A stretch of DNA of 37,994 bases from a virus. The DNA lies in the IMG/VR virus record IMGVR_UViG_3300021961_000255, positions 1 to 37,994 of that record, one strand, 5' to 3'. The first letter of the stretch is position 1. Each line of letters begins with the position of its first letter. A program made the translations under genes and the position numbers. A model generated the notes under the pieces. That model was not told where the DNA came from. It searched no databases and worked only from the letters and a program-made list of their open reading frames with translations. Below are positions 1 through 37,994 of this stretch, one piece after another.

Positions 1-718
1 TCGTTGCAGGGACCGATGCGTCCGTTTGGAAATACCAGATACTCGAATCGAATTGCCATGCAAACGTCCCACCGGCATAACCGCGTACTGTGTCCGCCGA
101 CGATTCGGTGATGTATGTATTGCTGCCGCCGTCGAGGTAAATCTGTTGACCAGCCGGAATCGCTAGGTAGCTATTAAGCGTCAAACCCTGACTCGCGCCG
201 AAGGTCGCCGCCAGCGCGCCTCGGGAGTAGATGCGGACGTCGCCGGAGGCGTTGGAGGCATTGATATTCAACCCACCACTACCAGACGCTATCAGTGCCA
301 CTCCATCGGCGTATTGCGGAGCACCTGCCGAGAATGTTGACGAGAAGACGTCCAACGTGAACCGCGTAGCACTGCCGTCGTTTCCAACGTAGAAGCTCGA
401 CCGTGCCGCGCTGCCGTTCGAGAGGTTGCGTACTCGCACCGCTTGCGTACCGGTCGTCGTCGCGTCAAAGGTGTTCGTCCCGGCTCCGTTGACGGCCAGG
501 AGGCCCGCTGCGGAGATGGACATGTATTTAGTCGTCCCGATGCCGAACTCAATTGGCGTGCCAGACGCTGCCCGGATGAATGTCGCGTAAGCTGTGCCGT
601 CAGAGAAGAAGGATCCCGCCGTCGATCCGTTCTGCCCGACGTAGGCGCTGCCGCCGGTGTTCGTCATAGCCATCGCGGCGTAGGACGTGCCGGTTCCCGG
701 CTGGAGTGTGAGGGGGAA
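1..718. repeat. Left terminal repeat (copy A), matches right end of window
   Basis: Bases 1-718 align without gaps to 37277-37994 (constant offset 37276). By eye I count 23 substitutions, about 97% identity, clustered around 178-184, 248-254 and 611-653. The match begins at the first base and ends at the last base of the window, which is what a contig with redundant ends gives. Both copies lie in the tail-fibre gene, and most changes are synonymous. I infer a circular or terminally redundant genome in which the two ends come from slightly different variants, rather than a tandem duplication. Joining the ends directly breaks the reading frame, while collapsing them keeps it. Confidence 0.9.
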
Positions 719-1402
719 CGCCGACGAAACTGTAAATGTATTCGCCGCATTCAACAGCGCCACATTGCTGCTGCTGGAGATGGCCGACCCGCCGCCCCAT
801 GCGACTGAGCCAGACCACGTCAGCGCGCCCGCGTTGTTGTACAGATTTGTCGTCGTTGAACCGGGCACCGCATTTGGAATGACAATACCGTGCGTGGACG
901 GGACCCCACCGCTAAGGCTGATGCCACCAGCAAAAGTCTGCCCGGACGCGTTGGAAAACGTGTTGGCCTGGTCGAGATACGCGACGTTCGACAGCGTCCC
1001 GCCGGTATTAATGCTCGTCCCGTTCAACTGCAATGCCGAAGTAGCATTCAGCGTGCCCGTGACCGTCACCACGGCGCCAGATTCCGACACGATGGAATCG
1101 CCCACCGCATTCGACGCGGTAAACTTGGCCAGCTTTCCCGTGGTGCCGCTCAACGATGAACCGGTCGCCAAGGGGATACCGTTCCACGTCAGCGTGCCAG
1201 CATTGTTGTACAGCGCAAACGACGTATCTGCCGGCACGTCAGATGGCATCACAATACCAGCGTCGGTCAAAGTACCACCGCTCAACGCTAGGCCCTTATC
1301 CAAGGCCAGCTGCTCAGCCGTGGCGCCACCGGTCACCTCAAGAGCATTGGCCGCCGAAGACGTGGCGGCAATAGTAGTAAAACGGGCGTCTGATGGGGGC
1401 AT
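1..1402 (-). CDS. Tail fibre, N-terminal and central part (runs off left edge; continues at 37276-36765)
   Basis: This open frame starts at ATG 1402, one base into the stop of the preceding gene (TAATG), and is still open at base 1. It begins MPPSDARFTTIAATSSAANA and is rich in Gly, Ser, Thr and Ala, as beta-structured phage fibres are. A motif of the form GIVxPxxVPxxT...LYNNAGxLTWxG occurs twice in the first 190 residues, so the shaft has internal repeats. If the window ends are collapsed, the frame continues without interruption into the S74 chaperone domain encoded at 36765-37276, giving a 637-residue fibre. It should be the receptor-binding fibre, downstream of a separate head-binding tail protein. 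The depolymerase or receptor target cannot be read from the sequence. Confidence 0.85.
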   Translation of the reverse strand, partial: MPPSDARFTTIAATSSAANALEVTGGATAEQLALDKGLALSGGTLTDAGIVMPSDVPADTSFALYNNAGTLTWNGIPLATGSSLSGTTGKLAKFTASNAVGDSIVSESGAVVTVTGTLNATSALQLNGTSINTGGTLSNVAYLDQANTFSNASGQTFAGGISLSGGVPSTHGIVIPNAVPGSTTTNLYNNAGALTWSGSVAWGGGSAISSSSNVALLNAANTFTVSSAFPLTLQPGTGTSYAAMAMTNTGGSAYVGQNGSTAGSFFSDGTAYATFIRAASGTPIEFGIGTTKYMSISAAGLLAVNGAGTNTFDATTTGTQAVRVRNLSNGSAARSSFYVGNDGSATRFTLDVFSSTFSAGAPQYADGVALIASGSGGLNINASNASGDVRIYSRGALAATFGASQGLTLNSYLAIPAGQQIYLDGGSNTYITESSADTVRGYAGGTFAWQFDSSIWYFQTDASVPAT

Positions 1403-2082
1403 TATGCGGTCCTCACAAGGGCCAGCGACCACACATAACTAATGGTCCCTGTGTCAGTTTTGGTTTTAACGGCATACGTTTTTGCAGTGCCTCCCGCAGC
1501 AAACGTAATGGCGGAACTTGCCTGCAATTCTCCGTTGTTATCAGAACTTGAAATCTGCACCAATGGGGTGTCCGGCGCGCCATCGCTTAAATTAAACAAA
1601 CCAGCGCTGACCGTTTCCGATGCCCCAGCCTGCAACATACCCTGCAGCTGGTAGGTGCCAACCAGATCATTAGAATCAATGGTGAAAAAAGAACTGCCAG
1701 GATGCAACGTCGCGACAGTCGTGCCGCTTGGATATGACGTGTTCGTGACAGGGTAAAAATCATTGCCGCCGAACGTAAACGCCGCCCCTCCCAAGCTCGA
1801 GCTGAGAGCCGTCGACGCAATGGGGTCATACGTGTCCTGCAGGACATCCTGACTGTTATAAACAACCGCCTTAATCGTCTCTGGCCCCTGGTACACCGTT
1901 ACCTTGCCGTCCGCCGGCAAGATAATCGGGTTTGACCATGGGGTCAGTAGCGCGGCGTCCTGGTACACCGTGGTGGGCGTACTGGTACCGGTAACGTATG
2001 TATAGACCTTGCCCCCAGACAGGGGAGCTCCGGTGCTATCGGTGAAATATAGAAACCAACTGGGAGTGAGTGTGCCTGCCAT
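1402..2082 (-). CDS. Tail protein with head-binding/adaptor-type N-terminal domain
   Basis: The 226-residue product begins MAGTLTPSWFLYFTDSTGAP and continues with GGKVYTYVTGTSTPTTVYQD and a later LPADGKVTVYQG segment. This layout (Gly-Gly-Lys-hydrophobic-Tyr-Thr-Tyr, then a Pro-x-x-Leu-x-x-x-Gly turn) is typical of N-terminal domains that attach phage spikes or fibres to the tail. The remainder is Ser/Thr/Gly-rich beta structure. The ATG at 2082 follows an AGAAGGGA ribosome site and directly abuts the end of the large internal protein gene. The 3' end overlaps the fibre start by one base, so translation is probably coupled. I infer an adaptor on which the longer fibre is mounted. A short secondary spike is the alternative. 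Confidence 0.7.
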   Translation of the reverse strand: MAGTLTPSWFLYFTDSTGAPLSGGKVYTYVTGTSTPTTVYQDAALLTPWSNPIILPADGKVTVYQGPETIKAVVYNSQDVLQDTYDPIASTALSSSLGGAAFTFGGNDFYPVTNTSYPSGTTVATLHPGSSFFTIDSNDLVGTYQLQGMLQAGASETVSAGLFNLSDGAPDTPLVQISSSDNNGELQASSAITFAAGGTAKTYAVKTKTDTGTISYVWSLALVRTA

Positions 2083-4683
2083 TTACTGTCCCTTCTGCGA
2101 CTCATGCACCAACGCACCGACCAAGAAAGCGGGCACAATCCCACGCTTGGCCGCATCCGCGAGGGCTTGGAATCGCTCACCAGGACGTGCCTTGGCAAAA
2201 ATCTCGCGCGCCTTGAGTATATCAGGGCGCGTTACGCCGTAATTGACGGCCCACGCTGCGTCTCGCTCATTCTTGGCGAACAGTAACAGAGGAATGCGGG
2301 CGTCTTTCTCAAACGCTGCCATTGTCGTGGGAGACTGCGCAACAGCGTCGAGCATTTGCCGAGTAACCTCTCCACCGCGATCCTGCCATGCGCTGCCGTA
2401 GTAGATGGAACCCTTCTCAACGGGATGCGCCGTAAGATTGCCTTTAATGTCAACTCCTGCGGCCTTGAGCGCAGCCCGCACTTCGGCCACCATCGCTTTG
2501 CCCATCAGCGTATTCGGTTCGCTGCTCGGATCGCCAGCGGGATTGCGCCCCAAGACCACAATGCCGCCGTCCTTGTCGTTCGCCAGCCAGTATCCCTTCG
2601 GCTCGAGCGCATCGGCGACAGTCTTCATGGTGGCCTGATCCAATCCCGACGGAATGTCCAGCACCAATCCAGTGGACTTGTCTTGCGACCCCTTCAAAAG
2701 ACGCCCCGTATTCCAGGCGCCCATCTCTTGCGCGTCGAAGAAGGACCGGAAAGATTCCGTCGCATTCATCGCACGACGACTGCCTTCCGCCAACTGTGTG
2801 TCAGCCATCTGAGTGCCGGCCAATGGACGCGCCACGTTTACCGGGTTGAGTTCGTCCTTGTAGCGCCCCACCGTGCGCGTGGTCGGCCCGGGCATCAGCC
2901 CCTGCGCGGCATACAGCGCATCGTTGCCAAACTCCGTGTCCCAGCGGGCCTGGTCGTCAAACGCCCGCCGCGCTTCCGGTGTGGCATCCAGCAGTCCAGG
3001 CAGATGACCTGTGGCGGCCCCAGGCGTGGACTCATAGGTGGCACTCCCCTCAAACCGAGGGAAATACGTGGCGAAACTCTTGCCGGCATCCCCGGGATCA
3101 ATCTGCCCCTGGCGAATCTTGCTGCCCACCCACGCCGCGGCCTGCGAGGAGCCGGTGTCCCAATCGTCAAACCCACCCAGCTTGCGTTCGTTCGCAATGC
3201 GAATCGCCGCCGCTCGGATGCGGTCCATGAACGCATGGTTCGCCTCCGACACGGTCTGATTCTCTGGGTAGCCCATCACGCGGGCCTCATGCATGTCATT
3301 GACACCACGTCCCACACGCTCTGGTGCCCAAGCCACCGACATCTGACGCGAAAATGGGTCACGTTTCAGCCCGATGTAGTTCCGCATCTCGTTGTAGACC
3401 TGCTCCAACTTCGGAATCTGTTCGTTCTTGAATCGCGCTGCGGTGATGGGATCGCCGGTCATCGCCTGCACATGCGCGTTGCGACTCATGTTCGCGTTTC
3501 CGCCCACAGAATTGGCTGGCGACAACACGGCGAGATTGTCCGCCATCTGATCGGCTACTTTCGTATCGCCAGCCGACCGACTCAAGAGGTCATCGCTGAC
3601 CTCCCGATACCATGCGCGTCCCTGCACGCCTTCCAGCATGGCATTCAGGTAATTCTTGACCATCGCACTGACGGCCTGCGGCGTGTCCACCCCCCTAGGG
3701 GCGCCGACGTATTGCCCGGCCCGCACGGTCCCGCCGTGTCGCGCCTTGGTAATCTTCGGCAACACTTCTTCCGAGATAATCTCGCCGGCCCGCTTCGCCT
3801 CTCCGCTGGGACTCGGGCCCAACTCACTAATGATTTCTTGTCGGAGCCGTTGTAGTGCTGCGTTCAGACCATCAGGATCAGAGGTCATCTCCTTCGAGAC
3901 TGGCATGTTGTCAACAATGGCTCGGATCACAGACTCTGTATCCCCGCGAAGGACTCTCTCGCGTCCGTAGCTCCGGTCCACATCTGAGACTTCAATACGA
4001 TCACCCACAAGGGCGCTGTAACCACGAGAATCAAGGTCTAATTCTTCGACCGCGCGGGCGAGATCATCAGGATGCGACCGAGACAATTTCTTGAATAGGT
4101 CGTTGGCGCGCTTCTTGGTGATCTTGGACACCACGCGAGCCTCGCCGCCTGGACTCGGGTCCAAGATGCCGCCGACAATACCCAATCCCATGCCCAGCTG
4201 CTCCAACCGCGACCCGCGGTCAGGAGTGGCCCGTTCTCCACCGGTGAACCCCGACCCTAAGGCGTCCAATGACGAAACCGCCGCTTCGGGCGTCAACTGT
4301 CGCAACTCATCGCCAGCCTGCTGCGCAAACTCCGACGCGCCCTGATACGCCCGCTGCGCTAGGTCACGCGTGCCCTCGGCCACCTGCTGGACGGTCTGCA
4401 TGTCCCTGTCAAACTTCGCCTTCGCTAGCCCCACCCCCAGCTGCGCGGCGGCCTGCACACGGTCACGCAGGGATGTCAATCCCTCGTCTGCTTGCTGATA
4501 CAGCCCGACCAGCCATTCATCGAAGGAAGGTGTGGGAGGGCCGGACTGGCCCATCGCGCCACCAGGACCGCCCCCACGACCGCCCTGCGGCGCTGAAACA
4601 GGCGGGGCACCCCCACGCCCACCAACAGGCGGCCCGGGCACAATGCGCCCTCCCACGACCAACGGACGACGGTCCTGCGCCAT
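2083..4683 (-). CDS. Large internal virion (ejection-type) protein
   Basis: This 866-residue protein is the largest in the genome. It has a Pro/Gly-rich N-terminus (about residues 1-50), a predicted helical stretch around 60-125, and a long soluble region with motifs such as YFPRFEGSATYES and NPVNVARPL. Proteins of this kind lie between the tail tube genes and the fibre genes of many short-tailed phages and are packaged, then ejected with the DNA. No peptidase or transglycosylase signature (such as the Glu-containing SLT motif) is obvious. The ATG at 4683 forms a TAATG overlap with the upstream gene and has GGAGGGGG in front. The role is inferred from position, size and neighbouring ejection-type proteins. 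Confidence 0.6.
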   Translation of the reverse strand: MAQDRRPLVVGGRIVPGPPVGGRGGAPPVSAPQGGRGGGPGGAMGQSGPPTPSFDEWLVGLYQQADEGLTSLRDRVQAAAQLGVGLAKAKFDRDMQTVQQVAEGTRDLAQRAYQGASEFAQQAGDELRQLTPEAAVSSLDALGSGFTGGERATPDRGSRLEQLGMGLGIVGGILDPSPGGEARVVSKITKKRANDLFKKLSRSHPDDLARAVEELDLDSRGYSALVGDRIEVSDVDRSYGRERVLRGDTESVIRAIVDNMPVSKEMTSDPDGLNAALQRLRQEIISELGPSPSGEAKRAGEIISEEVLPKITKARHGGTVRAGQYVGAPRGVDTPQAVSAMVKNYLNAMLEGVQGRAWYREVSDDLLSRSAGDTKVADQMADNLAVLSPANSVGGNANMSRNAHVQAMTGDPITAARFKNEQIPKLEQVYNEMRNYIGLKRDPFSRQMSVAWAPERVGRGVNDMHEARVMGYPENQTVSEANHAFMDRIRAAAIRIANERKLGGFDDWDTGSSQAAAWVGSKIRQGQIDPGDAGKSFATYFPRFEGSATYESTPGAATGHLPGLLDATPEARRAFDDQARWDTEFGNDALYAAQGLMPGPTTRTVGRYKDELNPVNVARPLAGTQMADTQLAEGSRRAMNATESFRSFFDAQEMGAWNTGRLLKGSQDKSTGLVLDIPSGLDQATMKTVADALEPKGYWLANDKDGGIVVLGRNPAGDPSSEPNTLMGKAMVAEVRAALKAAGVDIKGNLTAHPVEKGSIYYGSAWQDRGGEVTRQMLDAVAQSPTTMAAFEKDARIPLLLFAKNERDAAWAVNYGVTRPDILKAREIFAKARPGERFQALADAAKRGIVPAFLVGALVHESQKGQ

Positions 4684-6014
4684 TACGATCCCCCTCCTCC
4701 GGTATTCAGGCCGGGGCCAGCCGCCCGACTCGGCACCGACGTGGCTCCGGTCAGCATCTGCAACCCGCGCAGCACATTGGAGGCCGTCAACTGACTCTCC
4801 GGCAACAACGACGCCACACGGTAAATCTGCTGCGCTGTGAAACTCGCAAACTGCGGGTTATTGAGTAGGGCCGCGGCAAGCATCGCCGGACGTTCCGACA
4901 CAATCGCAAGAGCTCCACTCAGGCCGACCAGGTTGTGATTCGCAATGCGACTGACCGCCTCGTCCATCGCTCTGGCTGCAGGAATCTGTCGCTGCATCGC
5001 CGCATTGATCGGACGCGCCTCGGGAACCTCGCGCACAATGCCTTCCTTCAGCGCACGCGCCGTGACTTTCTCAGCCGCCGCCGTGGCAGATTCTGCGGCG
5101 CCGGCAGGATACGACTTGCTAAACGTGTCGTAAATCTGCCGCTTCATCTTCTGCGCCTCTGCCACGGTCATCTTGTAGGGCGCATTTTTGAGCAGGTTGA
5201 AAGACCGCTCCAGAGCATCCAATTGCAGAGCCGCGGCCTGCGTGGAGGCTGGCCCCACGTCTCGTGCCGCCGCTCTCAAGGCATCCCGCAATTCCTCACG
5301 ACGCACGAATCCGTCCGCGCCGGCAACGACCTCGTCCAGTGCATCCTCCAGCTCGCCGATCGTCTCGCGCACGGCACGCGCATTCCCGCGTCGAATCGTG
5401 CCTCGACCCTGCGACAGGACCGTCTCGGCAATTTCGTCCTTGGCCTGCTCGAGGCTGCCGCCCGTACGCATCGTCGAAGTGGAACGCGCCGTAGGCATCG
5501 TAATTTTCGCTCCACGGTTCCAGAGAGATCTCGCAGTGTTCTTCAGCCACGGAGCCGCCACAGATGCGACCTTGCCAGCCAGCCCTAAGCCACTCTGCTC
5601 AACACCGGCCCACAGCGCACGAATCTTGCGTTCGACCGGGTCGATGTCTTGGTCCGCATCCGACGCAATCTGCGCTGCGCCCGCCATCATCGCCGGAATC
5701 GTCAACCCACCAGACATCGCCGCCCCAATCGCCCCCGCCGCCGGCACCGCCATTTCCCGTCCGGTTGCAATCGACTGCTCACGACGCTCTGGCGTCATCC
5801 CACCCTGTCGTGCCGCAATCGCCGACATCTGCCGCTCAGGCACACCAGGTCGTTCCGATACCGTGCGTCCACCCATCACAAGTCTCGGCGCATTGAAAGG
5901 TTGTTGAGACAACGTCTGCAATGCCTCCCGCATGACATTCTCAGACGTTCCAGCCGGAAACTCCACGATGCCATGCCCGGGCACTTGCACGCGAATGGGA
6001 CGGTCCTGCATCAC
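4683..6014 (-). CDS. Internal virion protein with hydrophobic segment, ejection-type
   Basis: The product has 443 residues (GTG at 6014; an ATG one codon later at 6011 is equally possible). The first 36 residues carry a small domain reading VQVPGHGIVEFPAGTSENVM, a module I recognise in internal proteins of other podoviruses. Residues about 88-117 form a Gly/Ala-rich hydrophobic stretch (PAAGAIGAAMSGGLTIPAMM), long enough to enter a membrane, followed by a helical region. It overlaps both neighbours by a few bases and sits between two other putative ejection proteins. I infer a protein that helps form the DNA passage through the cell envelope. Enzymatic motifs were not seen. Confidence 0.6.
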   Translation of the reverse strand: MMQDRPIRVQVPGHGIVEFPAGTSENVMREALQTLSQQPFNAPRLVMGGRTVSERPGVPERQMSAIAARQGGMTPERREQSIATGREMAVPAAGAIGAAMSGGLTIPAMMAGAAQIASDADQDIDPVERKIRALWAGVEQSGLGLAGKVASVAAPWLKNTARSLWNRGAKITMPTARSTSTMRTGGSLEQAKDEIAETVLSQGRGTIRRGNARAVRETIGELEDALDEVVAGADGFVRREELRDALRAAARDVGPASTQAAALQLDALERSFNLLKNAPYKMTVAEAQKMKRQIYDTFSKSYPAGAAESATAAAEKVTARALKEGIVREVPEARPINAAMQRQIPAARAMDEAVSRIANHNLVGLSGALAIVSERPAMLAAALLNNPQFASFTAQQIYRVASLLPESQLTASNVLRGLQMLTGATSVPSRAAGPGLNTGGGGS

Positions 6015-7660
6015 CGCCCCCCTGCCCGCTTGAAGGTGCCGGTGGCCGCATCAAAGATCAGGTCTGCTTGACCCGCCTGATTGCCACCACCACTTGCTCG
6101 AGAAGGACGATACCGATCACCCACTCCGAACAATTCCCAGATTTTCTTCCGAGACAAGTCCACGGCGCTTTCTTGCACGTCCAACACACGCTGCATGTTG
6201 TCCCTGAGCGCCTTCTGCAATCCGTCTAATGTGCCAGAGGAGATACCAGACCGCAGTACATTACGCGCAGACCTGAGATCTTCCTCGTAGGATGCGCCCT
6301 TACGACCAGTTGTGTTGAATCGCAAGATGTCGTTCACCAAACCCTCAAGCAGCACGCCATACGCTGCCACATCAGGATTATTGAACTCGCCGCCGATATA
6401 CGCTTTAACCGCATTTAGAGCACGGGCGTCAGTGAAACCTAAATCTACTGCCGCCTGCTTGAGGTTGTTGATGCCGGCTTCAATTTCTCCTGAAATCAGA
6501 TACACAGAATTGGCGCGTTCGATGTTGTCCTTGAGTGTCTGGTTATAGGCATTGAATTGCGACTGCAACGTTGCCACGTCCACGCCCTTCTTCGCGGCCC
6601 ACTGCTGCAATTCGGACGTAGCGCGATTACGCGTCTCACCTCGAGGCAACGACGAAAGTCGCCCTGTGGCCGCCATGAAGGCGTTGTAGCCCAGCCCCGT
6701 GTGCCCCATGATGTCCTGAGAATCACTATCTGCCGCCAGCACATCGGGCGGTGGTGTCTCAACGTCTACCCTCTCAGGTGCGCGTGTCGAAGATGCGGCC
6801 TGCCCCATCGTTCTGATAATGTTATTAATTTCATTCCTAGCGGCGTCTCGCTCTGCTGGCGTCGTCGCTGCCGCCATACGCTGTTGTGCCTGCCCCAACT
6901 GCTGATCCAACGTGAGAACACGTTCCTCTGGCGTCCCTTGCACCACGACCCGCGGCTTGCCATCCGGACCAAGATTACTTACGTCGACAAGCGTTTCGTC
7001 TGGTCCCAACTTCATCAAATTCTGAGGCTTCTTCGACATCTGCAGCAGCTTCTGCGCGAATTGTTCCGGCTGCTGCATCCAGAGGGTGCGCCATGCGCCG
7101 GTATCCACGCCAAGCGTGTCAGCCGCGGTAAACGACCCCTCAATCACTCTTGGGTCGAAATCCGATTGCACAATCGGCTCAACCAGGTGCATCGCCACAT
7201 TCTGTGCCGCCCGATCAATCTTGGCCTGGTCCCCAGACTCGACCGCCTGCTGATAGGTCATGACTGACGTGTTGAACTGTGCCACCGAGGTCGCCAACTC
7301 CATACCCAACGGCCCAAGGCCCGACTGCGCTGACAGCTCCATGACCCTCTGCGGGTCCAACCTGCCGTCAACGATCGACTGTTCCAGCACATTGGACAAG
7401 ACGTTCCTGTCCGCCTCCTGTCGTCTGGCCTGCTGGAGATTCAGTCGCGCCGTCTCGGTCAGGATGCTCTGCCGCTCTCGCTCGGCCTCGCGGTCCTTCT
7501 GCGCCTCCAACTGACCAGGAATTGCTGCCGCAAGCTGGCCCAGCTGTCCGAAAGCATTGGCCCAGATATTGCCCCTCTGCAGTTCTGCCTGAGCTCGAGC
7601 GTCTGCAGCGCCTTGGGAAATCCGTGCGACGTTTGACGCGTATGTGTCGTAAAAACTCAT
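6011..7660 (-). CDS. Internal virion protein, helical, ejection-type
   Basis: The 549-residue protein starts MSFYDTYASNVARISQGAAD behind an AAGAGG ribosome site. It is strongly helical and charged near the N-terminus (residues about 25-90 rich in Gln, Ala, Glu and Arg), with no membrane span and no recognisable catalytic motif. The C-terminus is Gly/Arg-rich. It is placed in the run of large genes between the tail completion factors and the fibre genes, where P22-like phages encode proteins ejected ahead of the DNA. The assignment rests on gene order and composition only. Confidence 0.55.
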   Translation of the reverse strand: MSFYDTYASNVARISQGAADARAQAELQRGNIWANAFGQLGQLAAAIPGQLEAQKDREAERERQSILTETARLNLQQARRQEADRNVLSNVLEQSIVDGRLDPQRVMELSAQSGLGPLGMELATSVAQFNTSVMTYQQAVESGDQAKIDRAAQNVAMHLVEPIVQSDFDPRVIEGSFTAADTLGVDTGAWRTLWMQQPEQFAQKLLQMSKKPQNLMKLGPDETLVDVSNLGPDGKPRVVVQGTPEERVLTLDQQLGQAQQRMAAATTPAERDAARNEINNIIRTMGQAASSTRAPERVDVETPPPDVLAADSDSQDIMGHTGLGYNAFMAATGRLSSLPRGETRNRATSELQQWAAKKGVDVATLQSQFNAYNQTLKDNIERANSVYLISGEIEAGINNLKQAAVDLGFTDARALNAVKAYIGGEFNNPDVAAYGVLLEGLVNDILRFNTTGRKGASYEEDLRSARNVLRSGISSGTLDGLQKALRDNMQRVLDVQESAVDLSRKKIWELFGVGDRYRPSRASGGGNQAGQADLIFDAATGTFKRAGGR

Positions 7661-7669
7661 TGCAACCTC

Positions 7670-9655
7670 TTACGTCATGTATTGAAGTTCAGCAATCATG
7701 TTGCGATAAGCCTGATCAAACGACTGACCACGAGACATGTATTCCTGCATCCAGGCCTGCTGCTGGCTATTCAGGCCCTGCATAAAGCGCTGCTGGTCCG
7801 CAGTCAGGTCAATCTGCTGCTGCTGCATCTGATACGCCTTCGCCTGGTTGGCAGCGTTGTACGCGTTCTGATACGCCTGCTGCGCCTGAGCCGCATTAAA
7901 CTGCGCGCCCTGCAAGCCGAACGCATTAGCCTGCTGATTAGCCGCCAACCCAGTGTTGACATTGAACTGCTGCGCCGCCAACGCGTTCGCAGCGTTCTGC
8001 ATGGACGCCTGCTGTTGACGTTCCGCAGCGAGGTTGTAGTTTTGCAAGTTCAAACCAGCGTAATTAAACGCATTGGCCTGATTGGCCTGCTGGGCAGCCA
8101 ATTCCCGCTGTGCAGCTGCATTGTAGTTTGCAGCATTAGCAGCATACGCATTGAGAGCGTTTGCTGCATTCATCTGGGCCGTACTCGCTGCCTGGGAATA
8201 TCCCTGCTGCTGACCAGTTAGATTCGCCTGATATGCCCGCAAAGCCTGCTCAGCATTCATGCCCTGCTGTGTTGCCGCCTGTTGGAAATTCTGGCCGGCA
8301 GCAGCCAGTTCGGCATTGAAACGGGCCAAGCGCTGCGCTTCATTCTGCTGCGCTGCCGATAGTCCCTGACCAAATTGCTGCGCCTGTTCACCCTGCCTAA
8401 CGGCCTGATTCAGCGCATATGTGTCACGGGCTCGGCTTACAGCATTGGCGTATTCCTGAGACCCCATCTGCTGGCCAAACGCGTTAATATCTTTCAGGGT
8501 TCCACCGGTACGAAGCAGCCCACGTCCAGCGGCGGACTGTTCCAGCGCTTTCCGGCCCTGCTCCAATCTAAATTGATAACCAGGATCCTGCTCAAGCGCC
8601 TGCTGCCCAGTCGGAAGTTCAAACTTCTGGGACGATGCCAATGGGTTATAAGAAAAATCAGGAATGCCACCCAAAGGCGAAACTGGCTTATTGGAGTCCA
8701 ACTTTGGTTCACCGACAAACGTTGACGGAAGCGCCTGACCGTACGAAAACTGCTCAGGGGATGCCAAGCTGCCCATAGAACCAGTGGCGGTAATTGGAGA
8801 GCTTCCGTACTGAGTCGGTGCTTGTCCGGCAGCAGTAATTGTCTGAGGCGCCACCGATGACGGTGTCGTCATTGCCTGCGGAGACCACGACGTAGCAGAC
8901 GGAGAATCTGGCGGAATAAACCCGCCCGCAGTGTAGGAATACGGGTTGCTGTACTGAGAAACGCCACCAGAATACACAAACGGCGCTACTCCTCCGCTAG
9001 TGCTACCAGTCGTCGCGGGGAATCCACCTGAATACGTTGTTCCAGTGCCAGCAGAGGGGACGGCGGGAGGTGCGGTTCTACCTGTTCCCTGCTCAGACTC
9101 TGGCAACCACTGCCACCCTTGGTTTCCACCAGAAGAAAAACCTCGACCAACGTCAAATGTGTCAAGACCAGGGATTACTAGTCGGTCTCCATTGGTTCCA
9201 GAAATAGAGGCTCCGGGAAACAACTGCTGAATTTCCGGGAGAGCCCTGCGAAGCCCTTCAGGCGTCGAAGGATATTTCTGAAGGATTCGCCCAATCTGAT
9301 ATTTGGGCGTATTGTGAGCCGGGTTAGACCACTTGTTGGGGTCCCAACCAGCGGGGGCCTCTCCGTAATTAGTGGTAACTGCCCCTGGGGCCGGCTGATT
9401 TGCCATCTGCACCCCATAATTACTTGCGCCAGTGCCGTAAGCGGTATTGGGGTTGTCATTTCCATATGCCGCAGTGGCATTAAATGATTCAGGCGGGGGG
9501 CCCTGCCAACCAGGGTTAACCTGCTGGTTTTGCGCAAATTCAATGGCCAATGGATGGTCGCTGGGCACCCACGATCCATTGTCAAGCAATACCCAATCAG
9601 GGCCCGGCGCCTGTTCGTCCGGGGCGATGTATCCGTTATCTTCAAACCATCCCAT
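7670..9655 (-). CDS. Internal virion/DNA-transfer-type protein with Ala/Asn/Gln-rich helical repeats
   Basis: I place the start at ATG 9655 (MGWFEDNGYIAPDEQ), which overlaps the end of the preceding gene by 14 bases; a longer frame from 9709 would run much further into that gene. The product is 661 residues. The N-terminal half is Pro/Ser/Gly/Tyr-rich and looks disordered. Around residue 355 comes a motif DPGYQFRLEQGRKALEQSAA, found in putative DNA-transfer proteins of other short-tailed phages. From about residue 400 to the end it is a near-continuous Ala/Asn/Gln-rich helix with irregular repeats (NAANALNAYAAN, QQAYQNAYNAAN). I infer a long helical ejection or internal protein. No enzyme motif is visible. 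Confidence 0.6.
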   Translation of the reverse strand: MGWFEDNGYIAPDEQAPGPDWVLLDNGSWVPSDHPLAIEFAQNQQVNPGWQGPPPESFNATAAYGNDNPNTAYGTGASNYGVQMANQPAPGAVTTNYGEAPAGWDPNKWSNPAHNTPKYQIGRILQKYPSTPEGLRRALPEIQQLFPGASISGTNGDRLVIPGLDTFDVGRGFSSGGNQGWQWLPESEQGTGRTAPPAVPSAGTGTTYSGGFPATTGSTSGGVAPFVYSGGVSQYSNPYSYTAGGFIPPDSPSATSWSPQAMTTPSSVAPQTITAAGQAPTQYGSSPITATGSMGSLASPEQFSYGQALPSTFVGEPKLDSNKPVSPLGGIPDFSYNPLASSQKFELPTGQQALEQDPGYQFRLEQGRKALEQSAAGRGLLRTGGTLKDINAFGQQMGSQEYANAVSRARDTYALNQAVRQGEQAQQFGQGLSAAQQNEAQRLARFNAELAAAGQNFQQAATQQGMNAEQALRAYQANLTGQQQGYSQAASTAQMNAANALNAYAANAANYNAAAQRELAAQQANQANAFNYAGLNLQNYNLAAERQQQASMQNAANALAAQQFNVNTGLAANQQANAFGLQGAQFNAAQAQQAYQNAYNAANQAKAYQMQQQQIDLTADQQRFMQGLNSQQQAWMQEYMSRGQSFDQAYRNMIAELQYMT

Positions 9656-10274
9656 TGTTTGCTCCAAAGGTCTGGCCCATACCCATAGGGCCGGGCACAA
9701 TAACGGCACCGCGCTGCGTCAGCATCGGGGCCTGGTCCAAACTCACTTCCATCACCTCGCCAGTGGGAGCCCTCATAAAGACGGTGCTAGACATGGAGCC
9801 GCTTTTGTAATCAGTGCCCACTAGGCCAGGCTGTGGAGTTTCACTGCCGGTCACAAATCCGCCCACTGGTGTAGTCCTGTAATCGCTCGGTGGCGGCTGG
9901 ACATTGTTGCCAAAACTATTTGGCATGCCATCTCCAGAACCAAGCCCATATCGAGAAAAGATTTGACGACGAGAAGCGCGGTCACGCTGCTCCTGCTCAT
10001 ACTGCATGTCAAAAATTCTACGCTGTTCTTTTAGCGCTTCCGATGCGGCGGATGATTGAATAGAGGCTGCTTTTGTTGCCGATTTGCTGGCCTTATTTGA
10101 GCCCAACAGATTGGCGACCCCGGTGACTCCCGCCGCTGCGACTGGTGCTACCCATGCTGGCATTGTTCCTGCTCCTATCGCCCCGATTGTGTTGTTTACA
10201 GGGGCATTGCGATTAATCAAAGGCGTCGTTAACACGCCGCCCAATAATCCAGACTGCGAAGACCGAATGTTCAT
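9642..10274 (-). CDS. Structural or internal virion protein with a hydrophobic segment
   Basis: The 210-residue protein starts at ATG 10274, sharing ATGA with the stop of the GNAT-like gene. Residues about 29-58 are hydrophobic and Gly/Ala-rich (IGAIGAGTMPAWVAPVAAAG). A charged helix at about 65-105 (EALKEQRRIFDMQYEQEQRD) and a Gly/Pro-rich C-terminal half follow. The combination of one hydrophobic segment and a coiled coil next to larger internal proteins suggests a small ejection-type or tail-lumen protein. I do not recognise a named family. Confidence 0.5.
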   Translation of the reverse strand: MNIRSSQSGLLGGVLTTPLINRNAPVNNTIGAIGAGTMPAWVAPVAAAGVTGVANLLGSNKASKSATKAASIQSSAASEALKEQRRIFDMQYEQEQRDRASRRQIFSRYGLGSGDGMPNSFGNNVQPPPSDYRTTPVGGFVTGSETPQPGLVGTDYKSGSMSSTVFMRAPTGEVMEVSLDQAPMLTQRGAVIVPGPMGMGQTFGANNGMV

Positions 10275-10639
10275 TTTTGATTCACCGGATAAGTCACCAT
10301 CGGTGGCAACTGTTCCGCACGCACAGACGCATGCGTCACCAAATGAATGCCGTCGTCCATCGGCGCAGACACCACTCGAGCAAAACCCAGCTCAGACGCC
10401 GCCGCGCGCATTGCGGACCACAGCCGGCGAGCCACGCTTGTTTTGCGTCGATATGACGGGTCAATCCACAAGTCTTCCGCCATTAATGCCGGATACAACA
10501 TCCATCGACCAATGATGTTTCCGTTTTCGTCTTCAACAACGCATACACGAGATTGACCGGGCCGCATTTCTTGCAGCACAGGGTCCATGTATTCGGGCAG
10601 CTTGTGCCACTCTTCAAACGGCAATACGCGAGAAATCAC
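10271..10639 (-). CDS. GNAT-like acetyltransferase fold protein inside the virion gene block
   Basis: The 122-residue product begins MISRVLPFEEWHKLPEYMDP. Residues about 55-80 read AEDLWIDPSYRRKTSVARRL, which resembles the GNAT acetyl-CoA site (beta-strand 4, then R-x-x-G-x-A loop and helix 3), although the usual Gly-x-Gly/Ala is replaced by T-S-V-A. A beta strand reading FARVVSAP follows the helix as in the fold. The protein is short for GNAT (usually 140-180 residues) and may be degenerate. Similar genes occur between head-completion and internal protein genes of other short-tailed phages. It is linked to both neighbours by ATGA overlaps. Its substrate is unknown; modification of a virion protein is one possibility. 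Confidence 0.55.
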   Translation of the reverse strand: MISRVLPFEEWHKLPEYMDPVLQEMRPGQSRVCVVEDENGNIIGRWMLYPALMAEDLWIDPSYRRKTSVARRLWSAMRAAASELGFARVVSAPMDDGIHLVTHASVRAEQLPPMVTYPVNQK

Positions 10640-11109
10640 AACAGTTCCTCAACAATGAAGTCAAAAGAATATTGCATCGGCGTAGCGCCAGACGAACTAT
10701 ACGACACCGCATACTGCACCTGGCTGCCACCGTCTACTGAAAACAAAATTGAACCCGATGTCTGACTTGACAACGTATTGCCAGTGACAGCGGGAAAAGA
10801 TTCCGAGCACGTTACGCTATTAGACACCCAAGACATAGTCATAGCCGCAGAACTGGACGTTGTGGCCGCTTGGACAATACGCAGGCTATACGAAGCCCGA
10901 TACAGCCCCTCACTCAGCGGAGACGTCTGAACATCCGTTGCCGGGATTGACGCAGATTCGGCAGTTCCGGACGCGCTTCCAGCCCTTTGCGCCGTATTTG
11001 ACAACCACTGTCTAATCGTGTCCAAAAAACGCACAAGATCTCGTGTCAACACGCCTGCAGCGTCAATCACTTTGGAACGAATGGGAACGGGAATCATTTC
11101 GTGAGACAT
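10636..11109 (-). CDS. Virion-associated protein of unknown role
   Basis: The 157-residue product starts at ATG 11109. Residues 1-40 are helical and amphipathic (VIDAAGVLTRDLVRFLDTIR). The remainder is Ser/Thr/Val-rich beta structure (YRASYSLRIVQAATTSSSAA), ending in a hydrophobic-acidic strand, FDFIVEELL. The combination of an N-terminal helix with a beta-sandwich-like C-terminal part could be a small tail or neck component. It directly follows the gp10-like gene and overlaps the GNAT-like gene by four bases. I do not recognise the family. A tail needle is less likely because no long heptad repeat is seen. Confidence 0.55.
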   Translation of the reverse strand: MSHEMIPVPIRSKVIDAAGVLTRDLVRFLDTIRQWLSNTAQRAGSASGTAESASIPATDVQTSPLSEGLYRASYSLRIVQAATTSSSAAMTMSWVSNSVTCSESFPAVTGNTLSSQTSGSILFSVDGGSQVQYAVSYSSSGATPMQYSFDFIVEELL

Positions 11110-11113
11110 GGTC

Positions 11114-12553
11114 TTACGATACTCCCCTGATCGGCTTTACGATTGCCCTGATGAGCGTCACCGGGTACACCGGATCGCTTACGACAATGCGAAACACGGC
11201 ACTTCGCGCCTGCCCAAGCCTGCGCCATACGGTCCTGACTAGGTATTGGCCAATCCTACCCATGGGTGCCCATCGCTCCGCACCCCACGAGAATCCTCCG
11301 TCATTGGACATTTGCAACATTGCCTGAGGGTCACTGCCCTGGCCGCTGACTACACCAATTCCGCTCTGCATCTCAATCTGCAGCCACGGATACGACACGC
11401 GGTCCTGTTCTGCGTCCACGCCCCTAAACACGCGCATGCGGCGTACACCAGACCCATCGACGTCTGTCGCCACGTCATTTTGCATAATGTAAACTTGTCC
11501 GTTTACGCGGTCTCCGACAATATGCTTGCCATTAAATGCGTGGCAATGAAATGTTGGCCGGAGCGCCTCATATTCAGACGTCGTGGTATTCCAAAAACCC
11601 CGCTCATGCCACAGCCCACTGGCCGTGTCAAACGCCCATGACCGCTTGCCATCAATGAAATTGCACACCCAAAACGTATGGCCCATGTCTTGATAGGTAA
11701 ACGTGACGGCATCTTCAAGGTTGGCGTATCCCTGAATGGCAAACTCAACCGGGTGCGTGGACAAACGCTGGATGCCGTATCCGTTAGAGCCTACAATCAT
11801 TCCGTCGCCTTGGTCGTTATGCGACACCCAGATAAGGCGGTTATCAACCACGCCAACTGAGTAAGGCGATGAGCAACCAGTGTTCAAAAACGCGCCAGCG
11901 ATTGGGGCAAACGGAAATGGAAAGAGCCCCTGATTGCTCCACACTTCCGATGTCTGAGACCCAAGCAGCCAAATCTCTGAATTGACCACTGCCATGGACA
12001 CCCATGGGTCTGCGGCCAAAGACCTTTGCGCGAACTGCGTAGGGTCCCAAGAACTGCCGTCGTCAATGTCAGACAACCGAATCACAGACAGCGTTCGATC
12101 CAACGCAATAAACACGTTGTTTAGATACGCGCCCATGTCCGCACCGGATGCCAGCACGACGGACAGCACATTCGTCGAAAGTTCGTAGTTATACCCGATG
12201 CCGCCAGACGTAATAAACAACTGGCCGCCGGCTGCCCCATTGCTTGAGATTGTCGCAGGCTGCGTGTCTGTCTGGACTGTGCCACGCAACACTGATGTGC
12301 CATCAGGCAGCAGTTCGTAGAAATTAAAACCTGACACCACAAACACGCGGCCGTCGTACGCCACATGCTCTGCGCGAATTGGACCGGACGCCAGTGTCAG
12401 ATACTGAGTAAAGCCTGGCGTGGGATAACACACCGCTGGAGCCTTGGCGTTGACGTCTTGAACACCTTCAACGTACCAATTGATACATTCCGACGGGTCT
12501 ACCGACGGGCTCATAGAGCGGTATGAAGGACCCACAAGGCTTTGCAACACCAT
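11114..12553 (-). CDS. Packaged DNA stabilisation / tail hub protein, P22 gp10-like
   Basis: The product is 479 residues, close to P22 gp10 (472). It opens with SLVGPSYRSMSPSVDPSECI followed by NWYVE, a pattern (GxSY...S...D...x-N-x-Y-x-E) that marks the phage stabilisation protein family. Repeated beta segments such as VAYDGRVFVVSGFNFYELLP and ALDRTLSVIRLSDIDDGSSW are consistent with the propeller-like hub. In P22 this protein joins the portal vertex plug to the tailspike and stops DNA leakage after packaging. It follows the gp4-like gene by two bases, matching the conserved order portal-scaffold-coat-gp4-gp10. Confidence 0.85.
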   Translation of the reverse strand: MVLQSLVGPSYRSMSPSVDPSECINWYVEGVQDVNAKAPAVCYPTPGFTQYLTLASGPIRAEHVAYDGRVFVVSGFNFYELLPDGTSVLRGTVQTDTQPATISSNGAAGGQLFITSGGIGYNYELSTNVLSVVLASGADMGAYLNNVFIALDRTLSVIRLSDIDDGSSWDPTQFAQRSLAADPWVSMAVVNSEIWLLGSQTSEVWSNQGLFPFPFAPIAGAFLNTGCSSPYSVGVVDNRLIWVSHNDQGDGMIVGSNGYGIQRLSTHPVEFAIQGYANLEDAVTFTYQDMGHTFWVCNFIDGKRSWAFDTASGLWHERGFWNTTTSEYEALRPTFHCHAFNGKHIVGDRVNGQVYIMQNDVATDVDGSGVRRMRVFRGVDAEQDRVSYPWLQIEMQSGIGVVSGQGSDPQAMLQMSNDGGFSWGAERWAPMGRIGQYLVRTVWRRLGQARSAVFRIVVSDPVYPVTLIRAIVKPIRGVS

Positions 12554-12555
12554 AA

Positions 12556-13302
12556 CTACATATTCCCAGTCATGATGTTGTAACCGTACTTCTGCCCAGA
12601 TGACCCAATAGACGAAAAGTCGTTGCCCAGTTCGGCAACCGGCATATTCGCCCGCTTAATATGGCCACGAGACTGCGTAGCCAGCACACGGACATCGTCC
12701 GGAACAGGCATGCCATGTGGGCCGGCCAATCGAACCGCCAGGTTGTACACCAACGCCTCTTCGTATCCCGGGGGCACTTGGTAAGAAGTCGTAGAATTGA
12801 CAAACTCGACCAACGGCTGCTTGAAATAAAGCACCAGGTCATTGTCTGCGGTTGTGGGAATGGGCCACAGTGTCACCGTGCCCCAATTCGACGTGGTGTA
12901 TGTTGGCTCGTAATATACCTGCGTCCACTGCGTGCTTGTCAGGTCTTTTGTTTGCAGCGCCTGCCAGCCCTGTTCTGTCATGATGCCGCACGGCACCTCT
13001 GTGGGCGGAGAAGCGCTGTTTAGAAGCAGAGACGCAGACTCAATGCGCGACGGCCTGATTGTGTCAAAGTCGGCGCCTGCACCAATGGTATAGACGCCGA
13101 CATTAGACACGACCGGAAACACTTCACGCGCTACGACAGGGATGGTCAGTGGCTGAATGGACCATGAAGAAACCATGGCATTAAGGCGGCGCAGGCCGTC
13201 CGCAATATCAGCGGCAGACACCTGCTCACCAACGCCATACACACCAAGCGAATCTAGCGCCGATGTAATAATTCCCGTTGCTGTCACCGTTGTTGACGCC
13301 AC
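12556..13302 (-). CDS. Head-completion / tail accessory factor, P22 gp4-like
   Basis: The 248-residue product starts at GTG 13302 behind AAAGGA. The first 60 residues read as a helical domain with GIITSALDSLGVYGVGEQVS and a later ADGLRRLNAMVSSW, the signature (ALxxLGxxxxGE...LxxLNxMxxxW) of the P22 gp4 family. Gp4 binds under the portal and extends it, and it also has muralytic activity in P22. The protein is longer than P22 gp4 (166 residues), with an extra beta-rich C-terminal half. The catalytic status of this version cannot be judged. It lies immediately upstream of the gp10-like gene. Confidence 0.8.
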   Translation of the reverse strand: MASTTVTATGIITSALDSLGVYGVGEQVSAADIADGLRRLNAMVSSWSIQPLTIPVVAREVFPVVSNVGVYTIGAGADFDTIRPSRIESASLLLNSASPPTEVPCGIMTEQGWQALQTKDLTSTQWTQVYYEPTYTTSNWGTVTLWPIPTTADNDLVLYFKQPLVEFVNSTTSYQVPPGYEEALVYNLAVRLAGPHGMPVPDDVRVLATQSRGHIKRANMPVAELGNDFSSIGSSGQKYGYNIMTGNM

Positions 13303-13366
13303 CTACGGTCCTTTCTTCTATCGCCGCACAGCGTGCGGTTGGCGCCGTTTGACGGTGCCGGGCTGA

Positions 13367-13804
13367 CTACTCTGGGCTGGTCTTTGGTCTTCCGCGACGA
13401 CGCACCGGAGTTTCAGGAATTTCACCGACGTGCTCGATCACGGACGCGTCATACTCTTCGGCTTCAGCTCTGGCACGCTCAGACATACGCCGTTCAGCAT
13501 GATGCCTCTCGGCCGCCGCAACAGCCAAGCCCCGCTCTCGTGATTCCAGCTCCTGAATAGCCTCGAGCTGACCAACGCCCCACCCACGGCTGCGCATGTT
13601 CGCAATCTCGTCTTCGGTGTGAGCGATTTCGCTTTTAAAACTAATCTGGCCTCCGCCAACAGGGCGTTCGGCGTAATAACACATCGCCGGAACCGGCGAA
13701 TACACATAGGGACGAAGCGGGTTCGGACATTGCGGAGTCGGATGAGACTCCCACTTTGCGAGTTCACGGGCGTGCGCTGAATCGGACGTATGAACAATGC
13801 CCAA
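13367..13804 (-). CDS. Conserved-looking hypothetical, charged, virion gene block
   Basis: The 145-residue product uses a TTG start at 13804, which is convincing because AAAGGAGG lies about five bases upstream. An ATG-started frame from 13833 in another register is an overlapping shadow. The N-terminal half contains Pro-rich stretches (ESHPTPQCPNPLRPYVYSPV). The C-terminal half is a charged helix (residues about 85-125, ELESRERGLAVAAAERHHAE). It sits between the decoration-like and gp4-like genes. Small proteins at this place sometimes join head to tail, but nothing specific supports that here. Confidence 0.6.
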   Translation of the reverse strand: MGIVHTSDSAHARELAKWESHPTPQCPNPLRPYVYSPVPAMCYYAERPVGGGQISFKSEIAHTEDEIANMRSRGWGVGQLEAIQELESRERGLAVAAAERHHAERRMSERARAEAEEYDASVIEHVGEIPETPVRRRGRPKTSPE

Positions 13805-13842
13805 ACGGGCCTCCTTTGGTTACGGTAAAACACTCACCCCCA

Positions 13843-13863
13843 CCGGCCCACATATGGGGCCGG
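13843..13863 (-). terminator. Stable stem-loop after the coat/decoration genes (attenuator or weak terminator)
   Basis: CCGGCCC (13843-13849), a 7-base loop ACATATG and GGGCCGG (13857-13863) make a perfect 7-bp stem. On the minus strand it lies downstream of the decoration-like gene; the nearest T-run (TTTT) comes about 15 bases later, so termination would be weak. A stem here could lower read-through into the tail genes or protect the abundant coat mRNA end. The function is inference. Confidence 0.45.
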
Positions 13864-13888
13864 CAGGGTCATGAGCTCGGTTGCGTGT

Positions 13889-13905
13889 TTGCGTAAATTA
13901 CGCAA
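13889..13905. other. 17-bp palindrome at the stop codon of the decoration-like gene
   Basis: TTGCGTAA, a single A, and TTACGCAA form a perfect 8-bp inverted repeat. It spans the TAA stop (13898-13900). It could be a short hairpin in RNA or a protein-binding site in DNA. The neighbouring 7-bp stem-loop lies 26 bases further along the transcript. No T-run follows. Confidence 0.4.
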
Positions 13906-14521
13906 TCGTGACGCCGTTGAGCGCCACAATGTTATACAGGCCGTTAACCACAACGGCGTGAAACGACGCACCGATATGATTAGCGAACGTAGCAGTGTCT
14001 TCGGGCGAACCCGCTGCGCCGTCCGCCAGCAGACCAGTAGCGGTGATAACGTGCGCCTGGTCCGTGGACGAGGTCACAATCACCTGAATACCGTTCAGGT
14101 CAGCCTTGGGAGCAGCCAGCGTAGCCGCAAGCGCGCCAGCCTTGCTCAGGATATACACGGTGTCCTGAACCGGAAGCGGAATCGCGCCATCCTGGCCAAC
14201 CGTCACGATAGCAAACGTGCGCGGATACGCCGGAACGACCGGAACATCGCTGAAGTCGGCACCAGTTGCGCTGGTCTGAACGTTCGACAGCACATCGTGG
14301 GCCACAGCCTCGGTTCCGAGGGCGCCGCGTGAACGCAGAACGATGATGCCAGTTGAGGGCTGGCACACACCGTCGATGGTGTAAGCGAACTCACCATCAA
14401 TCTGCACCAGCTGACTCTTGGCAGACACGCCAACTCCGGGAAAACCGGTAGCCGACGTGACCGTGATCTGCTTATCAGTAGCCGCACAAGCGGCCGCGAG
14501 TGTGGTATGCGTCAATGCCAT
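13898..14521 (-). CDS. Putative head decoration or head-fibre protein
   Basis: The 207-residue product starts at ATG 14521 behind AAGGAGA and directly follows the coat gene. It is Ala/Val/Thr/Gly-rich, has few charged residues, and looks entirely beta-structured (residues about 15-60, ATDKQITVTSATGFPGVGVS and QLVQIDGEFAYTIDGV). A C-terminal domain (about 160-207) reads ASFHAVVVNGLYNIVALNG. Its position and composition match proteins that coat the outside of phage heads. P22 itself lacks one at this position, so this is inference from context, not from a named family. Confidence 0.6.
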   Translation of the reverse strand: MALTHTTLAAACAATDKQITVTSATGFPGVGVSAKSQLVQIDGEFAYTIDGVCQPSTGIIVLRSRGALGTEAVAHDVLSNVQTSATGADFSDVPVVPAYPRTFAIVTVGQDGAIPLPVQDTVYILSKAGALAATLAAPKADLNGIQVIVTSSTDQAHVITATGLLADGAAGSPEDTATFANHIGASFHAVVVNGLYNIVALNGVTIA

Positions 14522-14533
14522 GATTCGTCTCCT

Positions 14534-15763
14534 TTACGACGAGAAGGCCCGGAGGGCGTAGTAGGGAAGAATCGGGGCAATGCCACCGATAGTGTCAAGA
14601 CGCGACATCGACTTGTCGGTCTGCGCGTTCCACTGCTCGGACCAACGAATCGAGATAGCCGCTTCCTTGCTCGACATGCGCTTGCTGTTGGCGCCGGGCA
14701 GCGGCGACTTCAGGTCGGCCATGACGAACGCAAACGCCGCCGGGTTGAACACCAGCGACTGCTTCGAGGGCGTCGCCGCCATCGTCGCACTCACCGTGCC
14801 AGTCGAGCCAAGGAACGAAATGGCCGCACCGTTTGCCGGAGACGCCGTAACAGTCTGCAGCTGGCCAGACGTGATGATGGCCGGCGAGATCGACAGCGAA
14901 CCCGTCGACGAACCCGAAACATCAGCCTGAACAGAGAACTGCTGCAGATGACCCGAATTCTCGTAGGTAATCGGGTTCACCATGTAGACACCATCAATCG
15001 TGAAGATGTCTCCAGCCTTGAGCGCAAACGTGCCCATGCCGCTAATCGCCAGCGTCGAACCAGTCTGGCCGCCACCGCTCACAACCGGGGTCGATGAGGT
15101 GAACGTGCCCGTGGTGTGGGTCGGCAGGTTCTGGTCGTAGTACCACTCGTCCATTCCCAGGGCGGCACCAGCAAACTGTCCGCTTCGGAAATACTTGCTG
15201 ATCTGCGCCTGCGGGTTGAACAGGGCGAAGTTATTCGCCAGAAGCGACGACTGCTGCACCGGGGTGATCACAGCCATCAGCTCTTCAGGAACGCCAGCGT
15301 CCTTCAGCAGGGCCACGCCGTCGGTCCACACCTGGTTGTCGGTAATCACCGAACCGGGTTCGCCAATGGCGAAATAGACCGACTTGTAAACTTCCTTGCC
15401 GGCCTGAACGTCCCACTTGTTGGCCAGCGAGCGCGCCGCCTTCTGCGTATAGCGGCTCTGCACTTCCTCGACCACCATCGTGGCGTCAGCAGACGACCAA
15501 CCCATATCAACGTGATACTGATGGTTGATCGAAATCGGCACCACCTGGTCGAGGATGGCCTGCTCGTCATAGCCCTGACCCTCGCTCACGGTGAAGCGCT
15601 GCTCAATGCGCGCATTGACGGTGTAACCCATCTTCGCGCCAGCCTGACGATACTGGTCGTCGTACGAACGGTCAAAATTGCCAATCAGCTTAATGTTGTT
15701 ACGGAATCCAACCGCAACGTCCTTCGTCACCCAGCTCGGGGTCACAAACGTGTTTGTAGCCAT
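14534..15763 (-). CDS. Major capsid (coat) protein, P22-like
   Basis: The 409-residue protein (P22 coat: 430) starts MATNTFVTPSWVTKDVAVGF behind AGGAGA. Features include the early NNIKLIGNFDRSYDDQYRQA segment and a C-terminal part with RWSEQWNAQTDKSMSRLDTI. Between them is a Ser/Thr/Gly-rich insertion-like domain at about residues 215-330. This layout fits the HK97-fold coat proteins of the P22 group, with an inserted domain in the middle. The gene lies between the scaffold and the decoration-like gene, in the standard order. It should be the most abundant virion protein. Confidence 0.88.
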   Translation of the reverse strand: MATNTFVTPSWVTKDVAVGFRNNIKLIGNFDRSYDDQYRQAGAKMGYTVNARIEQRFTVSEGQGYDEQAILDQVVPISINHQYHVDMGWSSADATMVVEEVQSRYTQKAARSLANKWDVQAGKEVYKSVYFAIGEPGSVITDNQVWTDGVALLKDAGVPEELMAVITPVQQSSLLANNFALFNPQAQISKYFRSGQFAGAALGMDEWYYDQNLPTHTTGTFTSSTPVVSGGGQTGSTLAISGMGTFALKAGDIFTIDGVYMVNPITYENSGHLQQFSVQADVSGSSTGSLSISPAIITSGQLQTVTASPANGAAISFLGSTGTVSATMAATPSKQSLVFNPAAFAFVMADLKSPLPGANSKRMSSKEAAISIRWSEQWNAQTDKSMSRLDTIGGIAPILPYYALRAFSS

Positions 15764-15789
15764 GTGCGTCTCCTAACGTTTGGAACGAC

Positions 15790-16794
15790 CTATCGACGGC
15801 GACCACGCACTGGAAATGCCTTTTCATGGGCATCCAGCGACATATTGTCGTCGCTCGGTATCTGGTCGTTACCAGTGTTCATTGGCGCTGTCCGCAGCGG
15901 ATTAGGCGGACGGGGCGCTGGAACAAACATCTTCGAGGGCGTCACCGATCCGCTTACAGCGGTGTTCATCCTCTGACGCAACATGCGTTGAATCTTTCCA
16001 ACGAGGACGCTATCCGGCTGCTGCGAGGCCGTCAATAGCGTGAACTCATCCAGTACGGCCGGATGGTCCGCCAAAAACAATGCAACACTTGCACTGTCAT
16101 TGTCAAGCATGATAGCCCGGTCAAGCGCTGGCGGAATAAAATCCTTGACCGACGCGAGCCTCGCCGGCACGGTGGGGTCTGCCTGAGCAGCCATCGCTAG
16201 GCGCTGCTGGTGCCGAACGTTAATGTTCTGCAATTCAGCGGCATAAGCCTGCTGCTGCTGTTGCATAAATTCGTTATACGCGTTCTGCTTTTCCTCAAAC
16301 CGCTCGCGTTTACGCTCATATGCTGCCAACGCTAATACGTGGGCAGTATAGGGGTCTTCCTGGTCGGCAAAATCATCAATGACTGGTTTCGGACCAATAT
16401 CCTGTGGAAGATTCGGAAGCGCAGGAGAATTTGCGGCCTGCTGCTGTTCGCGCAACTGCTTTAGCTGATTTTCAGTTTCGCGAAGGCGCTTTGTAAGGGT
16501 GTTAATGCGCCCAACATCACTTGGCCTTGCGCGGTCTTTCTTGGCGCGATACCGACCTGTTTTAGGGTCTCGCTCTTCGGCCTCTTCTTCGTTTGACTGT
16601 GCCTCTACTTCGTCGGCGCTGTCATCTTCTGTTGCCGCCTGTTCGGCCGGTTCGTCAACATGAGTGTTTGAGGCTAATTGCGCATTCTCATTGACCTCCT
16701 GCGCAACAGGCTCTGGGGCCTCAGTGCTCACAGAACCTGGCTCAAACGTGTCCGGGGATTCTTCCCAATCACCAATCGGATTGGCGTCGCTCAT
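15790..16794 (-). CDS. Scaffold protein
   Basis: The 334-residue product (P22 scaffold: 303) starts MSDANPIGDWEESPDTFEPG behind AGGAGA. The first 85 residues are very acidic. Residues about 85-150 become basic and helical (KKDRARPSDVGRINTLTKRL), followed by Gln-rich helices (NAYNEFMQQQQQAYAAELQN). The C-terminus is Pro-rich and then basic (AHEKAFPVRGRRR), like the coat-binding helix-turn-helix tail of scaffold proteins. It lies between portal and coat genes. It directs procapsid assembly and should be absent from mature virions. Confidence 0.82.
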   Translation of the reverse strand: MSDANPIGDWEESPDTFEPGSVSTEAPEPVAQEVNENAQLASNTHVDEPAEQAATEDDSADEVEAQSNEEEAEERDPKTGRYRAKKDRARPSDVGRINTLTKRLRETENQLKQLREQQQAANSPALPNLPQDIGPKPVIDDFADQEDPYTAHVLALAAYERKRERFEEKQNAYNEFMQQQQQAYAAELQNINVRHQQRLAMAAQADPTVPARLASVKDFIPPALDRAIMLDNDSASVALFLADHPAVLDEFTLLTASQQPDSVLVGKIQRMLRQRMNTAVSGSVTPSKMFVPAPRPPNPLRTAPMNTGNDQIPSDDNMSLDAHEKAFPVRGRRR

Positions 16795-16830
16795 GTGGTC
16801 TCCTGCGATTATGGACGCGCCCTACGCACG

Positions 16831-19089
16831 TCACAGTACATCCATGTCTTCGTTGGCTTCAACAGCTGCGCGGTCCGCCTGCAATGCCGCATCGACTCTC
16901 TGCTGTGCCGCGCTTGCTTCAATCTTTTCCCGCGTGTTCTTGTCGGTCATGTCCAACTGCGCCATTTTCATACGCAAGTCAGCATCGATCTTCATCAGCG
17001 TAATCTGCTTGTCGGTTTCGGCCTTCAGTAGCGCAATTTCCTTTTCGGTCTGCGCCTTAAGACTCTCAAGCTGGAATCGGCTGCTCAACTCGCCCTGAGC
17101 CTGCTGCAATGCCTGCCCCATGCCCTGCATCTGCTGCTGCATCTGCTGCATCTGCTGCTGCACCATCGGGGGAATCTGCTGCGACTGGTTGCCATCAATG
17201 ACTGCCAGCACTCGAGGATCCAGCATTGCGCGCATGCGTTCCGCCCATTGCTGCGCACCAGGGCCGTCCTGAGACTTAAAGAACAAGTCGCCACCCACAG
17301 TCATCAATGTCGGGTTCTGCTCAATCAGCGAAGCATTAATTGCAAACTCCTGCTCGCGGCGCGTGTCGTAATTCTTTGACACCTTTACAGACACATTGAA
17401 ATTCGCGTCAGGTGTCAGCACGTATTGCTTGACGCCATCTGCGCCTGGCATGGCTGGCACAGGCTGTTGCTGCCCTGATGGTCCGCTCATCATGAACGGC
17501 TGACCGATAGGCACGCTCTGGCCTTCGCCCTCTCCGTTAACAATGCGCGCCATGCGCCCGGGGCGCTGACCGTAAATCGGATACAGCAAGGAATTGATAA
17601 TTCGTCCTTCGTGACGAACAGAACGGACGAAATTGTCCATGTAATTCGACGTGCCGCGCTTGCCCTGCTGCTGAATTGCGAGGATGGCTTTTCCGGAGCG
17701 CAACGACGGATCATTTCTGCCCAATTGAGGGTCATTGACGCCGGTCGTCGTCTGCACCGATTCGTTGAACATCTGGAAACTTGCCGCCACCGCAGAAATC
17801 GGCATTTCCACATTGGTACGCTGCGGAGCCCCAACAGCATTTCCGTCCAAGTCTCGCATCTTGTAGGGCAAGTATGCGAAAGCGCGCACGTTGGCTTGGT
17901 TATAGAATTCTTCGTATCCCTCAATCTGACCTTCGGCCACGACCCATGGTGGAACTGGCGCCAGCCCAACCATTTCGACCCATTTCGACAACATGAAATT
18001 GCTTCCCTGCTGCGCGCCGATGGCGGGATACACCAGACCGTCGACCTGCCTGTCGTCGTTATACGGCGGGAGCTCGTTGCCAATTACTTTGACAATTGGG
18101 ATCCACGGTGACGGCCAGTCGGTTTCGTCAAGAATCTGCTTGCCGTCCAGCTTGCACCATTTCACGCTCTTTTCGACTTCAATCCGGCTCTGGATTGGCT
18201 TGGGTTCAGGAAGGCCCTGCAATACCGCCTGTTGCACAAACGACTCAAGATCATCGTCCCACACAGGAATACCCAGGCCGTTGGGGCCGCCAGGCATCAG
18301 GTGCAGCTTGCGAGCCTTCCGTTCCACGTACCAGTATTCGACCACGCGCACCATGCGCGCCTCTTCGCCGTTACCATCCAGCGCCGAAAACCAATTCGGC
18401 ATGTCATCCCCGAGCGCCCGGAATTCTTCGTCGTCTAGTCCTTCGAGCTCGTTTCTCTTGCCGTCATTGTTGTAGGGATATTCTTTCAGGTATTGCTTGT
18501 AGGGAATGTCAGTTCCAATAAATCCCCAGTCGGCGTCAGAACCGTCCGGCTCTTCATGTGTCGGGTCTAGCACGACCCCGTTCTGGTTGTAAATGCGCCG
18601 GCAGTAAACTTCTTGGTCGAAGGTCGCGCCTTTTGCAAACCTGGTCATGATGGCGTAATAGCCTCGGCCAGCAACAACAGCGCGGGTAAACGCCCACGTA
18701 CGAGCATCTGCAGATTCAGATTCACGCTGAATGCGCCGAATAAGACCTTCTCGTAGTTCAATTTCTAGTGGGTCAGTCGGTGGCGCGACACCTCCGAAGT
18801 CGTCCGCGGGGACCAGCTGTATGGATACGTCGGATTCTCTTTCGTCGTTGACAATCTGCGCCACAGGCTCTAACAGCCTGTTGACCGTGATACAAGGACG
18901 GGCCGGACTGGCCGGAAGGTTTCCCTGGGGCGGCTGAGCTTCCCGAGCCCTCTTGACATCATCGGGCCATTGGTCGCCGGCATACATGCGCAAGGACTCT
19001 AGCTCGCGGTCTTTTTGTTTCTGCTCTGCCTCAACGCCTAGCTTAAAACGCTCGAGAGCCTGTTCGTGCAATGTCTTTTTGTCCGCCAT
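16831..19089 (-). CDS. Portal protein, P22-like
   Basis: The 752-residue protein (P22 portal: 725) forms the DNA entry vertex. It starts MADKKTLHEQALERFKLGVE, with ESLRMYAGDQWPDDVKRARE at about residues 31-50, a motif typical of P22-type portals (helix followed by GDQW). A wing/stem/clip body is followed by a Gln/Met-rich segment and a long coiled coil from about 625 to the end (SLKAQTEKEIALLKAETDKQ), matching the P22 helical barrel that extends into the head. AAGGAG lies 13 bases upstream of the start. It is preceded by a tiny gene and by the terminase genes. Confidence 0.9.
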   Translation of the reverse strand: MADKKTLHEQALERFKLGVEAEQKQKDRELESLRMYAGDQWPDDVKRAREAQPPQGNLPASPARPCITVNRLLEPVAQIVNDERESDVSIQLVPADDFGGVAPPTDPLEIELREGLIRRIQRESESADARTWAFTRAVVAGRGYYAIMTRFAKGATFDQEVYCRRIYNQNGVVLDPTHEEPDGSDADWGFIGTDIPYKQYLKEYPYNNDGKRNELEGLDDEEFRALGDDMPNWFSALDGNGEEARMVRVVEYWYVERKARKLHLMPGGPNGLGIPVWDDDLESFVQQAVLQGLPEPKPIQSRIEVEKSVKWCKLDGKQILDETDWPSPWIPIVKVIGNELPPYNDDRQVDGLVYPAIGAQQGSNFMLSKWVEMVGLAPVPPWVVAEGQIEGYEEFYNQANVRAFAYLPYKMRDLDGNAVGAPQRTNVEMPISAVAASFQMFNESVQTTTGVNDPQLGRNDPSLRSGKAILAIQQQGKRGTSNYMDNFVRSVRHEGRIINSLLYPIYGQRPGRMARIVNGEGEGQSVPIGQPFMMSGPSGQQQPVPAMPGADGVKQYVLTPDANFNVSVKVSKNYDTRREQEFAINASLIEQNPTLMTVGGDLFFKSQDGPGAQQWAERMRAMLDPRVLAVIDGNQSQQIPPMVQQQMQQMQQQMQGMGQALQQAQGELSSRFQLESLKAQTEKEIALLKAETDKQITLMKIDADLRMKMAQLDMTDKNTREKIEASAAQQRVDAALQADRAAVEANEDMDVL

Positions 19090-19090
19090 C

Positions 19091-19261
19091 CTACGACGAC
19101 TCCTTCTGAACGTTCATCTGCTCGACGTGCACGCGCTGATGCCGAAACAGGTCAATGAGCCTGTCTCTGTATGTATCTCCTGCGGGCACATATCCGCACG
19201 AACGGCCGCCGACTGACACCAAGCACACAAGGGCCGGAATATTGGCTTTTAACCCATCCAT
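19091..19261 (-). CDS. Small 56-residue protein between terminase and portal genes
   Basis: ATG at 19261 overlaps the end of the large terminase gene by 13 bases, and the TAG at 19091-19093 ends one base before the portal start. The product reads MDGLKANIPALVCLVSVGGR at its start and contains two cysteines. Its second half is a charged helix (YRDRLIDLFRHQRVHVEQMN). It fills the space between terminase and portal exactly, with little non-coding sequence left, which supports a real gene. The family is not recognised. Confidence 0.6.
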   Translation of the reverse strand: MDGLKANIPALVCLVSVGGRSCGYVPAGDTYRDRLIDLFRHQRVHVEQMNVQKESS

Positions 19262-20721
19262 GCCGACGGACCCGTTATCATATTTAAACGACCAGAGGAT
19301 ACCATTCTTTTTTTAGGCGAACCAGCAAAGGTCAGCGCCAGAGCATCCCCGTGGTCAGGACTCGACAACCCGCGAGACTTCATGCTTTCTTTACTTTCCA
19401 ACACAACACGGTCGCGCTTGTCGTGGTGATACCCAGGTGCGGTCAGGTCAGTCTCAAGGTCGGCCGATGAGTCAATAGCACCGAACCGTAGCCAGTCGCG
19501 CATCTTCGACCACATATAGGCGCGCATGTTTGCGACCTTGGGGTCTGGAGACTCCGAACCGAACTGAACCTCGAGTATGTTTCTGTGCCCCATCTGGCGC
19601 AGTCTGTCGCATATGGGGCCACCAATGCCGGTACCGTCCACAAACAGTGTGGCAATGGGGAAGCGGCTCAGGACGTCATCGGCCACGGTGATCAGCCTCA
19701 TGGAATCCCTCGACTGTTCACCCGGTATGACGATTGGTGTAATAGAGCGCGCATCGTTGCCACGACGGAACCGGAACACGCATCGGTCGTCACCTCCCCT
19801 GGCGATATCCAGTCCGCACACCAGGGGGTCGTCGGGCAATACCATCAGCTCGCGATGCTGCGCTTCGTAGACGCTGTCGGACGAGATGTATTGAGAATCG
19901 GACGCCGTCGGCGGAAGGCCACGAACGCGCACGCGCACAAAGTCAGAATCCTCGCCATAGTCGGCGATCCATTCATTAAGCAGCGATTTATTGGTAAATC
20001 TCGAGTTTCGGCTGTCGACGATTGTCTGATTCCACCGCGATTTCTCGGACCCAAAACAGACACGGTGGAACTTGCCGTTAGACCGTGTGGGGTTGCCGAA
20101 AAGGAAGATCATCGGCTCGCCGTCGGTAAGGCCACCCTCCGCAACCTCGAATATTCTCTCGGGAATCGCTGAGGCCTCATCGAAAATGTAAAAACTGGTG
20201 GAGTCCTGCGCGTGCTGACCCGCGAAGGCTTCGGAGTTTTCCTCCTTACTCGACTGCAGCGCCGTAAACCAGGACGCCGGAAAACCTTTGTGGTACATCC
20301 GGTCAGTATTTACGGTAAACCAATCGGCAGTGAGACACAGCGCGGACCACCGGCGCACTGAGGCCCAAGTTTTTGTCGTAAGCTGGGTAAATGTATTAGC
20401 GGTTACCGTGCCCTGACATTGTGGCCTGGTAGACATCAGCCAATTGACGATCCAAGCGACTTCGACGGATTTTCCGATACCGTGGCCAGAACTAACAACG
20501 TGGCGTATCGGGTTTACGGCGTCCATGCCGTTAAACTTGCGGGCCCTCACCTCTTCGCCGATCTGCTTGAGGTGCTCACGCTGCCAACTGTCTGGGCCGT
20601 CGTGCCGCTCGAGCGGTCCGGGCTCACCCCACGGATAGCACGCCATCACAAAACCTAGCGGGTCGGAATAGAACTGCCCGACGAATTCCGCCAATTCTTG
20701 GTCGGCCGAATTACTGCTCAC
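19249..20721 (-). CDS. Terminase large subunit (packaging ATPase and nuclease)
   Basis: The 490-residue protein (P22 gp2: 499) carries a Walker A motif SSGHGIGKS at 77-85 and a Walker B FYIFDEAS at 177-184 (D181, E182). The C-terminal RNase H-like nuclease shows acidic positions in CGLDIARGGDD (D305), FVDGTGIGG (D362) and PDHGDALAL (D456/D459). It powers DNA translocation into the procapsid through the portal and cuts the concatemer. The start overlaps the small subunit gene by 11 bases. The P22-like head and the redundant ends of the assembly suggest headful packaging, but the terminase type was not proved from sequence. Confidence 0.93.
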   Translation of the reverse strand: MSSNSADQELAEFVGQFYSDPLGFVMACYPWGEPGPLERHDGPDSWQREHLKQIGEEVRARKFNGMDAVNPIRHVVSSGHGIGKSVEVAWIVNWLMSTRPQCQGTVTANTFTQLTTKTWASVRRWSALCLTADWFTVNTDRMYHKGFPASWFTALQSSKEENSEAFAGQHAQDSTSFYIFDEASAIPERIFEVAEGGLTDGEPMIFLFGNPTRSNGKFHRVCFGSEKSRWNQTIVDSRNSRFTNKSLLNEWIADYGEDSDFVRVRVRGLPPTASDSQYISSDSVYEAQHRELMVLPDDPLVCGLDIARGGDDRCVFRFRRGNDARSITPIVIPGEQSRDSMRLITVADDVLSRFPIATLFVDGTGIGGPICDRLRQMGHRNILEVQFGSESPDPKVANMRAYMWSKMRDWLRFGAIDSSADLETDLTAPGYHHDKRDRVVLESKESMKSRGLSSPDHGDALALTFAGSPKKRMVSSGRLNMITGPSAWMG

Positions 20722-21115
20722 TCAGTCTTTTGCGTGCGGCATTCAGCCGGCTTACCAAGTCGAGGCTTCCTGAGTGCTGCAGTTCCTGAGGCTGTTCCTT
20801 CGGCTTGTCGATGGCGCGATTAAGCAGGTCAGTAAAGGCCTGAACGCTAGGGTCCTTTGACCAGATTTCCACCATTTCTTCATCTGCTGATAACTCGTGC
20901 GGCTGTTTGTCAAAACGCACAAAACGGCCCGTCTTTTTGTCGCGCACGACAAGATATGACAGTCCCTTAGCGTTTGCGACCTGTGCCGCAATGAGGGGCT
21001 CAAGGTGCGGCATGATAAGCGCACGGGCAGCCTCTCGGGCCTCAGCCTTACTCAGCAGGTTATTCTTTGACCCCTTCGGCCGTCCTGCTCCGGGTCTTTT
21101 CCCGCCGGATGCCAT
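20711..21115 (-). CDS. Terminase small subunit (putative)
   Basis: The 134-residue protein starts MASGGKRPGAGRPKGSKNNL, a basic Gly/Arg/Pro-rich segment (GAGRPKGS) seen at the start of many phage small terminases. The remainder is helical and charged. It immediately precedes, and overlaps by 11 bases, the large terminase gene, which is the classic order. It should recognise the packaging site and deliver the DNA to the ATPase. No clear ribosome site precedes the ATG at 21115, and the gene starts inside the 3' end of the upstream small gene, so translation is probably coupled. Confidence 0.72.
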   Translation of the reverse strand: MASGGKRPGAGRPKGSKNNLLSKAEAREAARALIMPHLEPLIAAQVANAKGLSYLVVRDKKTGRFVRFDKQPHELSADEEMVEIWSKDPSVQAFTDLLNRAIDKPKEQPQELQHSGSLDLVSRLNAARKRLSEQ

Positions 21116-21248
21116 GAATAATTATGATATCACGGCGCCCCAAAAATAATTCCTTAAGCTGCTCCACGGTGGTGAGCTCGCCATCGAAAAAGCACGGGGC
21201 GCGATAGTCCCGTAGGCCCTGCTCGTCGGTAGTGATGATATTCCTCAT
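21060..21248 (-). CDS. Small hypothetical protein upstream of the terminase genes
   Basis: I choose ATG 21248, which forms an ATGA overlap with the stop of the gene before it; a slightly longer frame from 21260 is less natural. The 62-residue product starts MRNIITTDEQGLRDYRAPCF and contains LTTVEQLKELFLGRRDIIII, a helix followed by a strand, with a basic C-terminus. Its last 56 bases overlap the start of the small terminase gene. The family is not recognised. It may be a small accessory of the packaging genes, or a leader coupling translation into them. Confidence 0.5.
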   Translation of the reverse strand: MRNIITTDEQGLRDYRAPCFFDGELTTVEQLKELFLGRRDIIIIHGIRREKTRSRTAEGVKE

Positions 21249-21724
21249 GCACGGCACCACCCGGGACGACGCGGCCGCCCGTCGTCTTTCAGCCCTAGCG
21301 ACTCAATATACCCCCAGGGGCACTCCTCGCCGTGTGCGCTGATGTCATATTCGCAGATATTGCACACTGTCACGGTTCCATCGATACAGGTCGGGTCCGG
21401 CACGACTGACACAAACGCGTCACCTTCCGCGATTGACTGCAGGCGATCATCTGGGCCGAAACGCTCGCAAGGTTCACTCTCGACAGTTAGCGCGTCAGCG
21501 ATGCACAGGCAAGCATGGTAGATGTTGTAGGCCCGCTGAAAATCCCGCAAGAATTCGACTTTGCCGGCCTCGTTTGAGAGCGTGTATCGCACCTTCGGCA
21601 GGTTCAGGGTCTCCCGGTTTCGCCGGACCGTGGTGTAGCGCGGTGACTGTGTGACGGACCAATCCGACACCGTGTAGTTTATTTCGTCGCCTGCTCCAAT
21701 TAATTCAAGTATCTGGTTTGCCAT
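21245..21724 (-). CDS. Hypothetical zinc-ribbon-containing protein, first gene of the virion block
   Basis: The start is ATG 21724 (MANQILELIGAGDEINYTVS), with GGGGGGA about five bases upstream and a promoter a further 40 bases back. The 159-residue product has CNICEYDISAHGEECPWGYI near residues 120-140, a pair of Cys pairs that could bind zinc. The N-terminal half appears mixed alpha/beta. Being first after the promoter, it may be a regulator of the late block, but no DNA-binding motif is obvious. A longer frame from 21772 would start upstream of the likely transcription start and is rejected. Confidence 0.6.
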   Translation of the reverse strand: MANQILELIGAGDEINYTVSDWSVTQSPRYTTVRRNRETLNLPKVRYTLSNEAGKVEFLRDFQRAYNIYHACLCIADALTVESEPCERFGPDDRLQSIAEGDAFVSVVPDPTCIDGTVTVCNICEYDISAHGEECPWGYIESLGLKDDGRPRRPGWCRA

Positions 21725-21763
21725 TTTATCCCCCCGCAGCTGGCCCCCATCGGCCATATAAAA

Positions 21764-21792
21764 ATAATACATTGGGGCGCGTTCAGCGTCAA
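21764..21792 (-). promoter_or_regulatory. Sigma70-like promoter for the virion gene block
   Basis: On the minus strand TTGACG (21792-21787), a 17-base spacer and TATTAT (21769-21764) fit the host consensus in 10 of 12 positions. Transcription should begin near 21757, about 33 bases ahead of the ATG at 21724. It is back-to-back with the rightward ArdC promoter, with two A/T tracts between. Confidence 0.75.
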
Positions 21793-21823
21793 CATGTTTT
21801 TTTTAATTTTGGTGTTTTTTTTG

Positions 21824-21852
21824 TTGACAAACGTTTAAGTAGTATTTAATAT
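21824..21852 (+). promoter_or_regulatory. Sigma70-like promoter for the ArdC operon
   Basis: TTGACA (21824-21829), 17 bases, then TAATAT (21847-21852). The -35 box is perfect. The start should fall near 21859, giving a leader of about 37 bases. An AAACGTTT palindrome (21829-21836) begins at the last base of the -35 box and could be an operator. T8 runs just upstream (21796-21803 and 21815-21822) resemble an UP-element or intrinsic bend. Confidence 0.78.
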
Positions 21853-21895
21853 ACGCATATCGGCCGTGGGGGTCGATTCGGACTTAGGGGGAATC

Positions 21896-22732
21896 ATGGA
21901 CGTATACGAAATTGTCACCAATAGGATCATCAAGTCACTTGAAGCCGGCGTAGTGCCGTGGCAGAAGCCTTGGAGCTCGTCCACGGGGCGGCCGTGTAAT
22001 TATCTGACCCGCAAGCCTTACCAGGGAGTTAACGTATGGCTAACGGCGTCTGCAGGCTACTCTAGCCCGTTCTGGCTATCATTTAAGCAGGTATCAGACC
22101 TGGGCGGCAAAGTACTTAAGGGCGAAAAAGGTACGCCTATCGTAAGATACTCAAAATACACAAAAACAGACGCGGACGGCAACGAGCGCGAGCTTTTCTT
22201 TATCCGGTATTCTACGGTTTTCAATGTTGCCCAGACGTCCGGACTCGACATCGAACAGCCTGGCGAACATGTGCCAAACGTCAACGCTGACGCAATTGTC
22301 GCCAACTACCACGGCCCCGCCATTATCCATGGCCACGACCGGGCATTCTACAGCCCGGCGAGGGACCAGATCAGCCTGCCGGCGCCCAGTAATTTTAACA
22401 GCCCGGACGCGTACTACTCCACGCTCTTCCATGAGCTCGTACATTCGACCGGACACAGCTCGCGCCTAAATAGGCTGTCTGATACGGCATTTTTCGGTAG
22501 TGAACAGTATTCGAAAGAAGAACTCGTCGCCGAGCTTGGTGCTGCTTTTTTGTGCGCCGAAGCAGGAATCAGCAACGAAGAGGCACAGAGTGCGTCATAT
22601 ATCAATGAATGGCTCAAGGTCCTTAAGTCGGACCGCCGACTGATCGTAAGCGCCAGCTCTCAGGCTCAAAAGGCTTGCAGCCTAATCCTGGGACTGTCGG
22701 TCACCGAGCGGCACGGCGGAGATGAGGAGTAA
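21896..22732 (+). CDS. ardC: ArdC-type antirestriction protein (ssDNA-binding domain plus zincin-like peptidase domain)
   Basis: ATG 21896 follows AGGGGGA by five bases; a GTG at 21866 is rejected because it lacks a site. The product has 278 residues. The N-terminal domain (about 1-120; IVTNRIIKSLEAGVVPWQKP, then Trp-rich strands) is typical of the ArdC ssDNA-binding part. The C-terminal domain has HELVH at 179-183, a zinc-binding HExxH, with a downstream Glu in EELVAELGAA (about 208-217) as the likely third ligand. ArdC proteins of conjugative plasmids protect incoming DNA from restriction. Here it is the first gene of the only rightward operon, with its own promoter and a terminator. I infer an early-expressed shield for entering phage DNA. 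Confidence 0.88.
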   Translation: MDVYEIVTNRIIKSLEAGVVPWQKPWSSSTGRPCNYLTRKPYQGVNVWLTASAGYSSPFWLSFKQVSDLGGKVLKGEKGTPIVRYSKYTKTDADGNERELFFIRYSTVFNVAQTSGLDIEQPGEHVPNVNADAIVANYHGPAIIHGHDRAFYSPARDQISLPAPSNFNSPDAYYSTLFHELVHSTGHSSRLNRLSDTAFFGSEQYSKEELVAELGAAFLCAEAGISNEEAQSASYINEWLKVLKSDRRLIVSASSQAQKACSLILGLSVTERHGGDEE

Positions 22733-22735
22733 ATC

Positions 22736-22942
22736 ATGGGTGGGATCATACATATCACGCTCACGGGACCGCTAGCGGGTACGCCTGCTTGTGGATTGTC
22801 TCGGGCCGAGATGTTGGAGCGCGGGGAATCCGGTATCCATATGCCGTACAGCGCCAAAGGCGAAGCGGCCATCCTGGCGCGGGGGGATGTGTGCCCGGAC
22901 TGCAAACGGGCGTGGGTCGAAGCCTTGGAGGATGACGAATAA
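22736..22942 (+). CDS. Small zinc-binding protein partnered with ArdC
   Basis: The 68-residue product starts three bases after the ArdC stop, so it is in the same operon. It begins MGGIIHITLTGPLAGTPACG and ends with CPDCKRAWVEALEDDE; the CxxC pair together with the earlier His and Cys could hold one zinc ion. The mid-part (SGIHMPYSAKGEAAILARGD) has no known motif. It could assist ArdC, or be an unrelated small early protein. The terminator lies 42 bases downstream. Confidence 0.65.
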   Translation: MGGIIHITLTGPLAGTPACGLSRAEMLERGESGIHMPYSAKGEAAILARGDVCPDCKRAWVEALEDDE

Positions 22943-22983
22943 ATACCATGAAGAACTGAGCAACGCGACGTACATGTAAAACT

Positions 22984-23029
22984 GGGCGCAGGTTGGGAAT
23001 GTGCTCTCAGCCTGCGCCCTTTTTGTTTT
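22984..23029 (+). terminator. Rho-independent terminator of the ArdC operon, probably bidirectional
   Basis: GGGCGCAGG (22984-22992) pairs perfectly with CCTGCGCCC (23011-23019); an 18-base loop lies between and TTTTTGTTTT follows. On the minus strand the same hairpin follows the stop of the last gene of the leftward block and is trailed by AGTTTT, so it can also end transcripts from that side. Confidence 0.88.
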
Positions 23030-23570
23030 AATCGTCGACGCTGTATTTCTTGTCCTGCCGCTTTAGCACCGGCCATTGTCCACCAGGATCAACAAACGAC
23101 AGATCCTGTACAAGCACATGATTAGTCGGCTGAGCGGTAAATCTTCCGTTATCTAATGCGATAACGAAAAATTCTTTAGCCTGGTCTGGGCTCTCCGACC
23201 ACCCGTCGTTCATAGGGACGATCGTAAATAGATACTCCCCCTGCAGCTTTGACCCATCCCGCAACTTAACGTGACATCTTGCGCGTTTCAAAAACGGGTA
23301 AGCGACTAACGCAAAGTCTGTGCCATAACAATCCCAAGTTTGCGCTTCGTGCGTGTGCCATTCTGGCGCCTCACCATGCGACAGCATGTGCAGGGGAATG
23401 TTGCGGTACACTGCGCCATTCTCCAATAAGACGTGACAACCGAACGTGCGCCCGGGCAGGCTTACAAGGCCAAACCACGCCCCGCGTATGGGCTCGAGTA
23501 CGCCAACTGCGCCAGGGTCAACCCACACATAGATATGAGGCTCGATCGGGCCCGCTCCGCTCCAAATCAC
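23028..23570 (-). CDS. Conserved phage hypothetical, last gene of the leftward early block
   Basis: The 180-residue product begins MIWSGAGPIEPHIYVWVDPG. It contains GAWFGLVSLPGRTFGCHVLL, then the NGAVYRNIPLHML and AQTWDCYGTDF segments, followed by GEYLFTIVPMNDGWS and KEFFVIALDNGRFTAQPTNH. I have a memory of this motif order from many unrelated phage hypotheticals, usually near replication or packaging genes, without a known function. It is beta-rich, with no membrane span and no catalytic motif I can name. The ATG overlaps the preceding gene by four bases. It ends at the shared terminator. Confidence 0.7.
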   Translation of the reverse strand: MIWSGAGPIEPHIYVWVDPGAVGVLEPIRGAWFGLVSLPGRTFGCHVLLENGAVYRNIPLHMLSHGEAPEWHTHEAQTWDCYGTDFALVAYPFLKRARCHVKLRDGSKLQGEYLFTIVPMNDGWSESPDQAKEFFVIALDNGRFTAQPTNHVLVQDLSFVDPGGQWPVLKRQDKKYSVDD

Positions 23571-23755
23571 GAGCCGATACGTCCGCTCATTGAGCCGGAA
23601 ACGATACTCCCGCTCACGTAGGCCGACAACAGATTACAGATCAGGCCCCTCATAGTAAAACCTTCTGCTTGGGCCTTCTGGCGTGCCGCATACCACAACG
23701 ACCGATCAAGTCCATACAGTGAATACGCTACCGTCTTTTTTTCCACGTTATCCAT
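23567..23755 (-). CDS. Ribbon-helix-helix-like small protein (possible regulator)
   Basis: The 62-residue product starts MDNVEKKTVAYSLYGLDRSL. The pattern KKTVAYSLYGLDRSLWYAAR, then QAEGFTMRGLICNLLSAYVS, fits a short beta strand followed by two helices with a turn before the second (EGxxMRxLIxxLLxxYV). Arc/MetJ-type ribbon-helix-helix repressors have the same size and layout. It is the only clear DNA-binding candidate in the genome and could act on the palindromic operators seen in the promoters. An antitoxin-like role is another option, but no toxin partner is adjacent. AGAGGGGA lies upstream of the start. Confidence 0.55.
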   Translation of the reverse strand: MDNVEKKTVAYSLYGLDRSLWYAARQKAQAEGFTMRGLICNLLSAYVSGSIVSGSMSGRIGS

Positions 23756-23819
23756 ACTTTCATGTCCCCTCTTGTTATTCCATGCCGGAGACTATCGCCG
23801 GCCGGTGGTTGGTGAATGT

Positions 23820-24335
23820 TTATATCGCCGCCGCCTGTCTAGCCTTTTCCGCCGCCCGCTCTCGTCGCCTAGCTATAACTGGATTTATGTCAACGCAGGG
23901 GCATCGTTCGGCGTAACTGTGCGCAGTGTGGGCGGCCCGACGGCCGCACGGCACCAGCCGAAGGTCTGGGTCACGTAGACCACGCTCCCCGGTTCCACCC
24001 GTACATCGCGCCATCTGCCAGCCGCCATCGTGGCATTCTCGGCAGTGTACATAGGTTCGAAAGTCGGCGCCTGGGGACACCGGGGCCAGTCGGCGCATGC
24101 GCGCTTCACGGTCTTTCTCTCGGCCAATCCGTACAACTTCCTCGCGTATGGTTCCTACGTCAGGTAACGCCGCCTGGTACTCCCGCCGCGGAAGCTTGGC
24201 TAAACGCTCACAGGCCAGCATAACCAGTCCGCGGTCGAGGTCGGCCAGTTCGTGCAGGTAAACGGCCAGTACCGCCTCGTCAGCCTCTGACGACCTTGCG
24301 ATGGCGAGTGCTTGAAGCGCCGTCTTGACGCTCAC
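23820..24335 (-). CDS. Hypothetical with N-terminal helical replication-type domain and C-terminal zinc site
   Basis: The 171-residue product starts MSVKTALQALAIARSSEADE. The first 75 residues (VLAVYLHELADLDRGLVMLA and REYQAALPDVGTIREEVVRI) resemble N-terminal domains of phage proteins that load or recruit the replicative helicase. A cluster CRECHDGG, followed by C, PCGRR and RCPCVDINP, suggests a zinc-binding C-terminal part. No helicase gene is visible, so an interaction with a host helicase is possible. The start overlaps the methyltransferase stop by four bases. Function is inference. Confidence 0.55.
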   Translation of the reverse strand: MSVKTALQALAIARSSEADEAVLAVYLHELADLDRGLVMLACERLAKLPRREYQAALPDVGTIREEVVRIGREKDREARMRRLAPVSPGADFRTYVHCRECHDGGWQMARCTGGTGERGLRDPDLRLVPCGRRAAHTAHSYAERCPCVDINPVIARRRERAAEKARQAAAI

Positions 24336-25210
24336 GCTTCACCTCCAAGTAGCAGCCTCAAGGCGTAGGCTCCTTGGGCTGGCACGACGGCGTTTCCGTA
24401 GGCGCGAAGCTCGTCCACCCTGGTGGATACCCCATCAGCCACGCCACGAACGCCGGGTTGAGTCGCCGGGGCGAGGTCTGGCCGTAGGGCGAGGATAGCG
24501 GCCCATTCTGCAGCATCCGTGGGGCCTGGCGGCCAAACTGGTCGGCTTGCTTTATTAAACTGTTTTGATGCGTCGGCCACAGGTGCTCCGCCGCATCCGT
24601 CAACGTCGTGCCAGAATGTCGGCCGCTCTCGGTCGAGTAACATTTCGCCCTTGTGCTGGCCGCATCCCCACATGTCGCCGTCGGCCACGCCAAGGATGAA
24701 CAGCCGTTCTCGTTTGTGCGGTGCGCCGACTTCCGACGCCGTAACAAGTACTGCCTCAACTCGGTAAGCCAGTCGCTGTAGCTCGGATCGGACGAGTTCA
24801 TAGGCCGTTCGGCCTCCGGCGCATCTAACAGTAAGGAGGCCTGGGACGTTTTCGAGAAAGACAAGACGCGGTCGCGCCCCGTTGATAGCCCTGCGGACGT
24901 GCGGCCAGAGGTGGCGCGGGTCGGTGTCGCCCCCGCGCTTGCCGGCGGCTGAAAACGGTTGGCACGGGAAGCCCGCAGTGAGGATATCCACGCAGCCACG
25001 CCACGCTCGAGCGTCGAAGGCTCGCAGGTCAGACCAGATAGGTGCCGCATCCAATGCACCCGCTGCCATCTGGTGCGCCAAGACTGCAGCCGGGAAGGCT
25101 TCGACCTCCACAGCACAGACAAGGCGAGACGTTGGAAAGACTCGTTTGACGGCGAGATCAAGTCCTCCGATACCGGCGCAGACAGACAAGACGGTGGGGC
25201 AACTATCCAC
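24332..25210 (-). CDS. DNA (cytosine-5) methyltransferase
   Basis: I start at GTG 25210, six bases after GGAGGA; the longer frame from 25375 would overlap the upstream gene by 170 bases. The 292-residue product has the C5-methyltransferase motifs in order: SVCAGIGGLDLA (I, AdoMet), TAGFPCQPFS (IV, catalytic C83), FLENVPG (VI, E120), HKRERLFIL (VIII) and AYGNAVVPAQGAYAL (X, near 271-283). The target-recognition region (about 175-265) is short. No cognate endonuclease is adjacent, so it is an orphan enzyme, probably marking phage DNA against host restriction. A 284-residue frame on the same strand is a shadow. Confidence 0.9.
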   Translation of the reverse strand: MDSCPTVLSVCAGIGGLDLAVKRVFPTSRLVCAVEVEAFPAAVLAHQMAAGALDAAPIWSDLRAFDARAWRGCVDILTAGFPCQPFSAAGKRGGDTDPRHLWPHVRRAINGARPRLVFLENVPGLLTVRCAGGRTAYELVRSELQRLAYRVEAVLVTASEVGAPHKRERLFILGVADGDMWGCGQHKGEMLLDRERPTFWHDVDGCGGAPVADASKQFNKASRPVWPPGPTDAAEWAAILALRPDLAPATQPGVRGVADGVSTRVDELRAYGNAVVPAQGAYALRLLLGGEA

Positions 25211-25691
25211 ATGAATCCTCCAGCAATTTACGCTCCTGCTCGATTGCCTTCGTACCGAATGGGTCCAGTTCCGCGCCACTGTCCAGAGCCGCTTGGAGCC
25301 GCTTCCCTGCCGCCATAGTCCGCAGACCCTTCGTCGTCGCCACGCTCGAGCCGTGCGCTTGTCGCCATTGCTCACGCCACCACGTCAATGGGTCATCGCC
25401 GACTGGCCCCGTCACCGTCTGCAACGCCGCCTCAATGAATACTTGCACCTTCACCGCATCAGACTGGTCGCGCCATTGCTGGCCCAGAAACCGAGGGACA
25501 CATAGACCACGGGCACATGCCGTCGATGGGTAACACTTGCCATGCGCCAATGGCGATGGAATCAGCGCGGAAGGGCGCGCCACCTGAAGTTGGGCTTGAG
25601 CCGGCACAATTCCACCTGGTAACAGACCCTCGAGCTCTTGCCTAAACTTATCAAGAGCCGATATGACGGACCGAATTCTACGCTCATCCAT
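25203..25691 (-). CDS. Hypothetical phage protein
   Basis: I choose ATG 25691 (MDERRIRSVISALDKFRQEL) because GGGGAAGG lies close upstream; a GTG at 25775 would add 28 residues without a good site. The 162-residue protein has an N-terminal helix, then KCYPSTACARGLCVPRFLGQ with three cysteines, and a Trp-rich helix (DDPLTWWREQWRQAHGSSVA). A zinc site is possible but not clear. It overlaps the methyltransferase start by eight bases. I do not recognise the family. The 102 bases between it and the gene before carry no convincing promoter. Confidence 0.6.
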   Translation of the reverse strand: MDERRIRSVISALDKFRQELEGLLPGGIVPAQAQLQVARPSALIPSPLAHGKCYPSTACARGLCVPRFLGQQWRDQSDAVKVQVFIEAALQTVTGPVGDDPLTWWREQWRQAHGSSVATTKGLRTMAAGKRLQAALDSGAELDPFGTKAIEQERKLLEDSCG

Positions 25692-25793
25692 ACATGCCTT
25701 CCCCAAAGGCTTTGTTAATCTCTGTCTTGGTCGTTCCAGCACTGACGAAATATCCAGCGCCAATCCACCGGCCACGGCCTGTCGTGCAAAGAA

Positions 25794-26027
25794 TCACTCA
25801 CCACGCTTTTTTCTTCTCGCCGCCCTGCGCACATTCGACTTTCTAACACTCATCCTAGGGCCGTTGCTACCGAACACCACGACCGGAGAATGATCCGAAT
25901 CTGGGAACCGCTCCCTGGCCTCTTTGTAAAATTGCTCCGGCTCAAGGTCTAACCACCACGACGTCGTCGGGGTGCCAGACTTCTCACGCTTTGGCGCGAT
26001 AATGGTCTTAAAATTGATCGCCCTCAT
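25794..26027 (-). CDS. Small basic hypothetical protein
   Basis: The 77-residue product starts at ATG 26027, forming TAATG with the stop of the membrane peptide gene ahead of it. It begins MRAINFKTIIAPKREKSGTP and ends in a very basic tail (SVRKSNVRRAARRKKRGE) that could bind nucleic acid. A middle helix (LDLEPEQFYKEARERFPDSD) has Glu/Asp clusters. The family is not recognised. It belongs to a tightly packed string of very small genes between 25794 and 26690. Confidence 0.55.
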   Translation of the reverse strand: MRAINFKTIIAPKREKSGTPTTSWWLDLEPEQFYKEARERFPDSDHSPVVVFGSNGPRMSVRKSNVRRAARRKKRGE

Positions 26028-26197
26028 TATCTCGCACCAAAATCACTAAGCAGCCAACGCCAGGCGTCGACCACCACCCAAAGGACTACGCCAACGATTG
26101 CTGCGACAAGCACGACGCGACCAACGGAACGTCGCACATATCGCCACCACAGTTTGCGTTCTAGTCTGCGCACGTACTGTTCATGCCTCGTCGCCAT
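26027..26197 (-). CDS. 56-residue single-span membrane protein
   Basis: This gene starts at ATG 26197, with GAGGTG (26209-26204) just upstream, and ends with a TAA that overlaps the next start by one base. The N-terminal 25 residues are basic and aromatic (YVRRLERKLWWRYVRRSVGR). One hydrophobic span of about 20 residues (VVLVAAIVGVVLWVVV) follows, then a short tail. The positive charges predict the N-terminus in the cytoplasm. The function is unknown; superinfection exclusion or membrane signalling are options. Confidence 0.65.
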   Translation of the reverse strand: MATRHEQYVRRLERKLWWRYVRRSVGRVVLVAAIVGVVLWVVVDAWRWLLSDFGAR

Positions 26198-26201
26198 GCC
26201 A

Positions 26202-26396
26202 TCACCTCAATTTAGACAACAGAACTTCCAAGGCCCTCACAAACCTATTTCTGTCCTGCTCTGTGATAACTAGAGCTCCACGACTTTTCCTTGGACGCCC
26301 GCCCATGGCCCCGTTTTTCTTAGACGCTTCTGCCTTTGCCTGCGTCGTAGATTGACCACCAAGCCTGCCGAGCTCGACCGCGTGCTTATTTTTCAA
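26202..26396 (-). CDS. Small basic protein with KGG-like Gly-rich repeats
   Basis: The start is a TTG at 26396 (MKNKHAVELGRLGGQSTTQA), just after a G-rich site and overlapping the preceding membrane peptide by 11 bases. The 64-residue protein contains LGRLGGQ and later KKNGAMGGRPRKSRG, a pattern of basic and Gly-Gly segments common in small phage and plasmid proteins of unknown role. The C-terminal helix is amphipathic (DRNRFVRALEVLLSKLR). DNA or RNA binding is plausible. The stop lies five bases before the next start. Confidence 0.6.
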   Translation of the reverse strand: MKNKHAVELGRLGGQSTTQAKAEASKKNGAMGGRPRKSRGALVITEQDRNRFVRALEVLLSKLR

Positions 26397-26487
26397 TCGC
26401 CCCCCACATCAAGTCAAAAAAACACGTTACAACCACCGCCGCCGGAACGGCTACACATAGCGCCACAACTGCAAGTTCAATGCTCAT
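26386..26487 (-). CDS. 33-residue membrane peptide
   Basis: The frame starts at ATG 26487, sharing TAATG with the stop of the upstream gene, and ends at TAA 26386-26388. The peptide reads MSIELAVVALCVAVPAAVVV and then a short Phe/Trp-containing tail ending in AIEK. Residues 4-25 form a single hydrophobic span with two cysteines. The exact TAATG coupling and the lack of spare sequence support a real gene. Function unknown; phages use such peptides as exclusion factors or lysis modulators. Confidence 0.55.
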   Translation of the reverse strand: MSIELAVVALCVAVPAAVVVTCFFDLMWGAIEK

Positions 26488-26690
26488 TAATCACCCAACT
26501 CCAGTCCATCTGACTGAATGTGTTCCACCACATCAAGGACAAATCTATGCTCAACAGCAAACGCGGAACCCCCCAGGCGCTGCCACGGCTCTAGATGCTC
26601 ATCGAGCTCATCTAACCACTTTAGTCCGGCCGGCGATGTCGCCACAAACAGCACCACCGAGCCCTCGTTAACTACTGAGAAATCAGCCAC
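26487..26690 (-). CDS. Small conserved phage-type hypothetical
   Basis: The 67-residue product starts at GTG 26690 with a G-rich ribosome site (GGGGAGGGAG) upstream. It begins MADFSVVNEGSVVLFVATSP and continues PAGLKWLDELDEHLEPWQRL and FAVEHRFVLDVVEHIQSDGL. I recall this pattern (beta strands, then W.....L, then VEHRY/FVxDxVExIxxDGL) in many short phage proteins without assigned function. A strong promoter lies 26-55 bases upstream, so this may head a separate transcript covering the micro-gene string. Confidence 0.65.
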   Translation of the reverse strand: MADFSVVNEGSVVLFVATSPAGLKWLDELDEHLEPWQRLGGSAFAVEHRFVLDVVEHIQSDGLELGD

Positions 26691-26715
26691 CCCAGCTCCC
26701 TCCCCGTCTGTAATG

Positions 26716-26745
26716 GTTATATATCAACCGGTCAGGTTTTGTCAA
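26716..26745 (-). promoter_or_regulatory. Internal sigma70-like promoter for the micro-gene string
   Basis: On the minus strand TTGACA (26745-26740), 18 bases, TATAAC (26721-26716): the -35 box is perfect and the -10 box matches 5 of 6. The -35 box lies inside the 3' end of the MazG-like gene. The start should fall near 26709, just ahead of the GTG at 26690. Confidence 0.7.
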
Positions 26746-27031
26746 CCCTCAATAGAAGTGCGCGGATGATGAGGGCCATGGACGCAATATCCAGCAAATT
26801 GTCTTCGATACTTTCACACTGCGGACGCGTCCCGTTCTTGGTAAGGCTGATCAGTCTCCAATACTTTTCGGACAATCGGACCAGCGCAACACGCCAAGGG
26901 TCCAGGCCGTTATCTGCGGCCGAACACGAATAATTGTTTAACGGGTCCTTGGCGCCTTGTGCGTAGTCATGCGACTTCTTTTCGTGCATGAGCCGCATCT
27001 TGTCCAGTCCGTCCAAAAATAATGGTTCCAA
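26732..27031 (-). CDS. MazG-like / nucleotide-modification-associated (DUF1599-type) protein
   Basis: The 99-residue product starts MEPLFLDGLDKMRLMHEKKS. The pattern MHEKKSHDYAQGAKDPLNNY, then GLDPWRVALVRLSEKYWRLI, and IEDNLLDIASMALII matches small all-alpha MazG-superfamily proteins of phages, whose acidic residues (E17, D22, E76, D77, D81 here) would hold magnesium. MazG relatives hydrolyse nucleoside triphosphates; some phage versions act in base modification pathways. No modification synthase is nearby, so substrate and role are open. It lies between the SPFH gene and an internal promoter. Confidence 0.65.
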   Translation of the reverse strand: MEPLFLDGLDKMRLMHEKKSHDYAQGAKDPLNNYSCSAADNGLDPWRVALVRLSEKYWRLISLTKNGTRPQCESIEDNLLDIASMALIIRALLLRVDKT

Positions 27032-27034
27032 AAT

Positions 27035-27619
27035 TTACGGCCTTTCGGTGGGCTCAGAATTGACCAACCTATACACTCGGCATGGCGACAAGTCAGTCAG
27101 GGTGACCTTCTCAACAGTTACGCCATATCTTTTTAACTGCTTGTACGATTCGGACCGCATTTCCCTGTCCAGCTTGCCAGACCTCGCTGTCTCGAGCAGG
27201 CTCTCAGAATCGTGCTGAATACACGCGTCGTGTATTGCAGACAAAGCAATGTCGCGGATTGTGTCGTCCGGGTCAAATACAGTCGTGATCAGCGTTAGTG
27301 GATCATGAATATGGAACACAATCATGCCGGCTACAGCAAAAGTCTTATTGTCCTTGGTCACGATGGTCTGGGCCTGCAGATTGTTCGCCTGGCGAGCAAC
27401 TGGGTAGACCGTGAGTACAGTGACCGCCGGCCACCAAAACACAATGCCGCACTCTTTGGCGGATATTGTGGGCTTAACGTCACCACGATTGATTAATCGT
27501 CGCCATTCCCACGCTGTCACCTTTACCGCAGCTTGCGTGGGCTCGAGCACAATCCACCTGGGGAAGAACTTTCCCAGCCACTCCGCTATAGCGCCAATCC
27601 ATCCAAGCGCCTGGTCCAC
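27035..27619 (-). CDS. SPFH/band 7 (stomatin-prohibitin-like) domain protein
   Basis: The 194-residue product begins with an amphipathic, partly hydrophobic helix (MDQALGWIGAIAEWLGKFFP) followed by a band 7-like body. This body has WWPAVTVLTVYPVARQANNL, then TIVTKDNKTFAVAGMIVFHI, and the strand-helix segment DPLTLITTVFDPDDTIRDIA. LKRYGVTVEKVTLTDLSPC ends the domain. SPFH proteins assemble into membrane-associated rings and microdomains; phage copies are uncommon. It is next to a metallophosphoesterase and a MazG-like gene, with spacings of a few bases. A role at the cell membrane is likely; what it scaffolds is not known. Confidence 0.75.
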   Translation of the reverse strand: MDQALGWIGAIAEWLGKFFPRWIVLEPTQAAVKVTAWEWRRLINRGDVKPTISAKECGIVFWWPAVTVLTVYPVARQANNLQAQTIVTKDNKTFAVAGMIVFHIHDPLTLITTVFDPDDTIRDIALSAIHDACIQHDSESLLETARSGKLDREMRSESYKQLKRYGVTVEKVTLTDLSPCRVYRLVNSEPTERP

Positions 27620-28504
27620 TTACTTTGCCTCAAGGAATTCAAAGTCCACAATTGACTTTCCTTTTTCGTTTTTCAAATACTTGAACTGCAGCCACACCGC
27701 TCCAGTCGGCTTTGGTGGGGCACCACGCTCTACGTGCCACCCGCCGTACCCATCGGCCCATTCTTCTTTATAACCCGGCGTGCTTATGTGGTACTGATTG
27801 GAATGTACAACGCGGTCATTTTCCGGGCTTAAACGTACGCGTGCGATGGGCAGCATCCACGCATCGTGCGTGTGCCCAGTCCACACAATATCCGCATCAG
27901 CTAGGTAGACAGCGTGCCTGTTGGACTGAATGACGCCACGCGTAACCGCGCCGCCGCCGCCATGCCCGTGCAAATAATGCAACTTAAAAGATTGGTGCCT
28001 GGTGCTTTGAGTTACGATGTCGAAGACCACAAAACCGGAATATCCACCCTTAACAATGGGCGTACCACCACGACAGCGCAACCTTTCGACCAAACGCTCT
28101 GTTAGCGACGTCTCATGTCTTTTTAGTATAGATGTCTCGTGGTTGCCGTCTGCCCTGATAGTCAACAGGTCGCGGTATGGCGACAAATACTGGTCGGCGG
28201 TGCTCACCAGCGAGTCCAGATAGTCCGCCTTCTGATGTTCCGGTCTCAGGTCGTTTTTGTTTGACCGCTTATCCCATTTTCCCTGCATGGCACAAAAAAA
28301 ATCGCCTGCGTCGATGATGGGTGCGTCGTGCTGTTTTGCCTCTTGGAGGTGGCGCTCGAATTTGTCCCTGTCACACTTGGGATTATCCCAATGCACGTCC
28401 GATTGGAGCAGCACGCGCTGCTCGCAACCCACTTTGTCGAACCGTATGCGTATGATGTGTATGTTTCGTGATTTCTCGTCCAGAATCCACTGTCTTTTAG
28501 ACAT
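27620..28504 (-). CDS. Calcineurin-like metallophosphoesterase
   Basis: I use ATG 28504 (MSKRQWILDEKSRNIHIIRI), which is preceded by GGAGA and overlaps the gene before by eight bases; a frame from 28576 is unneeded. The 294-residue product has all five motifs: SDVHWD (D36, H38), DAGDFF (D65, D68), DGNHE (N121, H122), LHGHGG (H179, H181) and GHTHD (H211, H213). It should be a two-metal phosphoesterase, acting on nucleic acids, cyclic nucleotides or protein phosphates. It is not fused to an ATPase, unlike SbcD/Mre11 partners, and no SbcC-like gene is present. It abuts the SPFH gene. Confidence 0.85.
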   Translation of the reverse strand: MSKRQWILDEKSRNIHIIRIRFDKVGCEQRVLLQSDVHWDNPKCDRDKFERHLQEAKQHDAPIIDAGDFFCAMQGKWDKRSNKNDLRPEHQKADYLDSLVSTADQYLSPYRDLLTIRADGNHETSILKRHETSLTERLVERLRCRGGTPIVKGGYSGFVVFDIVTQSTRHQSFKLHYLHGHGGGGAVTRGVIQSNRHAVYLADADIVWTGHTHDAWMLPIARVRLSPENDRVVHSNQYHISTPGYKEEWADGYGGWHVERGAPPKPTGAVWLQFKYLKNEKGKSIVDFEFLEAK

Positions 28505-28697
28505 TACTGATTCTCCATCTGCGGCGTAACCGCTCAATCGCACGCCTGATCCATCCACGCTCATTTTTCTCTGCAACTTGACCGACGGAAATAATCCATG
28601 CGGCCCGAAACAAGATTTCCCTGTGGTCGATGCCGTCGGGTTGGTCGGCCAAATACCTAAGGTAGTTAGCTATTTCAATACGAGACCACGACGTCAC
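28497..28697 (-). CDS. Small helical hypothetical protein
   Basis: The 66-residue product starts MTSWSRIEIANYLRYLADQP at ATG 28697, overlapping the end of the 679-residue protein gene by four bases. It has an N-terminal helix and a Trp/Arg-rich basic end (GWIRRAIERLRRRWRISNV). No membrane span is visible. It is followed, with an eight-base overlap, by the metallophosphoesterase. The family is not recognised. The basic tail could contact nucleic acid or membrane. Confidence 0.55.
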   Translation of the reverse strand: MTSWSRIEIANYLRYLADQPDGIDHREILFRAAWIISVGQVAEKNERGWIRRAIERLRRRWRISNV

Positions 28698-30733
28698 CTG
28701 AACAGCCCAAGTATGAACCTCAAGATTTTTTCGAGTAGGCCAGCTTTGGCATGGTCATTATTGGACGGAGGAAGAGGAAGTGCCGGGACCTCAACATCCG
28801 GCGACTGAGCCGAAGAAAATACGGCCGCGAAACGTCTTGCCGCCTGTCTCTGGACGTCATCCAACGCGTTGACATCAGCCGCGATTCCGGCGTCCAGGTG
28901 GAGTGTCGTCCCACCTAGCGACTTCGCCGCACGAGCCTGGCGCTCTGCCCATGCGGGGTCATTGACACGACGGCCAGCCTGAGCCTCGTGGTAGATGCCA
29001 ATAGGCTCGTCATCCACGACCGGTTTGCCGAACCGCGACTGAGCCTCGGCCATGATGGCCGCGTTGTCTTCTGGCGTCTTGCTGCGGTCAGAATGAAACG
29101 CAATCCACGACCCGCCGGCCAGCGCCGCGCTCACAGGCTCTCCGCCGTGATTCGCGCCCCACGCCAAAGGCACAGATGCAGGAACCAGCGCATCGAGCTC
29201 GAGCAGGACGGACGGATCGCTGGCGAACTGACTCTCCACTCCGTGGGTGTTCTCGTTGAAGAGCCTGGCACAAACTACGACGTCCGGATACTGCGCCAGA
29301 ATCTCGCCGGTCAGCCGCGTATGCTCACGACAATCGGCCAACGTGAGGCCACGCTCTCGGGTGTCTGTGTTGATCGTCACGGTCGCCTTGAATCCACGCG
29401 CCCGAAGGTCATCGAGGCCACGGATGAGCGCCTCGCGTCCCTCCGACAAATTTGAACCCCGGCGGAAGACCGATGACACGACCAGTCGCAACGTGCGGAT
29501 GCCGGCCGAATCCAAAAAGTCCAGCCACCGGCCATCACGGTGCAAATGCCAATCAAACGACGATACAGACGCAACGAACGGCAGCGGCGGTCGCACAATC
29601 GGCGATACCGGCAGACTGTCTAGATGATCGAACGGTTCCACAGGCACGAAAACCTGGTTACCTTCAGCCACGAGATCGTGGTAACTGTCCGTCTGTAGGG
29701 TCGGGCGACCTGAAGACGCGCCGGCCAGCAAATCCCATCCGTGTAGTCCGTCGCGATTCAGGGCGATTGATTCCTTTGACAGCGGACGGTCATGCGATGC
29801 CCTCTTGCGGCCCCAGTCGCCCCCGTGCCTCGCCGCGATGGTCTGCGCCAGTCTATGTATCCACCCGCCCGGTACGGCCCGCAGCGCGGATTCAATCCAT
29901 TCTTCTGAACCGTCGCCCGACGGCACAGAATAGACGCTGGCAAACTCGCGGATTGTAGACTTAACACTCTCAGGTAGCTGCATAGGTTCCCTCGATGGAG
30001 GCTCGACGACCTGGGGCGGCGGGGTCGGGATGACCGGCGGAGGCTGAACAACCACCGGCTCAACGACCGGCAACTCCCGCAATTCCTTTAGCGTCCCGAA
30101 GTAGCACGCGGTAGGAACTCCGGTCTGGCCCCAAAACGCAAGACCGAACGAATCAGAATCCGTCACGCCAGTCGCTGTGGCGTGGATGAATCTGCACAGA
30201 CCAGCCGACTCCGGCACAAGCTCGCGGTAGACCCCGTTGTCCCACACAATGACACCACCATCATTGCCTTGGCCAACGACAAGCGAACCCGGCACCAATT
30301 CAGTCCATTCAAATAGAGTCCACTGTGACGTAGGACTATAAGTCTCGTCTCCGGTAACAACGCGCCCGTCTGTAGCAACGTATCGGTAACCCTGTGTTCC
30401 GTCGGCGGCGCCGTAATTCAGCACAATTTCGCCAGAAGGCTTATAAATCACGGGGTACACGCCAGGAATTGATTGGTCACTTAGAATTGACCAGCTTGAG
30501 CCGTCCCAGTGCAATGGGCGCATCTTGTTGCCCTCGTCGGCCTCCTGGCCGGTAAACACGGCGCCGTTTGTTGGGTCCAAACGAGGATAAAGACATCGCA
30601 GCGCGTCATTGGGAGGTGGAGGAACGACACCATAGACCGACGAGTCCATATGCCCATCGGCATACAGGACCACGTATTGACCATTCGGAAGTGCGTCGGC
30701 GTACCAGCCACCGTCGAAATCTATACGTCGCAT
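28694..30733 (-). CDS. Multi-domain protein with glycosidase-like TIM barrel (679 residues)
   Basis: This is the largest gene outside the virion block. Residues 1-222 are beta-rich, with repeated short Gly/Asp-containing strands (WYADALPNGQYVVLYADGHM). A Pro-rich linker follows (224-250). Residues 251-372 include RLAQTIAARHGGDWGRKRAS and NQVFVPVEPFDHL, a domain I recall from phage structural proteins. Residues about 385-640 fit a TIM barrel like clan GH-A glycosidases: LFNENTHG (E494 as acid/base) and VVDDEPIGI (E576 as nucleophile). The end (664-679) is amphipathic: GLLEKILRFILGLFR. No signal peptide is seen. It could be a virion-borne polysaccharide enzyme expressed from an unusual place, or an intracellular enzyme. 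Confidence 0.68.
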   Translation of the reverse strand: MRRIDFDGGWYADALPNGQYVVLYADGHMDSSVYGVVPPPPNDALRCLYPRLDPTNGAVFTGQEADEGNKMRPLHWDGSSWSILSDQSIPGVYPVIYKPSGEIVLNYGAADGTQGYRYVATDGRVVTGDETYSPTSQWTLFEWTELVPGSLVVGQGNDGGVIVWDNGVYRELVPESAGLCRFIHATATGVTDSDSFGLAFWGQTGVPTACYFGTLKELRELPVVEPVVVQPPPVIPTPPPQVVEPPSREPMQLPESVKSTIREFASVYSVPSGDGSEEWIESALRAVPGGWIHRLAQTIAARHGGDWGRKRASHDRPLSKESIALNRDGLHGWDLLAGASSGRPTLQTDSYHDLVAEGNQVFVPVEPFDHLDSLPVSPIVRPPLPFVASVSSFDWHLHRDGRWLDFLDSAGIRTLRLVVSSVFRRGSNLSEGREALIRGLDDLRARGFKATVTINTDTRERGLTLADCREHTRLTGEILAQYPDVVVCARLFNENTHGVESQFASDPSVLLELDALVPASVPLAWGANHGGEPVSAALAGGSWIAFHSDRSKTPEDNAAIMAEAQSRFGKPVVDDEPIGIYHEAQAGRRVNDPAWAERQARAAKSLGGTTLHLDAGIAADVNALDDVQRQAARRFAAVFSSAQSPDVEVPALPLPPSNNDHAKAGLLEKILRFILGLFR

Positions 30734-31084
30734 TTAGTCCTCGATTTCCTGTTGATCTTTCTTGCGAACAATAAATTCAACGGTTCCATCGGCGCCCATT
30801 GGACCGGTCGCAATTTTCAGAGTTTTAGAATCAAATGCGCGATGATGCTGCCGGCACAGCGTGATTAATCCGGCAACGTGGGTGCGGTCCATAGATGGAT
30901 TCCCGCCCATACCACGATGCCTCAAATGAGCGACTTCAGTGTCTGTGGTTGAACCGCAATACCGGCAACAATTGCCGTCCCGGTGACGCGCCTCGGACAT
31001 AATTTCAGATTCTCGACGCGAGCGAAGCCTAGACTTCTTTCGACGCTCAGCAGTCGCGGAGCCCTTGGGTGGTTTCGGAAACAT
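30734..31084 (-). CDS. HNH endonuclease
   Basis: The 116-residue product starts MFPKPPKGSATAERRKKSRL, with a very basic first 35 residues. The nuclease core shows CRYCG (C40, C43), EVAHLRHRGMGGNPSMD (H53 as the likely general base) and LITLCRQHHRAFD (C77, H80/H81), so a zinc-bracketed HNH site is complete. It sits next to recombination genes, away from the terminase, so a role as packaging helper is less obvious. Recombination, homing or host-DNA cutting are options. It lies one base from the 679-residue protein gene. Confidence 0.82.
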   Translation of the reverse strand: MFPKPPKGSATAERRKKSRLRSRRESEIMSEARHRDGNCCRYCGSTTDTEVAHLRHRGMGGNPSMDRTHVAGLITLCRQHHRAFDSKTLKIATGPMGADGTVEFIVRKKDQQEIED

Positions 31085-31092
31085 AACGCAAC

Positions 31093-31179
31093 CTATTGTG
31101 GCTTAAAAAACCTAACCTTTAGGAAAAGTAAATGTGCGGACGAAAAGCCACGGCTTGAGGTGTAGCCGTCCACGTTCAT
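31093..31179 (-). CDS. Possible 28-residue micro-protein
   Basis: ATG 31179 forms an ATGA overlap with the NinB-like stop, and the frame closes at TAG 31093-31095, nine bases before the HNH start. The peptide reads MNVDGYTSSRGFSSAHLLFL and ends in a basic-aromatic KVRFFKPQ. Only the coupling overlap and the snug fit support it. The stretch CCTAA-AGG-TTAGG followed by six T's within it could instead be a weak terminator. Confidence 0.3.
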   Translation of the reverse strand: MNVDGYTSSRGFSSAHLLFLKVRFFKPQ

Positions 31180-31664
31180 GCTTTTAACGTGTTCCCAGAC
31201 TCTCCGTCCGCAACCTTGGTACGCCAAAATTCTGGGTCCGGATCTGGCGTAGTGATTCCATACCACTCAGATAACCATAGCCTGCAATTCTCAACAAATG
31301 TTCTAAATTTTTTGGTGCTTTGCTTGGCTGTGGACGCCGGCCGCACCAGGTGCCGCACCCGTGCTCCGGTCATATGATGATAAAACTCAACTTGCTTAGT
31401 TTCGTCTGGCAAAAATTGGTCCTTCCAAAACGCGTGGACGGTTTCAGCATCCTGTCCCGTGGCCTCGATGGCCGCAGCGACCACGACACCCCAGTAATAC
31501 CGATTCGCCGCTATCGTGCGGTAGTCCTGATGTTCACTTACCTCGATTACAACCGCTTTTCCGGCCATCGAAAGTAAACGGGACCGAAATCTATCTTTCT
31601 GACCTGGGTCAAAAACGAAATGCCCAGTATCATCTACTCGCCCGACAATTGGCCGGGTCATCAT
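31176..31664 (-). CDS. NinB-like (lambda Orf-type) recombination protein, putative
   Basis: The 162-residue product starts MMTRPIVGRVDDTGHFVFDP. The middle (YRTIAANRYYWGVVVAAAIE, then TVHAFWKDQFLPDE) and end (ASTAKQSTKKFRTFVENCRL, ITTPDPDPEFWR) follow the NinB/Orf layout: R...QNxxYWxxV, WHxxFKxxFL, STxxLSxxEFxxY, and a Pro-Asp end. Lambda Orf helps load recombinase on SSB-coated single strands. An SSB-like gene is encoded nearby in the same block. It overlaps the exonuclease stop by four bases. Confidence 0.6.
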   Translation of the reverse strand: MMTRPIVGRVDDTGHFVFDPGQKDRFRSRLLSMAGKAVVIEVSEHQDYRTIAANRYYWGVVVAAAIEATGQDAETVHAFWKDQFLPDETKQVEFYHHMTGARVRHLVRPASTAKQSTKKFRTFVENCRLWLSEWYGITTPDPDPEFWRTKVADGESGNTLKA

Positions 31665-32308
31665 CCCCAGACTTTAAGCGCCTTTGCCAGGCGATACGTC
31701 GCCACAGTGTCATGCCATAGCGACTGCTCTAAACCGTCCCAGTCCCCCGTCTCGAACACGCGCGACTCTTCCGTGCCAGACAGCGGCTTCTTCAGGTCCG
31801 TCCACCCGAACCTCCGCACATAGAATTGCAGAGAATGCGCCGTGCCCGCGCCCTTGTCCGACAGCACGTCGAACAGGTCCACGTAGGACGTGCGATACCG
31901 GTCCACACTGATACGGGGGAACGACACGCCGAGATACATAGCCCTACGCTGCAACACGCGCCAGTCAAATACACGCGAATTAAACCCGACAAGGAACGAA
32001 TTGGCCGCAATAGGGGCCAACGACGACAGGATGTCCCGCTCGTCCATCCCTCGCGCCAAGATTTCCACCTCTGGTTGCACTAGGTCTTCCAGCTGGTCTA
32101 CGCGCATCAGGCCCACGCCGGAAATACGGCAAAGGTCCGGGTCCAATGCGGCCCGCTCCAACTTATCTGCGCGCGCCTTTGTAAGATACTCCGCAATCTT
32201 ATCTGGGTCTTTGTAATTGGCGGGAGGCTTCAGGTCGTCGACTAATAGATAGTCGGCGGCGTTCTCCAGTGGTGCGGTCGCCACGTCAAGAATGCAATAG
32301 CTGCTCAT
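31661..32308 (-). CDS. DEDD-type 3'-5' exonuclease-like protein, Exo I motif altered
   Basis: The 215-residue product starts MSSYCILDVATAPLENAADY. Motif-like segments are LVGFNSRVFDWRVLQRRA (D115, Exo II), RYRTSYVDLFDVLSDKG, LQFYVRRFGWTDLKKPLSGT and SLWHDTVATYRLAKAL (D200, Exo III). This is the order of predicted PolB-like 3'-5' exonucleases in phages. The first motif should be D-x-E (FDIET), but here it is D8-V-A10, so the usual metal-binding Glu is missing. The enzyme may be inactive, or use another acid (for example E14). It lies between the SSB-like and NinB-like genes. Confidence 0.72.
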   Translation of the reverse strand: MSSYCILDVATAPLENAADYLLVDDLKPPANYKDPDKIAEYLTKARADKLERAALDPDLCRISGVGLMRVDQLEDLVQPEVEILARGMDERDILSSLAPIAANSFLVGFNSRVFDWRVLQRRAMYLGVSFPRISVDRYRTSYVDLFDVLSDKGAGTAHSLQFYVRRFGWTDLKKPLSGTEESRVFETGDWDGLEQSLWHDTVATYRLAKALKVWG

Positions 32309-32316
32309 CGGTACCC

Positions 32317-33042
32317 CTAAAAAGGAATGTCTTCTTCGTAGATATCCTGGACCGGCTCTTCGGGATACTCCGGCGGCAGAATTCTCGCCGGCTGCTCCGA
32401 AGCCGTTTCCGGCTTGGTCTTAATGTCATTCCGGAAATATTCCGTCAAATACTCTTGGAGCTGCCGATCCAATGCTGTCGCCTCTGACGCCGAAGCCGCT
32501 GAAATGGCACGCAATTCGAATTTAGGCACACGGTAGACAATGGAGCCCTTGCGTCCCTCGTCGCATCCTGCAATGACAATGGCGCTTTCAAATAGACGGT
32601 GACGGTGCTCGCGTTCAAATTCCATCCACGCGCTTAAAGCTGCACCCCTCAGCTTCAGCGCCCCAATCCGAAGGGAATCGCCGTCCTTGTATCCCAAATA
32701 CAAAACCGCCTGAAAACGGCCCCCGGCGGTCTTGACCTGGTCTTTAATGTCAACGTACAAACCCTCCGCGATGGTGCCGCCCTTAAATGCGCGCACCACC
32801 AAGTTCTGACGGCGAGTATCGCGCACCGCATTGGAATAGATGCCTGAAGACGACGCGTTGTGCCACCCTCCGATATCTGACAACTTGTCCAACAGCAAAA
32901 ACGAGAATGGCAGTCCGGAGACGATACGCTCCCCTCGAGCCTTATCAAAAAACTTCACCTCACCGTTTGACCACTCAAACCAGCGGGCGCATGGATTCTT
33001 GGCGCCAGACTGCTCGAGCTGCTCTTGGTTACTTCTTGACAT
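32317..33042 (-). CDS. Single-stranded DNA-binding-like protein with SSB-type acidic tail
   Basis: I choose ATG 33042, which has GGGGGAGA upstream and overlaps the preceding gene by 14 bases; a frame from 33099 lacks a site. The 241-residue product begins MSRSNQEQLEQSGAKNPCAR. It contains the beta-rich core QNLVVRAFKGGTIAEGLYVD and GGRFQAVLYLGYKDGDSLRI. The last residues read EEPVQDIYEEDIPF. The EEDIPF end mimics the DDDIPF tip of bacterial SSB, through which partner proteins are recruited. Many phages carry this type of protein in their replication block. Confidence 0.75.
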   Translation of the reverse strand: MSRSNQEQLEQSGAKNPCARWFEWSNGEVKFFDKARGERIVSGLPFSFLLLDKLSDIGGWHNASSSGIYSNAVRDTRRQNLVVRAFKGGTIAEGLYVDIKDQVKTAGGRFQAVLYLGYKDGDSLRIGALKLRGAALSAWMEFEREHRHRLFESAIVIAGCDEGRKGSIVYRVPKFELRAISAASASEATALDRQLQEYLTEYFRNDIKTKPETASEQPARILPPEYPEEPVQDIYEEDIPF

Positions 33043-33301
33043 TGTTCTCCCCCTGCTGGAGATTTCCACCCCACCGTCGTTCCTGCCCACATGCCTCACA
33101 CGTCCACAAGTCGAGCTCTTCGTTTGTCATTAGATGCTGGGTGTGCTTGAACCGACGCCCTAACTCGAATATCTCATCTGGCAACTCCACCACAGAACGC
33201 CCGCTGTCTTCGTCAAAATGTCGAATCGATTCGGCAACGTGCGCATCAAACACTTGCACGCTGCCATCATTGCAGATGCCCTCACAAACTAGCTGTCTCA
33301 T
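33029..33301 (-). CDS. Small hypothetical with CxxC
   Basis: The 90-residue product starts MRQLVCEGICNDGSVQVFDA behind a very strong site (GGAGGGGAGGA). It has two Cys-containing segments: VCEGIC near the start and WTCEACGQERRW near the end. These could bind zinc. The central part (SVVELPDEIFELGRRFKHTQ) is helical. It overlaps the start of the SSB-like gene by 14 bases. Family unknown. Confidence 0.6.
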   Translation of the reverse strand: MRQLVCEGICNDGSVQVFDAHVAESIRHFDEDSGRSVVELPDEIFELGRRFKHTQHLMTNEELDLWTCEACGQERRWGGNLQQGENNVKK

Positions 33302-33302
33302 C

Positions 33303-33677
33303 TTAAAATCCTCCCCTCCCAGTCACAATAAAATCGTCATGCTTAGCGGACGTGCCATTGGCCAACACCACACCGATATCATCGACATCTACCACGGTGT
33401 AGATCCCGTCGTCTGAATGTCGAATAAACCCACGGTCACCAACCCTGGCCGTCCGGGACAAATCAGCCAAACGAGCATCCAACTCACAATCGGGACACGT
33501 CCATGGGCTTTGTCCGTGCTGACCAGACATAACCGTAACGCTACAGGTCGAACACGTTACATGAACGCCTGCCAATAATTCTTGGCGGATACGCTCTAAG
33601 GCCTCCAACCCATTATCGACTGCATCAATAGCGTCCCTAACCGCTTGCTTTGCTTCAGTCAAATCGAATTCACGCAT
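33303..33677 (-). CDS. Hypothetical zinc-ribbon protein, first gene of the early block
   Basis: The 124-residue product starts MREFDLTEAKQAVRDAIDAV, ahead of which lies AAGGGGGT and, further back, a TTGACA promoter. An N-terminal helix leads to CSTCSVTVMSGQHGQSPWTC and PDCELDARLA, a zinc ribbon with two CxxC pairs. A C-terminal beta segment follows (DRGFIRHSDDGIYTVVDVDD). As first gene after the promoter it might regulate transcription or RNA polymerase, but nothing specific proves it. Confidence 0.62.
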   Translation of the reverse strand: MREFDLTEAKQAVRDAIDAVDNGLEALERIRQELLAGVHVTCSTCSVTVMSGQHGQSPWTCPDCELDARLADLSRTARVGDRGFIRHSDDGIYTVVDVDDIGVVLANGTSAKHDDFIVTGRGGF

Positions 33678-33698
33678 GTGATTGACCCCCTTGGAGTA

Positions 33699-33728
33699 AT
33701 AATCCCAAACCTAACCGATCGTTGTCAA
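33699..33728 (-). promoter_or_regulatory. Sigma70-like promoter of the leftward early block
   Basis: On the minus strand TTGACA (33728-33723), 18 bases, GATTAT (33704-33699). Transcription should start near 33692, giving a leader of about 15 bases before the ATG at 33677. The spacer contains the palindrome CGATCG. Confidence 0.75.
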
Positions 33729-33814
33729 GCACAAAGTGAAATTGATATTTCGGCCCAGCGCTTAGATGAGGCCACCGCCGGTTCCTACGTGCCGCTCGCT
33801 GAAGACCGACGCCC

Positions 33815-34057
33815 CTAGGGCGGAGCGGTGCGCCGGCCGCGGCCATCAATGCAACCACGCTCCAGCATGGTTTGAAAGTCTGCGTCTAATCGATTCGCCT
33901 CATCAACGCAACCGTCGCATGGCCCACAGCCCATGGATGTCCACGGCGCACCATTCGCGCACGTCAACGTCTGATGCCCTGTAGCAACCTCGTGTTCGGT
34001 CGTGTTCGGCTCGAGCTCTTCGAATAATTCGAGCTGTGTTTTGTCTGTTCGATACAC
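33815..34057 (-). CDS. Small Cys-rich hypothetical protein
   Basis: The 80-residue product uses a GTG at 34057, with GGGGGGAT about nine bases upstream. It begins MYRTDKTQLELFEELEPNTT and contains CANGAPWTSMGCGPCDGCVD, four cysteines in a zinc-finger-like spacing (CxxC twice). The C-terminal part is a basic helix and tail. It lies downstream of the micro-ORFs and upstream of the early promoter. Family unknown. Confidence 0.55.
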   Translation of the reverse strand: MYRTDKTQLELFEELEPNTTEHEVATGHQTLTCANGAPWTSMGCGPCDGCVDEANRLDADFQTMLERGCIDGRGRRTAPP

Positions 34058-34076
34058 CGCGCCCTATCCCCCCATC

Positions 34077-34187
34077 TTAGAGGCTCGGCCACATCTGGGC
34101 CTTCTGCACGCAGCCTGAGACGGTCGCCCCCGTAGCGTCCGGTGACGTAAAAACGTCAGCAGACCAGTACGCGAATCTTTCGACCAT
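34077..34187 (-). CDS. Possible 36-residue micro-protein (or frameshift extension of the 34156-34257 ORF)
   Basis: ATG 34187 to TAA 34077-34079. The peptide reads MVERFAYWSADVFTSPDATG and continues ATVSGCVQKAQMWPSL. The ATG has no ribosome site, but the frame is well-formed and overlaps the previous micro-ORF by 32 bases. A +1 shift at the UGA of that ORF would join the two into a 59-residue product. Whether it is translated on its own, by frameshift, or not at all is uncertain. Confidence 0.35.
   Translation of the reverse strand: MVERFAYWSADVFTSPDATGATVSGCVQKAQMWPSL
34143..34158 (-). other. Hairpin at the UGA stop of a micro-ORF
   Basis: TGACGT (34143-34148), four A's and ACGTCA (34153-34158) form a perfect 6-bp inverted repeat. 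On the minus strand it begins exactly at the TGA stop of the 33-residue micro-ORF. It could mark an RNA end, or help a recoding event. Confidence 0.5.
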
Positions 34188-34257
34188 CTGCGGGCATCGA
34201 CTGCGACGGTGCTGCTGACACCGACATGGGCTGGTCGAGGGTCGTGGGCGCGTTCAC
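34156..34257 (-). CDS. 33-residue micro-protein with good ribosome site
   Basis: GTG 34257 follows AAGGGGG by about four bases and the frame ends at TGA 34156-34158. The peptide reads MNAPTTLDQPMSVSAAPSQS and ends MPADGRKIRVLVC. Ser/Pro/Ala-rich start and basic end. Its stop sits in the context UGC-UGA-C. The well-placed site supports translation. Function unknown. Confidence 0.45.
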   Translation of the reverse strand: MNAPTTLDQPMSVSAAPSQSMPADGRKIRVLVC

Positions 34258-34369
34258 GTTGCCCCCTTGCCGATAATCCCTTCAGACTGTTTTCGGGACG
34301 TTCTAGCCCCCCGTGGGCATCAGGCCGGTCCTATCGTCCAGGGTCGCCTGCGTGGGCAGTGTGTGGGGA
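34258..34369. other. Gene-free stretch upstream of the sRNA promoter
   Basis: No reading frame with a plausible start, no tRNA and no promoter pair was found in either strand across these 112 bases. It lies between the start of the micro-ORF (minus strand) and the rightward sRNA promoter. It probably holds the 5' leader of the micro-ORF transcript. Confidence 0.5.
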
Positions 34370-34399
34370 TTGACTCAAGCGTGCGCTTGTGACGATAAT
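34370..34399 (+). promoter_or_regulatory. Sigma70-like promoter of a small RNA, with palindromic operator in spacer
   Basis: TTGACT (34370-34375), 18 bases, GATAAT (34394-34399): each box matches 5 of 6. The spacer holds a perfect 14-bp dyad, CAAGCG-TG-CGCTTG (34376-34389), filling the space between the boxes as repressor operators do. A second dyad, TGTGA...TCACA (34388-34409), covers the -10 and start region. Start predicted near 34406. No coding frame follows before the terminator. Confidence 0.72.
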
Positions 34400-34405
34400 G
34401 AATAT

Positions 34406-34478
34406 CACACCGCGCAGGCCCGGGCCCTCTCCGGTCTTGCTGGCCTCGACAGACTACCGGCTGTCGGGGCCTTTTTCT
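34406..34478 (+). ncRNA. Predicted phage small RNA of about 70 nt
   Basis: A strong promoter lies just upstream (34370-34399) and a textbook rho-independent terminator ends it (34442-34480), so a transcript of about 70 nt is expected. It has no start codon with a ribosome site. The first 35 nt are GC-rich and contain the self-complementary GGCCCGGGCC (34418-34427) and a C-rich CCCTCTCCGG (34425-34434), able to pair with GGAGAG-type ribosome sites. It is convergent with the minus-strand gene that stops at 34493, so it could also be antisense to that mRNA's 3' end, like oop RNA of lambda. The role is inference. Confidence 0.6.
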
Positions 34479-34480
34479 TT
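34442..34480 (+). terminator. Rho-independent terminator of the small RNA
   Basis: GGCCTCGACAG (34442-34452) pairs with CTGTCGGGGCC (34461-34471): 11 bp with a single G-U pair, 8-base loop, followed by TTTTTCTTT. On the minus strand the hairpin lacks a following T-run, so it is directional, though it lies just after the stop at 34493. Confidence 0.88.
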
Positions 34481-34492
34481 CACGGCTGAATA

Positions 34493-34720
34493 CTACACCC
34501 GATACGTCGCGTCGTCAACATCGGAAAACAATGTCTCGGAGAATCGGACGTCTGTAGACGTCTTTGGACGCATGGATAAAACTGGAGAAGAACTGGAGAA
34601 ACCCTTGGTAGTCACGCCGCGAGCGGTCTTCCGGCGCCCCACATCGTCACAGAGATAGCATCCATTACCACCACGATGCACTGAACGCACACAATCGCCA
34701 AACGCGCACCCGACGGTCAT
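34493..34720 (-). CDS. Small Cys-rich protein coupled to the VRR-NUC gene
   Basis: ATG 34720 forms an ATGA overlap with the VRR-NUC stop; a longer frame from 34882 overlaps that gene and is rejected. The 75-residue product starts MTVGCAFGDCVRSVHRGGNG and continues CYLCDDVGRRKTARG. C5, C10, C17 and C20 form a zinc-finger-like set. The C-terminal part is Ser/Thr-rich. Its stop faces the small-RNA terminator. A partner for the nuclease is plausible. Confidence 0.6.
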   Translation of the reverse strand: MTVGCAFGDCVRSVHRGGNGCYLCDDVGRRKTARGVTTKGFSSSSPVLSMRPKTSTDVRFSETLFSDVDDATYRV

Positions 34721-34983
34721 GTCAACAAACGCAGCAAATCGTCGACCCCGCGCAGAACCACAACCGGGGCGCCATTCCACGCCTGGATAAACTGTTCCTG
34801 CGACGGCCTCAACCGCCCAGTTTTGGTCTTGATCTCTATAAGATGATTCTGCCCACGGAATCCAATAATCCCATCCGGGCACCCCTTGCCAACCGCCGCC
34901 AACGATACCCAGCTGGCGCCGATATCCCTAGCCGCTTGCACAATGTCGACCTGCGTGGCGTCAATCTTAGCGGCCCGCCTCAC
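34717..34983 (-). CDS. VRR-NUC domain nuclease
   Basis: GTG 34983 has GGAGGT six bases upstream; a TTG-started frame from 35028 is rejected. The 88-residue product begins MRRAAKIDATQVDIVQAARD. The VRR-NUC core is VGKGCPDGIIGFRGQNHLIE, then IKTKTG, with PD (D37), E50 and K52 as the PD-(D/E)xK residues, followed by RPSQEQFIQAW. Stand-alone VRR-NUC proteins of phages resolve branched DNA or act in replication and recombination. It precedes the small Cys-rich gene by ATGA coupling. Confidence 0.85.
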   Translation of the reverse strand: MRRAAKIDATQVDIVQAARDIGASWVSLAAVGKGCPDGIIGFRGQNHLIEIKTKTGRLRPSQEQFIQAWNGAPVVVLRGVDDLLRLLT

Positions 34984-35180
34984 CAGACGACCTCCGCACG
35001 GCCGAACGCCGACCATCTCCCACGCCAATCAGTGCTTCCGACAGCGGCCACCTTCCACGAACGCCCCCTGACGCCCACAGCAGCCTCTAGGCCGCGCCTT
35101 GACGCCTCGAGCGATGCTAGACCCCTCCTGCCGTTAGGGACGGCTCTGAGGGCCTCAGAAAGCCTTTTGCGCTCTGTGGT
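34984..35180. other. Gene-free, hairpin-dense stretch between holin and VRR-NUC genes
   Basis: No frame here has a start codon, but the minus strand carries one that is open from inside the holin end down to a TGA overlapping the VRR-NUC GTG (see findings). Hairpins on the plus strand: CCGT-TAGGG-ACGG (35131-35143) and TCTGAG-GGC-CTCAGA (35145-35159). The latter is extended by GGC/GCC and followed by TTTT, like a weak rightward terminator. No promoter was recognised. Confidence 0.5.
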
Positions 35181-35208
35181 AAATAACCCAGTCTCCAGCT
35201 GGACTGGG
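35181..35208 (-). terminator. Terminator after the lysis genes (end of late transcript)
   Basis: On the minus strand, just after the holin stop, CCCAGTC (35208-35202) pairs with GACTGGG (35193-35187) over an 8-base loop, and TTATTT follows. A 7-bp stem with a modest T-run. The same stem lies seven bases after a CCCAAAA stretch in the holin 3' end and could serve as a frameshift stimulator. Confidence 0.7.
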
Positions 35209-35209
35209 C

Positions 35210-35563
35210 CTAGGCTTTTGGGACGCTGTTTGCCAGTGCCCCGAGACGCATCATCGGCAATTCGGACACAATCGCCTCTTCGGCCTTAGAAACGGTCAAA
35301 TTGGACCGCGACGTCACGAAATCGACGGCCATAGCCATTTTTTCTTCGGAACTGATTTTCAGCCCCTGCTTTACAGCATTTGCGGCCTTTTCCTCGGCAT
35401 ACAAGATTGCTTTGGCTACCAGGCGCTGAATAGCGTCCAGCGAGTCCTCCTTGACTTCAAACTTCATCTTGGCGAGGAAGGAACGCACAACGAACATGAC
35501 GCCTGCTAGAGCGGCCATGCCAAACAGCTTGAACAACTCGTCAATCAATGTCGAAATATCCAT
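35210..35563 (-). CDS. Holin, LLH (superfamily 6)-type
   Basis: The 117-residue product starts MDISTLIDELFKLFGMAALA. One transmembrane span lies at about 11-31. It is followed by a charged helical region (VKEDSLDAIQRLVAKAILYA, then EEKAANAVKQGLKISSEEKM). This arrangement (single N-terminal span, AEEKAxxAxKxG...EEKxxxAVDFV) is typical of the LLH holins. It would form lesions in the inner membrane so that the endolysin can reach peptidoglycan. It follows the endolysin by six bases. The last codons contain CCC-AAA-A just before the stop. Confidence 0.75.
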   Translation of the reverse strand: MDISTLIDELFKLFGMAALAGVMFVVRSFLAKMKFEVKEDSLDAIQRLVAKAILYAEEKAANAVKQGLKISSEEKMAMAVDFVTSRSNLTVSKAEEAIVSELPMMRLGALANSVPKA

Positions 35564-35569
35564 AAGTCC

Positions 35570-36106
35570 TTACCCCTGCATTTCTGCCCACGCCCTCGTT
35601 CCGGACCATACCGTCACGCGGCCGTCGGCTCGTTCACGAATATCAATATGCACAAAACGTGGATACCTGCCCAGCCCATGCACAGGGCATCCCTTCGCCA
35701 ACACAATGCGACGAACACGTTTATAAAATTCAAGAGGCGACATGCCGGCCGGAGGATACAAGTCCAACGCACGACCCTCACAATGCTGGCTACGCTTGGA
35801 ACCGCCTACACGCGCATTGTGCTCGGGCGTGCGATACGCCGAGCCAATCGTAATCGGTTTGTCGCCGCACGCTGCACGGATTTGCTCGAACACACCGGCC
35901 AAGATAGCGGCACGGTCAAACCACTCAGCGGGATACGGGGTGCCGTCCTTGCACGCCAGTTCCGCAAATGATAAGTGGGGAGATGCCCGGTCCGGTAGCG
36001 TGGGGGTGGGGCCTGTGGACCCCTGGGGAGCCGATGAGCGATTTACCGAACCGGGCTGTGACACTATATCACACGCGTTCAGAGACGCAACACTTGGCAT
36101 CATCAA
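35570..36106 (-). CDS. Endolysin, peptidase M15-type (D-Ala-D-Ala carboxypeptidase-like)
   Basis: The 178-residue product holds a complete M15 zinc site: SQHCEGRALDLY (S106, H108, D115) and FVHIDIR (H153, D155), after SAYRTPEHNARVGGSKRSQH. About 40 residues of Ser/Pro/Thr-rich sequence precede the domain, with no signal peptide or membrane anchor, so it depends on the holin. It should cleave peptide bonds in peptidoglycan. The start at 36106 overlaps the preceding gene by 38 bases and has a poor site; a later start, for example a GTG near 36065, is possible. Confidence 0.88.
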   Translation of the reverse strand: MMMPSVASLNACDIVSQPGSVNRSSAPQGSTGPTPTLPDRASPHLSFAELACKDGTPYPAEWFDRAAILAGVFEQIRAACGDKPITIGSAYRTPEHNARVGGSKRSQHCEGRALDLYPPAGMSPLEFYKRVRRIVLAKGCPVHGLGRYPRFVHIDIRERADGRVTVWSGTRAWAEMQG

Positions 36107-36278
36107 CGAAATCGTAGGCCTTCGACGCGTCCAATCCGCACTCCTTCGTCACCGCAGCAACTTCTTTGGCGGCACGCTCAAGCGCAGCCTCGGCCTCCAA
36201 ACGAAGCGCTGCAACTCTCAGAACGGATGCCTTAAATTTCCAATAATGCTCACCAGACAGCGTCACAGTCTCAGACAT
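36069..36278 (-). CDS. Small coiled-coil protein in the lysis region
   Basis: The 69-residue product starts MSETVTLSGEHYWKFKASVL. It is almost entirely helical (VAALRLEAEAALERAAKEVA), with three cysteines near the end. It has no membrane span or lipobox, so it is not an obvious spanin. It lies between the XhlA-like gene and the endolysin. Its 3' end overlaps the endolysin start. Function unknown; accessory to lysis by position. Confidence 0.55.
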   Translation of the reverse strand: MSETVTLSGEHYWKFKASVLRVAALRLEAEAALERAAKEVAAVTKECGLDASKAYDFVDDAKCCVSERV

Positions 36279-36287
36279 AAGTCTCCA

Positions 36288-36521
36288 TTATTTAAAAAAC
36301 AAATGTTTAAACGTTTCCACCGCAGCAATAAGTGAAGACGCACTTAATGTGCCACCGACCATCCCAGACCTTTTTGGGTTTCGGTCTTCAAGGACCGCAA
36401 TCCGTACTTCACACTTGCCGATTCTACCATTGGCCTCGCGCTGCAGTGTGACCAGTTCAGAGATGTCGCGCCTCAGTGGCTCGATATGCGCCAGGAACTC
36501 ATCACGCGTCAGGTCCGCCAT
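36288..36521 (-). CDS. XhlA-like small membrane protein of the lysis cassette (putative)
   Basis: The 77-residue product starts MADLTRDEFLAHIEPLRRDI. Residues 1-45 are a charged coiled coil with heptads (LVTLQREANGRIGKCEVRIA). Residues about 53-75 (MVGGTLSASSLIAAVETFKH) are weakly hydrophobic and could lie in a membrane. XhlA-type proteins have this layout (coiled coil, then C-terminal span) and act beside a holin. The span is weak, so confidence is moderate. It overlaps the next upstream gene by 20 bases. Confidence 0.5.
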   Translation of the reverse strand: MADLTRDEFLAHIEPLRRDISELVTLQREANGRIGKCEVRIAVLEDRNPKRSGMVGGTLSASSLIAAVETFKHLFFK

Positions 36522-36765
36522 TGTCCACCACCGCCGCGACAGGCAAGCTCACATCCAATCCAGACGAAGCCGTCAACGTCGGCAGCATCTGTTCGACATA
36601 CGCCGTCACCGACGCCACAATCGCCGGGTCATCGACCTCGATGGTCCGTGACACCAGACGGCCCATGGTGTCGTCGATGAGTTCGATAGTCGCTGACATG
36701 CGGGCACCGCTGCCGTTGACAGGAAAGCTGACCTCGCCACGAATAAGTTCTGCTCGAATCGCCAT
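36502..36765 (-). CDS. Small protein following the tail fibre
   Basis: The 87-residue product starts MAIRAELIRGEVSFPVNGSG at ATG 36765, overlapping the fibre stop by one base. It has beta strands (ATIELIDDTMGRLVSRTIEV) and a helix (DDPAIVASVTAYVEQMLPTL). It could be a fibre assembly or attachment factor, by position, or a small structural protein. The family is not recognised. Confidence 0.6.
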   Translation of the reverse strand: MAIRAELIRGEVSFPVNGSGARMSATIELIDDTMGRLVSRTIEVDDPAIVASVTAYVEQMLPTLTASSGLDVSLPVAAVVDNGGPDA

Positions 36766-37994
36766 TACTTCTGCTCCTTCATCTGCGCCTTGAGCGCATC
36801 AATCTCTGCTTGCTGCTTCTGCACCACCGCGACCAAGTAGGCGGTAACGCGGTCATAGGTCACGTAATTCGGTGTGCCGCTTTCGCCGCCTTCGTCGTAA
36901 GTGCAGAGCAGCGGCGCGATCTGCTGCATCTCCTCCGCGATAAACCCGACGTATCGCCGCTGGTCGTCGTCCGTTTTTCCGCGATAGGTCACGGGACGCA
37001 TTGCCATGAGTGCGGCCTGTGCGTCAGCGGTGTCGAGTGTGGCAATGTCGTGCTTATAGCGCAGTGACGACGTAGAGATCCTTATATAATCACCAGCCGC
37101 TCCCCATAGATTCGCGGCACTGGCAGTGGTAGGATACGCGCCGGGAGCTAATCCGGTATTGTTAATTTGCAGCATCAAACTGCCGCCGCAATACGATCGC
37201 ATTTCATTGGCGCTGGATTCTGTCCAATACGTATCACCGCCGCCTGCCGCCGGACCGCCATCAAGATAAAACTTCTTCGTTGCAGGGACCGATGCGTCCG
37301 TTTGGAAATACCAGATACTCGAATCGAATTGCCATGCAAACGTCCCACCGGCATAACCGCGTACTGTGTCCGCCGACGATTCGGTGATGTATGTATTGCT
37401 GCCTCCGTCGAGGTAAATCTGTTGACCAGCAGGAATCGCTAGGTAGCTATTAAACGCCGCACCCTGACTCGCGCCGAAGGTCACCGCCAGCGCGCCTCTG
37501 GAGTAGATGCGGACGTCGCCGGAAGCATGAGAGGCATTGATATTCAACCCACCACTACCAGACGCTACCAGTGCCACTCCATCGGCGTATTGCGGAGCAC
37601 CTGCCGAGAATGTTGACGAGTAGACGTCCAACGTGAACCGCGTAGCACTGCCGTCGTTTCCAACGTAGAAGCTCGACCGTGCCGCGCTGCCGTTCGAGAG
37701 GTTGCGTACTCGCACCGCTTGTGTACCGGTCGTCGTCGCGTCAAAGGTGTTCGTCCCGGCTCCGTTGACGGCCAAGAGGCCCGCTGCGGAGATGGACATG
37801 TATTTTGTCGTCCCGATGCCGAACTCAATTGGCGTGCCAGACGCTGCCCGGATGAATGTCGCGTAAGCTGTGCCGTCAGAGAAGAATGATCCAGCCGTCG
37901 AGCCGTTCTGCCCGACATAGGCACTGCCACCGGTGTTCGTCATAGCCATCGCGGCGTAGGACGTGCCGGTTCCCGGCTGGAGTGTGAGGGGGAA
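36765..37994 (-). CDS. Tail fibre, C-terminal part with S74 intramolecular chaperone (runs off right edge)
   Basis: The frame is open at the right end and stops at 36765. The first 239 codons repeat the end-of-window copy of the fibre shaft; upstream of MAMTNTGGSAYVGQN the frame continues, so that methionine is not the true start. Two related blocks, YLDGGSNTYITESSADTVRG and YLDGGPAAGGGDTYWTESSA, mark internal repeats. The C-terminus has the S74 signature (TSSLRYKHDIATLD, with VGFIAEEMQQIAP and a terminal helix), a domain that trimerises and folds fibres, then cuts itself off. Joined to 1-1402 across the collapsed ends it gives 637 residues. Confidence 0.9.
   Translation of the reverse strand, partial: FPLTLQPGTGTSYAAMAMTNTGGSAYVGQNGSTAGSFFSDGTAYATFIRAASGTPIEFGIGTTKYMSISAAGLLAVNGAGTNTFDATTTGTQAVRVRNLSNGSAARSSFYVGNDGSATRFTLDVYSSTFSAGAPQYADGVALVASGSGGLNINASHASGDVRIYSRGALAVTFGASQGAAFNSYLAIPAGQQIYLDGGSNTYITESSADTVRGYAGGTFAWQFDSSIWYFQTDASVPATKKFYLDGGPAAGGGDTYWTESSANEMRSYCGGSLMLQINNTGLAPGAYPTTASAANLWGAAGDYIRISTSSLRYKHDIATLDTADAQAALMAMRPVTYRGKTDDDQRRYVGFIAEEMQQIAPLLCTYDEGGESGTPNYVTYDRVTAYLVAVVQKQQAEIDALKAQMKEQK
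37277..37994. repeat. Right terminal repeat (copy B), matches left end of window
   Basis: This is the partner of 1-718. The two encode seven differing residues: the triplet LTL versus AAF after SQG, then A/V, N/H, I/V and F/Y. The remaining substitutions are silent, which points to natural variants under selection and not to sequencing errors. Both are in the same frame of the tail fibre. Confidence 0.9.

Follow-up and report, generated by a model that had tools for sequence, protein, structure and literature searches.

A candidate oop-like small-RNA gene between the late and early operons of an environmental phage

The IMG/VR virus sequence IMGVR_UViG_3300021961_000255, which stems from environmental DNA and was analyzed here over its entire 37,994 nt (hereafter the window), carries, in the gap that separates the late genes from the early ones, a promoter-to-terminator block on the plus strand, and we regard this block as probably a real small-RNA gene from its sequence signals. 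As the best reading of the unit we propose, tentatively and with less than even confidence, an autonomous gene for an oop-like phage small RNA that would act antisense on leftward read-through from the adjacent VRR-NUC gene. The unit is probably an orphan phage small RNA of an already well-known kind, as no relative was found in any of the collections searched.

Results

Gene layout around the unit

The portal, major head protein, head-closure Hc3 and scaffold families of the window matched P22-like podovirus proteins, and we take the virion to be P22-like from our general knowledge of these families. The terminase shared at most 54% identity with the terminases of cultured Vibrio and Pseudomonas phages. 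Almost all of the genes are oriented leftward, running from the tail fiber through the lysis genes and VRR-NUC to a non-coding gap and then to the early block, which comprises, in order, a small ORF (33815-34057), the gene at 33303-33677, a phrog_6706 gene, an exonuclease gene, NinB and others; the ArdC-like gene (21866-22732) is the sole clear rightward gene. The only relatives of the phrog_6706 protein (32317-33099) in the phage collection were of mycobacteriophages, with 36-44% identity among the best matches listed, in contrast to the P22-like head genes.

The VRR-NUC gene (34717-35028, minus strand), which was recognized by Pfam VRR_NUC, phrog_93 and its coding bias, closes the leftward late/lysis block. 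It is followed by the only gap of any size that separates late from early genes (34058-34717; 0.66 kb). In coding-bias scans of both strands VRR-NUC scored clearly while positions 34058-34716 showed little or no bias, and we read this interval as a non-coding control gap that divides the late (lysis/VRR-NUC) operon from the early one. A relaxed scan from 33.5 to 36 kb detected no terminator on the minus strand, not even a weak one. To the right of position 34479 there is no plausible plus-strand gene, all supported genes there being on the minus strand.

Promoter and terminator

The near-consensus sigma-70-type promoter proposed in the first-pass annotation is present base for base on the plus strand at 34370-34399 (10/12 matches), with TTGACT at 34370-34375, an 18-nt spacer and GATAAT at 34394-34399. 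The promoter alone is unremarkable, since four sites with at least 10/12 matches and a spacing of 16-18 nt were found in the window (34370 and 21824 on the plus strand, 21792 and 33728 on the minus strand) against 2.3 expected from shuffled sequences. Nevertheless, the other three all lie at the borders of transcription units: the site at 21824 is just upstream of the ArdC-like gene, that at 21792 is divergent to the same gene, and that at 33699-33728 (minus strand; TTGACA-N18-GATTAT with TG before the -10) is just upstream of the gene at 33303-33677 and is the probable promoter of the early operon. The interval 21764-21852, which separates the terminase side from the ArdC-like anti-restriction gene, holds divergent promoters, TTGACG-17-TATTAT on the minus strand and TTGACA-17-TAATAT on the plus strand.

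The terminator was found in both the fold and the terminator scan at 34442-34471, as an 11-bp stem (8 G-C pairs and one G-U) with an 8-nt loop followed by TTTTTCTTT, and it is strong on the plus strand only. The hairpin has a folding energy of -21.8 kcal/mol (z = -5.0), and its stem begins 42 nt after the promoter (34399 to 34442), in agreement with the hairpin and tail anticipated about 40 bases past the promoter. When both strands were scanned, two strict terminators were detected in the window against 0.005 per shuffled window, the null model being 400 shuffles that keep the local dinucleotide content. The second strong terminator (22984-23019) is downstream of the ArdC-like gene. Since both this terminator and the other promoters sit at the borders of transcription units, the scan criteria appear to pick plausible signals in this genome.

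The combination of the two elements is hardly ever expected by chance. A promoter of at least 10/12 no more than 100 nt upstream of a strict terminator occurred in none of the 400 shuffles, and the analytic expectation is 1.5e-5 per window, a figure to be read as an order of magnitude only, as the scan thresholds were chosen after the site had been seen. Strong terminators were also rare in the DNA of related phages (about 1.9 Mb, in stretches that partly overlap), where only one other pair of such a promoter and a strong terminator was found (L016 of G009; see below). An equivalent unit at the late/early boundary was absent from a survey of 40 stretches of related phages and five cultured phages. 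A strict terminator-plus-promoter scan looks specific enough to nominate small RNAs in compact phage genomes otherwise devoid of intrinsic terminators.

The predicted RNA

The predicted small non-coding RNA (34407-34476, plus strand; ACACCGCGCAGGCCCGGGCCCTCTCCGGTCTTGCTGGCCTCGACAGACTACCGGCTGTCGGGGCCTTTTT), of which both the start and the end are predictions, has the length of about 70 nt that had been estimated earlier. In the predicted fold, an unpaired 5' end (ACACCGC) precedes an imperfect hairpin 1 with the loop CCCUC and then the terminator hairpin. A 73-nt stretch folds at -35.9 kcal/mol (z = -3.3), but this significance is due to the terminator hairpin, as hairpin 1 alone (z = -1.2) is no more stable than shuffled sequence.

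Neither ATG nor GTG occurs between the predicted start at around 34407 and the terminator. The earlier statement that no open reading frame lies between promoter and terminator holds in this sense, but a frame of 86-89 codons with weak coding bias opens upstream of the predicted transcription start (GTG at 34389 or ATG at 34398), overlaps the RNA and runs through the terminator. Together with the promoter and terminator, the lack of start codons inside the RNA supports a self-contained, non-coding unit, and the location of VRR-NUC on the opposite strand confirms that the predicted RNA is convergent with the VRR-NUC/lysis operon. An imperfect direct repeat, TGAATATCACACC (34399-34411) and TGAATACTACACC (34487-34499), brackets the unit. 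We considered a cis-antisense pair with a minus-strand promoter-like site at 34518-34490 (9/12) and rejected it, because such sites are expected by chance.

Operator-like dyads

The palindrome CAAGCG-TG-CGCTTG (34376-34389) is present in the promoter spacer, of which it covers most, rather than all as described previously. It is the core of a longer operator-like dyad, ATTGACTCAAGCG-TG-CGCTTGTGACGAT (34369-34396), which is symmetric at 10 of 13 positions, perfect in the inner six, and centered between the -35 and the -10. Dyads of this quality numbered five in the window against 3.5 per shuffled window, a count near chance. Two of the five fall within the 0.66-kb gap, the one exactly between the -35 and -10 and a second, CGTCCGGTGACGT-AAAA-ACGTCAGCAGACC (34136-34165), and this placement favors, without proving, operators. 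The further dyad noted over the -10, TGTGA (34388-34392)-N12-TCACA (34405-34409), is present at 34388-34409 and extends over the predicted start, but with its 5-bp arms we infer that it is weak and not beyond chance. A 62-aa Arc-like ORF at 23567-23755 (phrog_6506, E = 0.011) is a weak candidate for the protein binding the operator-like dyad. The unit had been described as tightly regulated; the spacer dyad is indeed operator-like, while the near-chance number of dyads and the weak regulator candidate leave such regulation unproven.

Searches for relatives

Searches of phages, plasmids and 50 related IMG/VR records returned no DNA homologous to the unit, nor did exact-word scans of IMG/VR and GTDB genomes, a result that counts against the reading proposed here. 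The closest record, IMGVR_UViG_3300021960_009512 (L002/L105), encodes identical terminase and exonuclease proteins and stops short of the locus by approximately 2 kb; no close relative reaching it was retrieved when VRR-NUC, the phrog_6706 protein, the exonuclease, a 124-aa gene and a 117-aa gene served as queries. These results agree with the earlier remark that no described counterpart is known, with the closest records stopping short of the locus. Rfam gave nothing at the gathering score, the best values being 16.9 against 39 and 15.4 against 50. The latter (15.4 bits, E = 3.5) excludes membership in the family of Xanthomonadaceae sX13, although the predicted RNA resembles sX13 and other C-rich-loop small RNAs in its exposed C-rich loop. 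Gene finders pass over small RNAs, which are therefore seldom annotated in uncultivated podoviruses.

Comparison with known phage small RNAs

In size and anatomy the unit resembles lambda oop, as had been suggested, and our relaxed scan, used as a control, recovered oop as well (9/12 promoter, 57 nt, 8-bp stem). Lambda OOP RNA is about 77 nt long. In the lambda unit pO-oop-to as in the present one, a promoter of the host type, whose -10 ends in ATAAT, precedes a short RNA that is not translated, and a GC-rich stem is followed by a run of T; both units are intergenic in origin and transcribed against a neighboring operon. As judged from sequence signals, the present unit thus has what defines OOP, namely its own promoter and an intrinsic terminator bounding a short untranslated RNA, here of about 70 nt. 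On the other hand, OOP is antisense to the 3' end of cII and lies next to O, whereas no cII or O homologue was recognized beside our unit, no coding sequence opposes it, and its promoter spacer carries a dyad. No significant match to the unit was found in the phage collection including lambda, so that there is no sequence homology to OOP.

The parallel with P22 sar holds less well. Both units measure about 70 nt, are bounded by a promoter and a terminator of their own and belong to phages of the P22-like virion type. Nevertheless, sar ends at the start codon of ant and has its promoter inside ant according to the P22 annotation, whereas our unit faces non-coding DNA and opposes no credible annotated gene, and family searches recognized no arc/mnt/ant locus among the scanned proteins of the window. 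The resemblance to sar in size and placement noted before therefore does not make the unit a counterpart of sar in the strict sense. The relaxed scan missed sar, because the T tail of its terminator is weak. Altogether, the unit would work like OOP by its anatomy but belongs to neither the OOP nor the sar family.

The single comparable pair in related phage DNA, among the structural genes of G009 (L016:15561-15753), likewise combines a promoter (TTGACA-17-CATAGT) and a terminator (14 bp), with about 160 nt between them. It differs in lying on the same strand as the neighboring structural genes, in being about twice as long and in bearing no sequence similarity to our unit. The G009 element may be a small RNA or a leader.

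Discussion

Possible antisense function

We propose that the host-type sigma-70 promoter at 34370-34399, probably under an operator, would drive synthesis of an untranslated RNA of about 70 nt ending at the strong intrinsic terminator (34471), and that this small-RNA gene points against the leftward late/lysis/VRR-NUC operon where the late genes meet the early ones. As no leftward terminator exists from 33.5 to 36 kb, any transcript reading through from VRR-NUC would contain the full complement of the RNA, and it is for this reason that we propose an oop-like antisense action. The RNA would pair with the read-through transcripts, which would have to extend 240-310 nt past the VRR-NUC stop, and convergent transcription would oppose the same transcripts; cleavage of the duplex or interference could then protect the downstream early control region or trim the late message. 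If the antisense role is true, the oop design would be known from a second case, which is unrelated to the first and sits at the boundary of an operon. A more specific version, in which the operator-controlled convergent RNA of about 70 nt stands in for a terminator where the late operon ends and, by antisense pairing or transcription collision, bars late read-through from the early control region, strikes us as unlikely.

Alternative explanations

The main rival to the antisense reading is that the same small-RNA gene produces an RNA aimed at the host, pairing in trans with host mRNAs during infection through its CCCUC loop or its ACACCGC 5' end. The RNA is free-standing with both the C-rich loop and the 5' end exposed in the fold, and phage small RNAs directed at host RNAs are established and of a well-known kind (PMC12197685). 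We nevertheless consider this rather unlikely, as no Rfam family reached the cut-off and the pairing of the RNA with the start regions of 48 phage genes was no better than that of shuffled controls. The latter result also answers the call for target prediction against phage translation starts, none of the 48 regions pairing clearly better than with shuffled RNA. Nor is the suggested anti-Shine-Dalgarno role of the C-rich stretch supported within the phage, since the GGAGAG ribosome site is absent from this phage, occurring just upstream of the start in none of the 48 listed genes. Alternatively, the promoter rather than the RNA may matter, with transcription through the gap activating a nearby replication origin or opening the DNA and the terminator confining it. 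Such a role has a precedent in lambda, in which OOP RNA does not serve as a primer but pO still matters for replication (PMC12197685), and the gap does contain dyads and short direct repeats (AACTGGAGAA twice, at 34580 and 34591). On the other hand, neither an iteron array nor an AT-rich origin is conspicuous (the GC content is about 0.60 at 34001-34500) and no replication initiator was found beside the gap, which makes this explanation very unlikely.

The unit could also be decayed or incidental, that is, a real terminator against stray rightward transcription preceded by a chance promoter-like match. Promoter-like sites of such quality occur about twice per shuffled window, the unit lacks evidence of conservation, and the terminator could simply keep stray transcripts from running rightward, in antisense, into the lysis operon. 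We hold this to be unlikely, because no other strong rightward promoter or gene is close enough to need a terminator there, a promoter of at least 10/12 would seldom fall 42 nt upstream by chance, and the remaining three sites of this quality look genuine. Attenuators and Q-dependent late promoters likewise consist of a promoter, a short RNA and a terminator, and a leader, an attenuator or a late-promoter element for plus-strand genes (riboswitch-like or of the lambda PR'-tR' type) was therefore considered. We rejected the riboswitch, attenuator and Q-dependent or PR'-type readings as highly improbable, since they fail without a rightward gene downstream: no same-strand gene directly follows the terminator, and the leader reading likewise drew no Rfam match at threshold.

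Other elements in related phages

A non-coding block with 82% identity over 150 nt is shared by two related virus records (L032:760-960, which is the same DNA as L094, and L038:4260-4430) and holds a minus-strand promoter-like/terminator unit of about 80 nt. The terminator stem is altered on both sides between the two (CGGCCTTGAG..CTCGAGGCCG versus CGGCTCCAGG..CCTTGGAGCCG), and we regard the block, which has no Rfam match, as a candidate conserved small RNA. A block of 43-48 nt, TTGTGGCTTGACTCCGCGAGAGCGGAGGCGTAACTTATGCGGG, is 98-100% identical among L032, L038 and L045 (3429-3471) and is found in a weaker form in L041 (3739-3800); with a dyad directly after TTGACT, the block resembles a promoter with an operator in the spacer. 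In Pseudomonas phage Tr60_Ab31 (L159:43335-43355), a terminator separates a Q-like gene from the one after it, and a promoter-like site lies about 190 nt upstream, an arrangement that resembles a lambda-type late promoter unit.
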